Assembly: GCA_015709715.1 (NCBI GenBank)
Contig: CP054184.1
Location: 3,891,001 to 3,955,000 of the forward strand
Source of the DNA: Nitrospira sp.
Lineage (GTDB): Bacteria > Nitrospirota > Nitrospiria > Nitrospirales > Nitrospiraceae
Length of the DNA stretch: 64,000 nucleotides
Reading direction: 5' to 3'
Below, in pieces: positions 1 to 64,000 of the stretch. A program made the position numbers and the translations under genes. Each line of letters begins with the position of its first letter. The stretch's first letter is position 1. The notes beneath the pieces are model-generated. The model searched no databases. It was not told where the DNA came from and worked only from the letters and a program-made list of their open reading frames with translations.

Positions 1-1
1 C

Positions 2-394
2 GCCATGTACCTGCAGCAGGTCGACAATGTCTACGACCTGACCTGGACCGATGGCGTGACGTACGGCGACGTGCACCATCGTAGCGAGGTCGAGTTCTCC
101 CGCTACAACTTCGAGGAGGGGGACGTACCCATGTTGATGGCAACGTTTCAATCATTTGAATCGGAATGTCGCCGGCTGCTGGACAAGAAGTTGACCTTGC
201 CGGCCTACGACTACTGCATCAAGACCTCGCACATGTTCAATTTGCTCGACGCACGGGGGGCCATCAGCGTCACCGAACGAACGTCCTACATCGCCCGAGT
301 GCGGGCGCTGGCGAGACGTTGCGCCGAGTCGTACCTGGCCGATCGCGAGGCGATGGGGCACCCCTTGATCAAGCAACCGGCCGCCAGGACCTAG
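2..394 (+). CDS. glyQ: Glycyl-tRNA synthetase alpha subunit, C-terminal part
   Basis: The gene enters from the left edge, so only about 130 residues are visible. They match the C-terminal half of the alpha chain of the bacterial alpha2beta2 glycyl-tRNA synthetase, including the stretch VDNVYDLTW and the helical tail with [18 protein letters not shown]. The alpha chain makes glycyl-adenylate and charges tRNA-Gly in the cytoplasm. The stop at 392-394 lies 19 bp before the beta-subunit gene, the usual glyQS arrangement. The reading frame runs through position 2 with no stop. Confidence 0.95.
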
Positions 395-413
395 AGGGCC
401 GACGGGACCCACG

Positions 414-2594
414 ATGCCATCACAGAAGCCCAACCGGAAGATCCCCGCTCGCGCCAAAGCCAAGACGCCCGGTTCCAGCGAGCTGCTGCTCGAAATCGGC
501 ACGGAAGAGTTGCCCTACCAGTTCGTGGCGCCCGCTCTCCGCGCCCTGCAGGAAATGGCTGCGACGCTCTTGAAGGATCTCCGCTTGACCTACGGCTCGA
601 TCCGCACCGTCGGCACGCCGCGGCGATTGGTCCTGTTGATCGAACAGTTGGCGCGACAGCAGGCGTCCGCTGTGAAAGAAGCCATGGGGCCCTCCAAGGT
701 GGTGGCGTTCGACCAGGCCGGTCAACCGACGAAGGCCGCAATCGGATTTGCGGCGGGGCAGGGGATTCCCGTCGAGCAGTTGCAGGTGCGGCAGACGCCC
801 AAGGGCGAGTACCTCTTTGCCGTGAAGCAAGAGAAGGGGCAGGCCGCCGCCACCGTGTTGACCCAAGCCTTGCCCCAGTTGTTGGCCAAACTATCCTTCC
901 CAAAAGCCATGCAGTGGAACCACACCGGCGTACGCTTTGCCAGACCGGTCCGCTGGATCGTGGCGCTGTGCGGCGGCAAGGTCCTTCCCATCGAGTTTGC
1001 TTCGATCAAGGCCGGCAAGATGAGTCAGGGCCACCGGGTATTGGGCGGCAAGCGCTCCGGGGCCAAGGGGTTCGCGGTCAGTTCAATCGCCCAATACCTC
1101 AAGGAAACGGAGCGGTACGGGGTCATCGTGGATCAAGACCGGCGGCGAGCCATGATTCTTGAGCAACTCGCCTCGCTGGCCAAGTCGGCACGCGGCCAGC
1201 TCCACCAAGACGATGATCTGCTGGAACAAGCTGTGTACATGGTCGAGTATCCGCATACGATTCTCGGGTCCTTCAAGCCGCACTACCTTTCGCTGCCGAA
1301 AGAGATCCTCATGACCTCCATGAAGGAACACCAAGGGTACTTCGCCTTGGTGGACCAGAAGGGCCAGTTGTTGCCGAATTTTTTGGCCGTGACGAACATG
1401 AAACTGCCGAACATGCAGTTGATCCGGGAAGGCAATGAACGGGTGTTGGCCGCGCGCTTGGCCGATGCGAAGTTTTTCTTCGACGAAGATCGCAAGGCTC
1501 CGCTGGCCGACCGCGTGGTCAAGCAACAGGCGGTCACCTTCCATCAGAAGCTCGGCAGCTTACAGCAGAAAACTCAGCGCGTCGTGGCGATGGCCGCGCA
1601 TCTGGCAGAGCAACTCGGTGATGCGGAGCTGGCACGCGAGGCTCGGCGTGCCGCGGAGCTGAGCAAAGCCGATCTGCTGACCGGTATTGTCGGCGAGTTC
1701 CCGACGCTTCAGGGCATCATGGGCGGGGAGTATGCCAAACATGACGGCGAATCTCCGGCGGTCAGCGCGGCGATCCGCGAACAATATCTGCCCCGTGCGA
1801 TGGACGGCGGGTTACCCGACACGCTTCTTGGCAAGGTGCTGTCGCTGGCTGATCGTCTGGACAATATTGCTGCCTTCTTTCTCGTCGGTCTGGTGCCGAG
1901 CGGATCCGAAGATCCCTTCGCGCTTCGTCGGCATGCGTCCGCGATCGTGAGGATCATCATCGAGAGCGGACTCAAGTTGGATGTGTCCCAGGCGCTCCGT
2001 GCGGCACAGTCGGCGCTGAGCGCACAACAGATCAGCGCGGCCCCTCCGCCTGCCAAGGGAAGCCAACAGGATGCCCTCGGGTTTCTTTTTGAACGTGTGC
2101 GGTTTTACGGCAGAAGTGCCCATCAGCTGCGGGACGATGTCATGGAGGCCGTGCTGAATGCGGGAGACCGGTCGCAGATCGATTTCGTGGACCTGTTTGA
2201 TAGGATGAAGGCCTTGCAGCAAATCACCACCAGGGCGGAGTTCGATCCACTCATCGTCGGCTTTAAACGGGCGCATCGTCTCACGGACAAGGAGCAGTGG
2301 GACCGGAAGCCGGTCGAGCCGGGGTTGTTTCGCGAGGCGGCCGAATCCACGCTCTCCCAGATGCTCCACGGCAGCCGCGATCAGTATCGTGCTGCAATGG
2401 CGGCCGGGAACTACGGGCAGGCACTGGACGTGTTGGTTCGCATGAAAGGACCAATCGACGATTTTTTCAACGCCGTCATGGTGAATGCGGAAGATCCGGC
2501 GGTGCGCGAGAACCGGCTTTCGCTGCTCAAGGAAGTCGATGATTTGTTCATGTCGTTCGCTGATTTCTCGCTGATTGTGGTACAAGGATCATAG
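414..2594 (+). CDS. glyS: Glycyl-tRNA synthetase beta subunit
   Basis: The 726-residue protein has the usual length for the beta chain, which supports tRNA binding in the alpha2beta2 enzyme. Recognisable family stretches are ELLLEIGTEELPYQFV near residue 23, RFARPVRWIVALCG near 175, VEYPHTILGSFKPHYLSLP near 280, and VMVNAEDPAVRENRLSLL near the C-terminus. The ATG at 414 follows glyQ closely, and the two are presumably cotranscribed. The first 20 residues are a short basic extension (KPNRKIPARAKAK) before the conserved domain; a later start is possible but no better codon is evident. Confidence 0.96.
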   Translation: MPSQKPNRKIPARAKAKTPGSSELLLEIGTEELPYQFVAPALRALQEMAATLLKDLRLTYGSIRTVGTPRRLVLLIEQLARQQASAVKEAMGPSKVVAFDQAGQPTKAAIGFAAGQGIPVEQLQVRQTPKGEYLFAVKQEKGQAAATVLTQALPQLLAKLSFPKAMQWNHTGVRFARPVRWIVALCGGKVLPIEFASIKAGKMSQGHRVLGGKRSGAKGFAVSSIAQYLKETERYGVIVDQDRRRAMILEQLASLAKSARGQLHQDDDLLEQAVYMVEYPHTILGSFKPHYLSLPKEILMTSMKEHQGYFALVDQKGQLLPNFLAVTNMKLPNMQLIREGNERVLAARLADAKFFFDEDRKAPLADRVVKQQAVTFHQKLGSLQQKTQRVVAMAAHLAEQLGDAELAREARRAAELSKADLLTGIVGEFPTLQGIMGGEYAKHDGESPAVSAAIREQYLPRAMDGGLPDTLLGKVLSLADRLDNIAAFFLVGLVPSGSEDPFALRRHASAIVRIIIESGLKLDVSQALRAAQSALSAQQISAAPPPAKGSQQDALGFLFERVRFYGRSAHQLRDDVMEAVLNAGDRSQIDFVDLFDRMKALQQITTRAEFDPLIVGFKRAHRLTDKEQWDRKPVEPGLFREAAESTLSQMLHGSRDQYRAAMAAGNYGQALDVLVRMKGPIDDFFNAVMVNAEDPAVRENRLSLLKEVDDLFMSFADFSLIVVQGS

Positions 2595-2608
2595 GGAATG
2601 GTGAGCCC

Positions 2609-3127
2609 TTGGATCCCACGTCAGTTCGTTCCCCTGACCCGTCCGAGGCCAGTGCTGCGGCCGAGTTGAGGGCCAAGAAAGTTCGGCGGTTCGCGTCCGG
2701 CATCAGCGTCGTGATGATGGTGCTGTGCAACGCGGTGTTTCTGTTCGGCATCTGGGTGACCGGCGTCAATGTCGAGCGGTTGGTGCGGACTCCGGACATC
2801 TATGATCCCAGACAGGATGTTTGCCTCCGGCTGGCCTACCAGCAGGTGCCGGGCGCGGAAAATCCGGTGCAGTTCTGCTCTGAATGGCTCAATCTCGCAG
2901 ATGCGACCGGGAAGACCCATACGTTTCAGAAAGACACGCAGATCAAGCAGGGCGCAGACGGGAAGTTCTATTTCGACTACGGACCATTCGTAGACTACCG
3001 GCTGTTCGCGGTCGTGGCATTCGTGGCGGCGATTATCGTGTGCGGCATCCGCGTCACCCGGCATCTTGTCACCCGTTATCGCATGCGATTGGAAGCCGCC
3101 GCCCACCAGTCGGTCCCGACTCATTGA
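2609..3127 (+). CDS. Unknown protein with two membrane segments
   Basis: The 172-residue protein has two hydrophobic helices, about residues 31-52 (ISVVMMVLCNAVFLFGIWV) and 131-148 (LFAVVAFVAAIIVCGI). Between them lies a roughly 75-residue segment, probably extracytoplasmic, with two cysteines (DVCLRL and QFCSEW) that could form a disulfide. The start is a TTG at 2609, with a purine-rich AGGGAATGGTGAG just upstream. ATG and GTG codons nearby are in another frame. It sits 14 bp after glyS and 25 bp before ppdK, so it is probably cotranscribed. I recognise no family. Confidence 0.75.
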   Translation: MDPTSVRSPDPSEASAAAELRAKKVRRFASGISVVMMVLCNAVFLFGIWVTGVNVERLVRTPDIYDPRQDVCLRLAYQQVPGAENPVQFCSEWLNLADATGKTHTFQKDTQIKQGADGKFYFDYGPFVDYRLFAVVAFVAAIIVCGIRVTRHLVTRYRMRLEAAAHQSVPTH

Positions 3128-3152
3128 CCTCATAGCAGAAGGAGAGCGTCGC

Positions 3153-6044
3153 GTGGCCAAGAAATACGTCTATTACTTTGGGGATGGCAAAGCCGAGGGC
3201 GACGGGAACATGAAGGAGCTCTTGGGCGGCAAGGGGGCCGGGTTGGCGGAAATGACCAACCTGAAGGTGTCGGTTCCGCCGGGGTTCACGATTTCCACCG
3301 AGGCCTGCGTGGAGTACTACAAGCGCGGCAAGACCTATCCTCCCGGCATGATGGAACAGGCGCTGCAGGCTTTGAAGCGGGTCGAACGGTCGATGCATGC
3401 CGGATTCGGCGATCCCGTCAATCCGTTGCTGGTGTCCGTACGGTCCGGCGCGCGCGCCTCCATGCCGGGCATGATGGATACCGTGCTCAATGTGGGCCTC
3501 ACGACCAAGACGGTCGAAGCCCTGGCCGCGAAGACTCGGAACGAGCGTTTTGCGCAGGACAGCTACCGTCGCTTCATCGGCATGTTCGGCAGCATCGTCA
3601 TGGGCATCAATCGCGAGCACTTCGAGGACATCCTCAAGCACAAGAAGCAGGACCTCGGCGTGACGCAGGACACTCACCTCGATGCCAAGGCGTTGAAGGA
3701 ACTCGTCGCGAGTTACAAGGAACTCGTGAAGGAGGAAACCAAGCGCGACTTTCCTGACGATCCGCTCGATCAGCTACGCATGGCGATCAACGCGGTGTTC
3801 TCGTCCTGGTACGGCGCGCGCGCGGTCACCTATCGACGCCTCTACGGCATTCCGGATTCCTGGGGCACCGCGGTGAACGTGGTGGCGATGGTGTTCGGCA
3901 ACATGGGCGAAACCAGCGGCACTGGGGTAGCCTTTACGCGCGACCCTGCGACTGGCGAGCGGACCTTCTTTGGCGAGTGCCTGATGAATGCGCAGGGGGA
4001 AGACGTGGTGGCTGGTATCCGAACGCCGTTGCCGGTACGCCAGCTCGAGAAACACGTGCCGCAAGCCTATCGGGACCTCGAACATACCTACAAACGGTTG
4101 GAGCGCCATTACCGCGACATGCTGGACCTGGAGTTCACGATCCAGGAGGGCAAGCTCTACATGCTCCAGACCCGCGTCGGGAAGCGCACGGGCATCGCGG
4201 CCGTGCGGATCGCCGTGGACATGGTGAAGGAAGGCGTCATCTCCAAACGGGAGGCCCTGCAACGGATCGGACCGGACCAGCTCGCGCAGTACCTCTATCC
4301 CATTTTCGACGCGAAGGCCGAGTCCCACTGTACGGCGCTAGGCAAGGGCCTGCCGGCCGGACCGGGCGCCGCAGCCGGACAAATCGCGCTGACGCCTGAT
4401 CGCGCCGTGGAGATGAAGGCCGCCGGCAGCCGGGTCGTCCTCGTACGCCAGGAGACCAGCCCCGACGACATTCACGGCATGAACGCCGCGCTGGGCTTCC
4501 TGACGGCGCGCGGGGGCATGACCTCGCATGCGGCCGTCGTCGCTCGCCAGATGGGCAAGGTCTGCGTGGCCGGTTGTGACGCGGTGGAAGTGTTGGATAG
4601 CGGAAGCGTGCGGATCGGCACCCAAACCTTCCGTGAGGGGGACTATCTCTCGGTCAATGGTTCTACCGGGAACGTCTATGCCGGCGATATTCCCGTCGTC
4701 GAATCCGAAGTCATCCAGGTGCTGCAGGGCAAGCTGGAGGCGGCCAATTCAGAGAAGTACCGGCTGTTCGACACGGTGTTGAAATGGGCGGACGACGTGC
4801 GCCGTCTGAAGGTCCGTGCTAATGCCGATGTACCAGACCAGGCCCGCATTGCGCGAGGCTTCGGCGCGGAGGGGATCGGCCTCTGCCGCACCGAGCATAT
4901 GTTCTTCGCGGAGGACCGCATCCTCATCATGCAGCAAATGATCCTGGCCCGGACCCGCGAAGAGCGGGAAAAGTATCTCGATCAGCTGCTGCCGCTGCAG
5001 AAGCAGGACTTCATCGGCCTCTACCGCGAGATGAAGGGGTACCCGGTGACGATTCGCCTTCTGGATCCGCCGCTGCACGAGTTCTTGCCGAAGCGCGAAG
5101 ACCTGATGGTGGAGATCGCCCAACTGGAACTGACCGGCGGCGCCGCGTCGGTGCTCGAAGAGAAGAAACGGCTGCTGGCGCGGGTGGAGGAGTTGCACGA
5201 GTTCAATCCCATGCTGGGCCTACGCGGTTGCCGTCTCGGCATCACCATGCCGGAAATCACGCGCATGCAGGCGCGGGCGATCATGGAGGCAGCCTGCGAG
5301 TTGGCAAAGGAAGGCGCGAAGATCGTGCCTGAAATCATGATTCCGCTGGTGGGGATGGTGTCGGAAATGAAGGCGCAGAAGGATTTGGTGCGCGAAGTCG
5401 CAACCGAGACCATGAAGCGCTGCAACGTGAAGCTCTCCTATCTGGTCGGCACCATGATCGAACTGCCGCGCGCGGCGGTGACTGCCGATCGGATTGCGGA
5501 AGAGGCGGAGTTCTTCTCGTTCGGCACGAACGACCTCACGCAAACGACGTTCGGATTTTCCCGCGACGATGCGGCGAAATTCATCGATCATTACAAGACC
5601 GTCAACATCCTCGAAACCGATCCCTTCGCGGTGCTGGATCGTGAAGGGGTGGGAGCGCTCATGCGCACCGCGATCAATGGTGGACGAAAGACGCGCCCCG
5701 ACATCAAGTTGGGCATCTGCGGTGAGCATGGTGGCGATCCAAGCTCCGTCGAGTTCTGTCATCAGCTGGGATTGGATTATGTGAGCTGTTCGCCCTATCG
5801 TGTGGCCATTGCCCGATTGGCCGCGGCCCAGGTGGCCATTACGGAGGGTGATGCCAAGCCCAAGGGCACAGCCAAACCAAAGCCAAGGTCCGGCAAGGTC
5901 AAGGCTGGAACCAAGGCTGCCGCATCGAAACCTGCGGGGCGTAAGGCCGTCCAGCCGGCGAAGCGTGCTGCGAAACCGGCTCCTGCTAAGGCACGGCGGG
6001 GCAGAAAGCCGGCTGCCCGCCGATCCACCCGCTCGAAACGGTGA
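3153..6044 (+). CDS. ppdK: Pyruvate, phosphate dikinase with a lysine/alanine-rich tail
   Basis: PPDK interconverts pyruvate, ATP and Pi with PEP, AMP and PPi, a key step between C3 intermediates and gluconeogenesis. The N-terminal ATP-grasp domain begins KYVYYFGDGKAEG. The phosphohistidine loop is GGMTSHAAVVARQMGKVCV, where the His carries phosphate. The PEP/pyruvate TIM barrel has GLCRTEHMFF and, near the end, GICGEHGGDPSSV. The start is GTG 3153, preceded by AGAAGGAGAGC; the reading frame is open further upstream but overlaps the preceding gene. The protein is 963 residues, longer than the usual 870-900. The excess is a C-terminal tail of about 65 residues built from K, A, P and R (KPKGTAKPKPRSGK through RRGRKPAARR), resembling the low-complexity tails of histone H1-like proteins. 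Confidence 0.96.
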   Translation: MAKKYVYYFGDGKAEGDGNMKELLGGKGAGLAEMTNLKVSVPPGFTISTEACVEYYKRGKTYPPGMMEQALQALKRVERSMHAGFGDPVNPLLVSVRSGARASMPGMMDTVLNVGLTTKTVEALAAKTRNERFAQDSYRRFIGMFGSIVMGINREHFEDILKHKKQDLGVTQDTHLDAKALKELVASYKELVKEETKRDFPDDPLDQLRMAINAVFSSWYGARAVTYRRLYGIPDSWGTAVNVVAMVFGNMGETSGTGVAFTRDPATGERTFFGECLMNAQGEDVVAGIRTPLPVRQLEKHVPQAYRDLEHTYKRLERHYRDMLDLEFTIQEGKLYMLQTRVGKRTGIAAVRIAVDMVKEGVISKREALQRIGPDQLAQYLYPIFDAKAESHCTALGKGLPAGPGAAAGQIALTPDRAVEMKAAGSRVVLVRQETSPDDIHGMNAALGFLTARGGMTSHAAVVARQMGKVCVAGCDAVEVLDSGSVRIGTQTFREGDYLSVNGSTGNVYAGDIPVVESEVIQVLQGKLEAANSEKYRLFDTVLKWADDVRRLKVRANADVPDQARIARGFGAEGIGLCRTEHMFFAEDRILIMQQMILARTREEREKYLDQLLPLQKQDFIGLYREMKGYPVTIRLLDPPLHEFLPKREDLMVEIAQLELTGGAASVLEEKKRLLARVEELHEFNPMLGLRGCRLGITMPEITRMQARAIMEAACELAKEGAKIVPEIMIPLVGMVSEMKAQKDLVREVATETMKRCNVKLSYLVGTMIELPRAAVTADRIAEEAEFFSFGTNDLTQTTFGFSRDDAAKFIDHYKTVNILETDPFAVLDREGVGALMRTAINGGRKTRPDIKLGICGEHGGDPSSVEFCHQLGLDYVSCSPYRVAIARLAAAQVAITEGDAKPKGTAKPKPRSGKVKAGTKAAASKPAGRKAVQPAKRAAKPAPAKARRGRKPAARRSTRSKR

Positions 6045-7168
6045 ATCCGTCCGCACGTGATCGTGAGTACATGACCCTGGCCCTTCGCCTCGCTGCGAAG
6101 GGCCGGGGTTCGACCAGCCCCAACCCCATGGTCGGAGCGGTGGTGGCGAGCGGAGGTCGCATCGTCGGCCAGGGTTCCCACCGCAAGCCGGGCGGACCCC
6201 ATGCCGAAGTGCTCGCCTTGAGCCAAGCCGGAGCACGGGCCAAAGGCGGCACCCTCTACGTCACGCTCGAACCCTGCAGTCACCTCAAGAAGCGAACCCC
6301 TCCCTGTGTTCCACTCGTCATCCGATCCGGCGTCCGGCGGGTTGTGGTGGCGATGGTCGATCCGAATCCCTTGGTCAGCGGCCGTGGCATCGCGCAACTG
6401 AAGGAGGCCGGGATCAGCGTGGTCGTCGGCTGCGGCGAGCAAGAAGCCGTGCAGCTCAATGAGGCCTACTGTCATTGGATCAAGACCGGGCGTCCCTTTA
6501 CGATTCTCAAAGCGGGAATGACCCTGGACGGCAAGATCGCCACCGCCGTCGGGGAGTCGCAATGGATCACGGACGAAGCAGCCCGCCTCCATGCCCATCG
6601 GCTCCGAGCCGAGGTGGATGCGATCCTGGTCGGGGTCGGCACGGTGCTGTGCGATGATCCAAGACTGACCGTTCGTTTGCCGAACGATCCGATATCCGCA
6701 AGGCGGCGACAGCCGCTGCGGGTGGTCGTGGATAGTCGCCTGCGCATCCCGTCCAAGGCCGCCGTGCTGGAAGAGCAGACCTTGGCCCATACGCTCATTG
6801 CTACGACCGGAGCGGCCCCCACTCGCAAGGTTGCGCAGCTTCGAAGGCGCGGGATTGACGTGTTGGTTCTGCCGAAGGCCGGAGGGCGCGTCGACCTCTC
6901 AACGTTATGGGCGCGGTTCGGACAATTGGGCATCACCAGCCTGTTGGTCGAAGGCGGCAGCGAGGTCAATGCCGCGGTGTTGCAGGCCGGGCTCGCGCAG
7001 CGGCTCATGTGTTATGTCGCTCCGCTCTTGCTCGGCGGGCAGGACGCCAAGGGGCTGGTGGGCGGCCGTTCGCCCAGACGGCTTCGGGAGGCCTTACCGC
7101 TGAAGAATCTCCGCATCGAGCCGGTAGGGCGTGATATGCTGATTCAAGCCGACGTGATCAACGAATAG
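6041..7168 (+). CDS. ribD: Bifunctional riboflavin biosynthesis deaminase/reductase
   Basis: The 375-residue protein has the two RibD domains. The N-terminal zinc-dependent deaminase shows HAEVLAL and the PCSHLKKRTPPC zinc/catalytic region (residues about 50-90). The C-terminal reductase begins after ILKAGMTLDGKIAT, with SQWITDEAARLHAHRLRA and the GGSEVNAAVL stretch. It acts on 2,5-diamino-6-ribosylamino-4(3H)-pyrimidinone 5'-phosphate in the cytoplasm. The GTG start overlaps the ppdK stop by four bases (GTGA), implying translational coupling. ribE lies about 3.4 kb downstream on the same strand, separated by four other genes, so this is an interrupted riboflavin operon. Confidence 0.95.
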   Translation: MNPSARDREYMTLALRLAAKGRGSTSPNPMVGAVVASGGRIVGQGSHRKPGGPHAEVLALSQAGARAKGGTLYVTLEPCSHLKKRTPPCVPLVIRSGVRRVVVAMVDPNPLVSGRGIAQLKEAGISVVVGCGEQEAVQLNEAYCHWIKTGRPFTILKAGMTLDGKIATAVGESQWITDEAARLHAHRLRAEVDAILVGVGTVLCDDPRLTVRLPNDPISARRRQPLRVVVDSRLRIPSKAAVLEEQTLAHTLIATTGAAPTRKVAQLRRRGIDVLVLPKAGGRVDLSTLWARFGQLGITSLLVEGGSEVNAAVLQAGLAQRLMCYVAPLLLGGQDAKGLVGGRSPRRLREALPLKNLRIEPVGRDMLIQADVINE

Positions 7169-7176
7169 GGAGTCTC

Positions 7177-8508
7177 GTGTCACCACAGTCCCGCCCGCTT
7201 GCTCGGCTCAGTTTTGCCTTCTCCCATCGAGGTCGTGCGTTCCTGTCGGTCTGCATCATGTTGTGCTGCACGGCGTCGACCGCCTGGGCTGCGGAGGAAC
7301 CGGCTGCGCCGGAGCTGGCTGCACAGGTATGGGAATACATCACGACGGAGGACGGCGATCGCGCCCGCTCCCTGCTGGCCTCGATCGTGACCCGCCCGGA
7401 TGCCACGGTGTCGGCACTGGAAGACCTGCTGCGAAAGGGGCGTCCTCACGGACTGCAACCGGTCGGGTTGTTGCCGGATGAGCAGCTCGTCGTTCGTGAT
7501 CGCACCTACCAGTACAGCCTCTCAGTGCCCCAAAGTTATGAGCCGACCCGCGACTATGCGCTCATCCTGTGTCTGCACGGAGCGGGGTTTACTGGCGAAG
7601 CCTATCTGGACCGTTGGAAACCGCGTTTGGGTGAAGGGTATATCCTGGCCTGTCCGACCTATCCTGCCGGTGCTTGGTTCACGAGACGGGCGGAGGATCT
7701 GGTTTTGGCGACGATACAGACCGTCCAGCAGCGCTATCGGATCGACCCCAACCGGATTTTCCTGACGGGCATGTCCAACGGCGGGATCGGCGCCTGGTTG
7801 ATCGGGATGCACCATGCGCCGCTGTTTGCCGGCCTGGCGCCGATGGCCAGCGGAATCGATGACGTGCTGTTTCCGTTTCTGGAGAATCTCCGCACGACTC
7901 CTGTGTACATCATTCATGGTTCACAGGACCAGGTGATGCCGGTGGAGTTGAGCCGGAAGCTGGCGGGTGAATTGAAGAACCTCGGGTACCCGTTCATCTA
8001 CCGGGAACATAACCGGACCCATGCGATGGCAGGCGGACACTTTTTCCCGCGCGAGGAGTTGCCCGACCTGGTCAAGTGGTTCGATACGCAGCATCGTATG
8101 GTGGCGCCGAAGGAAGTCACGGTCGTCCGTGAGGCCAGTCACCTGACGGCGTTCGGCTGGGTGAGAATCGATGCGACGGACGAGATCGCCTCCTTTTCCG
8201 AAGATCTGATCGATAAGCGTGACGACAGTATCCGCCATCGTCGTTACGCCAGGTTGACGGCCAAGGTGACTGGGCCCAACCGGATTGAGGTGCGCACCGA
8301 CAAGGTTCGTCAATACACGTTGCTCCTCAACGAGGATCTTGTGGATTTTTCTCAACCAATCGTGGTGACGACCGACGGACATCCGTCGTTTGAAGGGATG
8401 TTGACGCCTCAGGCGGGAACCTTGTTACGGCAGGCTCGTCTCAGGCTCGATTCGGGGATGCTCGTTCCTGTCTTGCTCACGGTCACGGTTCCACCACCGT
8501 CGTCATGA
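7177..8508 (+). CDS. Secreted alpha/beta-hydrolase esterase (PHB depolymerase/LpqC-like)
   Basis: The 443-residue protein starts with a long signal peptide (hydrophobic AFLSVCIMLCCTASTAWA, cleavage after AWA). The catalytic part shows LILCLHGAGFTGEAY, the nucleophile elbow GMSNGGIGAW (Ser in G-x-S-x-G), an acidic residue in HGSQDQVMPVE and a His in THAMAGGHFF, giving a Ser-Asp-His triad. A C-terminal part of about 130 residues after EVTVVREASHLTAFGWV is beta-rich and may bind substrate or surface. The layout resembles secreted feruloyl/PHB depolymerase-like esterases. The substrate cannot be told from sequence. Start is GTG 7177, 8 bp after ribD. Confidence 0.8.
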   Translation: MSPQSRPLARLSFAFSHRGRAFLSVCIMLCCTASTAWAAEEPAAPELAAQVWEYITTEDGDRARSLLASIVTRPDATVSALEDLLRKGRPHGLQPVGLLPDEQLVVRDRTYQYSLSVPQSYEPTRDYALILCLHGAGFTGEAYLDRWKPRLGEGYILACPTYPAGAWFTRRAEDLVLATIQTVQQRYRIDPNRIFLTGMSNGGIGAWLIGMHHAPLFAGLAPMASGIDDVLFPFLENLRTTPVYIIHGSQDQVMPVELSRKLAGELKNLGYPFIYREHNRTHAMAGGHFFPREELPDLVKWFDTQHRMVAPKEVTVVREASHLTAFGWVRIDATDEIASFSEDLIDKRDDSIRHRRYARLTAKVTGPNRIEVRTDKVRQYTLLLNEDLVDFSQPIVVTTDGHPSFEGMLTPQAGTLLRQARLRLDSGMLVPVLLTVTVPPPSS

Positions 8509-9287
8509 TGGGAGCCGATGCGGCGGGGAGACCCAGCGCGATTGCGTTGGTCGTGGCGGTTGCGCTGGTCGCCGTCAGTCCCCCGACGACCGACGCGGAA
8601 TCCTGTGCCCTGCCGACGAAACATGCGGGTGTGACCTTTCCCCTCGACCGGCTGGAGGCCGGGTGGGCCTGCCGCCTCAGGCCGATCGTCGAACAATTCA
8701 CGACGGCGAACAAGTTTGGACCCCTTCGGGCGCCTCTGTCCGAATCCCTCTATCAATATTTCCTGGAACATCCGGTCATGGCGGCCGCCTTGTTGAATCG
8801 TCTCGATCTTGGTCTGTACAAGGCTGAGATGCGCGGAGGCGGGACCTTTTGGGCGACCGACGGCGAGGGAACCGAAGGCGTCGTTCAGCCGCTCTATCGC
8901 GACGGTGTGACGCGAATTTATTTCGCGCAGGGTAGCCATGACGGACGGTTTCTCCCCCGGGTGACCGGCAAGGCCGTCGTGCTTCTGCGCTTCCACCCCG
9001 TGCAGGACCACCAGGGACGCGAGTCCGTCGATAGCACGATGGTCGCTTACCTGCGGCTCGACAACCGGTTTCTCTCCGGGCTGATGTCGCTGTTACGACC
9101 CTTGATCGGTCAGGTGGTGAATCGCCAGTTGCTCAAGGGATTCGAGGCGGTTCGTCGTCTGGGGGAGATGATGCACACGCAACCGAAGCAGGTGTGGTTC
9201 GAGGCGACGGATCCGCCGGCCTTGCCGGACGAGGAGGTGGCGTTCTTGAAGCAAGCGCTTCAGGAAATCGGAATGAAGGGCCCATGA
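8505..9287 (+). CDS. Unknown secreted protein
   Basis: The 260-residue protein has an N-terminal signal sequence (SAIALVVAVALVAVSPPTTDA, then ESCALPTKHAG). The mature part contains LEAGWACRLRPIVEQF, GGGTFWATDGEGTEGVVQPLYRDG and a C-terminal helical region. Two Cys (SCALP and WACRL) could be paired. The start codon overlaps the esterase stop (ATGA) and its own stop overlaps the MFS start, so it is in one tightly coupled operon. I recognise no family. A lipid or polymer role beside the esterase is only a guess from position. Confidence 0.75.
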   Translation: MMGADAAGRPSAIALVVAVALVAVSPPTTDAESCALPTKHAGVTFPLDRLEAGWACRLRPIVEQFTTANKFGPLRAPLSESLYQYFLEHPVMAAALLNRLDLGLYKAEMRGGGTFWATDGEGTEGVVQPLYRDGVTRIYFAQGSHDGRFLPRVTGKAVVLLRFHPVQDHQGRESVDSTMVAYLRLDNRFLSGLMSLLRPLIGQVVNRQLLKGFEAVRRLGEMMHTQPKQVWFEATDPPALPDEEVAFLKQALQEIGMKGP

Positions 9288-10480
9288 CGACGGCGCGCAG
9301 TTTCATCTATCTCTGCACCTTGGGGGTGTTCTGCTTCATCAGCTACAACCTCGTACGGATGCCGGTGTTGTCCCTCTTTGCGGAATCGCTGGGTGCCGGG
9401 CCGGAACAGATCGGGTTGATCGTGTCCGTATCGACCATGACCGGCGTGCTCCTGAAGCTGCCGTCCGGAGCCCTCTCCGACATTTACGGACGCAAGATGT
9501 TGTTGCGTATCGGGGTGGTGGCATTCGGGCTGCCGCCTTTCCTTTATCCCTTCGTCTCGGACCTCGACGTGCTGACGGGATTACGGTTCGTGCATGGCTT
9601 GGCGACGGCGATCTTTGCTCCCAGCGCGTTGGCCACGGTGGCGGATTTGTATAAGGAACGGCGTGGTGCGGCGCTGGGGACCTATACGGCCTGCACACAA
9701 TCAGGCGCGTTGTTGGGCCCGTTCCTCGGCGGATGGCTGGTCTACCAAGCGGGGTTTACCACGGCCTTCGTGACGGCCGGCGTGTTCGGCTGCATGGCGA
9801 TTCTGATTTTCTTCAGCCTTCACCTGGAGCCGCCCCCTCCGCGGATGCACGAGCAGGGAATCGGTCCGTTGATCGCTGAGATCGGGAAAGGGTTTTGGGC
9901 CGTGGCGCGGAACCGGCGGGTCTTGATCACCAGCTCGACGGACGCGGCGAAGATGATTGCCAACGGCGCCCTGATGGCCTTTTTGCCGCTCTATGGCCTC
10001 TCGGTTGGGCTCAATCCCGGCGAAGTGGGGTTCCTCTTTACGGTGCAGGCCTTGACCTCATTCCTTTCCAAGCCGATTATGGGGCGGATTTCCGATCGGG
10101 TCGGGCGGCAACCATTGATCTTGCTGGGATTGCTCATTTGCGCCGTCACCTTTATCAGCATCCCGCAGGTTGGGTCCTTCCCCCTCCTGTTGCTGCTCTC
10201 TTCGGGGTTCGGCTTTGGAGAGGCCGTCGTGTCCTCCTCATCGGCGGCGCTGGTGGCCGACAGTTCGGAATTCAAACGGCTCGGAGCCGGGATGGGCATG
10301 CAAGGTACGGTAATGGACATCGGGCATGCGAGCGGGCCCCTGTTGGCCGGGCTGCTCATTGCCCATGTGAGTTACCAGGGGGCGTTTGCGGTGATTGCCG
10401 GGATTCAACTGCTGGCCGCCTTGGGGTTTTGGGCGACGATGAGGACTGTCGCGCGCTCGTGTATAATGCCGCCGCAATGA
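9284..10480 (+). CDS. Major facilitator superfamily transporter
   Basis: The 398-residue protein has about 12 hydrophobic helices and the classic MFS loop 2-3 motif in LPSGALSDIYGRKMLLRIG (G-x-x-x-D-x-x-G-R-K). A second copy occurs at the start of the C-terminal half: GRISDRVGRQPLILLG. A motif-C-like glycine run appears in TACTQSGALLGPFLGGWL. It most resembles drug/metabolite efflux carriers, but the substrate is unknown. The ATG at 9284 overlaps the stop of the preceding gene; an upstream in-frame start at 9194 would run inside that gene and is unlikely. Confidence 0.9.
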   Translation: MTTARSFIYLCTLGVFCFISYNLVRMPVLSLFAESLGAGPEQIGLIVSVSTMTGVLLKLPSGALSDIYGRKMLLRIGVVAFGLPPFLYPFVSDLDVLTGLRFVHGLATAIFAPSALATVADLYKERRGAALGTYTACTQSGALLGPFLGGWLVYQAGFTTAFVTAGVFGCMAILIFFSLHLEPPPPRMHEQGIGPLIAEIGKGFWAVARNRRVLITSSTDAAKMIANGALMAFLPLYGLSVGLNPGEVGFLFTVQALTSFLSKPIMGRISDRVGRQPLILLGLLICAVTFISIPQVGSFPLLLLLSSGFGFGEAVVSSSSAALVADSSEFKRLGAGMGMQGTVMDIGHASGPLLAGLLIAHVSYQGAFAVIAGIQLLAALGFWATMRTVARSCIMPPQ

Positions 10481-10584
10481 ATACCGAGTTGCTTGAAACC
10501 ATGCAGCGCGCCATCACTGCCGTGGGCACCATCGGGCTGATCGGTTTCTGTCTCTATGTCTTACGAACCAACAGAGGAGCGTAG
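10477..10584 (+). CDS. 35-residue single-span membrane peptide
   Basis: A complete small reading frame starts at ATG 10477, overlapping the MFS stop (ATGA), and ends at 10584, three bases before ribE. The peptide has an amphipathic N-terminus (MNTELLETMQRAI), one hydrophobic segment (AVGTIGLIGFCLYVL) and a positively charged end (RTNRGA), the form of a small inner-membrane protein. Its overlap and the ribE spacing suggest it is translated as part of the operon. A TATAAT box lies at 10462-10467, ten bases before the ATG, so a leaderless or near-leaderless transcript into ribE is also possible. Confidence 0.6.
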   Translation: MNTELLETMQRAITAVGTIGLIGFCLYVLRTNRGA

Positions 10585-10587
10585 CCA

Positions 10588-11240
10588 TTGTTCAGCGGCA
10601 TCGTTGAAGAGATGGGGGCAGTCACCGCCCTGAACAAGGGATTGGCCGGCACCAGGCTGACCATCATGGCCTCGACCGTCATGAGTGATTTAGCCATCGG
10701 TGCCAGTGTCAGTGTGAACGGCACTTGCCTGACCGTCGTTGCGCGGAGCGACCATGACTTCTCCGTCGATGTGTCGCCGGAAACGCTTCGGGTCACCACG
10801 CTCGGCACCCTCACCTCGGGGGCTCCGGTGAATCTGGAGCGGGCGATGAAATTGAACGAGCGAATCGGCGGGCATCTGGTGTCGGGCCATGTCGATGCGA
10901 TTGGCGTGCTCCGCAGCCGGCAGCAGGACGGCAACGCGCTGGTGCTGGAGTTCGAGGCGCCGAACGAGATCCTGCGCTATTGCGTGGCGAAGGGATCGAT
11001 CACCGTGGACGGCATCAGTCTCACGGTCAACGATGTGACCGAACGATCCTTCGCCGTGGCCATCATTCCACACACGGCGAAGGTGACTACACTCGGGCTG
11101 AAGCAGGTCGGGGATCAGGTGAATCTGGAGGCGGATGTGATCGGCAAGTACGTCGAACGGTTGCTGCAGGAACGCGGCGTCCTCCCGCCCAAGCCGGCTC
11201 CGGTCATCGATACCGACTATCTGAAGAAGCGCGGCCTCAT

Positions 11241-11244
<4 letters not shown>
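10588..11244 (+). CDS. ribE: Riboflavin synthase alpha chain
   Basis: The 218-residue protein begins MFSGIVEEMG, the family signature, and contains two tandem lumazine-binding beta-barrel domains of about 95 residues. The first runs to SPETLRVTTLGTL, and the repeat begins at GGHLVSGHVDAIG and ends at IPHTAKVTTLG. It dismutates two 6,7-dimethyl-8-ribityllumazine molecules to riboflavin. The start is TTG 10588, preceded by GAGGAG. The stop overlaps the stop of the convergent acs gene within the palindrome CTAG. It completes, with ribD, the part of the riboflavin pathway seen here. Confidence 0.95.
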
Positions 11245-13130
<1,886 letters not shown>

Positions 13131-13265
13131 CGATCCCATTCCTCCAGATCCAGGGCGTCACCCTGCGCCATACGATCGAGAACGGCATTATGCGGATGGG
13201 ACCCAGGAACTGCAACCCTCGCCGCAGCTGTACAGCTCGGACGCTCACAGAGGCCCCCGGGTTTC

Positions 13266-13295
13266 TTGACAGTCGAACGGAGGCAAGGGTAGGCT
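13266..13295 (+). promoter_or_regulatory. Sigma70-like promoter before the caspase-fold gene
   Basis: A perfect TTGACA at 13266-13271 is followed after 18 bases by TAGGCT at 13290-13295, a weak -10. The predicted start lies about 25 bases before the ATG at 13329. The divergent acs gene begins at 13130, so the 200-bp gap probably holds promoters in both directions. Confidence 0.5.
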
Positions 13296-13328
13296 GAGGT
13301 CGTCGGAGCCCACTGGAATTCACACCCC

Positions 13329-14714
13329 ATGCGCACTCACCCATCAAGTCGGTCCGTCGGCGTCTTCGCGCTGGCGGTTCTGTGGCTGACCCTTGTGGTG
13401 GTCGGCGCTCCTCCTCCACTATCGGCCCAGGTGGGCAAACCCGAGGGTTTGTACTACAAGTCCTGGGGGGTGGTGGTCGGTATCGAAAATTATCTGGTCG
13501 CGCCGAAAGCGCCCGGGGCGGTGGATGGCGCTCGGGTGATGGCGGCGGCTTTGCGCGAGCTTGGATTCGATGAAGTGGTCGAACTGTACGATAAGGATGC
13601 CGCCTCCAGGCGGGTGCTGCAGGTGCTTAACGACTATCTTCCGCGTAAGGTAGGTCGCCAGGATCGCGTGGTGATCTTCTTCGCCGGGCATGCGGGCGTC
13701 ATCCAGGAGGCTCAAACGAAGGAAGTCGGGTATCTCGTGCCGTGGGATGCGCAGCTCAATAACCAATCCAAGGCCATCACGTTCGATTACCTCAAAGAGT
13801 TCACCCGGCGTTCGGCCTCGAAACATATGCTGTTATTGATCGATGCCAACGTGCGTGGGTGGGAGGTGACGGCGCCTCAGCCGCTCTCGCTGGAGGGCCG
13901 ATTGTCGCCCGAGGACGACACGGAGAAACGGGCCATTCAAGTCTTGACCGCCGCGGAAAAGGACGAAGTCCTGGCTCGCAATCCAGGACCCAGTCCCTTC
14001 GTGACGGCCGTGCTTGCCGGGATCAAGGGTGCGGCGGATCTCAATAGGAACGGTTGGGTCATGGCGAGCGAGCTGGCCGCGCAGGTGAAGCAGGAGGTCG
14101 AAGCGGCCACCAACGGCGCGCAACATCCGCAATTCGTGCAGTTGGAGGGAGACGGCGATGTGATTCTGGTCGAGGGCCGTAAGGCGCTGTTCCAACTCGG
14201 CAGTGAGCCGACCAGCGAGGCCGATCGCGCCAAGGCCGCCCGAGCCCAGTATGAGCAGGCGTTTGCGTTGCTGCAGCAACAGAAGTCGGCGGAGGAAGCG
14301 TTGGAGCGGCTCAATCGAGCGATCGCCTACGATCCATCGTTCGGCGATGCCTATGTGTTGAAGAGTTATGTGCGGCTTGAGGTGCTGCCGAATCTGGAAG
14401 AGTCCTTGGCGGCTGCGCGTGCGGCCGTGCAATATGCACCCCAGAATCCAGACTCCCACTACTCGCTGGGGCTCGTGCTCGAAAAACAGGGACAGTATGC
14501 GGAGGCGGAGAAGGCGATGCAGCAGTCTCTTGCCGTGAACCCTGCGTATACCGACGTGTATCTGTCGCTCGGCTTGCTCTACGCCGACTATCTGAATGAA
14601 CCGCACAAGTCGGTCGATGCGTTCCGGCGTTATGTAGAACTGGGTGGTCAGAACGAACGGGCGATCCGCGCCGTACAAGGGGCCGGTCCGCCCGCCGATC
14701 AGCCGTCTCGTTAG
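13329..14714 (+). CDS. Secreted caspase-fold/TPR protein with no catalytic cysteine
   Basis: The 461-residue protein has a signal peptide (FALAVLWLTLVVVGA, cleavage near LSAQ). A caspase-like p20 domain follows: KSWGVVVGIENYL near residue 44, then FFAGHAG with the catalytic-type His at about 121. Where active family members have a Cys (typically D-A-C-Y-S-G after a hydrophobic strand), this protein has LLLIDANVRGW, with Asn at about 174. A lone Cys substitute is not evident, so it is probably not a peptidase. The C-terminal 150 residues are TPR-like (YAPQNPDSHYSLGLVLEKQG, then VNPAYTDVYLSLGLLYADY). A scaffold role in the periplasm is an inference. It ends convergent and overlapping with the small minus-strand gene. 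Confidence 0.82.
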   Translation: MRTHPSSRSVGVFALAVLWLTLVVVGAPPPLSAQVGKPEGLYYKSWGVVVGIENYLVAPKAPGAVDGARVMAAALRELGFDEVVELYDKDAASRRVLQVLNDYLPRKVGRQDRVVIFFAGHAGVIQEAQTKEVGYLVPWDAQLNNQSKAITFDYLKEFTRRSASKHMLLLIDANVRGWEVTAPQPLSLEGRLSPEDDTEKRAIQVLTAAEKDEVLARNPGPSPFVTAVLAGIKGAADLNRNGWVMASELAAQVKQEVEAATNGAQHPQFVQLEGDGDVILVEGRKALFQLGSEPTSEADRAKAARAQYEQAFALLQQQKSAEEALERLNRAIAYDPSFGDAYVLKSYVRLEVLPNLEESLAAARAAVQYAPQNPDSHYSLGLVLEKQGQYAEAEKAMQQSLAVNPAYTDVYLSLGLLYADYLNEPHKSVDAFRRYVELGGQNERAIRAVQGAGPPADQPSR

Positions 14715-14884
14715 TCTTCTTTCCCTCCGCCCTTCAGATAACCCAATCCGATTTTGAGTGCGCGTCGTGTGATCTCCGGCCAACGGACCTGCGGATACTC
14801 CGCCAGGACCGCCGCCGCCTTCGGATCCTGAACATCCAATTGTACGACCCGAATAATCCCGTCTTCGATTTGAACATCCGCCAT
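14711..14884 (-). CDS. 57-residue unknown protein
   Basis: ATG 14884 is preceded on the minus strand by GGAGAC, so I use it instead of the longer frame from 14935. The peptide runs MADVQIEDGIIRVVQLDVQD and on to RRALKIGLGYLKGGGKED. It looks soluble, with an acidic N-terminal half and a basic helix near the end. Its stop overlaps the stop of the caspase-fold gene. I recognise no family. Confidence 0.65.
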   Translation of the reverse strand: MADVQIEDGIIRVVQLDVQDPKAAAVLAEYPQVRWPEITRRALKIGLGYLKGGGKED

Positions 14885-14954
14885 GTGTCGGTCTCCTTGC
14901 CTGACGCGTAGGTGATTCCGCTGTGATGCCGTCAACGCCGGACGTCGTCGCGCG

Positions 14955-14983
14955 TTGACAGCCTAGGGGGTGCATGTTAGCAT
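14955..14983 (+). promoter_or_regulatory. Sigma70-like promoter of the lipoprotein operon
   Basis: TTGACA at 14955-14960 and TAGCAT at 14978-14983 are separated by 17 bases, close to the vegetative consensus. The predicted start is near 14990, giving a leader of about 120 nt before the ATG at 15110. No other candidate was seen in the 225-bp gap between the minus-strand small gene and this operon. Confidence 0.6.
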
Positions 14984-15109
14984 AACCCCGCGTGTTTTCG
15001 TGCAATTGTATCTCCGGCACCTGTGAACCTCACCCGACGCCATCGACGACCTTGCCGCGAACGATCCGAACCGTCAGCTCTCACATGCGAGATACCAAGG
15101 AGGAACCGT

Positions 15110-15676
15110 ATGAGCAGAGTAGAGGGGGCTGTTGCGAAAATTTCCGGGAGCGCGCTGGCGCTCGTGCTGTTGCTCGGTCTCACCGCCTGCGGGGGACCGC
15201 CGAAATGGGTGAAGCAGGGGGCCGGCGCCCTCAACGAAAAAAACGACAAGTCCTTCTACGGCGTCGGATCCGTTGTCGGGGTGAGGAACGAACCACTCGC
15301 GTGGGATACCGCCGAAAACCGCAGCCGCGCGGAGATCGCTAAGACCTTCGAAACCTACACCGCCTACCTGATGCGCGACTACGCCGCCTCGACGACCGCC
15401 GGCGATTTTTCCCGCAACAGTGAAGAACAAAATATCGAGCGAGCCGTGAAGACGTTCTCCGCAGTCACCCTCAACGGCGTGAAACCGATCGACCGCTACA
15501 AGGACGAAAAGTCGGGCACCTACTACGTCCTTACCAAATTGAGTCTGGAGGATATGAAGAACAACCTGGATCAGGCCAAGGAGCTGAACAGTCAGGTGCG
15601 GGACTTCGTGCGTAAGAATGCGGATCGATTGTTCGACCGATTGGAAAAGGAAGAGGAGAAGCGGGCGACGAAGTGA
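15110..15676 (+). CDS. LPP20-like lipoprotein
   Basis: ATG 15110 has a strong AGGAGG seven bases upstream. The 188-residue product has a signal peptide with lipobox LTAC (Cys at about residue 24), followed by GGPPKWVKQGAG. The mature domain contains YGVGSVVGVRNEPLAWDTA, ENRSRAEIAKTFETYTAYLM and a C-terminal helical segment, the pattern of LPP20-family outer-membrane lipoproteins. It is first in a four-gene same-strand run with an LpoB-like, a COG3014-like and a second LPP20-like protein. This set recurs together in other Gram-negative genomes, and a peptidoglycan or envelope role is inferred from the LpoB member. Confidence 0.8.
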   Translation: MSRVEGAVAKISGSALALVLLLGLTACGGPPKWVKQGAGALNEKNDKSFYGVGSVVGVRNEPLAWDTAENRSRAEIAKTFETYTAYLMRDYAASTTAGDFSRNSEEQNIERAVKTFSAVTLNGVKPIDRYKDEKSGTYYVLTKLSLEDMKNNLDQAKELNSQVRDFVRKNADRLFDRLEKEEEKRATK

Positions 15677-15719
15677 TCCGTTCCGTTGCAAGGCGCGGCT
15701 GCAGACCGGGAGGATAGGC

Positions 15720-16349
15720 ATGATCGAGTGGTGGAGGCGTGCTGCAAGACGGGCGATGGTGGGAGCCGCGGTTGCGATGAGCGCCGTAACAGTCAGTGCC
15801 TGCGGCCATGAAACGAAGGTCACCCGCGTCGATACCGGCGTCGTGACCGACCTCAGCGGGCGATGGAACGATACGGATTCCCAGATGGTGGCCGAAGCCA
15901 TGGTTCGGGAGGCATTGAACAATCCGTGGTTGGCGAATTTCACCAAGGGAAAGAGTCGCCAGCCGGTCGTCATTGTCGGCACGGTGTTGAATAAGAGTCA
16001 TGAACACATCAATGTGCAGACATTTATCAGCGACCTCTCCCGCGAATTGACCAATTCACAAAAAGTGACGTTCGTGGCCGGGAAAGGGGAGCGCGAAGAA
16101 GTGCGGGAAGAGCGGCGAGAGCAGGCCGTGCATGCCCGCGAGGATACGCAGAAGGCGCCGGGGAAGGAACTCGGGGCCGACTACATGCTGCGTGGCAGCA
16201 TCTCCACGATACTGGACGAGCAGGACGGGGCGAAAGCGGTCTTCTACCAGGTCGACTTGGAAATGGTCGACATGGAAAACAACGTCAAAGCCTGGTTGGG
16301 CCAGAAGAAAATCAAGAAAGTGATCGAACGGAAACGCACGGTATTCTAG
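15720..16349 (+). CDS. lpoB: LpoB-like penicillin-binding-protein activator lipoprotein
   Basis: The 209-residue lipoprotein has a signal peptide ending VSAC (Cys about residue 28). The mature part has VDTGVVTDLSGRWNDTDSQM, REALNNPWLANF, PVVIVGTVLNKSHEHINVQT and GADYMLRGSISTILDEQDG, matching the LpoB domain that binds and stimulates PBP1B in enterobacteria. A basic/acidic helix (GEREEVREERREQAVHARED) lies in the middle. ATG 15720 is preceded by GGGAGGATAGGC. The partner PBP is not in this window, so activation of a specific PBP is inferred from the family. Confidence 0.82.
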   Translation: MIEWWRRAARRAMVGAAVAMSAVTVSACGHETKVTRVDTGVVTDLSGRWNDTDSQMVAEAMVREALNNPWLANFTKGKSRQPVVIVGTVLNKSHEHINVQTFISDLSRELTNSQKVTFVAGKGEREEVREERREQAVHAREDTQKAPGKELGADYMLRGSISTILDEQDGAKAVFYQVDLEMVDMENNVKAWLGQKKIKKVIERKRTVF

Positions 16350-16363
16350 CCAGCCGGACGCCG

Positions 16364-17857
16364 TTGAAACCGCACGTTCCATCGACTACGGCCTCCCTTG
16401 CGGGAGGCCGTTTCGTTTCATCAGGCCGCCGATTCTTCCTGCTGTGGGGGCTCATCTGGACCCTGAGCGGATGCGGCCTGTCCGCCAACCATTACCTGCT
16501 TATCGAACAGAGCCTTTCGGTCAACGACCCACGGCGTGCCGATGCCGTCATGGCACAGGCCGAGTCCGACTATGGGCCGCGAAACCGGCTGCTGTACAAC
16601 ATGGATCGGGGTATGACGTTGCATCTGGCCGGCAACTATGCCGAGAGCAATCGGTTGCTCGAACTGGCGGCGCAGGAGGTAGAGCGGCTGTACACCAGAA
16701 GCCTGAGAGTGGAAACCGCCGCCTTTCTAACCAACGACATGGTCCTGCCCTATGAGGGAGACCCCTACGAACACGTCATGATCCACGTCGTCAAGGCGCT
16801 GAACTATGCGGCGATGGGGGAGTTGATGGAGGCGCTGGTCGAGGCGCGGCAAATCGATCATCGGCTCAACGTGTTGTCGGATAAGGTTGCGGACAAGAAT
16901 GCCTATCGTGAAGATGCCTGCGCGCGCTATTTGACCGGCCTGTTGTATGAAGCGGCAGGGGACCTGAACGATGCCTTTATCGCCTACCGCAAGGCGCTGG
17001 AGATCTATGAGGCGAACGGCGGCTGGGCCCGCACGCCGGTTCCGCCGATGCTGCGCGCGGACCTCTTGCGTGTGACTGATGCGCTGCATCTGGCCGCGGA
17101 GTTCGAAGAATACCGCCGACGTTTTCCCGAGACACGGTGGGTGTCGCGGAATGACCAGCCCGATCTCGCCCAGGTGGTAGTGATCGGCTATAATGGCCGC
17201 GCGCCGCGCAGGGACGAGACCTTTTTGGACCTGCCCATCAGTCTCAGCGCTTTGCAGCTGGTGTTGTTGAATCGCGGCGTGCTCCATGCCTCCAATCGGC
17301 ACGAGCGCCGTGTAGCGGACAGCGTCCTCTATGGGTTGAACGGTCGGGTTGTGCGGGTGGCCTTGCCTCATCTCGTGCCGCAAAAAACTTCGGTGCAGTA
17401 CGAAGACGTCACCTTGGTACCCCGAGAAGGACCTCCGGTTTCCGCACAGTCTCAGCTGGTATACGACGGGACCGCCTTGGCCGAGCAGGCTCTCTCGTCG
17501 CGCATGCCCGGCATCACGACCAAGGCGCTTGCACGGGCGGCGATGAAATTCGCTGCGGCGGAGGCCGCCACGCGCGGTTCCCAACATGCGGTCAGCAAGG
17601 ATGATGCGCCGTGGGTCGGGCTGATCGTGGGGCTCATTACGCACGGGTTGGCGGTGGCGTCGGAGGCGGCCGACACGAGGAGTTGGAGGACCCTCCCGGA
17701 TGAGATTCAGATTGCGCGCCTATGGGTTCCTCCCGGCGAGTATCAAAGCCGAATCCAGACCGTGACACGCGGCGGCGGCGCCAGACCGGGGTCGACACGT
17801 CCGTTCGTGCTTCGGGCCGGGCAGACTATCTTCGTGATCGAACGGGTGATTTTATGA
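16364..17857 (+). CDS. COG3014-like envelope lipoprotein
   Basis: The protein of up to 497 residues has a hydrophobic signal (RRFFLLWGLIWTLSGC) with lipobox LSGC. Helical, TPR-like repeats follow (YNMDRGMTLHLAGNYAESNR; TGLLYEAAGDLNDAFIAYRKAL), then a beta-rich C-terminal half. It matches the COG3014 group that travels with LPP20 and LpoB genes. The start is uncertain. TTG 16364 has no clear ribosome site, and a strong hairpin at 16388-16411 lies inside its first 16 codons. The only other in-frame candidates downstream are CTG codons at 16439 and 16442. Its stop overlaps the next start (ATGA). Confidence 0.75.
   Translation: MKPHVPSTTASLAGGRFVSSGRRFFLLWGLIWTLSGCGLSANHYLLIEQSLSVNDPRRADAVMAQAESDYGPRNRLLYNMDRGMTLHLAGNYAESNRLLELAAQEVERLYTRSLRVETAAFLTNDMVLPYEGDPYEHVMIHVVKALNYAAMGELMEALVEARQIDHRLNVLSDKVADKNAYREDACARYLTGLLYEAAGDLNDAFIAYRKALEIYEANGGWARTPVPPMLRADLLRVTDALHLAAEFEEYRRRFPETRWVSRNDQPDLAQVVVIGYNGRAPRRDETFLDLPISLSALQLVLLNRGVLHASNRHERRVADSVLYGLNGRVVRVALPHLVPQKTSVQYEDVTLVPREGPPVSAQSQLVYDGTALAEQALSSRMPGITTKALARAAMKFAAAEAATRGSQHAVSKDDAPWVGLIVGLITHGLAVASEAADTRSWRTLPDEIQIARLWVPPGEYQSRIQTVTRGGGARPGSTRPFVLRAGQTIFVIERVIL
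16388..16418 (+). terminator. Strong hairpin inside the 5' end of the COG3014-like gene
   Basis: A perfect 10-bp stem (ACGGCCTCCC and GGGAGGCCGT) closes a TTGC loop and is followed by the T-rich TTCGTTTC. It begins 39 bases after the lpoB stop. It looks like an intrinsic terminator or attenuator, yet lies within the apparent coding region of the next gene. It may reduce expression of the two downstream genes relative to lpoB. Confidence 0.55.
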
Positions 17858-18990
17858 CGCCGGTTCGACCGGGACGGCCAGGGGGGCTGAGAGGCCTTCT
17901 CGCGCTCCTCCTGTTGGCGCTCGGGGCATGTAGTTGGGGAGGAGGTTCGATCCGCCCGCAATGGATCGATGGGCAGAGTCCGAATTACCCTGATTCGCAG
18001 TACTTGGTGGGGGTCGGCCAAGCCGAGTCCCGTCCTCGCGCGGAGGAACAGGCCTATGCCGCCCTGGCGAGAATTTTCAAAGCCGCGATTACTGCCGAGG
18101 CTAAGGATTGGGAGTCCTACGTGGTGGTGGAGCAGGGGGGGCAGACGAGCACCGAACGGCATTTGACGCTCGATAAGGTGACGACGGTGACTTCCGACAA
18201 GGTCCTCGAGAGCGTGCGGGTTCTCGATACCTGGTTTGACCAACGGACCAGACAGTACTATGCTCTGGCCGGCATGGATCGCGCGCAGGCCGAAGCGGCG
18301 ATGCTCGAGCGCATGGGCGCCTTGGATCGTGAGATCGAATCCCAGGTCAGCGAGGCCCGGCGGGCGAAAGAGAAGTTGCTCTACGCCAGGAATCTGAAAC
18401 GGGCCACGACCAACCTGGTGATACGAGAAGCCTATAATACGGACCTTCGCGTCATTCGGCTCAGTGGGAAGGGGCTGTCGCCTGCGTATCGTCTCGCCGA
18501 ACTTACCGCGGAGTTGGAACAATTCCTGGTGACGAATCTGGGTATGGCGGTGGCATTGTCGGGGCCGGAGGCGCCACCGGTCGCTCACGCTCTGGTCGAG
18601 GGCTTGGCTCGGGAAGGTTTTTCCGTGGTGGAGGTCGACTCCGAAGCCGGAGGGGAGCAGGCCGATTTGCTGATCCGGGGGACGGTAGCCACGTGGCCGA
18701 TCGAAGTCGGCGATCCACAGTTTCGATACGTGCGCTGGTGTGCGGATGCCGTCGTCGAGGACGTGCCCACGCACCGCGTGATCGGCGCGGTGACCAAGGG
18801 CGGGAAAGAAGGCCATGTGGCCGAACGTGAAGCGTTGTCCAAAGCCGTGCGGGTGATGCAGCAGGAGTTTTCCGCGAACCTCGCGAAGGCGCTGGCTGCA
18901 TATGTTTATGGGGAGCAAGACCTGATGGTTCCGGTCTCCGCGCCGTCCGGCTGTTCGAAGGAGACCGTGATGCCAAAGACGGGTCGCTGA
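17854..18990 (+). CDS. LPP20-like lipoprotein, second member
   Basis: ATG 17854 overlaps the previous stop. The 378-residue product has a signal peptide (GLRGLLALLLLALGAC; Cys about residue 25). SIRPQWIDGQSPNYPDSQYL and VGVGQAESRPRAEEQAYAAL follow, the LPP20-type opening. A coiled helical segment lies around residues 150-190 (RMGALDREIESQVSEARRAK). The C-terminal domain includes DLLIRGTVATWPIE. It is about twice the length of the first LPP20-like gene and closes the four-gene envelope operon. Confidence 0.78.
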   Translation: MTPVRPGRPGGLRGLLALLLLALGACSWGGGSIRPQWIDGQSPNYPDSQYLVGVGQAESRPRAEEQAYAALARIFKAAITAEAKDWESYVVVEQGGQTSTERHLTLDKVTTVTSDKVLESVRVLDTWFDQRTRQYYALAGMDRAQAEAAMLERMGALDREIESQVSEARRAKEKLLYARNLKRATTNLVIREAYNTDLRVIRLSGKGLSPAYRLAELTAELEQFLVTNLGMAVALSGPEAPPVAHALVEGLAREGFSVVEVDSEAGGEQADLLIRGTVATWPIEVGDPQFRYVRWCADAVVEDVPTHRVIGAVTKGGKEGHVAEREALSKAVRVMQQEFSANLAKALAAYVYGEQDLMVPVSAPSGCSKETVMPKTGR

Positions 18991-19024
18991 GAGTGGATCG
19001 TCAACCATGGGGGAGGAGCCAAGG

Positions 19025-19273
19025 ATGGCCAAATTAGGGATTCGAAAAGTGACGAACCTGGACAACAGTGGACGCCGCTTATCCAGTCAAGCGATGAAGA
19101 AACGGCTGCGCGAGCGGCTGGCTGCGGACACGCAGTTGGTGCTGAAGCGGGACATCGTCAACATTTTCCGCAAGCAGGGGTATTACGAAGAATTGCCGCT
19201 CGATGAGTTGCAGGACCGTCTGTCCAAGCTGCAGTCGCCGCTGGCCGGCAGCCTCTTGAAGGGGAGGGTCTAG
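19025..19273 (+). CDS. Small protein paired with a PIN-domain gene (possible antitoxin)
   Basis: ATG 19025 (MAKLGIRKVTNLDNSGRR) is chosen over ATG 19007 because GGGAGGAG ends about eight bases before it. The 82-residue product is helical and basic (QAMKKRLRERLAADTQLVLK). It ends two bases before the PIN-domain gene, so the two are surely cotranscribed. By position it could be an antitoxin, but no DNA-binding antitoxin motif is evident. Confidence 0.6.
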   Translation: MAKLGIRKVTNLDNSGRRLSSQAMKKRLRERLAADTQLVLKRDIVNIFRKQGYYEELPLDELQDRLSKLQSPLAGSLLKGRV

Positions 19274-19274
19274 A

Positions 19275-19718
19275 ATGCCCTACTACTACTTCGACTCAAC
19301 CGCGCTGGTGAAACGCTACAGCATGGAGCGGGGAACACGCGTCGTCAACAAGTTGATGGTCAAGCGCGGCAAGGTGGCGATTCTCCCGATGTGGACCGTG
19401 ACGGACCTGTATGCGTCGTTGTCCGTGCGGGCTCAACAGGGGGAAATCACCAGGGATGATTGTTACTCCGTCCTTTACAAATTCGAAATGGAAGCGGGAC
19501 AAGGCCTGTTTCAGTTCATTGCCCCGACCATGGATACCTATTTGGCCGCCAAGGAGTTGAGTTTGGATTATCCGGCACTGCATTCGCCGCAACTGCTTCA
19601 TCTGGCCTTGGCGGTGGAACTCAAGCCCTTGCGCATGACCGTGGTCAGTGCGGACAAGCAACTGCTGGCAGCCTGTCGTCCGGCGGGACTCCATATCATC
19701 AATCCCGAGGACGACTAG
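19275..19718 (+). CDS. PIN-domain protein (VapC-like)
   Basis: The 147-residue protein opens with YYYFDSTALVKRYSMERGTR, the typical PIN start with the first metal-binding Asp. It ends with RMTVVSADKQLLAACRPAGL, which contains the last conserved Asp. The middle region LHSPQLLHLALAVEL corresponds to the usual (D)ALHLA stretch, but the Asp is replaced by Gln. Nuclease activity may therefore be weakened or lost. The two-base spacing from the upstream small gene suggests a type II toxin-antitoxin pair or a domesticated derivative. Confidence 0.75.
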   Translation: MPYYYFDSTALVKRYSMERGTRVVNKLMVKRGKVAILPMWTVTDLYASLSVRAQQGEITRDDCYSVLYKFEMEAGQGLFQFIAPTMDTYLAAKELSLDYPALHSPQLLHLALAVELKPLRMTVVSADKQLLAACRPAGLHIINPEDD

Positions 19719-19740
19719 CGACCGCCCGGGGCGCTACCGC

Positions 19741-20277
19741 TCAGCTTGAACAGCGAAAGTCGGCTTGCATCGAGTCGAGGAAGATGCTCCAGTCTTCCAC
19801 GGTTTGGCGGAGCGGCTGGAGTCGCGGCGGGAGAGGCTGTTCGGTATCGGCCAAGGATGGGGACGTGAGCCGGTCTTGCGCATGGCGAAGCTCAAGATTG
19901 GCCAGTTGCAGACTCCCGCAGACTCCGGCCGATGCGGGCAATTCCCCACCCGCCCGCCGAAATAGGGCCATGGCTCGGTAGCCGTGCTCCTGGGACCGGT
20001 AGAGATGTTCCGTTGCCTGCCACAGCTGTCGGGTGGAGCCCTCAGGATGGCGTTTGCTCAACTGGGCGGCCATGAGCGCCGCTCGACCCGCACTCATGGC
20101 CGCGCCCTCTGCGTCCTCGTTGGCGAGAGCCTCCTCTGCCTTCGCACTGAGCCGATCGAGTTCCGCTTCTTCGCCGACCACTTGCGCATGGCCGGGTAAG
20201 GCGACCCAGACCACCAGCGCCAGCATCGACGCCAGCAAGGCTCGAACGCCCGAACAGGTTCGGTCTCGATGGCCCAC
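19741..20277 (-). CDS. Unknown secreted helical protein
   Basis: The frame is open upstream to 20463, but that stretch overlaps the HEAT-repeat gene. GTG 20277, just after the HEAT-repeat stop, gives a plausible signal peptide (ALLASMLALVVWVALPGHAQ). The mature 145 residues are almost wholly helical: ELDRLSAKAEEALANEDAEG, then SAGRAALMAAQLSKRHPEG and REQ-type helices, with a final SMQADFRCSS. It lies 18 bp after the HEAT-repeat gene and is probably cotranscribed with it. Family unknown. Confidence 0.6.
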   Translation of the reverse strand: MGHRDRTCSGVRALLASMLALVVWVALPGHAQVVGEEAELDRLSAKAEEALANEDAEGAAMSAGRAALMAAQLSKRHPEGSTRQLWQATEHLYRSQEHGYRAMALFRRAGGELPASAGVCGSLQLANLELRHAQDRLTSPSLADTEQPLPPRLQPLRQTVEDWSIFLDSMQADFRCSS

Positions 20278-20294
20278 ACAGGAATGGTCAACGT

Positions 20295-21371
20295 CTACTC
20301 GACATGTTCCCAGGTGTCGATCTGCTTGATGCTCCAATTGACGGCCTCGATGAGTTTGACGAGATGGGGGTCGGGATCCTGATGATGGAGGCGGTAGAGC
20401 GATTTTTGAAGTTCCATGAGCGGCTCGTGTGAACGATGGTCCGGTAGTTTGCCGAGGGCCCATGCGATTTCGGTCTTGACGGCGACGTCCTCGGTCGAGA
20501 GGGTTTCGAGCAACGGATCGATGATGGAGAAATCGCCGTGCAGGGCGCCGACGATGCCGAGGGCCTTGGCTGCGGACGCTCGCAGGTCCGGCGCGCCTTG
20601 CTTCATGGTGCGGATAAGGATCGGAATGGTCTCCTTCTGGCCGATATTGCCGAGCGCCACCGTGGAGGCCTTGGCCAATGCGCGATCCGCTCCGTCGAGG
20701 GCTGCCAATAGGCGCGGCACGGCCTTGGTCGAAAACAGCTCGCCGAAGAGTGTGGCAAGTTTTACCCTGCGCTCGGACGGAGTGTTCGGATCGTCATAAA
20801 GCCGAAACAGTCGCTCTTCTTGTCCCCATTCGGCGGTGATCAGGGCCGGGAAATCATACTCCTCCAGGCGTGTTTTCAACTTCTCCATGGCGTAGGTCGT
20901 CGGATCGCCGGCTTTGGCGAGGATCGCGGCTGCCGCCGCATCCTGAAACTGGGTACGGACTTCCTTGCGCCAAGCCATCTTCTTCCCGTTCAACAGATAG
21001 GCCAACTGACAGGCCGGACCTTTCCAGAGCCGAGACGGTGAGTCCGGGAGATCGGCATCGCTGCCCATGGTCGTGCTGCCTTCCCAGGTTTTTCGCTGTT
21101 CACACTTCACCTTGAAGGCTACGTCGTGAGGCTGGCCGGAATCGGTGACAGAGGTGTAACCGAACTCCTGCAATCGTCTGACGACCACTTCGGTCAGTGG
21201 TCCGGCATCGATCACTCCCTTATCCGAAAGGGCGAGCACCTCGACCAGCACCCGGTCGATCCGTTCCATCTGCTGCTTCTGTTCAGCGGTCAGGGCTTCC
21301 TGCCTTGCCGCGCTCGTCTCGACGAGAAGGAGGAGGGAACCGACGGCCAGAAAAGGGAGGATGCGTCTCAT
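20295..21371 (-). CDS. Secreted HEAT-repeat protein
   Basis: The 358-residue protein has a signal peptide (LPFLAVGSLLLLVETSAA). The N-terminal part includes two Cys (VKCEQRKTWEG and GPACQLAYLLNGK). HEAT/Armadillo-type repeats begin near residue 205: AVPRLLAALDGADRALAKAS, TIPILIRTMKQGAPDLRASA, and IIDPLLETLSTEDVAVKTEI. Such repeats form a solenoid for protein binding; a periplasmic location follows from the signal peptide. It is the first gene of a two-gene minus-strand unit, divergent from proC. Confidence 0.8.
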   Translation of the reverse strand: MRRILPFLAVGSLLLLVETSAARQEALTAEQKQQMERIDRVLVEVLALSDKGVIDAGPLTEVVVRRLQEFGYTSVTDSGQPHDVAFKVKCEQRKTWEGSTTMGSDADLPDSPSRLWKGPACQLAYLLNGKKMAWRKEVRTQFQDAAAAAILAKAGDPTTYAMEKLKTRLEEYDFPALITAEWGQEERLFRLYDDPNTPSERRVKLATLFGELFSTKAVPRLLAALDGADRALAKASTVALGNIGQKETIPILIRTMKQGAPDLRASAAKALGIVGALHGDFSIIDPLLETLSTEDVAVKTEIAWALGKLPDHRSHEPLMELQKSLYRLHHQDPDPHLVKLIEAVNWSIKQIDTWEHVE

Positions 21372-21449
21372 GTCTGCTCCATTCTGCTGACAGGATGAAG
21401 AGGCGACAGTATCGGCTCACTGTATACAACCAGTTCCGGCGGTTGCAAG

Positions 21450-21479
21450 TTGCGCCGCTTGAAAGCCGATCAGTATAAT
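21450..21479 (+). promoter_or_regulatory. proC promoter with a consensus -10, possible leaderless start
   Basis: A perfect TATAAT at 21474-21479 lies 18 bases after a weak TTGCGC at 21450-21455. The -10 ends only six bases before the proC ATG at 21486, so transcription would begin at or next to the A of the ATG. No ribosome-binding site fits in that space, which argues for a leaderless mRNA. Confidence 0.55.
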
Positions 21480-21485
21480 CGCGCG

Positions 21486-22316
21486 ATGTTCACGGATACG
21501 CAGGTCGCCTTCATCGGCGGCGGGAATATGACCGAGGCGTTGGTGCGAGGCCTGCTTCGACAACGGCTCTTTGCCCCCGGACAGCTCGCCGTGAGCGATC
21601 CCTTGCCTGGACGGCGCGAATGGCTGGCAACTCAGTATGGTGTGATGACGGGTGCCGACAACCGGGCGGCTGTACAGGGGGCCGGGACCATCGTGCTGAG
21701 TGTCGAACCGCAGGTGTTGGACAGCGTGTTGGAGGAACTCCGCCTGGTCATTGCCGCGAATCCATTGCTCCTCTCCGTCGCCGCGGGGTATCCCCTATCG
21801 CGGATCACACAACACGCGGGTACGGTTTCACGAGTGGTGCGCGCCATGCCTAATACTCCGTCCATGATCGGGGAGGGAGTGACGGCGTTGACCTTTGCGG
21901 CAGACTTGTCGCCGGAGGATCGGGCCCGTGCGTCGCGGATCTTTGAAGCCGTCGGAAGCGTCGTCGTGGTAGAGGAACGGCTGATGGATGCGGTGACGGG
22001 ATTGAGCGGCAGCGGACCGGCATACGTCTATGCGATGATCGAGGCCTTGGCCGACGGTGGCGTGCAGGTCGGCCTCCCACGCGCGACCGCGCAGACACTG
22101 GCGGCCCATACCCTCGCGGGAGCCGCGCGTATGGTCCTCGATTCCGGTGAACATCCCGCTGTGCTCAAGGATCGCGTCGCGTCTCCCGGCGGGACGACGA
22201 TCGCCGGACTTCGGTCGCTGGAAGAGGGGCGGTTACGCGCGACGCTGATGTCGGCCGTCGAGGCGGCCGTCCGGCGGTCACATGAGTTGGGACAGTCTGC
22301 ATCGCAGGACCTCTAA
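21486..22316 (+). CDS. proC: Pyrroline-5-carboxylate reductase
   Basis: The 276-residue enzyme makes proline from pyrroline-5-carboxylate with NAD(P)H. It begins with the Rossmann dinucleotide loop VAFIGGGNMTEALVRGLL. The middle contains RVVRAMPNTPSMIGEGVTAL. The C-terminal dimer/active-site motif GLSGSGPAYVYAMIEALADG is followed by the signature VASPGGTTIAGLRSLEEG. Length and motifs are typical. It is followed after 15 bp by the small gene that serves as the attachment site of the first element. Confidence 0.96.
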   Translation: MFTDTQVAFIGGGNMTEALVRGLLRQRLFAPGQLAVSDPLPGRREWLATQYGVMTGADNRAAVQGAGTIVLSVEPQVLDSVLEELRLVIAANPLLLSVAAGYPLSRITQHAGTVSRVVRAMPNTPSMIGEGVTALTFAADLSPEDRARASRIFEAVGSVVVVEERLMDAVTGLSGSGPAYVYAMIEALADGGVQVGLPRATAQTLAAHTLAGAARMVLDSGEHPAVLKDRVASPGGTTIAGLRSLEEGRLRATLMSAVEAAVRRSHELGQSASQDL

Positions 22317-22331
22317 CAAGGAGTGCGTTTC

Positions 22332-22526
22332 GTGCAATATTGGGTCAAAGTCGTGTTCGTCGATAATCAGGAGCTGGTCGTGAAAGATGCGATTCGCCAC
22401 ACGATTTCCGAAGACATGGAAGTTCTTGAAGTGGACTCGGCAAAAGAAGTCGTGATCATTCCCATGAAGCAGATTAAGTACATCGCCTGCGATGCCACGG
22501 TATTCGCTCAAAAATCAAAGACTTAG
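22332..22526 (+). CDS. 64-residue conserved-looking protein whose 3' end is an attachment site
   Basis: GTG 22332 has AAGGAG eight bases upstream; GTG 22323 overlaps that site and is less likely. The protein runs MQYWVKVVFVDNQELVVKDA, then ISEDMEVLEVDSAKEVVIIP and MKQIKYIACDATVFA, with a mix of beta strands and no known motif. The last five residues (QKSKT) come from the integrated element. The original end, S-R-K-S-N-T after VFA, is still readable at 28123-28176. The element thus restores the gene with a changed tail. Its stop overlaps the convergent integrase stop. Confidence 0.75.
   Translation: MQYWVKVVFVDNQELVVKDAIRHTISEDMEVLEVDSAKEVVIIPMKQIKYIACDATVFAQKSKT
22475..22507 (+). repeat. Left attachment site (33-bp direct repeat)
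   Basis: This 33-bp sequence starts TAAGTACATCGCCTGCGATG and is repeated without mismatch at 28122-28154. Here it is the end of the coding region of the 64-residue host gene, and it lies 16 bp from the integrase stop. The middle (CATCGCCTGCGATG) is a near-palindrome that could be the crossover core. Confidence 0.88.
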
Positions 22527-23719
22527 GAGTTTTCGTGGGCGTTGGTCACGGTTTTGGTCACGGTTCCAGAACCGATTTTTAACGAATCCAGCTTATCGAC
22601 CGCTTGCCGATTCCCGCCTGGAATCAGATGCCCATAGGTGTCACAGGTGATGGTAATCGACGCATGGCCAAGTTGTTCTTGGACATATTTCAGGTTCTCG
22701 CCATTCGCAATGAGTCGGCTTGCATAGGTATGTCGGACACTATGCATATCGAGTCGTCGTAGTCCCGCTTTCTCCACCATCGGAAACCACAGTTTGTACC
22801 GTAACCAATTCTCGGCCATATAACTCGGCTCCCGCCTGGTTCCGCCCAGGTTGCCTGGAAAGAGGATTTCAGGCGCTGGGTGCCCAACGGCTGCCGCCTC
22901 CAGGTCCTGTAACTCGATCCATTCCGTCAGAGCCTTCGCGAGCCCCTGCGACATGTCCACGCGCCGGGCCTTCCCGTTCTTGGGTGTGCCCAGGATTCCC
23001 CGCGACCAGTTCCGTTGCACGTAGATGGATCGGCTCTGAAAGTTCAGATCGCCCCGATGGAGTCCCAGGACCTCTCCCGCTCGTAGGCCGGTGCGAAAGA
23101 AGGTCAGGGCCATCGGGTAAAACAGCGGGCGTTCGCGTCGTATTGTCTCCAACAACAGGCCCTCCTCTTCCTGGGTGAAGATCGCGAGTTCGGATTCCTC
23201 GATGGTCGCCGGCCGTTTCAGGAGTTTGCCGGAACGGAGGGCCGGGTTGTGAGTGATCAGCCCATCTTCGACGGCTTCGGTCAACACCGCGCTGAGAGTT
23301 AACAGGGCATTGAGTGCCGTATCGAAATCCAGCCCTTTCTCAAGCAGCCCTGCGGCCCATGCTTTGATCCGTGGTCGTGAGATAGCGGACAGTTGCGAAG
23401 TCCCAAAGGCGGGGAGGGCATGTTTTCGCAATCGCGACTCGTACGTCTTGATGGTCGAAACCTTCTTGCCTCGTGCCGGTTGATTCTTGAGCCACGTCAC
23501 GAAGTAATCTTTGAGCAGGATTGATTTCGTCGTCTTCTGTTTGGGAAAGAGTTTTCCCTCTCGTGCATTGGCCTTCAACTTCCCATACAGCGTGCGTGCT
23601 TGGCTCTTGGTGTCGCACTTGTGCCACGTCTGGCGCCCCTCTTCATAGACACGCACCCACCACCCTTCCCGGCCTTTCCGCTGGGTGATGCCTCTATCCT
23701 TGCCTTCTTTTCTTGCCAC
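22523..23719 (-). CDS. Tyrosine recombinase/integrase of the first element
   Basis: GTG 23719 is preceded by AAGGAGAG, so the protein is 398 residues; the frame is open upstream but overlaps the next gene. It has an N-terminal AP2-like/arm-binding region (KGREGWWVRVYEEGRQTWHK) and a SAM-like core-binding domain (STIKTYESRLRKHALPAFG). The catalytic domain has Arg in GLRAGEVLGL, HSVRHTYASRL (H-x-x-R), LGHASITITCDTYGHL (His and the nucleophile Tyr). The gene ends 16 bp from the left attachment repeat. Its last codons (GSGTVTKTVT) contain a 27-bp sequence repeated near the other end of the element. Confidence 0.93.
   Translation of the reverse strand: MARKEGKDRGITQRKGREGWWVRVYEEGRQTWHKCDTKSQARTLYGKLKANAREGKLFPKQKTTKSILLKDYFVTWLKNQPARGKKVSTIKTYESRLRKHALPAFGTSQLSAISRPRIKAWAAGLLEKGLDFDTALNALLTLSAVLTEAVEDGLITHNPALRSGKLLKRPATIEESELAIFTQEEEGLLLETIRRERPLFYPMALTFFRTGLRAGEVLGLHRGDLNFQSRSIYVQRNWSRGILGTPKNGKARRVDMSQGLAKALTEWIELQDLEAAAVGHPAPEILFPGNLGGTRREPSYMAENWLRYKLWFPMVEKAGLRRLDMHSVRHTYASRLIANGENLKYVQEQLGHASITITCDTYGHLIPGGNRQAVDKLDSLKIGSGTVTKTVTNAHENS
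22542..22568. repeat. 27-bp repeat, left copy, in the integrase 3' end
   Basis: The sequence contains GGTCACGGTTTTGGTCACGG, itself two copies of GGTCACGGTT, and is identical to 27978-28004. It encodes the GTVTKTVT end of the integrase. It may be an arm-type integrase site, or the trace of an earlier related integrase at the other end. Confidence 0.7.
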
Positions 23720-24359
23720 GGTGGCTCTCCTTTCGTTGGTCTGCTTTGTGATGTTCTCGCCATTTGCGTGTCGCGACTCGCGTCTGACAACGAGGGCCAC
23801 AGTAGATTTGGTCAACACGAATGGCGAGGTAAATCCGTTGGCACTCTGGGCAACGGCGAATGCGCCCGGAATAGTCGACCAATAAATGAGCGAACCGATA
23901 TTCAAATTCCTTCACTTTCCGCTTTGTCGCCACAAACACACTGCCTTTGCGTTCGTCGTCGACTGGCAGCGTGACAATGATCGTGAATTGCGGGAACGTA
24001 AAGGCAGCGACGGCGGTGTCCCATAGCTTTTCCAGGCTCCCCAGGACCATCGCCTGGATCTCTTTGGCCTCTCCACGACTGGGAAGGGTGCCACGGAATC
24101 CTTCTCCTGGAATTGATCGAACGCTCCAGCCCGCCTCTGTGGCGATGTCCGCCCCCCGGCGATTGGCCACGTCATCGACAAAGCTGGCGATCTCAAACGC
24201 CAAGACCATCCATTCACTGGCCGTGAGGGTGTCCAGATCCGTCTGAATAAACTTCAGGAGCCATCCCACCTCGCCGTCTGCCGTGGTGAGAATCCTCTCT
24301 CTCGCCTTCTTCATCTCTCCGAAAAATTGGTCGTGGATTGCGACTCGATCAACCGGCAT
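23694..24359 (-). CDS. CGNR-like zinc-finger protein
   Basis: ATG 24359 follows AAGGAGTGCCCT. The 221-residue protein has a long N-terminal domain (EVGWLLKFIQTDLDTLTASE, then DDERKGSVFVATKRKVKEFE) and a C-terminal zinc-binding region: RRCPECQRIYLAIRVDQIYC then GPRCQTRVATRKWREHHK. The pattern C-x2-C, C-x3-C with a basic tail is that of CGNR-type zinc fingers, thought to bind DNA. It overlaps the integrase start by 26 bp, so the two are one transcription unit; a regulatory role for integration is an inference. Confidence 0.7.
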   Translation of the reverse strand: MPVDRVAIHDQFFGEMKKARERILTTADGEVGWLLKFIQTDLDTLTASEWMVLAFEIASFVDDVANRRGADIATEAGWSVRSIPGEGFRGTLPSRGEAKEIQAMVLGSLEKLWDTAVAAFTFPQFTIIVTLPVDDERKGSVFVATKRKVKEFEYRFAHLLVDYSGRIRRCPECQRIYLAIRVDQIYCGPRCQTRVATRKWREHHKADQRKESHRGKKRRQG

Positions 24360-24501
24360 AGGGCACTCCTTCTCCTGATGAGTGAATGAGCATCGCACTC
24401 CATCCTAGTACAAACAAAAAAAGTTAAGGCCAGCGGTAGGCGTAGAGCTGAAATCGCTTGAAGAGTGTACCTCGGTAGTGGTAATGCGTGTCAATATAGG
24501 A

Positions 24502-24525
24502 TATGCCTTAACGATATTAGGCATA
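24502..24525. promoter_or_regulatory. Inverted repeat in the divergent promoter region
   Basis: TATGCCT (24502-24508) and AGGCATA (24519-24525) form a perfect 7-bp inverted repeat with a 10-base spacer in an AT-rich 200-bp gap between the minus-strand CGNR gene and the plus-strand HTH gene. It is well placed to be an operator for the HTH protein encoded 35 bp downstream. Confidence 0.5.
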
Positions 24526-24560
24526 ACATCATGTATAGCTAATTACCAAGGAGGTGCCCG

Positions 24561-24770
24561 ATGGTCCCTAGTACAAAATTGATCACGATTCGAGAAGCGG
24601 CGGAACGGTTAGGACTCAAAGAAAGCACGATCAGGAAAGCCATCCTGAAACGGCAGATTGCCTATGTGAAGCCGTCGGTGCGTGCCGTGCGGATTCCCAT
24701 TGAGGAATTGGAACGGATTCTGTCTGCCGGTCTTCGTCCAGCCATTCCTCAAGCGGAGGCTGCCCGATGA
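24561..24770 (+). CDS. Excisionase-like helix-turn-helix protein
   Basis: The 69-residue protein shows LITIREAAERLGLKESTIRK and AILKRQIAYVKPSVRAVRIP, then IEELERIL, the MerR/excisionase winged-helix pattern of Xis-type proteins. The ATG follows AAGGAGGTG. It probably controls the element's excision and its own operon. The stop overlaps the next start (ATGA). Confidence 0.8.
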   Translation: MVPSTKLITIREAAERLGLKESTIRKAILKRQIAYVKPSVRAVRIPIEELERILSAGLRPAIPQAEAAR

Positions 24771-25480
24771 GCCGCTGGAAGGAGTTCCGGCGGGAGCCAG
24801 TCGCCGGCGAATGGACCAGGAAGCAGAAACGGGGCTATCACCGGGTGCGGTCGCTGCTCTGGTTCTGGGAGTGCCATCAGTTCCAAGTGCTTTGGGTCAC
24901 GCTGTCCACGGCAGAAGGCGGGGATGCGGAGAAGCTGACGTATCACCATAAGCAGCTGCGCCAGCGGATCGAACGCCAGCTGGGGTTTCAAGGATTGGAG
25001 TACTACCAGGTTCGAACGGAAGAAGGGCATGGCGTGCTCCATATCTTCTGGGCCTGGCGGGTGCCGGATGGGGAACGCCCTCGCCGGTTCTGGATTTCGC
25101 AGGAATGGCTGTCGTCGCAATGGCAGGCCCTCCATGGGGCTCCGGTCGTCTGGATCAAGGCCTATCAGCCCAGCCATCGGTCTCGGAATCGTCTCAGCCG
25201 CTACGTCATTAGCCAGTACGTCCAGGATCAATGCGGGTACGTGAATATGTGCTGGTCCTGGAAACGATCTCTTGGATTTCCCATCAGCCGACTGTGGGAA
25301 GAGATGCGGCACCAATGGTCCACCAGGAATGCCTATCGCCGGATCAGGGGCGAAATCGAAATCCCTCGAATCGTGTTCATTAAGACCTGGGAGGATCTGC
25401 TCTCGGGGCATCCGATTTGGTTTAGTGGCACCATTCTGCAATTGGTGCTTGGGAAGGGACTGGTCTATCAAGAGGTGTGA
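24767..25480 (+). CDS. Possible replication initiator (degenerate HUH-like)
   Basis: The 237-residue protein is rich in Trp, Arg and Tyr. Three stretches recall rolling-circle Rep proteins: FQVLWVTLSTAEGGDAEKLT (first strand); YYQVRTEEGHGVLHIFWAWR, which lines up with the E-x-x-x-G-x-x-H-x-H strand though the second His of the HUH is Phe; and SRLSRYVISQYVQDQCGYVN, which resembles the Tyr-containing helix. The missing His means the assignment is weak. It is translationally coupled to the HTH gene, and GC-rich hairpins that could be an origin lie 450 bp downstream. Confidence 0.45.
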   Translation: MSRWKEFRREPVAGEWTRKQKRGYHRVRSLLWFWECHQFQVLWVTLSTAEGGDAEKLTYHHKQLRQRIERQLGFQGLEYYQVRTEEGHGVLHIFWAWRVPDGERPRRFWISQEWLSSQWQALHGAPVVWIKAYQPSHRSRNRLSRYVISQYVQDQCGYVNMCWSWKRSLGFPISRLWEEMRHQWSTRNAYRRIRGEIEIPRIVFIKTWEDLLSGHPIWFSGTILQLVLGKGLVYQEV

Positions 25481-25482
25481 GG

Positions 25483-25725
25483 ATGATCTGGCATCGATGC
25501 AGCCTGAAGCAGCCAAGCCTGTTCGGTCCAGCCTGTTGCGGACGGGAAGCGACCACCTATGATCGTGCGCGAAAAGCGTGGCTCTGTCATGAGCATACGA
25601 AGGAACGGCTCTGCGAGTTATGTCAATTTGAGCAAGCGTGGGTACGGCTTTTTAATAGGGAGCATGACGTCACATGCGAAATCTGGCTCTGTATCGACTG
25701 TGCGGGACTGACGGGGCGACGGTGA
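25483..25725 (+). CDS. Small cysteine-rich protein
   Basis: The 80-residue product has paired cysteines in three places: PACCGRE, HTKERLCELCQFEQAW, and TCEIWLCIDCAGLTGRR. This suggests one or two zinc sites of the zinc-ribbon type. ATG 25483 lies three bases after the preceding stop, with GTGAGG just upstream. It may assist the Rep-like protein, but the role is unknown. Confidence 0.6.
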   Translation: MIWHRCSLKQPSLFGPACCGREATTYDRARKAWLCHEHTKERLCELCQFEQAWVRLFNREHDVTCEIWLCIDCAGLTGRR

Positions 25726-26147
25726 AACACTCTAATCAATTTCTCCCTGTCACCCGTCCCGTATCCTTCACGGGTGAGAGGGAACGATGCGCCGTCTTAT
25801 GCGAGGCGGCGATGCCTCAGCTTGGCCGCCGTTCTCGTCTATTGATGGTTACAGCAGCGGGAAGAGGGAAGGGATACTGAAACCATGCGGAGAATTAAAC
25901 GCAATGATTCCGCCCACCGAGGCCGCCCGGCCGTTCCGGACCACTGGACCGGACGGCCGGGGGGATCGGGGGCGCAGCCCCCGCTTCACTTGATCTAGAT
26001 GGTCAAAGTAGGACTGCAAGGTTGGTGAACAATGCTTTGAGTGTCAGGTTTTTGCCTCACTTGCAACTACGAAAAGTCATGTTATCGTCGACCTAAGCCC
26101 ATGGTGTTAGCGGAGGTTGGCATATCCTCCTAGAAAGGAGACACACG
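25726..26147 (+). other. Non-coding stretch with two GC-rich hairpins
   Basis: No supported gene lies in these 420 bases. An inverted repeat joins 25927-25939 (CCGGCCGTTCCGG) and 25949-25960 (CCGGACGGCCGG), with one base less on the right arm. A second hairpin follows at 25967-25983 (CGGGGGC, GCA loop, GCCCCCG). The last 100 bases are AT-richer and probably hold the promoter of the next gene, which has AAAGGAG before its ATG. Confidence 0.6.
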
Positions 26148-27011
26148 ATGTTAAAAGAGTTGGAGTTTCGATGGAAGCAACGGCGGTTGTCTCGGCAATA
26201 TCACCGACTCATGGAGAGAGAATTGAATGCTAGACGGCGAGAAGAGATATGGTGGGAATATTCTGACGAATACAATGAACTTCTCACGGAGCGCAAACTT
26301 TACCAGGACAGCATGCTACTCAGTACGGCAGTCCGAATGAGACTGCCTGTTCCGGTCATATGTGATAGCGCCGGAGCCTTAACCCGTGCCTGGAGGAGGG
26401 ACTATGCAGGTCGTTTGCTGATGACGGAGAAGGCCTTTTGTGAGTTGCGACAAGAAATTCGAAGGAAACGGCGGTTATATCGTTTTGACTTTTTCCAATG
26501 GGTGAACTTTTTGAAGTTCCTGGTTGTAACTGCTGCATTGATCGTAGAGCCACCTGTTTCGTATGGTCTAACTGTCGATGAATGGCTGAAGACTCAAGAC
26601 AAAGCGGAAACTGACAAAATTGAAATTTCTGTACGGTATGATAAGGACAAATGTCGAGTTAACGTTGAAATGAAGGGAAACGCTATTCAATATCTTGAAG
26701 TTTTGGAAAAGGCGGAGAGAAAAACGCTGCTGGTATCCATTCACAATAGAAGCAAACATACTTCAGCAAAAGTTAAGTGGTCACTAGCGGTGCGTCGCAA
26801 AGGACATAGCGATGATTTAACTGACTACCATGAACTTCCGCCTAATCAGCAGTTGGAATTCAAGCGGAGTAATGCATTCGCGAATGATAAAATCCTGCTG
26901 CCAGGTGAATCTGATGAACAATGCTACGATCTGCCACACATGTCAGGCGGCTATTCACCAGCAGATCTCGTTTACTCAGTGAAATCAAAAAGTGTCGATT
27001 TTATCAAATAG
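26148..27011 (+). CDS. Unknown cargo protein with one membrane segment
   Basis: The 287-residue protein is coded in visibly more AT-rich DNA than the core genes. The N-terminal 115 residues are strongly basic and helical (KQRRLSRQYHRLMERELNAR). A hydrophobic segment at about 123-140 (VNFLKFLVVTAALIVE) could span the membrane. The C-terminal 140 residues look beta-rich (VEMKGNAIQYLEVLEKAERK, KVKWSLAVRRKGHSDDL), like a ligand-binding domain. I recognise no family. It lies 100 bp upstream of the PLD-like gene and the two may form a cargo module. Confidence 0.6.
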   Translation: MLKELEFRWKQRRLSRQYHRLMERELNARRREEIWWEYSDEYNELLTERKLYQDSMLLSTAVRMRLPVPVICDSAGALTRAWRRDYAGRLLMTEKAFCELRQEIRRKRRLYRFDFFQWVNFLKFLVVTAALIVEPPVSYGLTVDEWLKTQDKAETDKIEISVRYDKDKCRVNVEMKGNAIQYLEVLEKAERKTLLVSIHNRSKHTSAKVKWSLAVRRKGHSDDLTDYHELPPNQQLEFKRSNAFANDKILLPGESDEQCYDLPHMSGGYSPADLVYSVKSKSVDFIK

Positions 27012-27112
27012 CACCGCTATTTTGTCTTGATTGCCAGCTGGCGCAAACTCCCTCGTCTAGTGTCCCCATCGAACAGCCACAGACTGGCAGTGTTAGATTT
27101 TAGGAGATGCTG

Positions 27113-27766
27113 ATGAGCCACAACGACTGTAAAACTTATCGGGAGGTTCTTCAGCGCTACAACGAGTTGATGCGGGATTATGAGATGTTTTTGTCACAAT
27201 TAGAGGAGGCAGATTTGGAGAACTACTGGCTCCCGGCGATAATCCCGCACAGAAGCATGCTCTATATTGAGCGGCGTTGTGAGTTTGCATCTGACGGCGA
27301 GGTTTTACGCTTTCTCAGTGTTCCTGGCCAGCGAGATATTGGTTTAAAGGAACTCCGAGATTTTACGAGAGAAGCCAAATCCCTCATGATCATTGATCCG
27401 TACATTTTCTCAGTAGAAAAGGAACAGGCGGAGCGTTTCGCTAAGGACCTTATGGAATCGGCTCGAGTTGGCGGACAATGGCTAGAACAGATTCATTTTG
27501 TCCATGATCCTCGTCATACAAGGAGTGGTGTTAAGGGGTGCATTGAACAGCGCTTGAAGAAGAAGCGTATCCGTATGACAGATAAACCCACGACCGAAAT
27601 ACACGACCGAGTTTGGATCGCAGATCGCCAGCGTGCCATAGTTGTTGGGACATCGCTGAACGGCATCGGCAAAAGGGCAGCGTTCCTACTCCCACTGCCT
27701 GACTGCGACTTAATGGCATTATTAGAGTTTTTGGATCAAAGGGCCTTGTCACGCGCGCCAAGATGA
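27113..27766 (+). CDS. Half-length phospholipase D-like protein
   Basis: ATG 27113 has TAGGAG six bases upstream; ATG 27107 overlaps that site. The 217-residue protein ends with TEIHDRVWIADRQRAIVVGT and SLNGIGKRAAFLLPLPDCDL, close to the single HKD-type half-domain of small PLD-like proteins (I-H-D-R-x-x-x-x-D then G-x-S-L-N-G-I-G-K). The Lys of HKD is Arg here. The middle has LMIIDPYIFSVEKEQAERF, another family stretch. Proteins of this form occur in mobile islands, sometimes with defence genes. A nuclease or phosphodiesterase activity is possible but not shown. Confidence 0.6.
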   Translation: MSHNDCKTYREVLQRYNELMRDYEMFLSQLEEADLENYWLPAIIPHRSMLYIERRCEFASDGEVLRFLSVPGQRDIGLKELRDFTREAKSLMIIDPYIFSVEKEQAERFAKDLMESARVGGQWLEQIHFVHDPRHTRSGVKGCIEQRLKKKRIRMTDKPTTEIHDRVWIADRQRAIVVGTSLNGIGKRAAFLLPLPDCDLMALLEFLDQRALSRAPR

Positions 27767-28121
27767 CCGAATGATCGGCCTGGTCCGCCGGCGCGCCAAG
27801 TGAGGAATCAGGATTCTTGATCACAACTTAAACCTATGGAACGGGCTCGCATTTTTTTAAGCGGTTCACCGAGCCCCAGTCACGACCTAGTGCACTCTAA
27901 TCTCACGGTTCGTAAAGGATAAAGTGCGTGGACCATCCCGTAATTCTAGAGATTGTCCTGATGTTCTAAGTAGTTTCTTGGTCACGGTTTTGGTCACGGT
28001 TCCAGGTCGAATTTGGTCATAAATGGTCGCAACCGAGTCGGAACGGTGATGGCCACTTTCTCTTTATATTTCATGGACTAGCGCGATAAATCGCAGTTAG
28101 TCGCAATTTGGGACTTTCGAA
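27767..28121. other. Right end of the element: no gene, integrase-like remnant
   Basis: No open gene is supported. On the minus strand, the codons around 27978-28060 read SDSVATIYDQIRPGTVTKTV, which ends like the integrase at the left end and may be the eroded 3' end of an older integrase. The 27-bp repeat lies within it, followed by the right attachment repeat. Confidence 0.5.
27978..28004. repeat. 27-bp repeat, right copy
   Basis: It is identical to 22542-22568 and lies 118 bp inside the right attachment repeat, whereas the left copy lies 35 bp inside the left one. The two are in the same orientation, which fits integrase arm sites or a lost second integrase. Confidence 0.7.
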
Positions 28122-28154
28122 TAAGTACATCGCCTGCGATGCCACGGTATTCGC
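28122..28154 (+). repeat. Right attachment site (33-bp direct repeat)
   Basis: Perfect copy of 22475-22507. It is followed directly by the displaced end of the host gene, so this side keeps the ancestral chromosome sequence. Confidence 0.88.
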
Positions 28155-28176
28155 GAGCAGGAAGTCCAACACCTGA
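28123..28176 (+). pseudogene. Displaced 3' end of the 64-residue host gene
   Basis: Reading from the attachment repeat gives K-Y-I-A-C-D-A-T-V-F-A-S-R-K-S-N-T and a stop at 28174-28176. The first eleven residues equal those of the intact gene at the left end. This is the original C-terminus cut off by the insertion. Confidence 0.8.
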
Positions 28177-28200
28177 GCAGAGTGATTGTGCGCCTCGTCG

Positions 28201-29433
28201 TCAGGGGCGGTCCTCGACGGGATTCCATTCATGGTCACGCTCGATCGCCTCGATCAGGCGCTCGAAGATGTCGGGTACTGCGCCGGTGACTCGGCTCCAA
28301 TTCGAGATCATCGGCACGCCCAGCGGATCTTCCAGAAAGGTCTCCGTTGCGATCTTCATACCCTTGAGAAAGACCTCGACAGCCATGCGTTCCTCGTGGC
28401 GGTCGAACTGCAGGCTGTTGATGGCGGCATCGTTTTGATAGCGCGTGATGGCTTCCTGGGCCGCCTGCAGGTAGGTCGCTCTCAGCGTCTTTAAGACGCC
28501 TTCCGACAATACCACCCCTTCACTCGCCAGGTTCCGAAAGAGGGACTTGGTAATGTCCACACACATTTTCTGCAGGCCCTGTTCGGCGTTATCCGCGGAG
28601 AGGCCCTGGTGTTTGTGCTCATACGCATCGGCGATGTCGGCTTGGCAGATGCGCCGGAGCGCGCAGTTTCGATAGATCTCCGACAACACGCCTACTTCGA
28701 GTCCCCAGTCGCCGGGGATGCGGTTGATCCAGGCCAGATCCCGGACCATCGCGAACTCGCCGGCCAAGGGATAGCGGAAGCTGTCCAGGAACGTGAGCAG
28801 GGGATGGGCGCCTGCCACTTGTTGCAGGCTGCGAATGAGCGGCGTCAGGTACAGGCGGGTGACGCGACCGTGTAGACGGTTCGTGACGCGGGCATAGTAC
28901 CCTTTGCAGAATTCGTAACCTAGGTTGGGGTTGACGATCGGATAACAGAGTCGGGCGAGATATTCGCGGTTGTAACTGAGAATGTCGCAGTCATGCAGGG
29001 CGATGACGTTGCTTTGTCCCCGTGCCAGGACATATCCGAAGGCCATCCAACAGCCGCGTCCCTTTCCCTGGAGACCGGTATCGATTTCATGGTCGGCCAA
29101 GAGTTTCAGAATGTCCTGGATGTGGGCGCCGTCGTTCCAAACGATCCGGACCCGTTGCGGCAAGACGGCGAAAAATTGCTTGGCCAGGCGAAACTCCAGC
29201 GCCGACGCCCGATCCAGCGAGATGACGATTTCGTTGACGTAACGAATGTCTTTCAAGACCTGCACGATGTGTTTGAGCGCCGGGTTTTCTAGTTCCGAAT
29301 AGAGGGAGGGGAGGACCAAGGCGAGTGGGTTGGACGCGGCATGTCGTTCGAGTTCCTTTTCCAGCTGATCGAGATTGGAGGCTCCGAGACGGTGAAGCAC
29401 TGTCACGAGTCCGTTTTGATGAAAATCCGACAT
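28201..29433 (-). CDS. Glycosyltransferase resembling glucosyl-3-phosphoglycerate synthase
   Basis: The 410-residue GT-A-fold enzyme shows VIALHDCDILSYNREYLARL (D-x-D-like metal site), PNLGYEFCKGYYARVTNRLH, GRVTRLYLTPLIRSL, and PLAGEFAMVRDLAWINRIPG followed by DWGLEVGVLSEIYRNC. This order is that of GT81 glucosyl-3-phosphoglycerate and mannosyl-3-phosphoglycerate synthases, which start synthesis of compatible solutes. The donor and acceptor are not certain. ATG 29433 follows GGAGG. It lies just beyond the element's right end, in core-like DNA. Confidence 0.75.
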   Translation of the reverse strand: MSDFHQNGLVTVLHRLGASNLDQLEKELERHAASNPLALVLPSLYSELENPALKHIVQVLKDIRYVNEIVISLDRASALEFRLAKQFFAVLPQRVRIVWNDGAHIQDILKLLADHEIDTGLQGKGRGCWMAFGYVLARGQSNVIALHDCDILSYNREYLARLCYPIVNPNLGYEFCKGYYARVTNRLHGRVTRLYLTPLIRSLQQVAGAHPLLTFLDSFRYPLAGEFAMVRDLAWINRIPGDWGLEVGVLSEIYRNCALRRICQADIADAYEHKHQGLSADNAEQGLQKMCVDITKSLFRNLASEGVVLSEGVLKTLRATYLQAAQEAITRYQNDAAINSLQFDRHEERMAVEVFLKGMKIATETFLEDPLGVPMISNWSRVTGAVPDIFERLIEAIERDHEWNPVEDRP

Positions 29434-29566
29434 GCACCCTCCTCACGGGAGAAGTTTCCGATGACCGAATGAATGACAGTTGAAACAAAAACCACGGCGT
29501 CGGCCTTCGAGGACGGAAGACCGTGGGCGCCTGGTTGAGCGTGAATGCGGGTCGGGGAAATCCTGT

Positions 29567-30862
29567 TTATTGAGCCGGAGGCATGGCCTTGCTGGTGACG
29601 ACCGACTTCACGATTTTGGCCCGCTTCACCGACTCCAGGAAACGATCCGGAGGCTCAGGCTTCGGTAACGTCACTTCGACCGAGTACCACCCGGATTTCA
29701 TGGGACCCTTCTTGGTGCCGTTGATTTCTTGAACGAGTTCCTCGATGCTTTTCTCGGTGGTGCCGTCTTGGAATGCCACCCAGAACATGAAGGCTTGGCG
29801 ATCTGCCTCACGCAGGTTGTCTGCCACTGGAGTCGGGACGGCCACGTCTTTCGGAGCCTCCGCCTTCGCGACCACCGGGGCCTTGGCGACTGCATTGCTT
29901 TTTGCGACCTCCAGCGAGGTCAGGGCCAGACGGGCGTGGAGCTCGCGATTCTTGCTCTCCAGCACCGCAACCTGCTTGATCAAGGTCTCGTTGACGGACT
30001 TGACCGATTGCAGGTCTTGGCGGACGAGTTCTCGGTCGGCCTCTACGGCGTTGGCCGCCACTCGCATCCCGTTTTGAATTTCTTCGGCCACATCGGACTT
30101 CACGGCCTGGAGATTGTCCTGGACGGTGACGACCTGGGCCGTCAACTTTTGCTGGGTATGGGAAACCGTGTCGAGTGTGCGCGCGAGCTGTGCGACCCGT
30201 TCTTGCTCGGCGCGGGAGACGGCGAGTGCGGCGGTTTGTGTCTCCACAAGTTGGGCCAACTGCTGGTGCACCCGATCGACCTGCTCCTGCAGCGACTGCC
30301 GCGCGGCCTGCTCCTCTTCGAGCTGGTGAGCGCGATCGTCCCAGCCCATCCAACTCGGCACCCGTTCCGCCAGCAATGCCACGACTCCCACGGCCAGCAC
30401 GAGCTGGGCGAAGGCGGCGGTCATCGTCCACACCGGAGTCAGGCGGGAAGCCTGAGCCGAAGCGCCGGTGTTGAGTCCCATGGCACCGGCCAATCCAGCC
30501 CACCAGTGAGGAGCCGGCTGATACTGCACACGGAGCGATCCGCCGTCAAAATGATTCTGGACCTGGATCGCCAATGTTCCCTTGCCTGCCCGGACAGTCA
30601 GCGTCTTTTGTCCCGCTTCAGGCGCGACGCAGCCGCCGATCAAGACTCCCGCCTCGGTGCGGATCTCGAGGTGCTGGATGCTCCGCTCACGGGCCGTGAA
30701 GGCAAAGGCGGCGTTGGGCTGCGAGCAGTCCAGCCCGCCCACGCGCTCATGGTTGACGAGCACCTGAAGGAAGCTCAGCCGTTCCTCAGCCACGCGACGC
30801 GGCTGGTCGTCCAAGGCTTCAAGCAGATGTTCGCGATAGTCGTTGAGTTCTGGGGCTTCCAT
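29567..30862 (-). CDS. Unknown membrane coiled-coil protein, partner of the upstream regulator
   Basis: The 431-residue protein begins with a soluble segment (MEAPELNDYREHLLEALDDQ) and a beta-rich domain (residues about 60-115). A membrane helix follows at about 146-165 (MTAAFAQLVLAVGVVALLA). A long coiled coil spans about 178-320 (EEEQAARQSLQEQVDRVHQQ and following), then an Ala/Pro linker and a C-terminal globular domain (SGWYSVEVTLPKPEPPDRF). ATG 30862 has GAGGAGG upstream and lies 44 bp inside the upstream gene, so the two are coupled. The layout recalls membrane anti-sigma factors, but no anti-sigma motif is evident. Confidence 0.65.
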   Translation of the reverse strand: MEAPELNDYREHLLEALDDQPRRVAEERLSFLQVLVNHERVGGLDCSQPNAAFAFTARERSIQHLEIRTEAGVLIGGCVAPEAGQKTLTVRAGKGTLAIQVQNHFDGGSLRVQYQPAPHWWAGLAGAMGLNTGASAQASRLTPVWTMTAAFAQLVLAVGVVALLAERVPSWMGWDDRAHQLEEEQAARQSLQEQVDRVHQQLAQLVETQTAALAVSRAEQERVAQLARTLDTVSHTQQKLTAQVVTVQDNLQAVKSDVAEEIQNGMRVAANAVEADRELVRQDLQSVKSVNETLIKQVAVLESKNRELHARLALTSLEVAKSNAVAKAPVVAKAEAPKDVAVPTPVADNLREADRQAFMFWVAFQDGTTEKSIEELVQEINGTKKGPMKSGWYSVEVTLPKPEPPDRFLESVKRAKIVKSVVTSKAMPPAQ

Positions 30863-31751
30863 GGTGCCGTCCTCCTCGATCCCCTCCGAAAAGCGCCAAG
30901 ACGCCGCCCTTCTTCAGCGGATGGATATGGAGATTGACCTGCGGTTTCGACTTACCGCCGACCTCGGTCTGCCGTCGATCTGCGACTTCCATAAAGCAGT
31001 CGCGACATAAGGCCAGGTGCCAGACGCGGTAATCGTGACCGTAGTCATCCTGAAATAATTGTCCCCACTTCTGCTCGGAGAGGCAGGGGTAGTGCTCGGG
31101 CTCGCTCTTGCGATAATGCGACTGAAGGATTGGCATCAGTCGCTCGACTTCATGGTTGAGATGGTCGGGCTTGCTGCGCAGTTGCTCCTCCAACGATGCG
31201 ATGTCCGAACCGCTCAGGCCGGTTTCATTCATTGTCCGTTGCCAGCCGGTTTGGCGCCAGCGCTCGAAGTTTTTATAGACTCGCTGGCTCTCGGCTTGAC
31301 CGAAGCCCAGGAGTTTCACCACGTGTGCTTGGCTAAAGCCGTAAAAATGATAGAACAGTGCGATCAGGGCATCGCGACTCACCACGGCCCGCGAAGCCAG
31401 TCCGTCCAGGAATCGCCCCACCGGCGTCAGAAGTTCCTTGTGGTAGCAGAGCGGGTCCGGCTGACTGAACGACTTGGCAATCAAACTGTCGAGCAGAAAA
31501 AACGGCCGACAGGGCACCTCCGTCCGCCCGAACACGACGAACCGTTCTACGAGTTCATACCCCCACCGCAAGGCCAACTTTTCGTGGGTGATGTCGTCAT
31601 CCCACTGATTGGTTTCCCGAAGGAACCGCTTGGTTTGTCCCGTGGCACGGTCCAGCAGTTCAGGCAGGGATTTTGTGACCAGTTCGTCGAATTCCCGTTC
31701 GGTCGTGACGACGTGGTTCAGTCGCGTGGAGAAGACCTGACCATCTCGCAT
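30819..31751 (-). CDS. Putative regulator with a sigma-region-4-like HTH
   Basis: ATG 31751 (MRDGQVFSTRLNHVV) is preferred to TTG 31769 because GGACGGA lies before it. In the 310-residue protein, residues about 125-175 carry ALIALFYHFYGFSQAHVVKL and LGFGQAESQRVYKNFERWRQ, a pattern like the region 4 helix-turn-helix of ECF sigma factors. The C-terminal 130 residues are unlike sigma factors (SHYRKSEPEHYPCLSEQKWG) and include a Cys pair at ALCRDCFMEVADRR that could bind metal. It overlaps the membrane coiled-coil gene, and the pair may be a regulator and its membrane-bound controller. Confidence 0.55.
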   Translation of the reverse strand: MRDGQVFSTRLNHVVTTEREFDELVTKSLPELLDRATGQTKRFLRETNQWDDDITHEKLALRWGYELVERFVVFGRTEVPCRPFFLLDSLIAKSFSQPDPLCYHKELLTPVGRFLDGLASRAVVSRDALIALFYHFYGFSQAHVVKLLGFGQAESQRVYKNFERWRQTGWQRTMNETGLSGSDIASLEEQLRSKPDHLNHEVERLMPILQSHYRKSEPEHYPCLSEQKWGQLFQDDYGHDYRVWHLALCRDCFMEVADRRQTEVGGKSKPQVNLHIHPLKKGGVLALFGGDRGGRHHGSPRTQRLSRTSA

Positions 31752-31924
31752 AGTTTTTCCGTCCGGCAACTTAAAAAAGATAATGGCCGGATTCGTGCAA
31801 AATTACAATTCGACAAGTCGCTCTATAGAAGACCATATTTGTCTACACGAGGTCAATGGGAGAAGGGCTCGGGAGCCGCGCTGTATCAGGCTGAGACAAC
31901 GTTGCCTATCGCGGCGTAGAGCGT

Positions 31925-33577
31925 TCAGGGACGATCGGTGGAGAGTCCTTTTGCTAACCGTTTGGCTAGGCGCAGCATGGCAGGGGAACGGTCGGCCAGA
32001 TCAAGCAGCACATTGATGACATGGGGTTGGCTAGTATCCGCCAAGGCCTTTGAGAGCGTCTGAACGAACTCCCCATGCGTCGCCACCTGAGACCCTTGCC
32101 CGCCGCCGATCACGTCACAGATTCGCTCATACCGCCATTCATGAATATCGTTGAAGGGGCCTTCGAGAATTTCCCGTTCCGTCGAATAACCGTGGTTATT
32201 GAGCACGATCACCACCGGCGCCTGCCGGTATCGTACGGCTGTGGCCAGTTCCGATCCCGTCATTTGGAAGGCCCCGTCTCCCACCAGCACGATCGGACGC
32301 AGGGATGGATCGGCGAAGCCGGCCCCGATGGCGGCCGGGACCGCAAACCCCATCGATGTGTAGTAGGCGGGCGATAGGAACTCGAACCGCCGATGGACAT
32401 GGAGGTCCACGGAGGCGAACAGGGATTCACCCACATCCGCGATCACCAGCATCTGCTCGTCGAGCACGGTGTCGAGATGGCGAAAGACCCCCTGGAGCGT
32501 AACCGACGCCTCGGCCGGCGGCAGCGGCTCGTCCGGTTTGGCGGGGACGGGCAGGCTGCGGGTTGCAAATGAGGAGAGGGGAGCGGCCGCCAAGCCTCTG
32601 ACGAAATCCTCGAATCGAATCGAGTCGTAGCGATGGTGTTTGATGGCCACCCGATCCGCCGTGGCGTGGATGGTCTGGCCGTCGGAAAAGAGGGCGCTCC
32701 TGGCATCGAGATCTTCCACGTCGGAGAGGATCGAGCCGAGGATCAACAGGCAGTCGGTCTCATTGACGAAAGCCTTCACTTCATCGCGGGCGACGAGCCC
32801 ACTATAGACTCCTACGTAGAGCGGGTGATCCTCACGGATGATGGACTTGCCCAAGAGCGTCGAGGCGATGGGCACGTTCAGCCGCTCCACCAAACGAGTG
32901 AGTTCGTCATGCAGGCCGAACCGTCCCACCTCGGCGCCGGCCAGAATGACCGGCCGCTTGGCTGAGTTCAGCATGGCGCGCACCTCGGCCAGCGCCTCTT
33001 CCAAGGCGGCCCGATCGGTTTGGTCCTCCTGGGTGCCGAGCACCGTCGACGTTTCGACGAGCGGCACATGGACCATGTCACGGGGGACCTCGATGTAGAT
33101 CGGGCGACGGTACCGTAGAAGAGCGGCGAAGGCCCGATCCATTTCCCGCTGGGCCGTGACGGGATCTTCCAGGCTCACGGCCGCGACGGTCATCTTTTCG
33201 AACACTTCCCGCTGGGTCGAAAATTCACGCACCATATGGTGCAGGTAGGGATTCCTCGCACGCTCCGAGAGGCCCGGCGATCCGGTCAGCAAGACGACCG
33301 GCGATCGCTCTGCGTAAGCGCAGGCGATGGCATTAACAGTGTTGAGTCCGCCGACGCAGTAGGTGACACAGAGCGCCCCAATGCCGTTGATGCGGGCATA
33401 TGCATCGGCGGCGAACCCGGCGCAATCTTCCCGCGTGGTGCCGATGTGGCGAATCGGCGACCTCTCCAGCAACTTGTACAGGCCCAAGACGTAGTCACCT
33501 GGGATGCCGAACATGTGACGGACGCCAAGCCGATGGAGTCGGTCCAGAACTGCGGTGCCGATGGTCTGCGTGCTCAT
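31925..33577 (-). CDS. Thiamine-diphosphate-dependent 2-oxoacid decarboxylase (PDC/IPDC type)
   Basis: ATG 33577 (MSTQTIGTAVLDRLHRLGV) follows GGAGG; the longer frame has no site. The 550-residue protein has the three domains of the pyruvate/indolepyruvate decarboxylase family. The catalytic Glu lies in TTREDCAGFAADAYAR, a His pair in YLHHMVREFS, and the ThDP motif is GDGAFQMTGSELATAV through VIVLNNHGYSTE. The His pair fits decarboxylases better than acetolactate synthases. The substrate (pyruvate, indolepyruvate or a branched 2-oxoacid) cannot be fixed from sequence. Confidence 0.85.
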   Translation of the reverse strand: MSTQTIGTAVLDRLHRLGVRHMFGIPGDYVLGLYKLLERSPIRHIGTTREDCAGFAADAYARINGIGALCVTYCVGGLNTVNAIACAYAERSPVVLLTGSPGLSERARNPYLHHMVREFSTQREVFEKMTVAAVSLEDPVTAQREMDRAFAALLRYRRPIYIEVPRDMVHVPLVETSTVLGTQEDQTDRAALEEALAEVRAMLNSAKRPVILAGAEVGRFGLHDELTRLVERLNVPIASTLLGKSIIREDHPLYVGVYSGLVARDEVKAFVNETDCLLILGSILSDVEDLDARSALFSDGQTIHATADRVAIKHHRYDSIRFEDFVRGLAAAPLSSFATRSLPVPAKPDEPLPPAEASVTLQGVFRHLDTVLDEQMLVIADVGESLFASVDLHVHRRFEFLSPAYYTSMGFAVPAAIGAGFADPSLRPIVLVGDGAFQMTGSELATAVRYRQAPVVIVLNNHGYSTEREILEGPFNDIHEWRYERICDVIGGGQGSQVATHGEFVQTLSKALADTSQPHVINVLLDLADRSPAMLRLAKRLAKGLSTDRP

Positions 33578-33757
33578 AGCGCGTGACTCGCCTCCTGAGC
33601 TGCAGCAAACCATAGGTAGTGGGGAAGGTCAAGCATGGGAACGTGGTTCGGCAGCGATTGGGTTGCTTCGCGGCGTGATTTCAGGCACCCTCTGGGACCG
33701 TTGCGGCGCACCCACGTCCGAGAAAGCCGGCCGTCACACCGGATTCACGATACAACC

Positions 33758-34954
33758 ATGATGCACTTGTTGACCGAAGCGACTGCCAAGATCCGTCTGG
33801 CTCCCCTCCGAGGGCGCGCGCGTCCCTCAGGCCACTTGTGGGTGTTTGAAGGCCAGATTGCCGAGGTGCGCGGCAGTGCCGGTGCAGGCGACGTGGTGGA
33901 TGTCTATACACATGAGAAGCGGTTTCTCGGCCGCGGGTTTTACAATCCGCATTCCAAGATCCGGGTTCGACTGCTGTCGTTCCAGGAAGAGCCGATCGAT
34001 GAGGCGTTTTTCGTGTCTCGGCTGCGCGCCGCTGTCGCCTTGCGCCGCATGGTCGCCCCCCGCACGAATGCCTGCCGGCTGGTCTATGGGGAAAGCGATC
34101 TGTTGCCGGGTCTCGTCGTCGACCGGTTTGATGACGTGGCGGTGATGCAGACCTTGGGATACGGCATGGATGTCAGGAAGGATCTCCTGGGAGCCCTGTT
34201 GGTGCGGGAGGCTGGGGTACGACGGGTCTATTTGCGTAACGATGCCAAGAGCCGCACCCTGGAGGGGCTGCCGCTCTTCAAGGGATTTTTGTCTGGGGAG
34301 GGCGACACGGCGGTGCCCATTCATGAAGGGCCGGCGCGGTTCGTCGTCGAGATAGCGGAGGGGCAAAAGACGGGGTGGTTCTGCGACCAGCGGGAGAACC
34401 GGTTGGCGGCGGCGCTCTATGCCAAGCACAAGACGGTGCTCGAAGCCTTTTGCCATACGGGCGCTTTCGGCATTCAGGCCGCCCTCGCCGGCGCGCAGTC
34501 CGTGGAAGGGTTGGATGTGAGCGCGGCGGCGGTGGCCCTTGCCGAGTCCCATGCGATCCGGAACGAGGTAGCAGAACGGTGTCGCTATCGGCAGGCTGAT
34601 GCCTTCGACGAATTGCCCGCGTTGGAGCAGCAGGGGCGGCGCTATGATCTGGTCATTCTCGATCCGCCGGCATTTGCCCGCAGCAAGCAAGCCGTGGCCC
34701 ACGCCTTGGCCGGATATAAACAGGTGAACCTGCGGGGGCTCCGTCTCTTGCGTCCGGGCGGGGTGCTGGTGACCTGCTCTTGCTCACACCCCATCAGCGA
34801 GCAGGACTTCTGGGCCATGGTGCAGGCGGCAGCTCGGGACGCCGGCCGTCCCATTCGATTGCTCGAACAGCGCAGCCAAGGGCCGGACCATCCGGTCTTG
34901 GCTGGCATGCCGGAAACCCGCTACCTCAAGTGTTTGATTGTGCAAACCTTCTGA
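33758..34954 (+). CDS. rlmI: RlmI-like 23S rRNA (cytosine-5) methyltransferase
   Basis: Adjacent ATGs at 33758 and 33761 start the protein (398 residues from the first); the upstream open frame is not supported. An N-terminal PUA domain (RPSGHLWVFEGQIAEVRG) is followed by the SAM fold: VLEAFCHTGAFGIQAALAGA (motif I), YDLVILDPPAFARSK (motif IV, D-P-P) and VLVTCSCSHPISEQDFW with the catalytic Cys. This is the RlmI/YccW family, which methylates C1962 (E. coli numbering) of 23S rRNA. It is divergent from the decarboxylase and 7 bp upstream of the OPT transporter. Confidence 0.88.
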   Translation: MMHLLTEATAKIRLAPLRGRARPSGHLWVFEGQIAEVRGSAGAGDVVDVYTHEKRFLGRGFYNPHSKIRVRLLSFQEEPIDEAFFVSRLRAAVALRRMVAPRTNACRLVYGESDLLPGLVVDRFDDVAVMQTLGYGMDVRKDLLGALLVREAGVRRVYLRNDAKSRTLEGLPLFKGFLSGEGDTAVPIHEGPARFVVEIAEGQKTGWFCDQRENRLAAALYAKHKTVLEAFCHTGAFGIQAALAGAQSVEGLDVSAAAVALAESHAIRNEVAERCRYRQADAFDELPALEQQGRRYDLVILDPPAFARSKQAVAHALAGYKQVNLRGLRLLRPGGVLVTCSCSHPISEQDFWAMVQAAARDAGRPIRLLEQRSQGPDHPVLAGMPETRYLKCLIVQTF

Positions 34955-34961
34955 GTACGCC

Positions 34962-36941
34962 ATGCGCGACCGCCTCGGTTCTGAGACCCCTTCCGATCGG
35001 CCCCTCGTTCCTGCCTCGGTGACATTGCCGGAAATCACTCCGAAGGCGGTGGTGTTGTCCATCGTGTTGGCGGCCTTGTTGGCCGGAGCCAATGCCTACC
35101 TGGGGCTGTTTGCCGGCATGACTGTGTCCGCGTCGATTCCTGCGGCGGTCATTTCCATGGCCGTGCTGCGCCTGTTCCCCCGGTCCAACATTCTCGAGAA
35201 CAACATCGTCCAGACCGCCGCGTCATCGGGAGAGGCGCTGGCGGCGGGCGTCATTTTCACCATTCCCGGCCTCTTGCTGATCGGGCACTGGGCAGCGTTC
35301 GATTTTTGGTACACCGTGATCGTCTCGCTGGTCGGCGGAGTCCTCGGAGTCCTGTTTACGATCCCGCTTCGACGGGCCTTGATTGTCCATGCCAGACTTC
35401 GTTTTCCCGAAGGCGTTGCGACGGCGGAGGTGTTGAAGGTCGGCGCAGGCGCGGAAGAGGGAGCCGGCGGCCGTTTGCGAACGTTGTTGGGTGCGGCTGC
35501 CATCGGAGGCGGCTTCAAGTTTGCCGAGGGAGGCCTCAAGCTCTGGAGTGAGTCGTTGGAGGGCGTCCTGCAGTTGGGCCGCTCGACCCTCTACGGAGGC
35601 GTGAATCTCTCGCCAGCCTTGTTGGCGGTGGGCTACATCATTGGACTCAAGACAGCCGTGGTCGTATTTTTCGGCGGGGCTTTGGGGTGGCTGGTGCTCC
35701 TTCCGCTGTTCCAGGCTCTCGGTGACCAACCGAATGCCGTCAGCGGCATGACCGCGGCCAAGGCGACCTGGAGTGGACAGATTCGGTACCTCGGTATCGG
35801 AGCTATGTTGATCGGTGGGCTGTGGACGTTGGTCCAGGTGCGAGGGCCGATCCGAGAGAGTCTTCGCCAGCTCGCCGCATTGTACGATGCACGTCAGAGA
35901 TCACGGGCCGCGGTCATCCTCCGGACTGAGCAAGATGCCGGGGTGGGTTGGCTGATCACGTTGGCGTTTCTCTCCTTGGTGCCGATGGGGTGGCTGTATC
36001 AAGACCTGCTGGGACACAACATTTTAGCGGGCATCGGGTTGACGTTCCTGATGGCGTTGGCTGCCTTTCTCTTTTCGGCCGTTGCAGGGTATATGGCAGG
36101 GCTTGTGGGAAGTTCGAGTAACCCAGTCTCCGGCGTCACGATTGCCACGATCATGTTGGCCTCTCTCCTCCTGCTGGCCATGTTGGGGCAGGGGAATCCT
36201 GCCGGTCCGGCTGCAGCCCTTCTGGTGGGCGCCGTTGTATGTTGTGCTGCTGCCATGGGAGGAGACAATCTGCAGGATTTGAAGACCGGCTATGTGCTGG
36301 GGGCGACTCCTTGGAAGCAGCAGATCATGCAAGTCATCGGCGTGGCCACCGGCGCGGTCGTGATTGTGCCCGTGTTGTCGTTGCTGGAGGCCAAATATGG
36401 GATCGGAGAGGTGACGGTGGTCCATCCGCATCCGCTGACGGCACCTCAGGCCACCTTGATGGCAAACCTTGCCAAGGGGGTGTTCGGTGGGTCGCTGCCT
36501 TGGCACCTGGTCGGAGTAGGAGTCCTGCTTGGCGTGGGCATCATTGCGCTGGATACGAGGCAGGCACGAGAGCCGAATCGAATGCGGTTCCCGGTCCTCG
36601 CCGTGGCCTTAGGCCTCTATCTGCCGTTGAAATTATCGGCGGCCATTCTCTTGGGCGGACTTTTGGCCGAGCCTGTGCGACGCGAAGGAGCCGCGCCTAG
36701 ACCCAGTACGGAAGATCGTGGCCTATTGTTCGCGGCAGGGTTGGTGACCGGTGAGGCGCTCGTGGGAATTCTTCTGGCGCTTCCAGTGGCGCTCAGTTCG
36801 GTGTGGCCTTCATTATCGGGAGACCCCTTTCAGCTGTTCGCCGAGGCTCCGTTCGGAGGGTGGCCAGGACTGGGCGCGTTAATCGTCGTAGGTTATGTCC
36901 TTACCAAGGCTGTTCGCATGGGTACGACTCACTCAGCGTAG
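34962..36941 (+). CDS. OPT-family oligopeptide/metal-chelate transporter
   Basis: The 659-residue protein has about 15 membrane segments. Family motifs include LAALLAGANAYLGLFAGMTV, NILENNIVQTAASSGEALAA and FPEGVATAEVLKVG near the N-terminus, with GSSSNPVSGVTIATIM in the second half. These match the OPT superfamily's bacterial branch (EspB/YSL-like), which moves peptides or metal chelates with protons. ATG 34962 is preferred to the upstream frame that overlaps rlmI. Substrate unknown. Confidence 0.88.
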   Translation: MRDRLGSETPSDRPLVPASVTLPEITPKAVVLSIVLAALLAGANAYLGLFAGMTVSASIPAAVISMAVLRLFPRSNILENNIVQTAASSGEALAAGVIFTIPGLLLIGHWAAFDFWYTVIVSLVGGVLGVLFTIPLRRALIVHARLRFPEGVATAEVLKVGAGAEEGAGGRLRTLLGAAAIGGGFKFAEGGLKLWSESLEGVLQLGRSTLYGGVNLSPALLAVGYIIGLKTAVVVFFGGALGWLVLLPLFQALGDQPNAVSGMTAAKATWSGQIRYLGIGAMLIGGLWTLVQVRGPIRESLRQLAALYDARQRSRAAVILRTEQDAGVGWLITLAFLSLVPMGWLYQDLLGHNILAGIGLTFLMALAAFLFSAVAGYMAGLVGSSSNPVSGVTIATIMLASLLLLAMLGQGNPAGPAAALLVGAVVCCAAAMGGDNLQDLKTGYVLGATPWKQQIMQVIGVATGAVVIVPVLSLLEAKYGIGEVTVVHPHPLTAPQATLMANLAKGVFGGSLPWHLVGVGVLLGVGIIALDTRQAREPNRMRFPVLAVALGLYLPLKLSAAILLGGLLAEPVRREGAAPRPSTEDRGLLFAAGLVTGEALVGILLALPVALSSVWPSLSGDPFQLFAEAPFGGWPGLGALIVVGYVLTKAVRMGTTHSA

Positions 36942-36953
36942 GTCTGAAACCGG

Positions 36954-37421
36954 CTAGTCACTCGGCGGTTCGAAATGGCCAGGAGGCCGTGATTGCCAGG
37001 GTACCGTCGCCTGTTTGGATTGCTTCACCAGGCCTCGCAGGTTGACCTCCGCCGCCCGCAAGAGTTTGGGGTCCCCGGCTTGGATGAGGGCGGTCAGCAA
37101 GACATAGAGAGAACGATCATAGCCGGCTGCCAGAACGATCCGGTCCAGAACAGGATCGGCCCCCGTCAAGGCCTGAATTGGGGAACCCTCTTCATCGTCC
37201 TGGCAGAGAAGGGTCAAATCCGAGGGAGAGATGCAGAGCCAGGAGAGAGAAATCTGGAGTCCGGCAGCCAGTGATTGGAGTGTTGAGAAGTTGGGGTCAA
37301 CCTCTTCCGACTCGATGGCCTCGATAAGCTCGGACGACAGGCCGGTTTTCTCGGCGAGCGCACGTTCGGAGCATTTTTGCGACAGGCGCCAAGCTCGAAC
37401 CAGTGGACCAATGTGTGACAT
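36954..37421 (-). CDS. XRE-type transcriptional regulator
   Basis: In the 155-residue protein, residues about 8-62 form a Cro/CI-type HTH: VRAWRLSQKCSERALAEKTG then LSSELIEAIESEEVDPNFST and LQSLAAGLQISLSWL. The C-terminal 90 residues are helical (VLDRIVLAAGYDRSLYVLLT) and may bind a ligand or dimerise. It is convergent with the OPT transporter (12-bp gap). Its target is unknown. Confidence 0.82.
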   Translation of the reverse strand: MSHIGPLVRAWRLSQKCSERALAEKTGLSSELIEAIESEEVDPNFSTLQSLAAGLQISLSWLCISPSDLTLLCQDDEEGSPIQALTGADPVLDRIVLAAGYDRSLYVLLTALIQAGDPKLLRAAEVNLRGLVKQSKQATVPWQSRPPGHFEPPSD

Positions 37422-37594
37422 GGGACCTGATCTTAATGGAACCGATTGAGGTCCTGCAATGGAGTGAGACTGGATCTGGCGGTTTTGCGCAAGATCAATC
37501 GGTTAGCTCATCAGAGACCGGGTAGAACCATATTGTTGAATCGGGTACAATAGACCGTTACTGTTGTTGTACCTGAGGCGAGGAGGAACAGCCG

Positions 37595-37936
37595 ATGTTA
37601 GGAACCGATATTCGCGGCATCATGGCCGAAGAGGAAGAAGTCCAACGGCGGCAGGAAGCCTTGCAGTCGTTGATGTCGATGCGTGAGAGGCTTCTGCGCG
37701 AGTCCCTTGAGGCACGGATAGAACGGGCCAAGGGTTCCGGTGATTGGACGAATTTATCTCGTGCAGAATGTGCCAGTATTTACAAACAGGAGCGCGTCCA
37801 TCTTCGCGCACAACTCGAACAATTGAAGGCTGAGCGCGATCGGACCCGAGGAAAACTCTCCGCGCTCAGACGAGCCAAGGCGCGGGCTCAGCGCATTCGT
37901 GCGGCTGAGGCTGCATCCGGCAAGAAGCGCAAATAG
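37595..37936 (+). CDS. 113-residue basic coiled-coil protein
   Basis: The protein is almost all helix: EEEEVQRRQEALQSLMSMRE at the N-terminus and RVHLRAQLEQLKAERDRTRG then KLSALRRAKARAQRIRAAEA, ending GKKRK. The middle (NLSRAECASIYKQERVHLR) is less charged. The ATG follows GAGGAGGAAC and a -10-like TACAAT lies at 37546-37551. It may bind nucleic acid through the basic end. Family unknown. A strong hairpin overlaps its stop codon. Confidence 0.65.
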   Translation: MLGTDIRGIMAEEEEVQRRQEALQSLMSMRERLLRESLEARIERAKGSGDWTNLSRAECASIYKQERVHLRAQLEQLKAERDRTRGKLSALRRAKARAQRIRAAEAASGKKRK

Positions 37937-37964
37937 CTCGACGTGGAAGAGGGGTCGAGCTATT
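37932..37964 (+). terminator. Long-stem hairpin across the stop codon
   Basis: AATAGCTCGAC (37932-37942) pairs perfectly with GTCGAGCTATT (37954-37964) across an 11-base loop. It includes the TAG stop of the 113-residue gene. No T run follows, so it could be a rho-dependent stop or an mRNA stabiliser. The methyltransferase gene begins about 45 bp later. Confidence 0.5.
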
Positions 37965-38009
37965 CGCAGCAGGCCCCTCTTTGCCTCTATCTCCTACCAC
38001 GGTTCGCTG

Positions 38010-38816
38010 TTGGCTGCCCCACTTCGCACCATTTCCCGCCGTCAGATTCAGTATATTCGGGAGCTGCTCTCCACAAAGCGGACTCGCGATCAGGAAGGAG
38101 TATTCGTGCTCGAAGGAGCCAAACCTATCCTGGAACTGCTCCGGTCGGCACCGGACCAAGTCGTCGAGGTCGTTGTCACCAGCAATTTTCTTGATCGTCA
38201 CACGTCGTCGGAACGGAAGCAGGTGCTCGAAGCAAGCGGCAGGGTGTATTCCTGTCCGATGGAACGGTTTTCGCCATTGTCGGATGTAGACTCGTCACAA
38301 GGAATTCTGGCGCTCGTGCGCCGGCCTACCTGGGATCAGCAGACGATCTTGGCACGACCCAGGCTGTTGGGCGTCTACGGTGACCGGCTGCAAGACCCAA
38401 CGAACCTAGGGTCTATCATTCGTACAGCGGCTGCGTTGGATATCGGAGGATTGTGGCTGACGGCTCATTCAGTGGATGTATTCAATCCCAAGGTGGTTCG
38501 GGCCACCGCTGGAACTTTGTTTCGCCTTCCCATTTTTCTTCACGCGGAATTGCAAGATTTGGTTCAAGCAGGGTGCACGGTGCTGGCGGCCGATTCCGCC
38601 CACCGAGACAGTATTTCCTTGCGATCGATCCACTCTCTTCCGGCGAGGACCATCGTCGCCTTGGGCAGCGAGGGGCAGGGGCTGTCGCCCGCTACGCTTC
38701 AGGCGGCGCGGACACGGCTCACCGTTCCTTTGCGGAAAGGGGTGGAGTCCCTCAATGTTGCCGCCGCTGCTGCCATGATTCTGTACCACTTGTCCGGGCT
38801 TCCGTCTTCCCGTTGA
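38010..38816 (+). CDS. TrmH/SpoU-family RNA 2'-O-methyltransferase
   Basis: An N-terminal substrate-binding domain (RRQIQYIRELLSTKRTRDQE then GVFVLEGAKPILELL) precedes the knotted SPOUT domain. Motif 1 is YGDRLQDPTNLGSIIRTAAA, motif 2 VALGSEGQGLSPATLQAAR, and motif 3 VPLRKGVESLNVAAAAAMIL. This is the form of RlmB/TsnR-like enzymes that methylate rRNA or tRNA ribose. No ATG fits; TTG 38010 gives 268 residues, typical for the family, though the frame is open back to 37899. The exact target nucleotide is unknown. Confidence 0.85.
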   Translation: MAAPLRTISRRQIQYIRELLSTKRTRDQEGVFVLEGAKPILELLRSAPDQVVEVVVTSNFLDRHTSSERKQVLEASGRVYSCPMERFSPLSDVDSSQGILALVRRPTWDQQTILARPRLLGVYGDRLQDPTNLGSIIRTAAALDIGGLWLTAHSVDVFNPKVVRATAGTLFRLPIFLHAELQDLVQAGCTVLAADSAHRDSISLRSIHSLPARTIVALGSEGQGLSPATLQAARTRLTVPLRKGVESLNVAAAAAMILYHLSGLPSSR

Positions 38817-38853
38817 TGGGTTCAAAAGAATTTCGCCGCCTTCGCAGTAGGTG

Positions 38854-39939
38854 CTACTGAGTACTGACCTGCTGCAGCCTTCTGAAGTGTTCGTTCAAAC
38901 TCTTGGCAATCAGAGCATGACCGAGTTCATTCCAATGCGCGTCGGACGCGGATACGTCGAGTCCATTTGCCTCTGCATTACGAACCGCATCCGGCACGTC
39001 CTTCCAGAACTGGATTTGATGATGAGAGGAAATTTGTTCAAACGCGGTGCTGTAGGGCTCATCACGATCGCAGTTGAACGCGTAGAGAGGGACGTTGCCA
39101 ATGCGGCGCCGTACCATGCCCATCAGCTCATCGGTGGTCTGAACTGAGCGAGCGAATCCGGGATGCGCAAATCTTGCGCGATCGATCTGGAACTCGATGG
39201 ATTCAAAGGGCCCCCTGGCGCGCAAGCGATCAACCCTACTAACAATAAAATAGAGGAACCGGCTGTGCCGTTGAATCCATTCCCTGGCTTGCACTCCGCT
39301 TGGTTTCGGGGAGCGCAAAACCGGGCGACCATTTTCCCAGTAGGGTCGGATCCAGCCGTTATTGTTGAGCGAGCTGGCCATCTCCAAGGCGTGATCGTTA
39401 TTGATGAAGTCATTACTGCAGAATTGCCACAGCACCATGGTGGGCCGTATCGTGTCGAAGACTTCATCGAGAAGAAGGTATTCCTGCAGCGTGCCGTACC
39501 CGCCGGTTCCATAGGCAAATGTCTCCACGCCGAGCAGGTCGCTTAGTAAGGCGTAATAGGTCCTGTCATTGGACACCGCCGTTGCATGGGTAAAGGAATC
39601 ACCAATGACCAGCATCTTCGGCTTGGTGGACCGCAGATCGCCGTATGTGCGGAAGCCCAACAGGCCTTGGGTCCGATGAACGTGGTAGGGTTGTCCACGC
39701 AAGGTGTGTTCTTCGAGGTCCTGCCCGTAGTGCTCCGTCGCACGCCATCCCAACTTCGAATCCATTGTGATGGGTCCGATGCGCGCAGGAGATTCAAAAA
39801 ATGGAATGTCATCGCGGAGCAGGTGGACCGCACGGATAGCCAATTCGCCAAGGATTAGGCAGAGGAGAATAGAACCAAGACCTGCAATCGTAAGACCGGC
39901 GACCAAGACTCTGCGCCGGGGCTGCACCTGTTGGGCCAT
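38854..39939 (-). CDS. Membrane-anchored SGNH/GDSL hydrolase
   Basis: ATG 39939 (MAQQVQPRRRVLVAGLTIAG) gives a 361-residue protein with one N-terminal membrane helix (VAGLTIAGLGSILLCLILGE). SGNH blocks are visible: MLVIGDSFTHATAVSND (block I Ser), TGGYGTLQEYLLLDE (Gly block), LWQFCSNDFINN (Asn block), and ASDAHWNELGHALIAKSL (Asp and His of block V). Such proteins deacylate lipids or sugars at the outside of the membrane. Substrate unknown. It is convergent with the methyltransferase gene. Confidence 0.8.
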   Translation of the reverse strand: MAQQVQPRRRVLVAGLTIAGLGSILLCLILGELAIRAVHLLRDDIPFFESPARIGPITMDSKLGWRATEHYGQDLEEHTLRGQPYHVHRTQGLLGFRTYGDLRSTKPKMLVIGDSFTHATAVSNDRTYYALLSDLLGVETFAYGTGGYGTLQEYLLLDEVFDTIRPTMVLWQFCSNDFINNDHALEMASSLNNNGWIRPYWENGRPVLRSPKPSGVQAREWIQRHSRFLYFIVSRVDRLRARGPFESIEFQIDRARFAHPGFARSVQTTDELMGMVRRRIGNVPLYAFNCDRDEPYSTAFEQISSHHQIQFWKDVPDAVRNAEANGLDVSASDAHWNELGHALIAKSLNEHFRRLQQVSTQ

Positions 39940-40078
39940 GGAGAAGTTCCGTAGTCTTGGAGTGAAGTATATAACGCCCAGCGGCAATTCCCAACATGTC
40001 CTAAGAAAAAATCCGTGAGCAGTATGCGCTTAGGGGCCACGTTGCTATGTGGGCGACTTCTCTACAGCGGAATGGGAT

Positions 40079-40097
40079 ATGGTGCCGAGGGACAGAA
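40079..40097. repeat. Left copy of the 19-bp end repeat
   Basis: ATGGTGCCGAGGGACAGAA matches 52747-52765 exactly. On the minus strand it equals the last bases of a tRNA (CCTCGGCACCA). The next bases (GACGCACC) no longer match a tRNA T-arm. Confidence 0.7.
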
Positions 40098-40898
40098 GAC
40101 GCACCATCACTTCGATATGCTCCAAGTTGTTGGATTCCCACAGGGTGCCCCTTGGGTCAGAATCGAAAAGTGTAGCGATTCACCATCGTTTCTTGTAGCT
40201 GTCCGGAGTGCCCAACCGCAAGCCTTATACCACCCATCAGCAGGCTGGAGTCAAGGTAGTCCCTAAGGGGGGGCGTAAGGGCGGAACGTAAGGGCCGATA
40301 TGATCGGCAGGGCACCTGTAAACACGATTTGCTCAGGTAGAAAAATCTGTTGGCCTATACGCTCCAACATCGGCCCGACGTTCCCCCCATGCCATCGGCC
40401 CATCATTAAATTCTTCCGCAGGCGCACGCATCCCACTCTCAAATCGCAGCCTCCATGGGGCATCATCCTTGCCTACGCCCATAGTTACGCCGATAGTTAC
40501 GCCTACAACGCCGTTCGGGTGCATGGGCGGAGTCGCTGGTCGGTCGTATCTGCCGAAGCTCTGGCTGAGGCCATAGCCAATTGGGTTCAAGAAGGCAACC
40601 CTTCCACTGTTGGAACCGTTCCAGCGGCGCAGACGCCTCCAGCCGTGAGGTGATTCCACTCCCTCACTCAATCCACCTCAGCAATCTTTCCACCTCTGCA
40701 GTTGATCCACCCTTGGAAGCTTTTCAGCCTATTCAGAAATCGTCTCCGTTTTAACCTTTCTGAACTCGTTGAAATCGCGAAGGGCGATCCCCTCGCTTTC
40801 TGCTATTCAGTATACAGTTGATTATTGAATAGAAGCGTGATACCTTTCCGCATAGCATGAACCAGACCGCAACGGTCAACCACCTGGAGGCAAGCACC
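40098..40898. other. No supported gene
   Basis: Short open frames occur on both strands but overlap each other and have no ribosome sites or recognisable motifs. An 11-bp direct repeat (ATAGTTACGCC) lies at 40481-40491 and 40493-40503. The last 100 bases before the recombinase are AT-rich (GTATACAGTTGATTATTGAA) and probably hold its promoter. Confidence 0.5.
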
Positions 40899-41504
40899 AT
40901 GAGCCACAGCAGCACGAAGCGAGTCGCCTTGTACGCCAGAGTTTCCACTGACGGCCAGAGCGTTGAGAACCAACTGCGAGAGCTTCGAGAAGTGGCAAGG
41001 CGGCATGGATGGGAGATCGTTGGAGAGTTCGTAGACCGTGGAATATCAGGCGCGAAAGGCCGAGACCAGCGCCCTCAGTTCAACGCTATCCTCAACGGCG
41101 TGGCCAGGAAGGACTTCGACCTTGTTGCGGCGTGGTCAGTGGATCGCTTAGGTCGTAGCCTTCAACATCTGATCGGTTTCCTCAACGAACTACATGCGAA
41201 GAAGGTGGATCTCTATCTTCATCAGCAAGGCATCGACACAACCACACCAGCAGGCAAGGCCATGTTCTCCATGTTGGGCGTCTTTGGTGAGTTCGAGCGC
41301 AGCATGATTCAAGAGCGCGTTCGCGCAGGCCTTAAGCGAGCAGTGGCGCAAGGCAAGGTGCTGGGCAGGCCGATGATCAATGGAGAGGTTGAGCAGCGAG
41401 TGCATGTGCTTCGAGCGAAGGGGTATGGAATGATCAAGATTGCGAAGGAAGTTGGCATTGGTGTTGGAACGGTTGTCCGGATGGTAAAGGCCACACACGT
41501 CTAG
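40899..41504 (+). CDS. Serine recombinase (resolvase/invertase type)
   Basis: ATG 40899 has GGAGG eight bases upstream. The 201-residue protein has the catalytic serine in VALYARVSTDGQSVENQL, then FVDRGISGAKGRDQRPQF, VAAWSVDRLGRSLQHLI, and MFSMLGVFGEFERSMIQERV, all standard for small serine recombinases. The C-terminus has a short HTH (YGMIKIAKEVGIGVGTVVRM). It probably resolves multimers or inverts a segment of the element rather than integrating it, as a separate tyrosine integrase is present. Confidence 0.92.
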   Translation: MSHSSTKRVALYARVSTDGQSVENQLRELREVARRHGWEIVGEFVDRGISGAKGRDQRPQFNAILNGVARKDFDLVAAWSVDRLGRSLQHLIGFLNELHAKKVDLYLHQQGIDTTTPAGKAMFSMLGVFGEFERSMIQERVRAGLKRAVAQGKVLGRPMINGEVEQRVHVLRAKGYGMIKIAKEVGIGVGTVVRMVKATHV

Positions 41505-41533
41505 TAGGCAACCAGGACGAAAGAGGATACAGA

Positions 41534-41743
41534 ATGGACAACCCACAAGATGTGCAGAAGAGGAAGCCTCGATGGGGCCGGATGCTCCTCATTGCCGCTT
41601 TCATTGGCGCGTTCTTCGCAGGCATTGAAGGTGGGACGAGCAAGGGACTGGAGCATATCTTGGTCGGAGGCTTTCTCGGCGTTCTGGCGTTCCTCATTGC
41701 GGTGATCATTATTCACACCAACGACGGCTTCAGTGGTCGTTAG
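41534..41743 (+). CDS. Small two-span membrane protein
   Basis: The 69-residue protein has two hydrophobic segments, MLLIAAFIGAFFAGIEGG and HILVGGFLGVLAFLIAVIII, joined by a short glycine/lysine turn, with a basic N-terminus (VQKRKPRWGR). It lies 29 bp after the recombinase. Small membrane proteins near recombinases sometimes act as holins or exclusion proteins, but there is no direct sign of that here. Confidence 0.6.
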   Translation: MDNPQDVQKRKPRWGRMLLIAAFIGAFFAGIEGGTSKGLEHILVGGFLGVLAFLIAVIIIHTNDGFSGR

Positions 41744-42048
41744 GGAACTAGCAAGGCGACTGGGTCAATCTCCCAGGCTTACCCAAGGCCAACCAAATAC
41801 ACTACTGAAGTATAATTAGGCTGTCCTACATACCTAGACTGCCTCCAATCAACCCTCCCTCCCAGAAGCCACAATCCCAGCTCTTCTCCCTGTTCGTCGC
41901 TCATAATGCCAGCCAGAGGCCTTCCTAGGTCGGTTCTTGGCGAACCTCCAAGAGGCCTTCCGACTCAGTTCCCTGTGAGCGACAAAGAGCGTTGTTGAGA
42001 ATCTTCTCAAAGAGCCTCGAACTCGCTGCTCTGAAAGAAGGTACCTGG

Positions 42049-42428
42049 CTGTGCGGGAATTACCCACTACCATAGGAGCCCCAAAGCGTTCCAGTACTGT
42101 GCGGATTTAAGTCGCATCTTAGGAGATAGGAACATGGGGCTTCGCCTGCGCGACGTTTCACACAGGAAGACGCAGAATGCCGGGGTCGGTCTGACGACCT
42201 CCTGGGTCGGTTCATACCGAACCTCCTGTTCTCTGCGTATTTACAAGTGGTTGTGCAGCTTTTCCGATTCAACCACCACCATAGGAGAGAGGGCTGTGCA
42301 TGAATTAAGTCCGATCATAGAAGGGAGGAACCTGGTCGGCTGGGTCAGCTGTGCTGGAATTAAGTCGTACCATAGGAGCCCCCAAAGCGTTTCAGGGCTG
42401 TGCAGGGAATAACCTACGATCTTAGGAG
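42049..42428 (+). repeat. Five degenerate copies of a 30-bp motif
   Basis: Copies lie at 42049-42078, 42097-42125, 42294-42323, 42349-42378 and 42398-42428. A sixth, longer variant is at 42251-42287. The consensus begins CTGTGCNGGAATTAAGTC and ends ACCATAGGAG. Copies 1 and 4 are both followed by CCCCAAAGCGTT and lie exactly 300 bases apart, suggesting a duplicated larger unit. Spacing is irregular, unlike CRISPR. Confidence 0.75.
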
Positions 42429-42580
42429 AGAGGAAGGATTGTTGAGCATCCAGGTCAAGTATTCATGCTCTCACCTTCGTTCTTAATCCCCTGTCATTAG
42501 TTTCTTCGCCGTTTCTGCAACCACAACCAACCATCAGCAAGGAGCATCATTCGGAACAGACGAACAACAACAGCACAAAC

Positions 42581-42627
42581 CGACCACTGAGCTCGTAGAA
42601 CGACCACTGAGTTCGAAGAACGACCAC
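42581..42627 (+). repeat. 20-bp tandem repeat upstream of an HTH gene
   Basis: The unit CGACCACTGAGYTCGWAGAA is present at 42581-42600 and 42601-42620, with CGACCAC starting a third copy at 42621. It sits 33 bp before the ATG of the HTH gene and has the look of an iteron or operator. Confidence 0.7.
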
Positions 42628-42659
42628 GACTGAATAACAACATGCACGAAGGAGTAACA

Positions 42660-42989
42660 ATGGATAATGAAACACTCTCAAAGATTGTCGAAATGGTCCT
42701 TGGTCGGCGCTTCCGATCTAGGACGGAGCTCGCCACCTACATCGGGGTTGATGTCAGCTACATCTCAAGGATCTGTCGGACGGCTGTCCAGCGGGGCATG
42801 GTCGATCCCAAGGAATGGCAGGATAGCTTTCGCACAGGGCGGTGCGGTCATCGAGGGAAGAATAAGAAACCGCGTGTGAACGCCCATGGCAGAACGGCTG
42901 AGAAGGTGAAGCAGGCACTCGCCCTGAAGGAAGGTCGTCAGACCGACACGGAAGGCGGGGTCAAGGCCGACCAAGGAGACCAACCCTAG
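42660..42989 (+). CDS. Small HTH-like protein
   Basis: ATG 42660 has AAGGAG six bases upstream. The 109-residue protein shows SRTELATYIGVDVSYISRIC then RTAVQRGMVDPKEWQDSF, a helix-turn-helix followed by a K-E-W motif. The gene at 43985 has the same pattern (SPDEMAKAYSRPRAWAMQFR then ITKEEWKAAF), so the two are probably paralogues. The C-terminal half is Lys/Gly-rich (GHRGKNKKPRVNAHGRTAEK). It may bind the 20-bp tandem repeats just upstream. Confidence 0.65.
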   Translation: MDNETLSKIVEMVLGRRFRSRTELATYIGVDVSYISRICRTAVQRGMVDPKEWQDSFRTGRCGHRGKNKKPRVNAHGRTAEKVKQALALKEGRQTDTEGGVKADQGDQP

Positions 42990-43154
42990 CTCCAGTCTCA
43001 CGCCAGCGTCACCACAACCTGCTGATTTCCTTACAACCCACATATGGTCCTGGCCTACCCATCAAGACCGTGTTTTAGCCATCCCACAGCCCCTGAAATA
43101 TCAACAAGTTGTGGGCCGGTTTCTGACCACCTGAGAGTCGGTTTACCAACCTCC

Positions 43155-43198
43155 CAGCCCCATGAGGGGGGCAACCAGCCCTGTCGAAGGGCAACCAG
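43155..43198 (+). promoter_or_regulatory. Two tandem CAGCCC-type hairpins
   Basis: The first is CAGCCCC, ATGA loop, GGGGGGCAACCAG. The second (43176-43198) is CAGCCC, TGTCGAA, GGGCAACCAG. The same hairpin type, ending GGGCAA(C/G), recurs at 43956-43976, 44545-44566, 46368-46380 and, inside a coding region, 49876-49896. Here it lies 27 bases before the ATG at 43225 and may act on translation. Confidence 0.6.
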
Positions 43199-43224
43199 AA
43201 AGGACGCCCAAAAGAAATCGCATC

Positions 43225-43683
43225 ATGCCAGCCCCCACCAAGTTTGTGTCAGTCGGTGAATTGCCAACCAGCACCACCAAGAACAAGAAGTCCACCAAGA
43301 AGTCCACCACCAAGAAGTCCACAAAGCCCGTTCAAGTGAGACCACAGCCCCGCGTCTCTGATGAAACCAGAGAGCGCCTCTATCAGGAAGCCCTAGCCTA
43401 TCGAGGATGTGAGGGCATGGCACCGGAGGATGTCCGCCAGTGGGTGGACGAACGGTTAGAAGCCTACCTCTCGAAGCAGCCCTTCTGGTTTGGCCATACG
43501 CAAAAGGCCGACGTTCCACATAGGGCAGCCCATGCTCAGTTCAGAAGGGAACGAGAGGCTGACAAGGGAGTCGTCAGCGACGACAAGGCAAAAGACAAGG
43601 GTAAGTGTTTGTGCCCATGGTGTACTGGGCAGTTACCGAGGTCGTCAGAAGCGACCGACCCAAGGAAAGGAGAATCTGAATGA
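43225..43683 (+). CDS. Unknown lysine-rich protein with a Cys knuckle
   Basis: ATG 43225 begins MPAPTKFVSVGELPTSTTKN. A run of K, S and T follows (NKKSTKKSTTKKSTKPVQ), then a helical region (DETRERLYQEALAYRGCEGM). The end has KGKCLCPWCTGQLPRS, a C-x-C-x2-C knuckle that could bind zinc. The longer frame from 43162 would start inside a hairpin. Its stop overlaps the next ATG. Family unknown; 152 residues. Confidence 0.55.
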   Translation: MPAPTKFVSVGELPTSTTKNKKSTKKSTTKKSTKPVQVRPQPRVSDETRERLYQEALAYRGCEGMAPEDVRQWVDERLEAYLSKQPFWFGHTQKADVPHRAAHAQFRREREADKGVVSDDKAKDKGKCLCPWCTGQLPRSSEATDPRKGESE

Positions 43684-43991
43684 ACGCCCCAAAGGCAAAC
43701 CCAGTCCACGTTGGCCAGACCTTGGTCGATAGCAACGGGGGGCAGCACAGTCCACTGTGGTTTCCCCACAATAAAGTCTTCCTCTGCAGCTGCGGTCAGT
43801 GGGGCTGCTTCAGGACCATCCCTGCAATCGGCCTCCAGCGTCTTGAGGAGCATGTCCAGAAGTGCTGCGAAGCACTCGGTGCGAGCGACGCAGGGAGTCG
43901 TCATGGCGTCGCCTCGACGGATCTCGAAGCTCTTCCGAGAGCGGAAGACGACAAGCAGCCCTGTGAAGGGCAAGGAGCGCCTAGATGCTGA
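43680..43991 (+). CDS. Unknown Cys-rich small protein
   Basis: The 103-residue protein starts in the ATGA overlap with the previous gene. The central part VFLCSCGQWGCFRTIPAIGL then QRLEEHVQKCCEALG has C-x-C-x3-C and a downstream H-x3-C-C, consistent with a zinc site. The tail is low complexity, and the coding DNA there contains paired GTCGTC/GACGAC segments that could fold. Family unknown. Confidence 0.5.
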   Translation: MNAPKANPVHVGQTLVDSNGGQHSPLWFPHNKVFLCSCGQWGCFRTIPAIGLQRLEEHVQKCCEALGASDAGSRHGVASTDLEALPRAEDDKQPCEGQGAPRC

Positions 43992-44428
43992 GCCAAAAGG
44001 ACATTGAGGAAGCCAGCGCCATGCTGCGTGAGTCAATGGCCAACCACAGGCCGGTCAAGAGGCGCACCTATGCAGAATACGAGGAAGAAGAACGGCGGCT
44101 GCACGAAGACCCCTACGGCTGCGGCGGGTCGTTCGGTCGGTGGCTCATTGCTGAGCGAAAGGCCAAGGATCTGGCCGCTAGGAAGAAGGTGGAGCCATTG
44201 GTCAACCCTAAGGGCAGGCGGGGACTGCGGCAGTCTAGGAACGGCCCTCGCGTCCCCTTTGAAACCATCTTGGGCACAATCCAGCACGGAGCCTGGAGGT
44301 CACCCGATGAGATGGCCAAGGCGTACTCAAGGCCTCGCGCATGGGCGATGCAATTCAGGGCTGTGGCGATTGCCCAAGGGTACATCACGAAGGAGGAATG
44401 GAAGGCAGCCTTCAGTGAGCCTTCCTAG
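43985..44428 (+). CDS. HTH-like protein, paralogue of the gene at 42660
   Basis: The 147-residue protein has a helical N-terminus (MLSQKDIEEASAMLRESMAN), a region YEEEERRLHEDPYGCGGSFG, and a C-terminal domain SPDEMAKAYSRPRAWAMQFR, AVAIAQGYITKEEWKAAF that matches the HTH-like core of the 42660 product. A CAGCCC-type hairpin (43956-43976), ending in AAGGAG, lies eight bases before the ATG. The stop is followed 18 bases later by the all-frame stop motif. Confidence 0.6.
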   Translation: MLSQKDIEEASAMLRESMANHRPVKRRTYAEYEEEERRLHEDPYGCGGSFGRWLIAERKAKDLAARKKVEPLVNPKGRRGLRQSRNGPRVPFETILGTIQHGAWRSPDEMAKAYSRPRAWAMQFRAVAIAQGYITKEEWKAAFSEPS

Positions 44429-44446
44429 GCGAAGGCAGCGGCATTG

Positions 44447-44457
44447 TAAGTAAGTAG
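44447..44457 (+). other. All-frame stop cassette
   Basis: TAAGTAAGTAG places TAA, TAA and TAG in the three forward frames. It follows the 43985 gene by 18 bases. The same motif occurs at 45110-45120, with shorter forms at 45673-45679, 46331-46337, 48764-48773 and 49084-49090. Confidence 0.6.
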
Positions 44458-44460
44458 TCA

Positions 44461-44517
44461 GCGGCCCTCAAAAGGGCGAGCGGCCCTCAAAAGGGCGAGC
44501 GGCCCTCAAAAGGGCGA
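44461..44517 (+). repeat. Three tandem copies of a 19-bp hairpin unit
   Basis: GCGGCCCTCAAAAGGGCGA is repeated exactly three times (44461-44479, 44480-44498, 44499-44517). Each unit can form a GCCCT/AGGGC hairpin with a CAAA loop. It lies directly after the all-frame stop cassette and before a further CAGCCC-type hairpin (44545-44566). Confidence 0.85.
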
Positions 44518-44589
44518 GCAGTCAGCAGAAGTAAACCAATCAACCAGCCCCATGAGGGGCAACCAGACCACACAAAGGGAGTAATCATC

Positions 44590-45105
44590 ATGGCAGCACG
44601 AGTTAAGAACCTGGGCGGAGGTGTGACGGAGATTTCGATCAGCGACAGCTTTGGAGCCGACGATGGTTCTGAATGGGAAGCTGTGGGCTCTCGAACATGC
44701 TTCAAGAGCAAGGCGGAGATGGTCAAAGCGATGGCCAGTCCAGACTACAAGAAGTCTGCAGGATACCGTCAGGTGGTGCGGCAGATCATTGCGCAATCTG
44801 ACCCCGTTGTTCTGGGATTGGCAGAAGCGCCTGTGAATGATCGCTTTGAGTACGAGCAACAGAAGACTGCAGCAGCACGGGAGCTCTTTCGTGATCCCCG
44901 CTACCGTACGGATGCACGGTATCGGCAGTATGTAGCCGACGTGGTGGCTTCACAGGAAGCCGAAGGGTACTACCCAGAGCTCTCGCAGGCTGCAGTCGAT
45001 AAGCAGCAGGCGCGGGTGCGTGGTGGCAGTTATGAGGAGCCGACCAAGATGACTGGCCCTGAGAATCCGAATGCGAAGCGGGACCGCAACGGGGACCTCA
45101 AGTAG
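44590..45105 (+). CDS. Unknown acidic/helical protein
   Basis: The 171-residue protein has an N-terminal beta-like part (VKNLGGGVTEISISDSFGAD) and two similar segments: MASPDYKKSAGYRQVVRQII and RDPRYRTDARYRQYVADVVA. The shared pattern is D-P/S-x-Y, (S/D)-A-x-Y-R-Q-x-V, so an internal duplication is likely. The C-terminus is Gly/Asp/Lys-rich. The ATG follows AAAGGGAGT. Its stop is followed by the all-frame stop cassette at 45110. Family unknown. Confidence 0.6.
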   Translation: MAARVKNLGGGVTEISISDSFGADDGSEWEAVGSRTCFKSKAEMVKAMASPDYKKSAGYRQVVRQIIAQSDPVVLGLAEAPVNDRFEYEQQKTAAARELFRDPRYRTDARYRQYVADVVASQEAEGYYPELSQAAVDKQQARVRGGSYEEPTKMTGPENPNAKRDRNGDLK

Positions 45106-45109
45106 ACAG

Positions 45110-45120
45110 TAAGTAAGTAG
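45110..45120 (+). other. All-frame stop cassette
   Basis: Exact TAAGTAAGTAG, four bases after the stop of the 44590 gene. It would end translation of any ribosome that slips or reads through. Confidence 0.6.
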
Positions 45121-45185
45121 TTCATCCACTGACAAATAGACAGTCCGCTGTCGGACTAGACTGGGACTAGAAAGGTATCAACACC

Positions 45186-45362
45186 ATGAGCACCACCATT
45201 CGCACAGACAATGAGAACGCGCCCGTTGAGTATGAAACCATCACCAACAAGATTGTGGAGGTCAGTTCATCCTATCCCACGACCACGGTACGTAGTGATG
45301 CTGGAGGGGCAACGACTGAACACACGCAAGTGATCCACACTACGCGTAAGGAGTGCCAATGA
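45186..45362 (+). CDS. 58-residue unknown protein
   Basis: A short frame from ATG 45186 (MSTTIRTDNENAPVEYETIT) ends at 45362, overlapping the next ATG (ATGA). It is rich in Thr and Val (KIVEVSSSYPTTTVRSDAGG). AAAGGTATC lies before the start. Coupling to the next gene supports translation. Family unknown. Confidence 0.55.
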   Translation: MSTTIRTDNENAPVEYETITNKIVEVSSSYPTTTVRSDAGGATTEHTQVIHTTRKECQ

Positions 45363-45574
45363 GCGCTCAGCCCAAAGGAAAGCAGCCCAAAGGCAAAGAC
45401 ACCCCTCCGCCTCCCGATCCGTATTCTGAGGCTGACAGGCAGGCAAGGCTTGAGGCTACACGAGCGGAGTATGTGAAGCTGGCGAAGAAGAAAGCCTACG
45501 ATGACAGGGTGAAGAAGGGCCAGGGTGTGGATTGGAACAGTTTATTCAACATTGAAGGAGTGAAAAAGGAGTGA
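45359..45574 (+). CDS. 71-residue unknown basic protein
   Basis: ATG 45359 has TAAGGAG just upstream. The product starts MSAQPKGKQPKGKDTPPPPD, then has a helix (SEADRQARLEATRAEYVKLA) and a basic turn (KKKAYDDRVKKGQGVDWNSL). The end is followed by another AAGGAG and a short gene. Family unknown. Confidence 0.55.
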   Translation: MSAQPKGKQPKGKDTPPPPDPYSEADRQARLEATRAEYVKLAKKKAYDDRVKKGQGVDWNSLFNIEGVKKE

Positions 45575-45579
45575 ACGCT

Positions 45580-45675
45580 ATGAAGTGCGAATGCGCCCCT
45601 GGTGGGCAAGGCAGAGGCCCATCAAACCCTCTCAGTGAGTTGCTGGTCCCGCCAGTGAAGAAATTCAAACTGTAA
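45580..45675 (+). CDS. 31-residue peptide with a C-x-C start
   Basis: ATG 45580 follows AAAAAGGAGTG. The peptide (MKCECAPGGQGRGPSNPLSE then LLVPPVKKFKL) ends at a TAA that is itself part of TAAGTAA. It is short enough that chance cannot be excluded, but the ribosome site and operon position support it. Confidence 0.4.
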   Translation: MKCECAPGGQGRGPSNPLSELLVPPVKKFKL

Positions 45676-45978
45676 GTAATCCACGCATCTGCAGCGGCGG
45701 AAGCTCCTAGCCTCCCTGAGATCAACATTCCCACACAACGCATCACACGCGCCCACTTCCGGAGGACTGCGGTCGTCCAGCGGTGGAGAACGGGTGTGGT
45801 ATTGCGGGAGTGAGGCTCAGGGTGGCGCACTAGGGCGGGCCATAGCATGCAGTCTCAGAACCTTAAGTGGGTGGCTGTAATGCTTGTCAGTGCCCGAGAG
45901 ATCGGTGGGGAAGATCCCGCCGGTCTCACCCTTGGTGTCTCCTACGTAGTTATCAATCAACACATCTGGAGGAAGGAA

Positions 45979-46333
45979 ATGGAACAAGTCCCGATGACTG
46001 CACAGGCAACGGAAGAACGCTGGTGCTCGGGGTGTCAATGTAAGCACCCTGTGGAAGCCTTTGGGGTGAATCAAGCGAAGAAGAGGGGGTATCAGAACCT
46101 GTGCAGGGAGGCGAAAGACTGGGTATGCGTCATCCGGCCAAGCTTTAAGCCAATGGATCGTGGGCCATCCGACAGTGGCCAAGAAACGCATTCAATGCCT
46201 TTGCGAAGTCCACAATAATTTCAAGGCTGACATGCCCGAAGACGAAGCGCGAGCGAAGTGGATCGCCAAGTATCCAAGGTCGTCTTCAGGACAGCTGTCT
46301 TCGACCGACCCACTCCTCAGAATCGCATCGTAA
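45979..46333 (+). pseudogene. Zinc-ribbon-like gene, apparently frameshifted
   Basis: ATG 45979 follows GGAGGAAGG. The first frame reads ERWCSGCQCKHPVEAFGVNQ then AKKRGYQNLCREAKDW, a phage-type C-x2-C...C-x2-C zinc ribbon with the last Cys replaced by Ala, and ends at 46218. A second frame, open from about 46070, carries AKKRIQCLCEVHNNFKADMP and DEARAKWIAKYP, and ends precisely at the TAA of a stop cassette (46331-46333). The two halves look like one protein split by a +1 shift near 46120-46160. It may be a mutation, a sequencing error, or a programmed shift. Confidence 0.45.
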
Positions 46334-46489
46334 GTAGTTCCTCTTTTCTATCAATCAGACAAGCGAGCAGCCCTCCAGGGTATGGCTTCGTGATTGAGCG
46401 CGGCCCCCTCCCTCCGCTATTTGCGCGAGGTTGTGTCTTGCGAGGGCTGTTCACTTGTCTACGTAAATACGAACTGGGAGGTTCGTCAA

Positions 46490-48514
46490 ATGTTATCCAC
46501 ACACGAAGCACAAGAGCTTGAACGGCTCACCACAACGATTCACTTTCAGATTCTCAGGGAACACGGCAACAACCCCGACGATGCTCAGGAGCTTGCCCTT
46601 AGAGCCATCCACAATCAACTTGTTGGGATGGTCACAGAAGACTCACGAATGCATGGTCGTTGGTGCTTATCTGCGCCCATCGGCTTCGGTAAGTCGAGTG
46701 CTGTGGCGGCATTCCTTGCTGCAGCCTTTCAGAAGAAGCTACTAGGAAGGATCACCGTTACAATCGCAGCCGCTAGGGTGGAACAACTCTACGACTTCGA
46801 GGATGCAATTCTGGATGCTGGTATCCCGAAGGACGAGATCAGACGCTACGTATCCGTTCTACACAAGGACAAGAGCGCTAAGAGAAACAGCGACGAAGAC
46901 CGATCCGTACCAGTGCTCCTCATCACTCACGAGAAGATCCGGCGAGTCTACGCACGACCCGAGCGGGATGTTGTTGACCGCAAGCCAGTCTACTTCCTCA
47001 AGCGGGATCTCGTGGTGTGGGATGAACGGTGCCTTGTAACCTCCCCTGTGAGTCTCCCATTGAAAGACCTCAAGCAAGCCCATGGTGCGTTGAAGGCGGA
47101 CCACAAGCCCCACCATCGTCCGCTGATTGACTGGCTGGATCAAGTGTTGCCTGTGCTGGTGAAGTCAGCGGCGGACATGTCGAGCAAGTACAGCAAGGGG
47201 TTGTTGCCTAAGTCTGTGGGTGTTGCCCCTGAGCTACCAGCGGGGAACATCACCAGCTTCCTAGCGAACATTCATGGTGCAGGAGTCGTACAAAAGACCC
47301 TCCAAGACTTCCTGAGCATGATGCAGTTTAGACTACGCCTTATCCCGATCAAAGGGCATGAGGCTATGGTCAGTTACTTTGTCGTGGTGCCGGATCACAT
47401 CACCAACGTGCTTGTGTTGGATGCCTCGTTCAAGGTGTCAGAGTTGAGCACGCGAGATGCTTCAATCAAGAATCTGGAAGACCATCACCCGATGCTGAAC
47501 GAGTTGAAGCAGAGCTACAGGAAGACTCTGCGAGACGTGATCGACTACTCATCAATGCAATTCCTTCACTGGAACGTCCCAACAGGGAAAGACTCTGTGG
47601 TGAAGGCGTTGAATGAGTACACCAAGGGACAGGCTAAAGGCGGTAACCCAGTGGTGGAGTTGATTGAGATCGTGAAGGCCCGTCAGGCTGCTGGTAAGGC
47701 GGTGCTGATCTGGACACATAAGAGCAGCATGGGGTGTAAGGACATCCCACAAGCCCTTGAAGCTGCCCTGGCGAAAGGTGGAGTAGACACCATGCAGATG
47801 GTCAACAACCCAAACAGACGAAGTGGCAAAGAGCAGGTTCAACAGATCGTGGTGGAGAACTATGGAAAACATGACGCAACGAACAAGTACTCCTACTGCA
47901 ATGTCGTCATCCTGTTCGGGGTGCCACGTAGACAACTAGGAGACATCAGTGCGGCTATCCTGGGGGTAGACCGCGAGCTTGGCGGAAAGTTGAAGTACCA
48001 GGAGGTCTACTCAGCGAGGGTTGGGGAGTCTGCTGTGGGTGCTCAACAAGCCATCGGTCGGGGTATCAGCAGGATCACGTTGAACGGGAAAGCTGGTGGT
48101 CAGGAGACGATCCTGTTCTACGAAGACACTGTAGACTTCAACCTGTCAGAGCGACTGGTAGAGATTTACCCTGGTGCAAGTTGGGATGCTTACCAGCCTG
48201 TGTATGCCAAGGAGTCGAAGACGCTGGTATCGAAAGGTGTTGAGGCGGTGATGAACTTCCTCGACATGGTGCCAGCCGAGCAGAACGAGATGAAGATGCT
48301 AGCCCTGAAGGTTGCAACTGGAATGCAGAGCACCGCGAAAGCAACCTGGAGCAGAATCATGGATCAGGTTGAGGCTGAATATTCCAACCCTCACAAGAAG
48401 ACCCCTCTTATGCCCGATGGAACATTTCCCGCAACCCCTTGGAAACGTGAAGGACATTCGCTTGTAAGGGTTGAGGCTGGGCTGTATGGCCTCAAGGATG
48501 AGACAGCAGCCTAA
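46490..48514 (+). CDS. SF2 helicase-like protein, probable replication protein of the element
   Basis: ATG 46490 has GGGAGG eight bases upstream; an open frame extends further but has no site. In the 674-residue protein, a Walker A-like loop lies at residues 62-70 (APIGFGKSS), a Walker B-like VVWDERCL at 175-182, and a motif VI-like QQAIGRGISRI at 519-529. This is the order of superfamily 2 helicases. TWTHKSS-type strand IWTHKSSMG (408-416) could be motif IV. The N-terminal 60 residues and C-terminal 80 (TPWKREGHSLVRVEAGLYGL) are unlike known helicases. It is the largest gene of the element and lies upstream of the iteron region, so a replication role is inferred. Confidence 0.6.
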   Translation: MLSTHEAQELERLTTTIHFQILREHGNNPDDAQELALRAIHNQLVGMVTEDSRMHGRWCLSAPIGFGKSSAVAAFLAAAFQKKLLGRITVTIAAARVEQLYDFEDAILDAGIPKDEIRRYVSVLHKDKSAKRNSDEDRSVPVLLITHEKIRRVYARPERDVVDRKPVYFLKRDLVVWDERCLVTSPVSLPLKDLKQAHGALKADHKPHHRPLIDWLDQVLPVLVKSAADMSSKYSKGLLPKSVGVAPELPAGNITSFLANIHGAGVVQKTLQDFLSMMQFRLRLIPIKGHEAMVSYFVVVPDHITNVLVLDASFKVSELSTRDASIKNLEDHHPMLNELKQSYRKTLRDVIDYSSMQFLHWNVPTGKDSVVKALNEYTKGQAKGGNPVVELIEIVKARQAAGKAVLIWTHKSSMGCKDIPQALEAALAKGGVDTMQMVNNPNRRSGKEQVQQIVVENYGKHDATNKYSYCNVVILFGVPRRQLGDISAAILGVDRELGGKLKYQEVYSARVGESAVGAQQAIGRGISRITLNGKAGGQETILFYEDTVDFNLSERLVEIYPGASWDAYQPVYAKESKTLVSKGVEAVMNFLDMVPAEQNEMKMLALKVATGMQSTAKATWSRIMDQVEAEYSNPHKKTPLMPDGTFPATPWKREGHSLVRVEAGLYGLKDETAA

Positions 48515-48522
48515 GCCATTCC

Positions 48523-48726
48523 GCTAAATGTGCCGGTGAGGTTGCCCCCAGAACGTGGGACCGTGTGTTGGATGCAATCTGTGATGATTCTGCCAACTCT
48601 CACATAAGACCTCTTCTTATGCCTCTTGGCAGAACGGGTGCAAGTGTATGGAAACGTGAAGGAAAGCGGATTGTGAGGGTTGAGGCTGGCCAGTACGGTT
48701 TCAAGGATGAGTCAAAGGCAGCTTAG
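48523..48726 (+). pseudogene. Stray second copy of the helicase C-terminal domain
   Basis: In a different frame from the helicase and starting nine bases after its stop, codons read RTWDRVLDAICDDSANSHIR, PLLMPLGRTGASVWKREGKR, IVRVEAGQYGFKDESKAA and stop. This parallels the helicase end (ATWSRIMDQVEAEYSNPHKK, TPLMPDGTFPATPWKREGHS, LVRVEAGLYGLKDETAA). There is no good upstream start codon, only ATG 48619 within it. It is either a remnant of a second helicase gene or a module for C-terminal swapping. Confidence 0.75.
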
Positions 48727-48839
48727 TCCTTACCATACAAAGGGAGGGTCTACCGTACAACGAAAGTAAGTAGGCCCTCTCTTATCCACACCCAACTATC
48801 CCAACACCGACAGCCTAGTAAGGCCTTCAATGACGTAAG

Positions 48840-48869
48840 CCAGGGCCGGTGCTCGCAAGAGCGCCCTGG
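48840..48869 (+). promoter_or_regulatory. GNRA-tetraloop hairpin before the mini zinc gene
   Basis: CCAGGGC (48840-48846) pairs with GCCCTGG (48863-48869). Inside it GCTC pairs with GAGC around a GCAA loop, a GNRA tetraloop. It is followed by GGTCTATCAACATGAAAGG, a leader also present before the second copy of the gene. Confidence 0.55.
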
Positions 48870-48897
48870 AGGTCTATCAACATGAAAGGTCAATCCA

Positions 48898-48978
48898 ATG
48901 AATCACTGTAGCGTGTGCGAACGGGCCAACATTGCCTTGAAGCCCGATGCCATCGGCGTTACGGGCGGAGGTCTTTAG
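48898..48978 (+). pseudogene. Truncated copy of the mini zinc-ribbon gene
   Basis: ATG 48898 reads M-N-H-C-S-V-C-E-R-A-N-I-A-L-K-P-D-A-I-G, then diverges into VTGGGL and stops at 48978. It matches the first 20 residues of the 59-residue protein at 49299 and has the same leader. The loss of the second Cys pair shows that it is a decayed duplicate. Confidence 0.65.
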
Positions 48979-49112
48979 GAGACACGTAGGGATTGAGGGA
49001 AGGGTGTCTTAGACTACCATTGACTCTCCTGAGGTCTTTGGTGTGCTAGGTGGGTGAGGTAGGAACTCCCCACAAGTAATCTATAAGTAAAGCCTCACAC
49101 AAGCTCTACTGT

Positions 49113-49263
49113 GGGGACCGTAAATCTTATTGAAAATACAGGAGAGTTTCTCAAAGTGACACTTCTGTATTGGTTGCCGAAGCAGCCTTACGGTCCCTCA
49201 ATTCCTTACGGTCCCTCAATTCCTTACGGTCCCCAATAAAACACAGTGACGGTTTTCGTCACT
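49113..49263 (+). repeat. Iteron-and-hairpin region, candidate replication origin
   Basis: An 18-bp unit CCTTACGGTCCCTCAATT occurs at 49186-49203 and 49204-49221, with a partial third at 49222-49234. Its core in reverse (GGGGACCGTAA) lies at 49113-49123. Between these, AATACAG and CTGTATT form a long inverted repeat around GAGAGTTTCTC and the palindrome AAGTGACACTT. A final hairpin AGTGACG, GTTTT, CGTCACT lies at 49245-49263. Direct iterons, an inverted copy and AT-rich DNA are typical of theta-plasmid origins or their control sites. Confidence 0.7.
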
Positions 49264-49298
49264 TTCAACAGGTCTATTCAACATGAAAGGTCAATCCA

Positions 49299-49478
49299 AT
49301 GAATCACCAATGCAGTATTTGCGAACGTACAGGAATTGCCTTGAAACCTGACACCATCGGCGGTCGTATCCGCGGTCATCTGTGTGGCAACTGCCAGCAC
49401 CTCATCCAGTACTTACAACGGGAGGCTTGGTGGTTGGGGCAAGCTTTGAACTATCTCGGATTTCATCTAAGCCGGTGA
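49299..49478 (+). CDS. 59-residue zinc-ribbon (Endo VII-like) protein
   Basis: ATG 49299 begins MNHQCSICERTGIALKPDTI, then GGRIRGHLCGNCQHLIQYLQ. The C-x2-C ... R-G-H-L-C-x2-C pattern matches recombination endonuclease VII-type HNH zinc folds (R-G-L-L-C-x2-C-N), but the catalytic D-H is D-T and the final Asn is Gln. It is therefore probably a binding, not cutting, protein. GAAAGG lies upstream in the shared leader. The gene directly follows the iteron region. Confidence 0.6.
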   Translation: MNHQCSICERTGIALKPDTIGGRIRGHLCGNCQHLIQYLQREAWWLGQALNYLGFHLSR

Positions 49479-49513
49479 GTTCTCACGAACACGGTAACCA
49501 GAACGAAAGGGAA

Positions 49514-49735
49514 ATGAACATGTCTACAACCAAGACAAGGCTTTCCGAAGCCGGAAATGATGTCGTCCGAGTCATCATGGGCGATTGCAAACCACAGTGT
49601 TTCTTCCCAACAGGCCACAGAAGTGTAGAAGGCTCGAAGTTGGATCTACGTAGTCTCGAAGACAGCGGCTGTCCCGAAGACCGTTGGTCCAGTCGTCCGC
49701 TGAGTAAGACGCTAACCGTGGAGGTGAGAAAATGA
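49514..49735 (+). CDS. 73-residue unknown protein
   Basis: ATG 49514 (MNMSTTKTRLSEAGNDVVRV) follows AAAGGG. The rest includes IMGDCKPQCFFPTGHRSVEG and LEDSGCPEDRWSSRPLSKTL, with three Cys that might bind metal. The coding DNA holds a hairpin around 49655-49685 (CGAAGACAGCGGCTGTCCCG). It overlaps the next gene by four bases (ATGA). Family unknown. Confidence 0.5.
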   Translation: MNMSTTKTRLSEAGNDVVRVIMGDCKPQCFFPTGHRSVEGSKLDLRSLEDSGCPEDRWSSRPLSKTLTVEVRK

Positions 49736-49980
49736 CTCCTGAGGTCAAACAGTCCACACCGGACAACCAGCCTGAGTGGGACGCCGACTTGCCCGATGCA
49801 ACGGACCAGATCCTTGACCGTATCCACGAAATGAAACAGGCGGGAATTGTCTTTCACTCAGCCGAAGAGTTCGAGCAGCCCGCAACGGGCAAGCAGCTGG
49901 AGCAAGACCGTGGCGCTAAGGGGTACACAATGTTCAAATCAAAGCAACAGTTCGACGGCGGCAGATGGCCTGGGAGGTGA
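49732..49980 (+). CDS. 82-residue unknown acidic protein
   Basis: It starts in an ATGA overlap with the previous gene: MTPEVKQSTPDNQPEWDADL, ATDQILDRIHEMKQAGIVFH. A CAGCCC-type hairpin lies inside its coding DNA at 49876-49896. The end is one base before the next ATG. Family unknown. Confidence 0.5.
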   Translation: MTPEVKQSTPDNQPEWDADLPDATDQILDRIHEMKQAGIVFHSAEEFEQPATGKQLEQDRGAKGYTMFKSKQQFDGGRWPGR

Positions 49981-49981
49981 T

Positions 49982-50422
49982 ATGGCTACGCTATGGGACG
50001 TCAAAGCGAAGCTCCTAAGCATCCGGCCTGCAGCCTTTGAGCCAGAGTGGTACTTAGAGCCTTGGTTCAATCCAGCCGTTTGCGAGTACTACGTAGCCAA
50101 TGCCGTTGAGATCGTCCCAACAGCCATTCGGTGGGGGCAAGGAAAGCCCTTCTGCTGCCATTTGAACAGCCTTGAGCACGCCTCAACTCACCCAGGGTCG
50201 GTGCCATACTGGGGAATGCAGTATCTCGAATGGGCACCTGTTTATGGCCAGGAAGTCGCTGCCTCGTGGGAGGTCCACTCAATCGCTGTTGAACCAGACG
50301 GCACAGTGATTGATTCAGGGGAATACGTACCAGCGAAAACGCGATACGTCATGGTCCCATGGAGTTGGCAGCTGCACGACTTACTAACAAAGGGGATGGA
50401 ACGGAGGCCATATGATAGGTAG
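49982..50422 (+). CDS. 146-residue unknown protein
   Basis: ATG 49982 follows GGGAGGTGAT; the longer frame from 49847 lies inside the previous gene. The protein is rich in Trp and Pro (FEPEWYLEPWFNPAVCEYYV; YWGMQYLEWAPVYGQEVAAS) and looks globular and beta-rich (HSIAVEPDGTVIDSGEYVP). It is the last gene of the plus-strand run. Family unknown. Confidence 0.55.
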   Translation: MATLWDVKAKLLSIRPAAFEPEWYLEPWFNPAVCEYYVANAVEIVPTAIRWGQGKPFCCHLNSLEHASTHPGSVPYWGMQYLEWAPVYGQEVAASWEVHSIAVEPDGTVIDSGEYVPAKTRYVMVPWSWQLHDLLTKGMERRPYDR

Positions 50423-50491
50423 CCTTTAACAAGACTGCCACTCACACAGGAGATGTACGAGGATCTCATCGGCAGGGTTGCGTAGGAGTAA

Positions 50492-50930
50492 CTAGGAACT
50501 CACCAGGCCAGGGAAGGCCAGCTTCTCCAGATGCTCCTTTAGCAACGCCAGAGGTATCCCCTCACGATGCACATAGGTCTGCCCATGGACATTCTCAGCG
50601 GCGTGTCCAACGATCACCTCACGCATATCTTGTGGCGCCCCAGCAGCCGTCAACCGAGTGACCACAGTATGCCGGAAGGAGTGGATCACCTTCGCAGGAT
50701 CGGTGATGCCAATCTTGTTCAGATGCCGCCCAAACCATTTCCCAACAGCATCCCCGTACCCGTTTCGGTTCTTCTCTAGCTGGTAGAACAACCGCGAATG
50801 TCTCGCCTTCTTTGTTTGCTCTACGTACTTCAGGAAACCAAGCCTGATCAGTTCTGAATGCACCGGCACTCTTCGCTTGCTTCCTTGTGTCTTCAACTTC
50901 TTGCGCGGCTCGCCAAGTATAAGACGACCA
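50492..50930 (-). pseudogene. C-terminal fragment of a second tyrosine integrase
   Basis: Only the catalytic end remains: KLKTQGSKRRVPVHSELIRL, HSFRHTVVTRLTAAGAPQDM, REVIVGHAAENVHGQTYVHR. It has the His-x-x-Arg, His and Tyr but lacks the first catalytic Arg and all N-terminal domains. It is clearly related to the intact integrase next to it (HSLRHTVVTRLAAASVPQDI). An earlier integration or a tandem duplication followed by deletion would explain it. Confidence 0.85.
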
Positions 50931-51009
50931 ACGCAGCGTGACCACAGAACCTCCCATCTAGTTTCGTCTCAGGTTCAGGAACCCACCCGACCAAGGACGG
51001 TCAAGGCTG

Positions 51010-52662
51010 TCAGCGGACTGACAATAAGTTCCTGTAGTCTAACTTCTCCAAGTTCTCTTGAAGCAACTTCAGTGGAATCTGATCTCTGTGCATGTAAACG
51101 CGGGAATGTACCCCCGCTGAGGCATGACCTACGAGGATCTCCCTGATGTCCTGCGGTACAGAAGCAGCAGCCAGCCTTGTCACAACAGTATGCCGTAGGC
51201 TATGCAGGGTCTTGTGTCCCTTGATACCGGCATCCTTCAGCAGCCGCGCCCACCACTTGCCCACAGCATCACCAACAGTCTCCCGCCCTTTGCTGCCTTT
51301 CTTCTTTGGCGGCTTGGGGAAGAGCATTGTCCCCTTACTACACTCCCGCTCGCTAATATAAGTACGTAGGCCAAGCTCCAGCAGATGGGAGTGAATCGGC
51401 ACTCTTCGGATGCTGGCTGTGTTCTTGAGACGCCTCCCACGATCTTCCTCGAACTTCAGATCCATGTACCAAATCCCATCCTCACTTTGCCTGATGTCTG
51501 CCAAGGCGAGTTGATCGATCTCGGAGCGGCGAGCACCAGTGTACAGAAGCATGAGAGGCAACCAAAACCGTGGAGGGTTCTTCGTCCGCTGAGCCAGGAA
51601 GTCTGGATGCGTGAATGCTGCTTTGATGTCTGCATCCGTGAACGGCTCATAGGATCTCTTCTTGACACCTTCATAGTCGATGCCCTCACAGGGATTCTTG
51701 CCCATGTAGTGGTCATGCCGGATCGCCCAGCTGAAGAAGTGTCGAAGATCACTCAAGCCTTGGTTCACGGTGCTGTGGGTCATTCGGATGTACGGTTTGT
51801 CCTGAGATTGGGAAAGGATCTCCGCCATGGGCAACCCTCTGAGCTTGTCAGGGATACGCTTTGGAAGTTGCCCATACGTACTCCTGAAGGCAATGCATTG
51901 CGCCTTGATGATGTCTTTCAGCAGGGTGGCATCGTTCGCAGGCAGAGACTCTGTGAACCGTTTGAGCACAGTAGCTTTCTCGTTGTTGGTTCGCTGATCC
52001 CTATGGGCATAGTGCTCCATGTAGAGCGCCACAGCTTCCTTGATGGTCGGGGTTGAGGCGAAGACATTGTGCGGTCTGGAAGGCTCTTGGTTGCTGTAGA
52101 CCGCTGATGTTGGGTGTAGCGGATGTTCCTCAAGATAATTGCCGCTGAGCCTGTCCATCTCCATCTTGACGACTCGCTGTTGAGCCACTAGGACAGAGCG
52201 ACAGAGTTTCTTGTACGCTGGGGAAGTCTTGGCAAGGGTCAGCTTGTGGGAGGCTAGCAATTCATCAACTGTTGGAGAAATTCGCCTGTAGTCGTGATCC
52301 GTGAGATTCATGACAGTGGAGTCAAGGAGGTCGGAGAGGGCAAGCCACGTGGCTTCCTGTTCCTCCTCAGACATCCTCCCACGGTCAATGCGTTCCTCTT
52401 CACACCGATCCAGTGTGGTGCTGAGGTACTCCTGAACAAGAGCGTCGATTTGTTCTTGAGTCATGACCTGATGGTGTGTCCTGAGGATGGTAAAAAGCTT
52501 GGCGAGATTGCCTTCCCACTGTGCCCCCAAGAGCCTAGCACGGCGGTAGCTGGAGCACCGAAGGCTTTTCAGAATCTCGCGTCTACCAACTAAGTGGCGA
52601 AGGTCGGAGGGCACAACGACCCGTGAGACGTAACTGTCAGACCGTGAGGAAAGTGTAACCAT
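51010..52662 (-). CDS. Tyrosine integrase of the second element
   Basis: The 550-residue enzyme starts MVTLSSRSDSYVSRVVVPSD then LRHLVGRREILKSLRCSSYR, the DUF6538-type N-terminus of phage-like integrases. A long core-binding domain follows (TIKEAVALYMEHYAHRDQRT). Catalytic residues: Arg in LLYTGARRSEIDQLAL, HSLRHTVVTRLAAAS, VGHASAGVHSRVYMHRDQIP (His and Tyr). All are present. The gene's start faces the tRNA-Phe fragment, 85 bp away, as expected for an integrase beside its attachment site. Confidence 0.92.
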   Translation of the reverse strand: MVTLSSRSDSYVSRVVVPSDLRHLVGRREILKSLRCSSYRRARLLGAQWEGNLAKLFTILRTHHQVMTQEQIDALVQEYLSTTLDRCEEERIDRGRMSEEEQEATWLALSDLLDSTVMNLTDHDYRRISPTVDELLASHKLTLAKTSPAYKKLCRSVLVAQQRVVKMEMDRLSGNYLEEHPLHPTSAVYSNQEPSRPHNVFASTPTIKEAVALYMEHYAHRDQRTNNEKATVLKRFTESLPANDATLLKDIIKAQCIAFRSTYGQLPKRIPDKLRGLPMAEILSQSQDKPYIRMTHSTVNQGLSDLRHFFSWAIRHDHYMGKNPCEGIDYEGVKKRSYEPFTDADIKAAFTHPDFLAQRTKNPPRFWLPLMLLYTGARRSEIDQLALADIRQSEDGIWYMDLKFEEDRGRRLKNTASIRRVPIHSHLLELGLRTYISERECSKGTMLFPKPPKKKGSKGRETVGDAVGKWWARLLKDAGIKGHKTLHSLRHTVVTRLAAASVPQDIREILVGHASAGVHSRVYMHRDQIPLKLLQENLEKLDYRNLLSVR

Positions 52663-52746
52663 GGGCAGTCCTTTGGTGTAGCGATTTCGACACCAAGGAC
52701 CACTCGAAGTGAGAAAACGCAGGACTGGAGCGGGATTAACGAAACG

Positions 52747-52765
52747 ATGGTGCCGAGGGACAGAA
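52747..52765. repeat. Right copy of the 19-bp end repeat
   Basis: ATGGTGCCGAGGGACAGAA, identical to 40079-40097. Here the bases continue as a tRNA T-arm, so this side keeps more of the tRNA. Confidence 0.7.
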
Positions 52766-52792
52766 TCGAACTGTCGACACCAGCCTTTTCAG
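52748..52792 (-). tRNA. 3' fragment of a tRNA-Phe gene (not functional)
   Basis: Read on the minus strand, CTGAAAA (anticodon loop with GAA) is followed by GGCTG, GTGTC, a T-arm (GACAG, TTCGATT, CTGTC), the acceptor half CCTCGGC and ACCA. The variable loop GTGTC and anticodon GAA indicate tRNA-Phe. The 5' half is absent: upstream bases do not pair with GGCTG. It is a remnant left by integration at this tRNA, and an intact tRNA-Phe must lie elsewhere. Confidence 0.75.
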
Positions 52793-53101
52793 GGGTGACT
52801 AAAGATGAGGAAAATCAAGACGTTATAGGAAAAAGGCGATGCAAATCATGACATTGCCTGCCTTTAAATTACATAGAGTTACAGATGCAGGTGCCACTGG
52901 TGGCACCTAACTTCAAGTCGGTTTCCATTGGCGAAGGGGACGAGATTTGAAGCCCCTGCAGTATCAGAGACTATAGGCCAAGATCTCATCTCATCGTTTC
53001 GTTCTCAATCACTTACAGAAGAGGCAGAGGTAGGGGATGAACCGATCAAACCTGATCGGACAAGATAGTTCTGCCACACTTTTGTCACAATCAGCAGTTT
53101 C
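52793..53101. other. Non-coding gap with one strong palindrome
   Basis: No gene is supported. A near-perfect palindrome lies at 52889-52908 (AGGTGCCAC, TG, GTGGCACCT), which could be an operator or a cruciform. The DNA becomes AT-rich here and stays so to about 58.5 kb. Confidence 0.55.
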
Positions 53102-53878
53102 TTAAGGGCGGCGAGACGATGCATTCGGATAGGCCTCGTTCCGTCCTGAAAGTCGGTCGAATTCCCAATTGAAGGCACTGAGAGTTGCGCATAACTTTTC
53201 ATCGCCAAATGCCTTAGCTGCGAGGGCAAAAGAAAGGATTGCGCGGAAAAATGGATTGTAGAGGTCGTAACGATGTATGTCTTCCCTGGGGGTTCCAGCC
53301 ATACCGTGGATATGAAATCGAGACGGGTCCCCGCCCCACATGTCCATGATATGCGATGAGGCACCGTGAATATATCCGGAGTAGCCACTGTGAATTGTGC
53401 GGGACAGCGTCACGGCAGAGCTTGGGTCATTGGGCTGTTCTTCAAGACGTGATAAGTAGGCTCGGATTTTTCGTCTCGGCACCATTGGACGATCAAGCAC
53501 GGCGTTACCTGTTTCAGGGTCGAATTCTTCTTTGTAAAAGGCGTCGAGGTAGTCTCGATGAAGTTGCGTTATGTCGTTATGAATTATTCCGAAGGCCAGA
53601 AACCAGATGTCCTCATGAAACTCGTCAAGCATGCGTTGGATCGCGCCCTGCTCTTGAAAAAATCCTTTATCGCAAAGCAGCCGAGCGGCATGAAGGCCCG
53701 ATACCATTCGGGCGAGTTTTTGAATCAGTGCTTGGTGAATCGTCTTTTCTGTATATCTGAAGACGAAGGAGTCTCTATGCCGCATTCTCTTGGGAGGAGG
53801 AACCATACCCTCAAGCCGTCTGAAGGATTTGTCCAACTGGCGGAGCGTCTGATTGTAGAGAACGTCCATAAAATGCAT
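53102..53878 (-). CDS. Unknown 258-residue helical protein
   Basis: The protein is mostly helical: TIHQALIQKLARMVSGLHAA, RMLDEFHEDIWFLAFGIIHN, and TLSRTIHSGYSGYIHGASSH. The His-rich stretch IHGASSHIMDMWGGDPSRFH is reminiscent of abortive-infection or DUF-type proteins with H-x-x-S patterns, but I cannot name a family. The ATG at 53878 has no strong ribosome site; ATG 53869 is an alternative. It stands alone between the element end and the SGNH gene. Confidence 0.6.
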   Translation of the reverse strand: MHFMDVLYNQTLRQLDKSFRRLEGMVPPPKRMRHRDSFVFRYTEKTIHQALIQKLARMVSGLHAARLLCDKGFFQEQGAIQRMLDEFHEDIWFLAFGIIHNDITQLHRDYLDAFYKEEFDPETGNAVLDRPMVPRRKIRAYLSRLEEQPNDPSSAVTLSRTIHSGYSGYIHGASSHIMDMWGGDPSRFHIHGMAGTPREDIHRYDLYNPFFRAILSFALAAKAFGDEKLCATLSAFNWEFDRLSGRNEAYPNASSRRP

Positions 53879-54131
53879 GCGTGGTAAATATTATCACGGT
53901 CGTATCTTGTCAGCGAATTGCTGATTCATAACCTCGGGGTTGGGCGAGAGACTTAGTGCTTCGGCTTTTTCTGAGTGGGACTCAAAGTGAGTAAAATCAA
54001 AAAGCCTATATGGAAATGGGCGTTGTAAAACGTGACCTCGCGTATCTCCTAATGAGAATGATTCGGAAGGCAAGGTGTCGGTGAGTGGCATCTCGCCAGG
54101 ACGCACACTGGGTGGTCGGAAGTGAAAAGGG

Positions 54132-56258
54132 TCACTTATTTTTCTTAACTACTACCTTGCTGTCACACGTTGCGTCTTCATCAGCTACGCTGTCGCGTTG
54201 TGTCAAAGTCAGTAATTTGTCTCCGCTACTAGAAAGTGGCAGTTCCGGCATGGGTTCAGTGTTGATGGATGAAGCGATCTGCGTCTGGTCTACTAATACC
54301 TTTGCGATGGCTGCGTGTCCCTGAGCATTGGGATGGAACATCCCATAGAAACCATTTTCTCTCTCGATGATCTTTGAGTCTTTGCTTTCCGTTTCCATTG
54401 TTGTCCTGGGCCACTGTGTAAGTAAGGAATCATTGGCCGTTCTTATGAATCGACTGCGGGAGGTATACGGAGACCATTCTGTTGGGTTGACATGAGACAG
54501 GCATCTGGAATTACCGGTACACCACCCTCGGTCCTTCATCGCACTCTCTGTGGAGATAACTTGCCACCCAAACTCCTGTCCAATTTCTTTGAGGGCACGA
54601 TTCAGTGGATTGATGACATGTCCCTCAACGTCACGTGCTTCGTCAGCTGTGAAATTGACTTCCCACTTGTAGAGCGTTAGCAATCCAAAAAGACTTTTGG
54701 AAGGAGGTAAGACTGTATGAATGGCGCGCCATTCATTCTCATCGTTGCTCCCCCCAGGGTTCCCGCAGAGCGCTCCCCCTGTTTTGTATAGAGGATTGGG
54801 ATACAGGTTGAGTATGATTTTATCTGGGGTGAGCGTCTTCTCGTGAGGGTTCATTTGCAATACCTCTTCTAAAGCGAGTTTTAGCGCCCTATACCTCTGC
54901 GGTATGTCATGGATCCTGGTCTGGGCTGATAAGCCATATTCCCTACATTGTTTCTGCCGCTTGAGATCTTCCGGGCTCGTTCCTGCAGGCAGGTATGGAC
55001 AAACAACCTTCCCCTCTTTTTGAACAATTTGTACTATCTGTTTTGCCAATTTGCCCAACAGGGGTGTTCTAATATGAGTGTCTCGCGGCAACAGTGCATC
55101 TGCAATGAGACCCGAAAACCCAACATCATTTCCCCCAATAGATAGCAATACATAGTCAATCTTGCGGAGTGGCTTCTGACAGAATCTCAGCCTTTCCTTT
55201 CGCTGTTCATTCAGCCAATTCACCTGAGCTTTGTTGTGCCAAATACCTTTTAATGCTGACTTGATTTTATTAATTTTGTCAGATCCTAGGGGCTTCGAAG
55301 GCTCAGGGCAAAGTAGGTCAACTGCTGCATTGAGTTGAGAATATGGAACATCACACTGTTTATCCCATTTATTAGGATTGGACCGTTCAAAAGGTGGTTG
55401 GCAGCGATGCATTGAATGACCAGGTGGAAATCTTTGAGGTGCTAATAGTCCGTCAATGATCTCGGCACCGGAACACGCCAAATGAACAAATGCAACGACC
55501 GCGTGTGGACTGGCGGATGCTACATGTAGTGCCGCGAGACTTTGGTAACTGTAGAAGGATCTATCGCATCGATTTGACCACCACTGAGCAGTCTTCAAGA
55601 CTCGGTCACCTGTAGCAGTATCGTTCAGCGGAGGCCACTTTCTTTTAGCGTTTTCCTCCCATTTGGTGGGCGAGTCTGGATTACCCTCCCCGGCAGCATA
55701 TGAATCACCTAACCCCAGAATAATTTTGAAATCGGGCTTTATCTCCGCTGAAGCGATTTCAACTCCGTCCTGGAGGACAGAAACTTTGGCCCCCCCAGAG
55801 TCAAATCCGGCAATGACGAATGGATCATTGCAGGGCTGAGACATTTCATTCGTGTTGATACGCCAAATACAGGGCTTCTGTGTCAGAACTTCCGTGCGAT
55901 CTTTATCAGTTACTAAATAGGCTTTAACGAAAACAAGTTTTGGCAAATTGACGAAATCTTTTTCATACCTCCCCGCGGATTCATTCCATGGACCAGGATC
56001 AGCAATGTAAGGGGAATGCTGTTGCTCGATTATTCGCTTGAACCAGTCCTCTACTTTTTCTCCGGCTTCCTGTCTGTATCCTTCAAATTGCTTAGCCGAC
56101 TGTTCAGCTGATTGTTTGACTCCTGCTTTGTAATCGAATGCTCTATAGCGGTTTCCCACTTCCCATTCTATGCGAGGGCCTGCGAAAGAAGCAGCTACGG
56201 CAGAACCGACAAAGTAAGTAGTCAAAGCGACAATCAGAAAATAGTCTTTAGTCCCCAT
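54132..56258 (-). CDS. Large secreted SGNH hydrolase (lipase/esterase)
   Basis: The 708-residue protein starts with a signal peptide (DYFLIVALTTYFVGSAVAAS). SGNH blocks: KIILGLGDSYAAGEGNPDSP (block I, Ser at about residue 189), VLLSIGGNDVGFSGLIADAL (Gly/Asn block III), and YGMFHPNAQGHAAIAKVLVD (block V, His). It has many Cys, some in pairs (GWCTGNSRCLSHVNP), as in secreted enzymes. The 180 residues before block I are a separate domain of unknown type. It is the third gene of a minus-strand run with a DUF2235 lipoprotein and a small secreted protein. A lipid-acyl substrate is likely but unproven. Confidence 0.8.
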   Translation of the reverse strand: MGTKDYFLIVALTTYFVGSAVAASFAGPRIEWEVGNRYRAFDYKAGVKQSAEQSAKQFEGYRQEAGEKVEDWFKRIIEQQHSPYIADPGPWNESAGRYEKDFVNLPKLVFVKAYLVTDKDRTEVLTQKPCIWRINTNEMSQPCNDPFVIAGFDSGGAKVSVLQDGVEIASAEIKPDFKIILGLGDSYAAGEGNPDSPTKWEENAKRKWPPLNDTATGDRVLKTAQWWSNRCDRSFYSYQSLAALHVASASPHAVVAFVHLACSGAEIIDGLLAPQRFPPGHSMHRCQPPFERSNPNKWDKQCDVPYSQLNAAVDLLCPEPSKPLGSDKINKIKSALKGIWHNKAQVNWLNEQRKERLRFCQKPLRKIDYVLLSIGGNDVGFSGLIADALLPRDTHIRTPLLGKLAKQIVQIVQKEGKVVCPYLPAGTSPEDLKRQKQCREYGLSAQTRIHDIPQRYRALKLALEEVLQMNPHEKTLTPDKIILNLYPNPLYKTGGALCGNPGGSNDENEWRAIHTVLPPSKSLFGLLTLYKWEVNFTADEARDVEGHVINPLNRALKEIGQEFGWQVISTESAMKDRGWCTGNSRCLSHVNPTEWSPYTSRSRFIRTANDSLLTQWPRTTMETESKDSKIIERENGFYGMFHPNAQGHAAIAKVLVDQTQIASSINTEPMPELPLSSSGDKLLTLTQRDSVADEDATCDSKVVVKKNK

Positions 56259-56440
56259 ACGATACTTCCACTTCTGAGGTTAAGGATGGAAATGGACTGA
56301 ACTAATTCACCTGCTGTGGATGACACATTCCTTGGCACGGTGTGAAACTCTACCCGGAGGATGTTGTGTGGTCAAAATTGCACCCACCCGAATAATTCGG
56401 TTTGAGAAACTACGATATCGATAAGGATGGTTTGCAACCT

Positions 56441-57001
56441 TTATTTTTTTCGGGAAATTACTGCAGTTATCTCACCGTGGTTGTTCCAATAGAATCCTCG
56501 AGCATCATTCGCATAGAGAACCAACGAGCCATCTTCCTCTGCAAGAAGGTTCGAAGATTTCGATAAATCGTGGAGGTGACATTTGTTCGTGCCTTTGATT
56601 TCCGCTATAAGTGCAAACCAGTCTGCTTCGCGATTCTTTTTTAGAAGGGCAAACAGATTCATCAGCAAGGTTCCTGAGTCGCCCTGAGGAGGGATATGCT
56701 TGTGTGAGGCGTCATACCAGGCTTGTTCTCTATCCACTGACACGATGTACTCATCGCCTCCTTGAAGATGCAGCCCGACAGCATTTTCTGAAATCTCAGC
56801 CTTTATTGAGGCCACACATGAAGCTCCTACGGCAAGCCTGTGGTCATCCACCTGCGAACACAATACTTCCTTCTGAGGGGATACAATTGCTGCAGGATTG
56901 AGATAGTCATTTCCTGACCATGCATGTTCTCCGGCCATCACCCATACAGCACTGGCGATAAGGAACTGTCGTATTTTCGAACTCATTTTCCTAAGTGCCA
57001 T
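56441..57001 (-). CDS. Small secreted protein of the DUF2235/SGNH cluster
   Basis: The 186-residue product (ATG 57001; ATG 56986 is an alternative) has a signal peptide (IRQFLIASAVWVMAGEHAWS). The mature part has two Cys in the first half (EVLCSQVDDHRLAVGASCVA) and one near TNKCHLHDLSK. It looks beta-rich. It lies 30 bp after the DUF2235 gene. By position it might be an inhibitor or partner of the neighbouring hydrolases, but no similarity to known immunity proteins is evident. Confidence 0.6.
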   Translation of the reverse strand: MALRKMSSKIRQFLIASAVWVMAGEHAWSGNDYLNPAAIVSPQKEVLCSQVDDHRLAVGASCVASIKAEISENAVGLHLQGGDEYIVSVDREQAWYDASHKHIPPQGDSGTLLMNLFALLKKNREADWFALIAEIKGTNKCHLHDLSKSSNLLAEEDGSLVLYANDARGFYWNNHGEITAVISRKK

Positions 57002-57031
57002 CCGCGTGCTCCTATACTCATTGAAAAGAGG

Positions 57032-58462
57032 TTACTCTACGACCTTAAAATGTTTGGCGAAAAATTCATCGCTATTACCCGAGATGGTGCGACCTAAAAA
57101 CAGATAGCGTCCTCCAGCCTCACGTCTGGCATGAGGCTTAAATATTTTTGCGGCTCTGATTCTCTGAAGCACACTCCTATGAATGCTATCGCCTGGATGA
57201 GGCCTCCGTGGAAACGTTCCCATGTTCTGAAAGAACCCAAAACCCCCATCAAAAAATTCGTCATGTAAGAGACCGCAATTGCACTCAATAAACGGATTCG
57301 CCTCATGGGCACAGCCACATTGAAGAAATCCGTTTTTCTCCTGATCAGCTAATTTGATCAACTCGTCTGTCGGCGGGAAGATGTCAAACTTCAAAAATTT
57401 GTTTAGCATCCAGTTTAATGGCGTTGTCGCAAGGCCATTGAAGTTGTCTTTTGATGTGCAGTTGTATTCTAGGGAATAGCTTCCTCCCACATCTGAATGC
57501 ACCCCGGCAAACCATACCTCTTCAAGTCGACTTCCTTGTACCGCTCGTAAGGGATCAAATCGAAGGAGGCGAAAGTCGTCTCGTTGTTCATCTAGCGCTA
57601 GTGCATGGAAACCATTGTCAGCGTAAAGTTCCAATCTGTGGTCGTCTGGCTCGTCATCGCGAATCAATCCCAAGGCAGGGACTGTGTCAAAAACACCTAT
57701 TGCAGTGACCTTCACTTTGTTCTTGTCCTGGTATGCGGTCATGCCGCGACGTTCCATCAAGGCCTTTAGCTCTCCTCTGATTCTCTCTTCGAATTCAGCC
57801 GTTCCATCAAAGTCCTGGTGATATACGTCATAAAGTGCGCCTATGCTGAAGTGAAGGTTTGTTGCACCAATCCACTCAAAAGTGTCATACCATTTCTTCG
57901 GGATGCTTCCTCTATCGACAAGACCTGCAAACTCGATCAGTCCATTTAGTGATCTTGCGGTAAATGCTCCACGACTAAAACCAATGATATAAATTTCATC
58001 CCCTGGCAGGTAAGCCTCGACCAAGAATCTATAGGCTTGGCGTATGTTTAAACTCGTTCCCCTTCCTCCGATTCCACCTGTCACACGGTCAATCCATTTC
58101 GCGCCTACACCCTTGTCATAATAGGGAATTATTCGTTTCCCGCTACAGGCATGTTGGACAGCGAGTCGATAAAGTTTTCTCACGTTTGTTGATGAAGATT
58201 TATCATTCCCGGTACCGTCCATGAATACCACTAACTTGCGGTGCCCATCTGAGTCAGAAATTGAATTCTTTCTAGAGTAGTGTGTATTGAAGGTGCTCCA
58301 GAACGCGCGATTTGCAACATATGTATCACTAAGCCCATCAGTGTCAGTCGCCTTAAATTCCATACATAAACTTGGAGGTTCACCTTCATTCTTAGCAAGC
58401 ATGTCCTTGGGGACACAGCCTAAGAGTAGGAATATGCCGACAATCAAAAAAACCACATTCAT
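57032..58462 (-). CDS. DUF2235 (Tle1-like) alpha/beta-hydrolase lipoprotein
   Basis: The 476-residue protein has a lipoprotein signal (FLIVGIFLLLGC, Cys at about 16). The DUF2235 core is clear: KLVVFMDGTGNDKSSSTNVR near residue 72, YYDKGVGAKWIDRVTGGIGG, and the nucleophile elbow IYIIGFSRGAFTARSLNGLI (G-F-S-R-G). Also AIGVFDTVPALGL and WFAGVHSDVGGSY, whose Asp and His fit the triad. Known members include the T6SS phospholipase effectors Tle1. Here it is a lipoprotein and no T6SS genes are near. It heads a three-gene run. Confidence 0.85.
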   Translation of the reverse strand: MNVVFLIVGIFLLLGCVPKDMLAKNEGEPPSLCMEFKATDTDGLSDTYVANRAFWSTFNTHYSRKNSISDSDGHRKLVVFMDGTGNDKSSSTNVRKLYRLAVQHACSGKRIIPYYDKGVGAKWIDRVTGGIGGRGTSLNIRQAYRFLVEAYLPGDEIYIIGFSRGAFTARSLNGLIEFAGLVDRGSIPKKWYDTFEWIGATNLHFSIGALYDVYHQDFDGTAEFEERIRGELKALMERRGMTAYQDKNKVKVTAIGVFDTVPALGLIRDDEPDDHRLELYADNGFHALALDEQRDDFRLLRFDPLRAVQGSRLEEVWFAGVHSDVGGSYSLEYNCTSKDNFNGLATTPLNWMLNKFLKFDIFPPTDELIKLADQEKNGFLQCGCAHEANPFIECNCGLLHDEFFDGGFGFFQNMGTFPRRPHPGDSIHRSVLQRIRAAKIFKPHARREAGGRYLFLGRTISGNSDEFFAKHFKVVE

Positions 58463-58960
58463 AATTTTACCTTTGCCGTTAAAATCATCTGACCATTGCT
58501 AGTTAGGAACGGCACGATTATCAGATCTTCAATGCTAGCTACCATGCTGCCATAGGCATGGCATTTACCTGCGTCAGGGCCTAAGGCCTTTGAGGCCCAC
58601 CGTTGTGAGCGATTTTAATGCAGCGCTAAATTGTGAAAAATGGAAGGAGGATACTGTTTCACGTAATTCTCGTCAAGTGAATATGTACGATTAAATACGT
58701 GCATTACCAGAACGCTAGATGACGTTTTCTTCTAATTTCCACCGGATCTCCGCACAGTTTTGTAAGCATCCAGTAAATCGCGGCTGTCATGAGGGAATGT
58801 CTGGAAGCCAGAAGTTCTCCCTTGTCCGTGTTTCCCTGATCCGGAAGCTTGCAAACCGACGCGTTGAGGATTGATCTGAGGAGAAAGCTGAGAGGGTGGT
58901 CGAATCGCTAGGAAGATCGGTGAACCGCTTGCAGCGTGCAGCGGTCTTGTTGTGAGGGAC
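58463..58960. other. 500-bp gap without a supported gene
   Basis: AT-rich in the half next to the DUF2235 gene (promoter side), then GC-richer. No RNA gene, clear repeat or terminator was seen. Confidence 0.5.
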
Positions 58961-59455
58961 CTATGAAATTATCTTTCGAATGTCTTTGAGAAGAATGAAC
59001 AGGTGTAACGGATCGCTAGGTGAGGGGAGGAAATCGAAGCGCTCATAAAACTTCCTCGCACTTTCGTCTTTCGCGTGGACTACCAGGGCGCGAATTCCCG
59101 CAATATTGGCCGCCTGAAGAGTTCGCAGGGTTGCATCTTTCAATAGTGCCGCACCGACTCCTTGTTTCTGCCAGCGGAGATCTACGGCCAGCCTAGCGAG
59201 CAGCATGATAGGAATGGAATGTTTTCCCAGTCCCTTCTTCACTCGCTCTGGAGCATGGTGTTGCTCCACAGATCCTACAGCGAGAGCGTAGTAGCCGATA
59301 ACGGCGTGATTGGCCAACCCTACATAGGTTTGCGATCCTCCGCTGTGCTGGTTCTGTAGTGCGTACTTCTTGAGGAAGACATTGAGGGCTTCCTGTCCAC
59401 AGTCGAATGCTTCAACCGCGTGATGCTGTTGAAGCTTCTCGATACGCCTATTCAA
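58961..59455 (-). CDS. tacT: GNAT-family toxin (TacT-like)
   Basis: The 164-residue acetyltransferase shows KYALQNQHSGGSQTYVGLAN, ARLAVDLRWQKQGVGAALLK (acetyl-CoA loop Q-x-x-G-x-G/A) and FYERFDFLPSPSDPLHLFIL. This is the TacT/AtaT toxin pattern; such enzymes acetylate the amino group of charged tRNA and stop translation. It overlaps the upstream RHH antitoxin by four bases, as in known tacAT pairs. The catalytic Tyr is in KFYERFDF. Confidence 0.85.
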   Translation of the reverse strand: MNRRIEKLQQHHAVEAFDCGQEALNVFLKKYALQNQHSGGSQTYVGLANHAVIGYYALAVGSVEQHHAPERVKKGLGKHSIPIMLLARLAVDLRWQKQGVGAALLKDATLRTLQAANIAGIRALVVHAKDESARKFYERFDFLPSPSDPLHLFILLKDIRKIIS

Positions 59456-59760
59456 CGTTTTGCTTTAGAGCTTGGTGCAGGGGGTGTATCGAAGAAGCCA
59501 GGCTCCGTCAATAGATGCTGCATCCGAGTGAGGGGGCGAGTGGGGGCATCAAGCGCAGCCAAGAATTCAGTCCATTTCGCTTTACTCAACTGGAACACCC
59601 GGCGATCCGCCAATGCTTCATCTGCACGAGCCAATGCACTTTCAAGAACAAATGCGCTCACTGTGCGATTAGAAACGGAGGCGGCAGCTTCCAGCGTGCG
59701 CTTGGCTGAGGAGCTGACCCGAAGGTCTAGTTTTTCAGTACGGAGTGCACGGACTGCCAT
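59452..59760 (-). CDS. tacA: DUF1778 antitoxin of the GNAT pair
   Basis: ATG 59760 (MAVRALRTEKLDLRVSSSAK) follows GAGAGGTGCC. The 102-residue protein has a ribbon-helix-helix at the N-terminus (KLDLRVSSSAKRTLEAAASV then SNRTVSAFVLESALARADEA) and a C-terminal toxin-binding tail (TRMQHLLTEPGFFDTPPAP). It neutralises the toxin and represses the pair's promoter in related systems. Confidence 0.85.
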   Translation of the reverse strand: MAVRALRTEKLDLRVSSSAKRTLEAAASVSNRTVSAFVLESALARADEALADRRVFQLSKAKWTEFLAALDAPTRPLTRMQHLLTEPGFFDTPPAPSSKAKR

Positions 59761-59941
59761 AGGGCACCTCTCGATACCGTTCAAGTTAACTCAATAACCA
59801 TGCCGTGTCAAGACAATGTGATGACAGTGATTCAGGGTAGTCTAATATATCCATTGTCTGCCCGCTGGATTTCTCCCTTCTTGAAATGAGATGAAATAGA
59901 GATTCAGAAGCTTATGAAACCTACCATGAGAGGTGAGTGCT

Positions 59942-61315
59942 ATGGCTGAAGAGAAAATTTCTCATGAACTGCCTGCTCTCGCCCAGTCTTCTGAAGAGCT
60001 GAAGCCTCTTCATCAACTCTGTCGGGAAGGGCGACTCTATGAGGTAGAACAGTGGATTTCTGAAGGAAAGCCATTTCAAGCTACGCCGGCTGCAATTGCG
60101 AAGGGCTCAAGACCGAAAACGGCGTTGCAGATAGCCATCGAAACGGGGCAACACTCTCTCGTCCAGCTCCTACTGAGCAGGGGCTATCAACTCCAACTTG
60201 AGAAGTATCAGCCACTTGATCTAGCTCTGGCAGCGAGACGTTGGGATCTATTCGATCTGTTGCTTGAATGGGGAGCTGACCTGAAAAGCGTGGATGTGTA
60301 TACCGTGCTCGATACCTATAACGCGGACCTGTATGAACGCTTTATGGCTGCCGGGTACGACTTAACCAAACGCCATGAAATGGCGTCGATCTTGGGTTAT
60401 GGGACATCTAACCGTCCTCTCTTGGGATTTGTGAAGCGCCACCGGGAAAAAGATCCCAAGATTCAAGAGGAATTGAATCTGGCTCTTGGCTATCATGTCC
60501 GCAAGGGAAATGAGAAAGGTGTAGCCCTCTGCCTTTGGGCAGGAGCAGATGCTCACGCGCGAACTTCTGAAGTATCGGACAATCCTGATACAGAGACCGA
60601 CAATGAACCCAGCGGATGGTCGGCGATAGATGAGGCAGCAAGTGAAGGGAACCTGCCCATTCTTCAGCGACTTGGTCCCGATCCTTCCCGTAACAATTTT
60701 GAGGAACTGTACCGGTATGCGGAGAACGGATCTATCATTTCCTTCCTCTCGACCATCGAGTTGCCCAAAGACATGACTTCAATCCTTAACACTCATTTCT
60801 CGTGGGCAACGATTTCCTTTCCATACAGTGGCACACGGGGGACGGGGGCAGTTGAAGCTCTTCTGGCCTGTAAAGTGCGTTGGGAGGAAACCGATCCTCA
60901 ACGCCTCAGTCACATCCGGCGCTCTCTTCTAAAGATTCGTGATTATGAACTAAAGGCAATCATGACACGCCTCAAGCGACCACAGGTTTGTTCCCCTGAG
61001 ACTTATCAGAAGCTTATTAGTACGCCGAGTATCCAAGCCAGACTGCTTGCTCTCGGTCTCTGGAGGAAGCCTGTCAGTGAGAAAGATCGGCGCAAGGAGG
61101 AATTGGCGATACTGTTGAGACGCTATGACCGGACGGTCTTATATGAACAGGTCTGGACGCGACCGGCGCAGCAAGTAGCGAAGTCGTACGGCGTTTCCGT
61201 GCCGAAATTTCGAAGGGTCTGTCGCGGACTTAATGTGCCAGTCCCGCCCCGTGGTTATTGGGCGCGTGTTCATAATGGCTATGCCATGAAGACGCCAGCG
61301 TTGCCTAAGCTTTAG
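59942..61315 (+). CDS. Ankyrin-like repeat protein with a C-terminal HTH-like domain
   Basis: ATG 59942 follows AGAGGTGAG; GTG 59933 overlaps that site. In the 457-residue protein, ankyrin-like repeats cover about residues 15-120 and resume near 215 (KTALQIAIETGQHSLVQLLL; PLDLALAARRWDLFDLLLEW; SAIDEAASEGNLPILQRLG). The C-terminus has YDRTVLYEQVWTRPAQQVAK, SYGVSVPKFRRVCRGLNVPV, PPRGYWARVHNGYA, a domain that occurs alone in many bacterial proteins and resembles a DNA-binding HTH. Protein binding plus a possible DNA-binding end is the best reading. Confidence 0.72.
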   Translation: MAEEKISHELPALAQSSEELKPLHQLCREGRLYEVEQWISEGKPFQATPAAIAKGSRPKTALQIAIETGQHSLVQLLLSRGYQLQLEKYQPLDLALAARRWDLFDLLLEWGADLKSVDVYTVLDTYNADLYERFMAAGYDLTKRHEMASILGYGTSNRPLLGFVKRHREKDPKIQEELNLALGYHVRKGNEKGVALCLWAGADAHARTSEVSDNPDTETDNEPSGWSAIDEAASEGNLPILQRLGPDPSRNNFEELYRYAENGSIISFLSTIELPKDMTSILNTHFSWATISFPYSGTRGTGAVEALLACKVRWEETDPQRLSHIRRSLLKIRDYELKAIMTRLKRPQVCSPETYQKLISTPSIQARLLALGLWRKPVSEKDRRKEELAILLRRYDRTVLYEQVWTRPAQQVAKSYGVSVPKFRRVCRGLNVPVPPRGYWARVHNGYAMKTPALPKL

Positions 61316-61542
61316 CTCGGACACAGTTCTCAACAGTCAACGGAAACCTTAAAGGTGATACCGCTGTTGGCACGGCTGAGCATGGCTCACAGAGCAGCGT
61401 TGCAGTGTTTTTCGTTTCGTTTTGTTCATCTGAAATGAGGCAAATTTATGCATGTTTTGCTGTGAAGTGAACATGCCAGGAACACGTAGGGTGTGTATCC
61501 AGCTATTCATGGCCTGACGCTGCAGGAAGCACTGTATTTGTC

Positions 61543-62367
61543 ATGCGAACATTTACGCGAAGCCTCCATCAAGCGGTGTTGATTCTGGTCTTGCTGCACC
61601 CGTGGTCGTCCCTTTACGCGTGGGACGCCACAGGCCATGCGATTGTAGCCATGCTGGCAGAGGAACGACTGACGCCATCAGCCCGAGCGGCTGTCACCAC
61701 ATTGCTAGACGGTCAGTCGATGGTCGACGTTGCCTCCTGGCCTGATCAAATTCGCAATCAGCAGACGGCGCCTTGGCATTACGTGAACATCGAGATTGAT
61801 GAGACACAGTTTGAACCAGCTCGACACTGTCCGGATCGGCAATGTGTCGTTGGCCAGATCGAACGGTTTCGGGAGACGTTGGCTGATCCCTCGATCAATT
61901 CAACGAAGCGACAGAAGGCGCTCAAGTACCTGGTTCACTTTGTGGGAGATCTCCACCAGCCCCTACATGCTGGCCAGAACCATGACCGAGGCGGAAACGA
62001 TGTGAAGGTTGAGTTCTTGGGGAAGACCGTGAATCCCTTCACCAAGAAACCCTGGAACCTCCATCAAGTCTGGGACAATGGATTGTTGGATCAGTACGCG
62101 ACTAATGCGAAACAGGCTGTTGCGCAGATTGATCGCTATCTGACGGCGCAGAATGAAACCCAGCTGGGAAGCGGTTCGGTCGTTGAGTGGGCGATGCAGT
62201 CCCACGATCAGGCCAGAGACCATGCCTATGCGTTTGGTGAAGACCGAAAGCTCGATGAGCCCTACGTCAAACAGGCTCTTCCAATCGTAGAATCACAACT
62301 CGCTCGGGCTGGCGTAAGATTAGCCACGCTGCTCAATCACGCCCTGGAGAATGTCACGACTCATTGA
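61543..62367 (+). CDS. Secreted S1/P1-type nuclease
   Basis: The 274-residue protein has a signal peptide cleaved before W (SSLYA then WDATGHAIVAMLAEERL). All family zinc ligands are visible: N-terminal Trp and GH, the Asp in VDVASWPDQIR, His in APWHYVNIE, HFVGDLHQPLHAGQNHDRGG, NDVKVEF and the late His-x3-Asp in NLHQVWDNGLL. These enzymes cut single-stranded DNA and RNA outside the cytoplasm, probably for phosphate or nucleoside recovery. ATG 61543 fits the signal peptide. The 230-bp gap before it shows no gene. Confidence 0.93.
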   Translation: MRTFTRSLHQAVLILVLLHPWSSLYAWDATGHAIVAMLAEERLTPSARAAVTTLLDGQSMVDVASWPDQIRNQQTAPWHYVNIEIDETQFEPARHCPDRQCVVGQIERFRETLADPSINSTKRQKALKYLVHFVGDLHQPLHAGQNHDRGGNDVKVEFLGKTVNPFTKKPWNLHQVWDNGLLDQYATNAKQAVAQIDRYLTAQNETQLGSGSVVEWAMQSHDQARDHAYAFGEDRKLDEPYVKQALPIVESQLARAGVRLATLLNHALENVTTH

Positions 62368-62456
62368 CCGCTATCCAACCACCCCGTCCACTCGTATAAC
62401 CTCCTCACCCCTCTATGGAATAGCTGACAGTGCGGCCGAAGACCTAGAGTCACGGC

Positions 62457-62762
62457 ATGCATACCTCGTGGTCTCAGGATGGCCTGTCGGATGTTCCTCT
62501 CTCTTGCACCCTCTGTTTGGTCCAAGAGGAAGTGATCGGAACGGGGTGGTTGTGGGAGTTCTCCTCTACGCGGGGGCTCTTCCAGAGCCCGCTCCTTGCC
62601 AGTCCTGGCATGGTGGTCAAAGTGTCCTTCCAGTTGCCTGCCAGGGCACCGATTCGACTGGACGGTCTCGTCATCTGGGCGCGTGAGTCGGAGTTTGGAA
62701 TCAAGTGGCTCCCTAGCCCTCTCATCATGACCGAGAAAGGGGGTATTTATGAGACTTGGTAG
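62457..62762 (+). CDS. PilZ-like protein without the RxxxR motif
   Basis: The 101-residue protein has the beta-barrel pattern of PilZ: WLWEFSSTRGLFQSPLLASP (the S-x-x-G region), GMVVKVSFQLPARAPIRLDG and LVIWARESEFGIKWLP. The N-terminal R-x-x-x-R that grips c-di-GMP is absent, so it may not bind the nucleotide. It starts a series of three such proteins. The next small gene overlaps its end. Confidence 0.6.
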   Translation: MHTSWSQDGLSDVPLSCTLCLVQEEVIGTGWLWEFSSTRGLFQSPLLASPGMVVKVSFQLPARAPIRLDGLVIWARESEFGIKWLPSPLIMTEKGGIYETW

Positions 62763-62910
62763 CGCGTTGTTGCTCGGCATGCTCCTGGCTCTGGTGCTGG
62801 TCCTTATCTCCTGGGGGCACCCCCCTCAGCCTGGGGGCCTCCAAGGGAAACATCCCTTCAATAGTAGCCATAGTCAGCTGGAGCTGATCGAAGACCAGTC
62901 CGCGCACTGA
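62749..62910 (+). CDS. 53-residue membrane peptide
   Basis: ATG 62749 overlaps the end of the PilZ-like gene and has GAAAGGGGG upstream. The peptide has one hydrophobic segment (LLLGMLLALVLVLI) and a Gly/Pro-rich, His-containing tail (GHPPQPGGLQGKHPFNSSHS). It may be a signal anchor for a secreted tail. Family unknown. Confidence 0.55.
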   Translation: MRLGSALLLGMLLALVLVLISWGHPPQPGGLQGKHPFNSSHSQLELIEDQSAH

Positions 62911-63001
62911 CTCAGCCTGGTCGTTTCCGCCGCCTGCCGCTACCTTCGTGGTACACCCACTGAGTAATGCGAGCTCACGCTTCGCCCGCTAAGCTTCTTC
63001 C

Positions 63002-63355
63002 ATGCACCGCGACCGACCCAGTCAAGGAGACGGCTCAACGGAGCGATCTTCCGTATCCTGCCGTGTGGATTTTCGAGCCCTGCCTGTTACTAGCGTGATC
63101 GACCAGAGTGGGCGGCTGGACTCGCTCTGGTCGACGGGCTGTACCGTCCAGACTCCTTTGCATCTCGACTCGTCCGCCATGGTCGAGCTGCGGATCTATC
63201 TGTCGCAAGGGCAACAGCCCATCCGGATTGATCGAGCGCGGATCACTTGGAGCCATTGGACGTCCTTCAGTGTCGAGTTCGTGAGCCTCTCAGCGGAAGA
63301 CCAGGGTCGATTGGAGACGTATTTAACGAGTCGTCCGAATCCTGAACGGGCCTGA
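63002..63355 (+). CDS. PilZ-like protein
   Basis: In the 117-residue protein, CRVDFRALPVTSVIDQSGRL has R-x-x-x-R, followed by DSLWSTGCTVQTPLHLDSSA and MVELRIYLSQGQQPIRIDRA, RITWSHWTSFSVEFVSL. The fold is PilZ, though the second motif (D/N-x-S-x-x-G) is only approximated (W-S-T-G). It may bind c-di-GMP weakly or serve as a scaffold. Confidence 0.7.
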   Translation: MHRDRPSQGDGSTERSSVSCRVDFRALPVTSVIDQSGRLDSLWSTGCTVQTPLHLDSSAMVELRIYLSQGQQPIRIDRARITWSHWTSFSVEFVSLSAEDQGRLETYLTSRPNPERA

Positions 63356-63367
63356 GAGACGAGGTCC

Positions 63368-63757
63368 ATGAGGAACCCCACCATCCAACAAACAGGAGAT
63401 TGTGTGCACCCACGCTACAGCGAACGGAAGCCCACGACAGCCAAGGTCACCCTCTCAGCCGGACCACGAGTGGGGGAAGGACAGGTCCTCGATCTGACGG
63501 TTCCTGGGTGTCTCCTACAGACGGCCATGCCGCTTGAGCGGGGACAAGACGTGCAGCTGCTCATCTATCTCAACGAGCTCCGGCCCATGCGAATCAATCT
63601 GGGGATAGTGAGATGGGTGTCCGGGAGGACGGCTGGCATCGAATTCGTTCGGATGTCTGCCGAGGATCAGGAACGACTTCGCATAGTCATCGGTTATAAG
63701 CCACAACTGCGGCTCAGCGTCAGCTGGGGAGAAACACCGCTGTGTGTGGCCTACTGA
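63368..63757 (+). CDS. PilZ domain protein, probable c-di-GMP binder
   Basis: The 129-residue protein has both PilZ motifs: RYSERKPTTAKVTL (R-x-x-x-R) and VLDLTVPGCLLQTA (D-x-T-x-x-G), then VQLLIYLNELRPMRINLGIV and RWVSGRTAGIEFVRMSAEDQ. It is the best c-di-GMP candidate of the three. ATG 63368 is used; GTG 63404, with ACAGGAG upstream, is a strong alternative that would begin just before RYSER. Confidence 0.82.
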   Translation: MRNPTIQQTGDCVHPRYSERKPTTAKVTLSAGPRVGEGQVLDLTVPGCLLQTAMPLERGQDVQLLIYLNELRPMRINLGIVRWVSGRTAGIEFVRMSAEDQERLRIVIGYKPQLRLSVSWGETPLCVAY

Positions 63758-63758
63758 G

Positions 63759-63995
63759 ATGTCACCCGTGGAGAGTCGAGAGGCTGAACGACGAGTCAAA
63801 ACGCTGCTCTTCTCCAGCATGGTCGGCTTGCTGGTAGGGCTGCTCATGGCCACAGTCATTGAGGCAGAGCACCCGACACCGTCGCAGGTTCCATCAGAAC
63901 CTCTGTTGAAGGATCAGTCGTACGTGCCGAATGAACCGATTGACAGGAAGAAGATTCGCAAAGAGGGGAAGCATGCTCAATATTCGCCGCGTTGA
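63759..63995 (+). CDS. 78-residue single-span membrane protein
   Basis: ATG 63759 begins two bases after the PilZ stop (MSPVESREAERRVKTLLFSS). One membrane segment (MVGLLVGLLMATVIEA) is followed by a polar tail (PLLKDQSYVPNEPIDRKKIR). It is probably cotranscribed with the PilZ gene. Family unknown. Confidence 0.6.
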   Translation: MSPVESREAERRVKTLLFSSMVGLLVGLLMATVIEAEHPTPSQVPSEPLLKDQSYVPNEPIDRKKIRKEGKHAQYSPR

Positions 63996-64000
63996 TCACG

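Follow-up and report, generated by a model that had tools for sequence, protein, structure and literature searches.

Two adjacent AT-rich genes in a Nitrospira genome raise the question of how they are carried and what they are carried for. The window, i.e., the whole stretch of DNA that was analysed, comprises 64,000 nucleotides, and all positions given below refer to it. An earlier note had described the genes, here called P1 and P2, as a foreign pair (26148-27766) in the cargo position of an integrative element and had connected them with phage defence. Here we report the element, its relatives in the genus, and the features of the pair. Sequence comparisons suggest that P1 and P2 may form a two-gene defence or conflict module, a reading to which we give a probability of about 0.5, so that the earlier interpretation is supported in part; the element family is a more solid finding than the mechanism of the pair.

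An integrative element at the 3' end of a small gene

The pair lies in a 5.68-kb integrative element (22472-28154) flanked by 36-bp direct repeats, which were 97% identical in a repeat search. The features of the element are as follows (strand given where assigned).

22472-22507: attL, 36-bp direct repeat, within the 3' end of small gene 22323-22526
22523-23905, minus strand: tyrosine integrase (Pfam Phage_integrase 3.8e-23, phrog_1 1.2e-65)
22542-22578: putative left arm-type repeat TTGGTCACGGTTTTGGTCACGGTTCCAG, located where the integrase gene ends; its partner is 27978-28014
23694-24398, minus strand: 234-aa protein with a C-terminal Cys-rich (Zn-type) region, overlapping the integrase start; common to sister elements
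24561-24770, plus strand: HTH_17 excisionase/regulator-like protein (Pfam HTH_17 1.4e-8), 90-97% identical in sisters
24767-25480, plus strand: Rep-like protein of 237 aa, a possible HUH-type initiator, with 96-100% identity in most sisters
25477-25725, plus strand: 82-aa Cys-rich core protein (ORF), common to sister elements
25905-26014, plus strand: hairpin block ending CTTGAT..ATGGTCAAAGTAG; in all sisters, conservation ends with this block and the cargo follows
26148-27011, plus strand: P1, 287 aa
27107-27766, plus strand: P2, 219 aa, start probably at 27113 (217 aa)
27978-28014: putative right arm-type repeat, partner of 22542-22578
28119-28154: attR, 36-bp direct repeat

The integrase gene adjoins the att direct repeats at the 3' end of a gene, and relatives have empty sites: the target gene (22323-22526) is free of inserts in the congeners G244, G141 and G169, and an element occupies the same site in G669, G123, G094 and G115. 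The paired repeats just inside each element end probably serve as arm-type sites. Tandem TTGGTCACGG repeats, present in these pairs at both ends, coincide with the final integrase codons (VTKTVTN), and several sister integrases terminate in the same TTGGTCACGG repeat or in a TCCCGGTTTTAC-type repeat.

All aligned copies of the Rep-like protein have kept YVISQYV and GVLHIFWAW, which are candidate motifs of an HUH-type protein, with only one His of the HUH present. The protein had no profile match in Pfam and no match in the PDB, and none of the core proteins (Rep-like, 82-aa Cys-rich and 234-aa Zn-type) had a convincing Pfam, PHROG or NCBIfam match. The hairpin block folds better than shuffled sequence (z -3.25), and its CTTGAT is presumably similar to the nick sequence of phiX174/pC194-type initiators. 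Because profile matches are lacking, the block is kept as a candidate rolling-circle replication origin.

Sister elements and their exchangeable cargo

About 30 related copies of the element are present in the genus and have in common the Rep-like gene, the small Zn-type gene and the hairpin. Among 295 genomes of the phylum, 15 had matches to the Rep-like protein; almost all of these belong to the genus of the window, and this genome has six matches (one a relic). In all, 36 Rep-like loci were retrieved for comparison. The usual order is integrase, 234-aa Zn-type protein, HTH protein, Rep-like protein, 82-aa Cys-rich protein, hairpin block, cargo, arm repeat and att. Sister integrases are merely 30-92% identical to that of the window (tblastn), and sister att sites, as judged from the sequence, are usually 45-48 bp of tRNA 3' ends; integrase modules and core have therefore been exchanged independently. 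The sisters L037-L062 include three loci on one contig (G000:C1:520000-533000, 1536000-1549000 and 1903500-1916500). A second group (L040, L063-L067) has a Rep-like protein of 82-87% identity and no similar integrase.

Homology of the sisters to the window ends at the foot of the hairpin (~26014), where different cargo follows, and the stretch from 26100 to ~27900 was matched in no sister element. Sensor genes lie between core and hairpin in L038, L041, L043 and L045, and the last cargo still starts at the hairpin. Throughout L037-L072 the hairpin with CTTGAT was always located at the junction to variable cargo, with one hairpin per element in the window's genome. Solo hairpins acting as transposon ends were considered and rejected for this genome, in which each of the six hairpins has a Rep gene, full or relic, next to it.

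With the help of att repeats, 21 elements were delimited: the window's own, and 20 sisters that represent 18 distinct cargo sets. Their cargo has a G + C content of 46-53%, compared with 55-58% in the cores, so the AT-rich look of P1-P2 is a general property of the slot. With att repeats, an integrase and some 30 sisters with interchangeable cargo in the slot, the cargo position attributed to the pair is confirmed. It is quite unlikely that the hairpin is itself a cassette-capture site, at which the Rep-like endonuclease would act and new cargo would be joined at the foot, P1-P2 being one captured, undescribed defence module. Site-specific capture was not accepted on the sharp boundary alone, since a conserved origin beside free cargo accounts for that boundary.

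Twenty sister cargo proteins, picked partly for their large size, were scanned singly against PADLOC. Nine of them, from 7 of the 18 cargo sets, matched anti-phage families at E<=1e-10; the families were SIR2, Upx, OLD/AAA_15, Abi_alpha, RelA/SpoT type, and AAA_13 plus PD-DExK. The cargo concerned, together with the next match after the nine (L055), is listed here.

L037: PDC-S06 and a NucC-like PD-DExK nuclease
L038: AbiLi/AriA-type AAA (AAA/DUF4276); also a two-component system
L039: SIR2 PDC-S65 and PDC-M63A
L046: Upx (2.6e-151)
L050: OLD/AriA-type AAA_15
L051: Abi_alpha PDC-S47
L052: RelA/SpoT PDC-S33
L055: HSDR_N/PDC-S02 (1.5e-10)

At E<=1e-5, 47 sister cargo proteins matched 111 PADLOC models and 52 flank proteins of the same loci matched 16, counts that overstate the difference because the ATPase models are redundant. 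The flank matches were mostly to ATPase or mads models, and several of the best cargo matches were near full-length and specific. The elements thus form a defence-carrying family, with the same core and different defence cargo in one slot. This multi-copy family of small tyrosine-integrase elements would have had the slot after the hairpin repeatedly refilled with foreign modules, many of them anti-phage. Two large orphan cargo proteins (L058, 1344 aa; L041, 409 aa) may be undescribed defence genes.

The abundance of defence genes in the sister slots (7/18 cargo sets, as against few matches in the matched flanks) supports the proposed defence role of P1-P2 by association, and it is weakened by those sister cargo sets, about half of the total, that lack a strong defence match. 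Some of the latter are plainly metabolic or sensory, and the ordinary cargo includes a fructose-bisphosphatase (L049), a TauE protein with a GDSL hydrolase (L062), and the two-component system of L038 and its relatives. Such genes would be in line with P1-P2 as ordinary accessory cargo for envelope maintenance, stress or lipid metabolism, with P2 binding an anionic lipid and P1 placing it at the envelope. We regard this explanation as possible but doubtful, as it has to contend with the strong defence matches in the seven cargo sets and with a patchy distribution (1/295 phylum genomes), which is typical of horizontally moved conflict genes.

Inspection by eye also revealed a near-identical RelBE/YafQ-like pair before the right end of L048, L056, L057 and L060, the other cargo of which differs; it is possibly an addiction module of the element family. 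Its presence in the slot of four sisters, and up to five other element copies or relics in the window's genome, would suit a role of P1-P2 in conflict between elements, in which the pair would keep its own element stable (addiction) or keep sisters out, and phages would not be its target; the envelope is where P1 could act. This is unlikely, as neither P1 nor P2 matched a toxin or antitoxin family in Pfam, PADLOC, PHROG and NCBIfam-type profile searches, and the coexistence of several copies means that exclusion is at best incomplete.

The P1-P2 gene pair

Both open reading frames are present, and their foreign character was borne out: the G + C content at third codon positions is 0.44 in P1 and 0.52 in P2, compared with 0.62-0.72 for the core of the element and 0.73-0.75 for genes of the host. 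Overall, the 2.4-kb slot has 48% G + C, the core 56% and the upstream region ~61%. The ATG of P1 (26148) is preceded by a ribosome-binding site (AAGGAG, 26135-26140). For P2, an AGGAG at 27102-27106 is located six bases before the ATG at 27113 and fits this start better than that at 27107, so that P2 probably has 217 aa and not 219. The two genes presumably form an operon; a consensus scan found no P1-P2 promoter above chance. PADLOC yielded no convincing match to a known defence system (best for P2, NsnC at 1.3e-3 over part of the model; none for P1), and nothing direct on similar elements or on a pair of this kind turned up in literature searches.

P1 has a basic helical N-terminal part, one hydrophobic stretch, and a C-terminal part predicted to be probably beta-rich. 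The hydrophobic stretch (residues 115-133) is a single 19-residue window with adjacent basic residues; its Kyte-Doolittle score of 1.84 makes it a marginal membrane helix, and the earlier designation of P1 as a membrane protein is retained with that qualification. The positive-inside rule would place the N-terminus in the cytoplasm. The AlphaFold model is of low confidence (pLDDT 41). P1 also has a stretch (LTEK...LR..IR) that may resemble one in a family of small membrane proteins. No homologue of P1 was found in the 295 phylum genomes, in plasmids, or in phages or viral contigs. Three sets of candidate matches were discarded: one in G049 falls in a TsaE-like gene; weak matches to the N-terminus among 229 gammaproteobacterial genomes were due to chance, with a transposase-like ORF and short broken frames at the loci; and an Ensifer match (E 1) is antisense to longer ORFs with the look of real genes. 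With P1 having no detectable homologue and its role as a partner no confident structure, the earlier statement that the pair itself is a form seen in phage-defence islands was not upheld.

P2 contains H166-D-R168-x4-D173 followed by G181-T-S-L-N, an HKD motif with R for K. The signature of P2 is HDRx4D...GTSxNGIGK, and that of the family is an invariant D-x-Y ... HDR ... S ... G, with D97, Y99, H166, D167, R168, S183 and G188 conserved in all 11 aligned sequences (six intact P2 members and five ORF6N proteins). The Arg variant of HKD noted earlier is therefore present, but as it is invariant in 11/11 aligned relatives it is a rule of the family and no sign of a decayed enzyme. P2 does not conform to the catalytic motif HxKx4D(x6)G(S/T)xxN: the Lys is replaced by Arg throughout, and the third HKD residue (Asp) and the Asn vary within the family. 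With an Asp that varies in this way, P2 does not qualify as an active HKD phospholipase. It had no PLDc match in Pfam.

These data also bear on the view that the cargo is decaying or non-functional, in which case P2 would be the remnant of a dead PLD and the ORF of P1 would be neutral. The replaced Lys, the orphan status of P1 and the promoter scan would agree with it, but the invariant Arg, the intactness of both ORFs with their good ribosome-binding sites, and a 287-codon open frame at 45% G + C, which is unlikely by chance, make decay very unlikely.

The fold of P2 was approached by profile comparisons. The best Pfam match was MIT_C (PF16565; E 0.014, 15.8 bits, below the gathering threshold of 25 bits), and the best PDB match was MITD1 (E 0.007), with DPY and HDR aligned in register. 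P2 also matched the VPA1262 N-terminal domain (E 1.7e-4) and the C-terminal domain of ORF6N proteins (hhalign probability 91%, E 1e-6), one of which itself matches PLDc_2 at 0.008. Each of these links is weak, and they agree with one another. The AlphaFold model of P2 is poor (pLDDT 45), and a combined A6 profile gave chance-level matches only against the PDB. P2 would be a cytoplasmic single-motif PLD-like protein. The PLD-like domain of MITD1 is non-catalytic and binds membranes, and this nearest solved relative of P2 favours the ordinary-cargo explanation.

Relatives of P2 are sparse. Six homologues were found, none of them in phages or viral contigs; they are listed here with an ORF6N relative.

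L004, Burkholderiaceae MAG: HNH nuclease gene downstream
L005, Salinivibrio plasmid: alone among housekeeping genes
L006, Rhizobium: copy interrupted by a transposase
L073, Rhizobium Q54: HNH nuclease gene downstream
L074, Pannonibacter: follows repABC, with an Eco57I-type methylase and a PLD-family gene a few genes away
L108, gammaproteobacterium: alone among housekeeping genes
L110, ORF6N relative: between apparent mod and res genes of a type III R-M operon (read from the sequence)

The neighbourhood check recommended by the earlier note thus had a divided outcome. The two homologues (2/6) that precede HNH genes and the ORF6N relative in the type III R-M operon support the defence reading, and one further homologue has restriction genes nearby on a plasmid; others occur singly amid housekeeping genes, and L005 and L108 in this way favour ordinary cargo. 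No nuclease or defence gene is immediately adjacent in L005, L074 and L108. The defence reading is further weakened by the weak direct PADLOC matches of P2 and the orphan status of P1. The HNH nuclease beside the P2 homologue in L073 (6993-7844) has a beta-rich C-terminal extension that is possibly comparable to the C-terminal part of P1.

For a defence or conflict module, the following mechanism can be put forward tentatively. P1 would tether P2 to the inner membrane, with its basic helical part inside and its beta domain on the other side; contact between the two proteins is suggested by their adjacency. By analogy with other PLD proteins that have a single motif, P2 possibly forms a homodimer, and its D-x-Y and HDR residues would line a pocket for the binding or cleavage of a phosphodiester. 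The ligand could be nucleic acid of a phage or, as for MITD1, an anionic lipid.

Significance and comparison with known systems

Within a single genus, the sister elements supply a catalogue of exchangeable cargo sets, many with recognised defence genes and several with orphans. The slot is therefore a source of candidate defence systems through guilt by association, and P1-P2 is among the smallest of them. Through the P2 family (D-x-Y ... HDR), conflict genes of bacteria are connected with ORF6N proteins and, weakly, with a membrane-remodelling protein of eukaryotes.

Like P2, the ORF6N proteins (L081, L082, L084, L086, L087) have a C-terminal D-x-Y ... HDRFxIxD ... G(A/T)SxxxxGKK; unlike them, P2 has no ORF6N DNA-binding domain, its N-terminus is short and unrelated, and its partner is encoded by a separate gene. 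MITD1 is a eukaryotic protein that acts in cytokinesis. Its C-terminal PLD-like domain (MIT_C, PDB 4a5z/2ymb) shares DPY and HDR at the same spacing with P2, which in turn has no MIT domain. In the VPA1262 N-terminal domain (NCBIfam NF040700), the C-terminal ~60 residues align with residues 153-208 of P2 (E 1.7e-4); the profile has 478 positions, its proteins are much longer than P2, and P2 scored 20.5 against a cut-off of 80. VPA1262 is located in VPaI-6, an integrase-bearing genomic island (PMC1464126). The HxRx4D...GTSxN of P2 resembles the HxKx4D...GSxxN of the canonical HKD PLD/nuclease superfamily (BfiI, Nuc), from which the P2 family differs in having R for K throughout and an Asp that is not conserved.

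P4-like satellites and PICIs are cargo-carrying integrative elements or satellites with defence hotspots. The window element differs from them in that its core has no convincing profile match and no packaging or structural genes were seen in it; it shares with them its small size, a tyrosine integrase, att sites at the 3' ends of tRNAs or genes, and one exchangeable, defence-rich slot.
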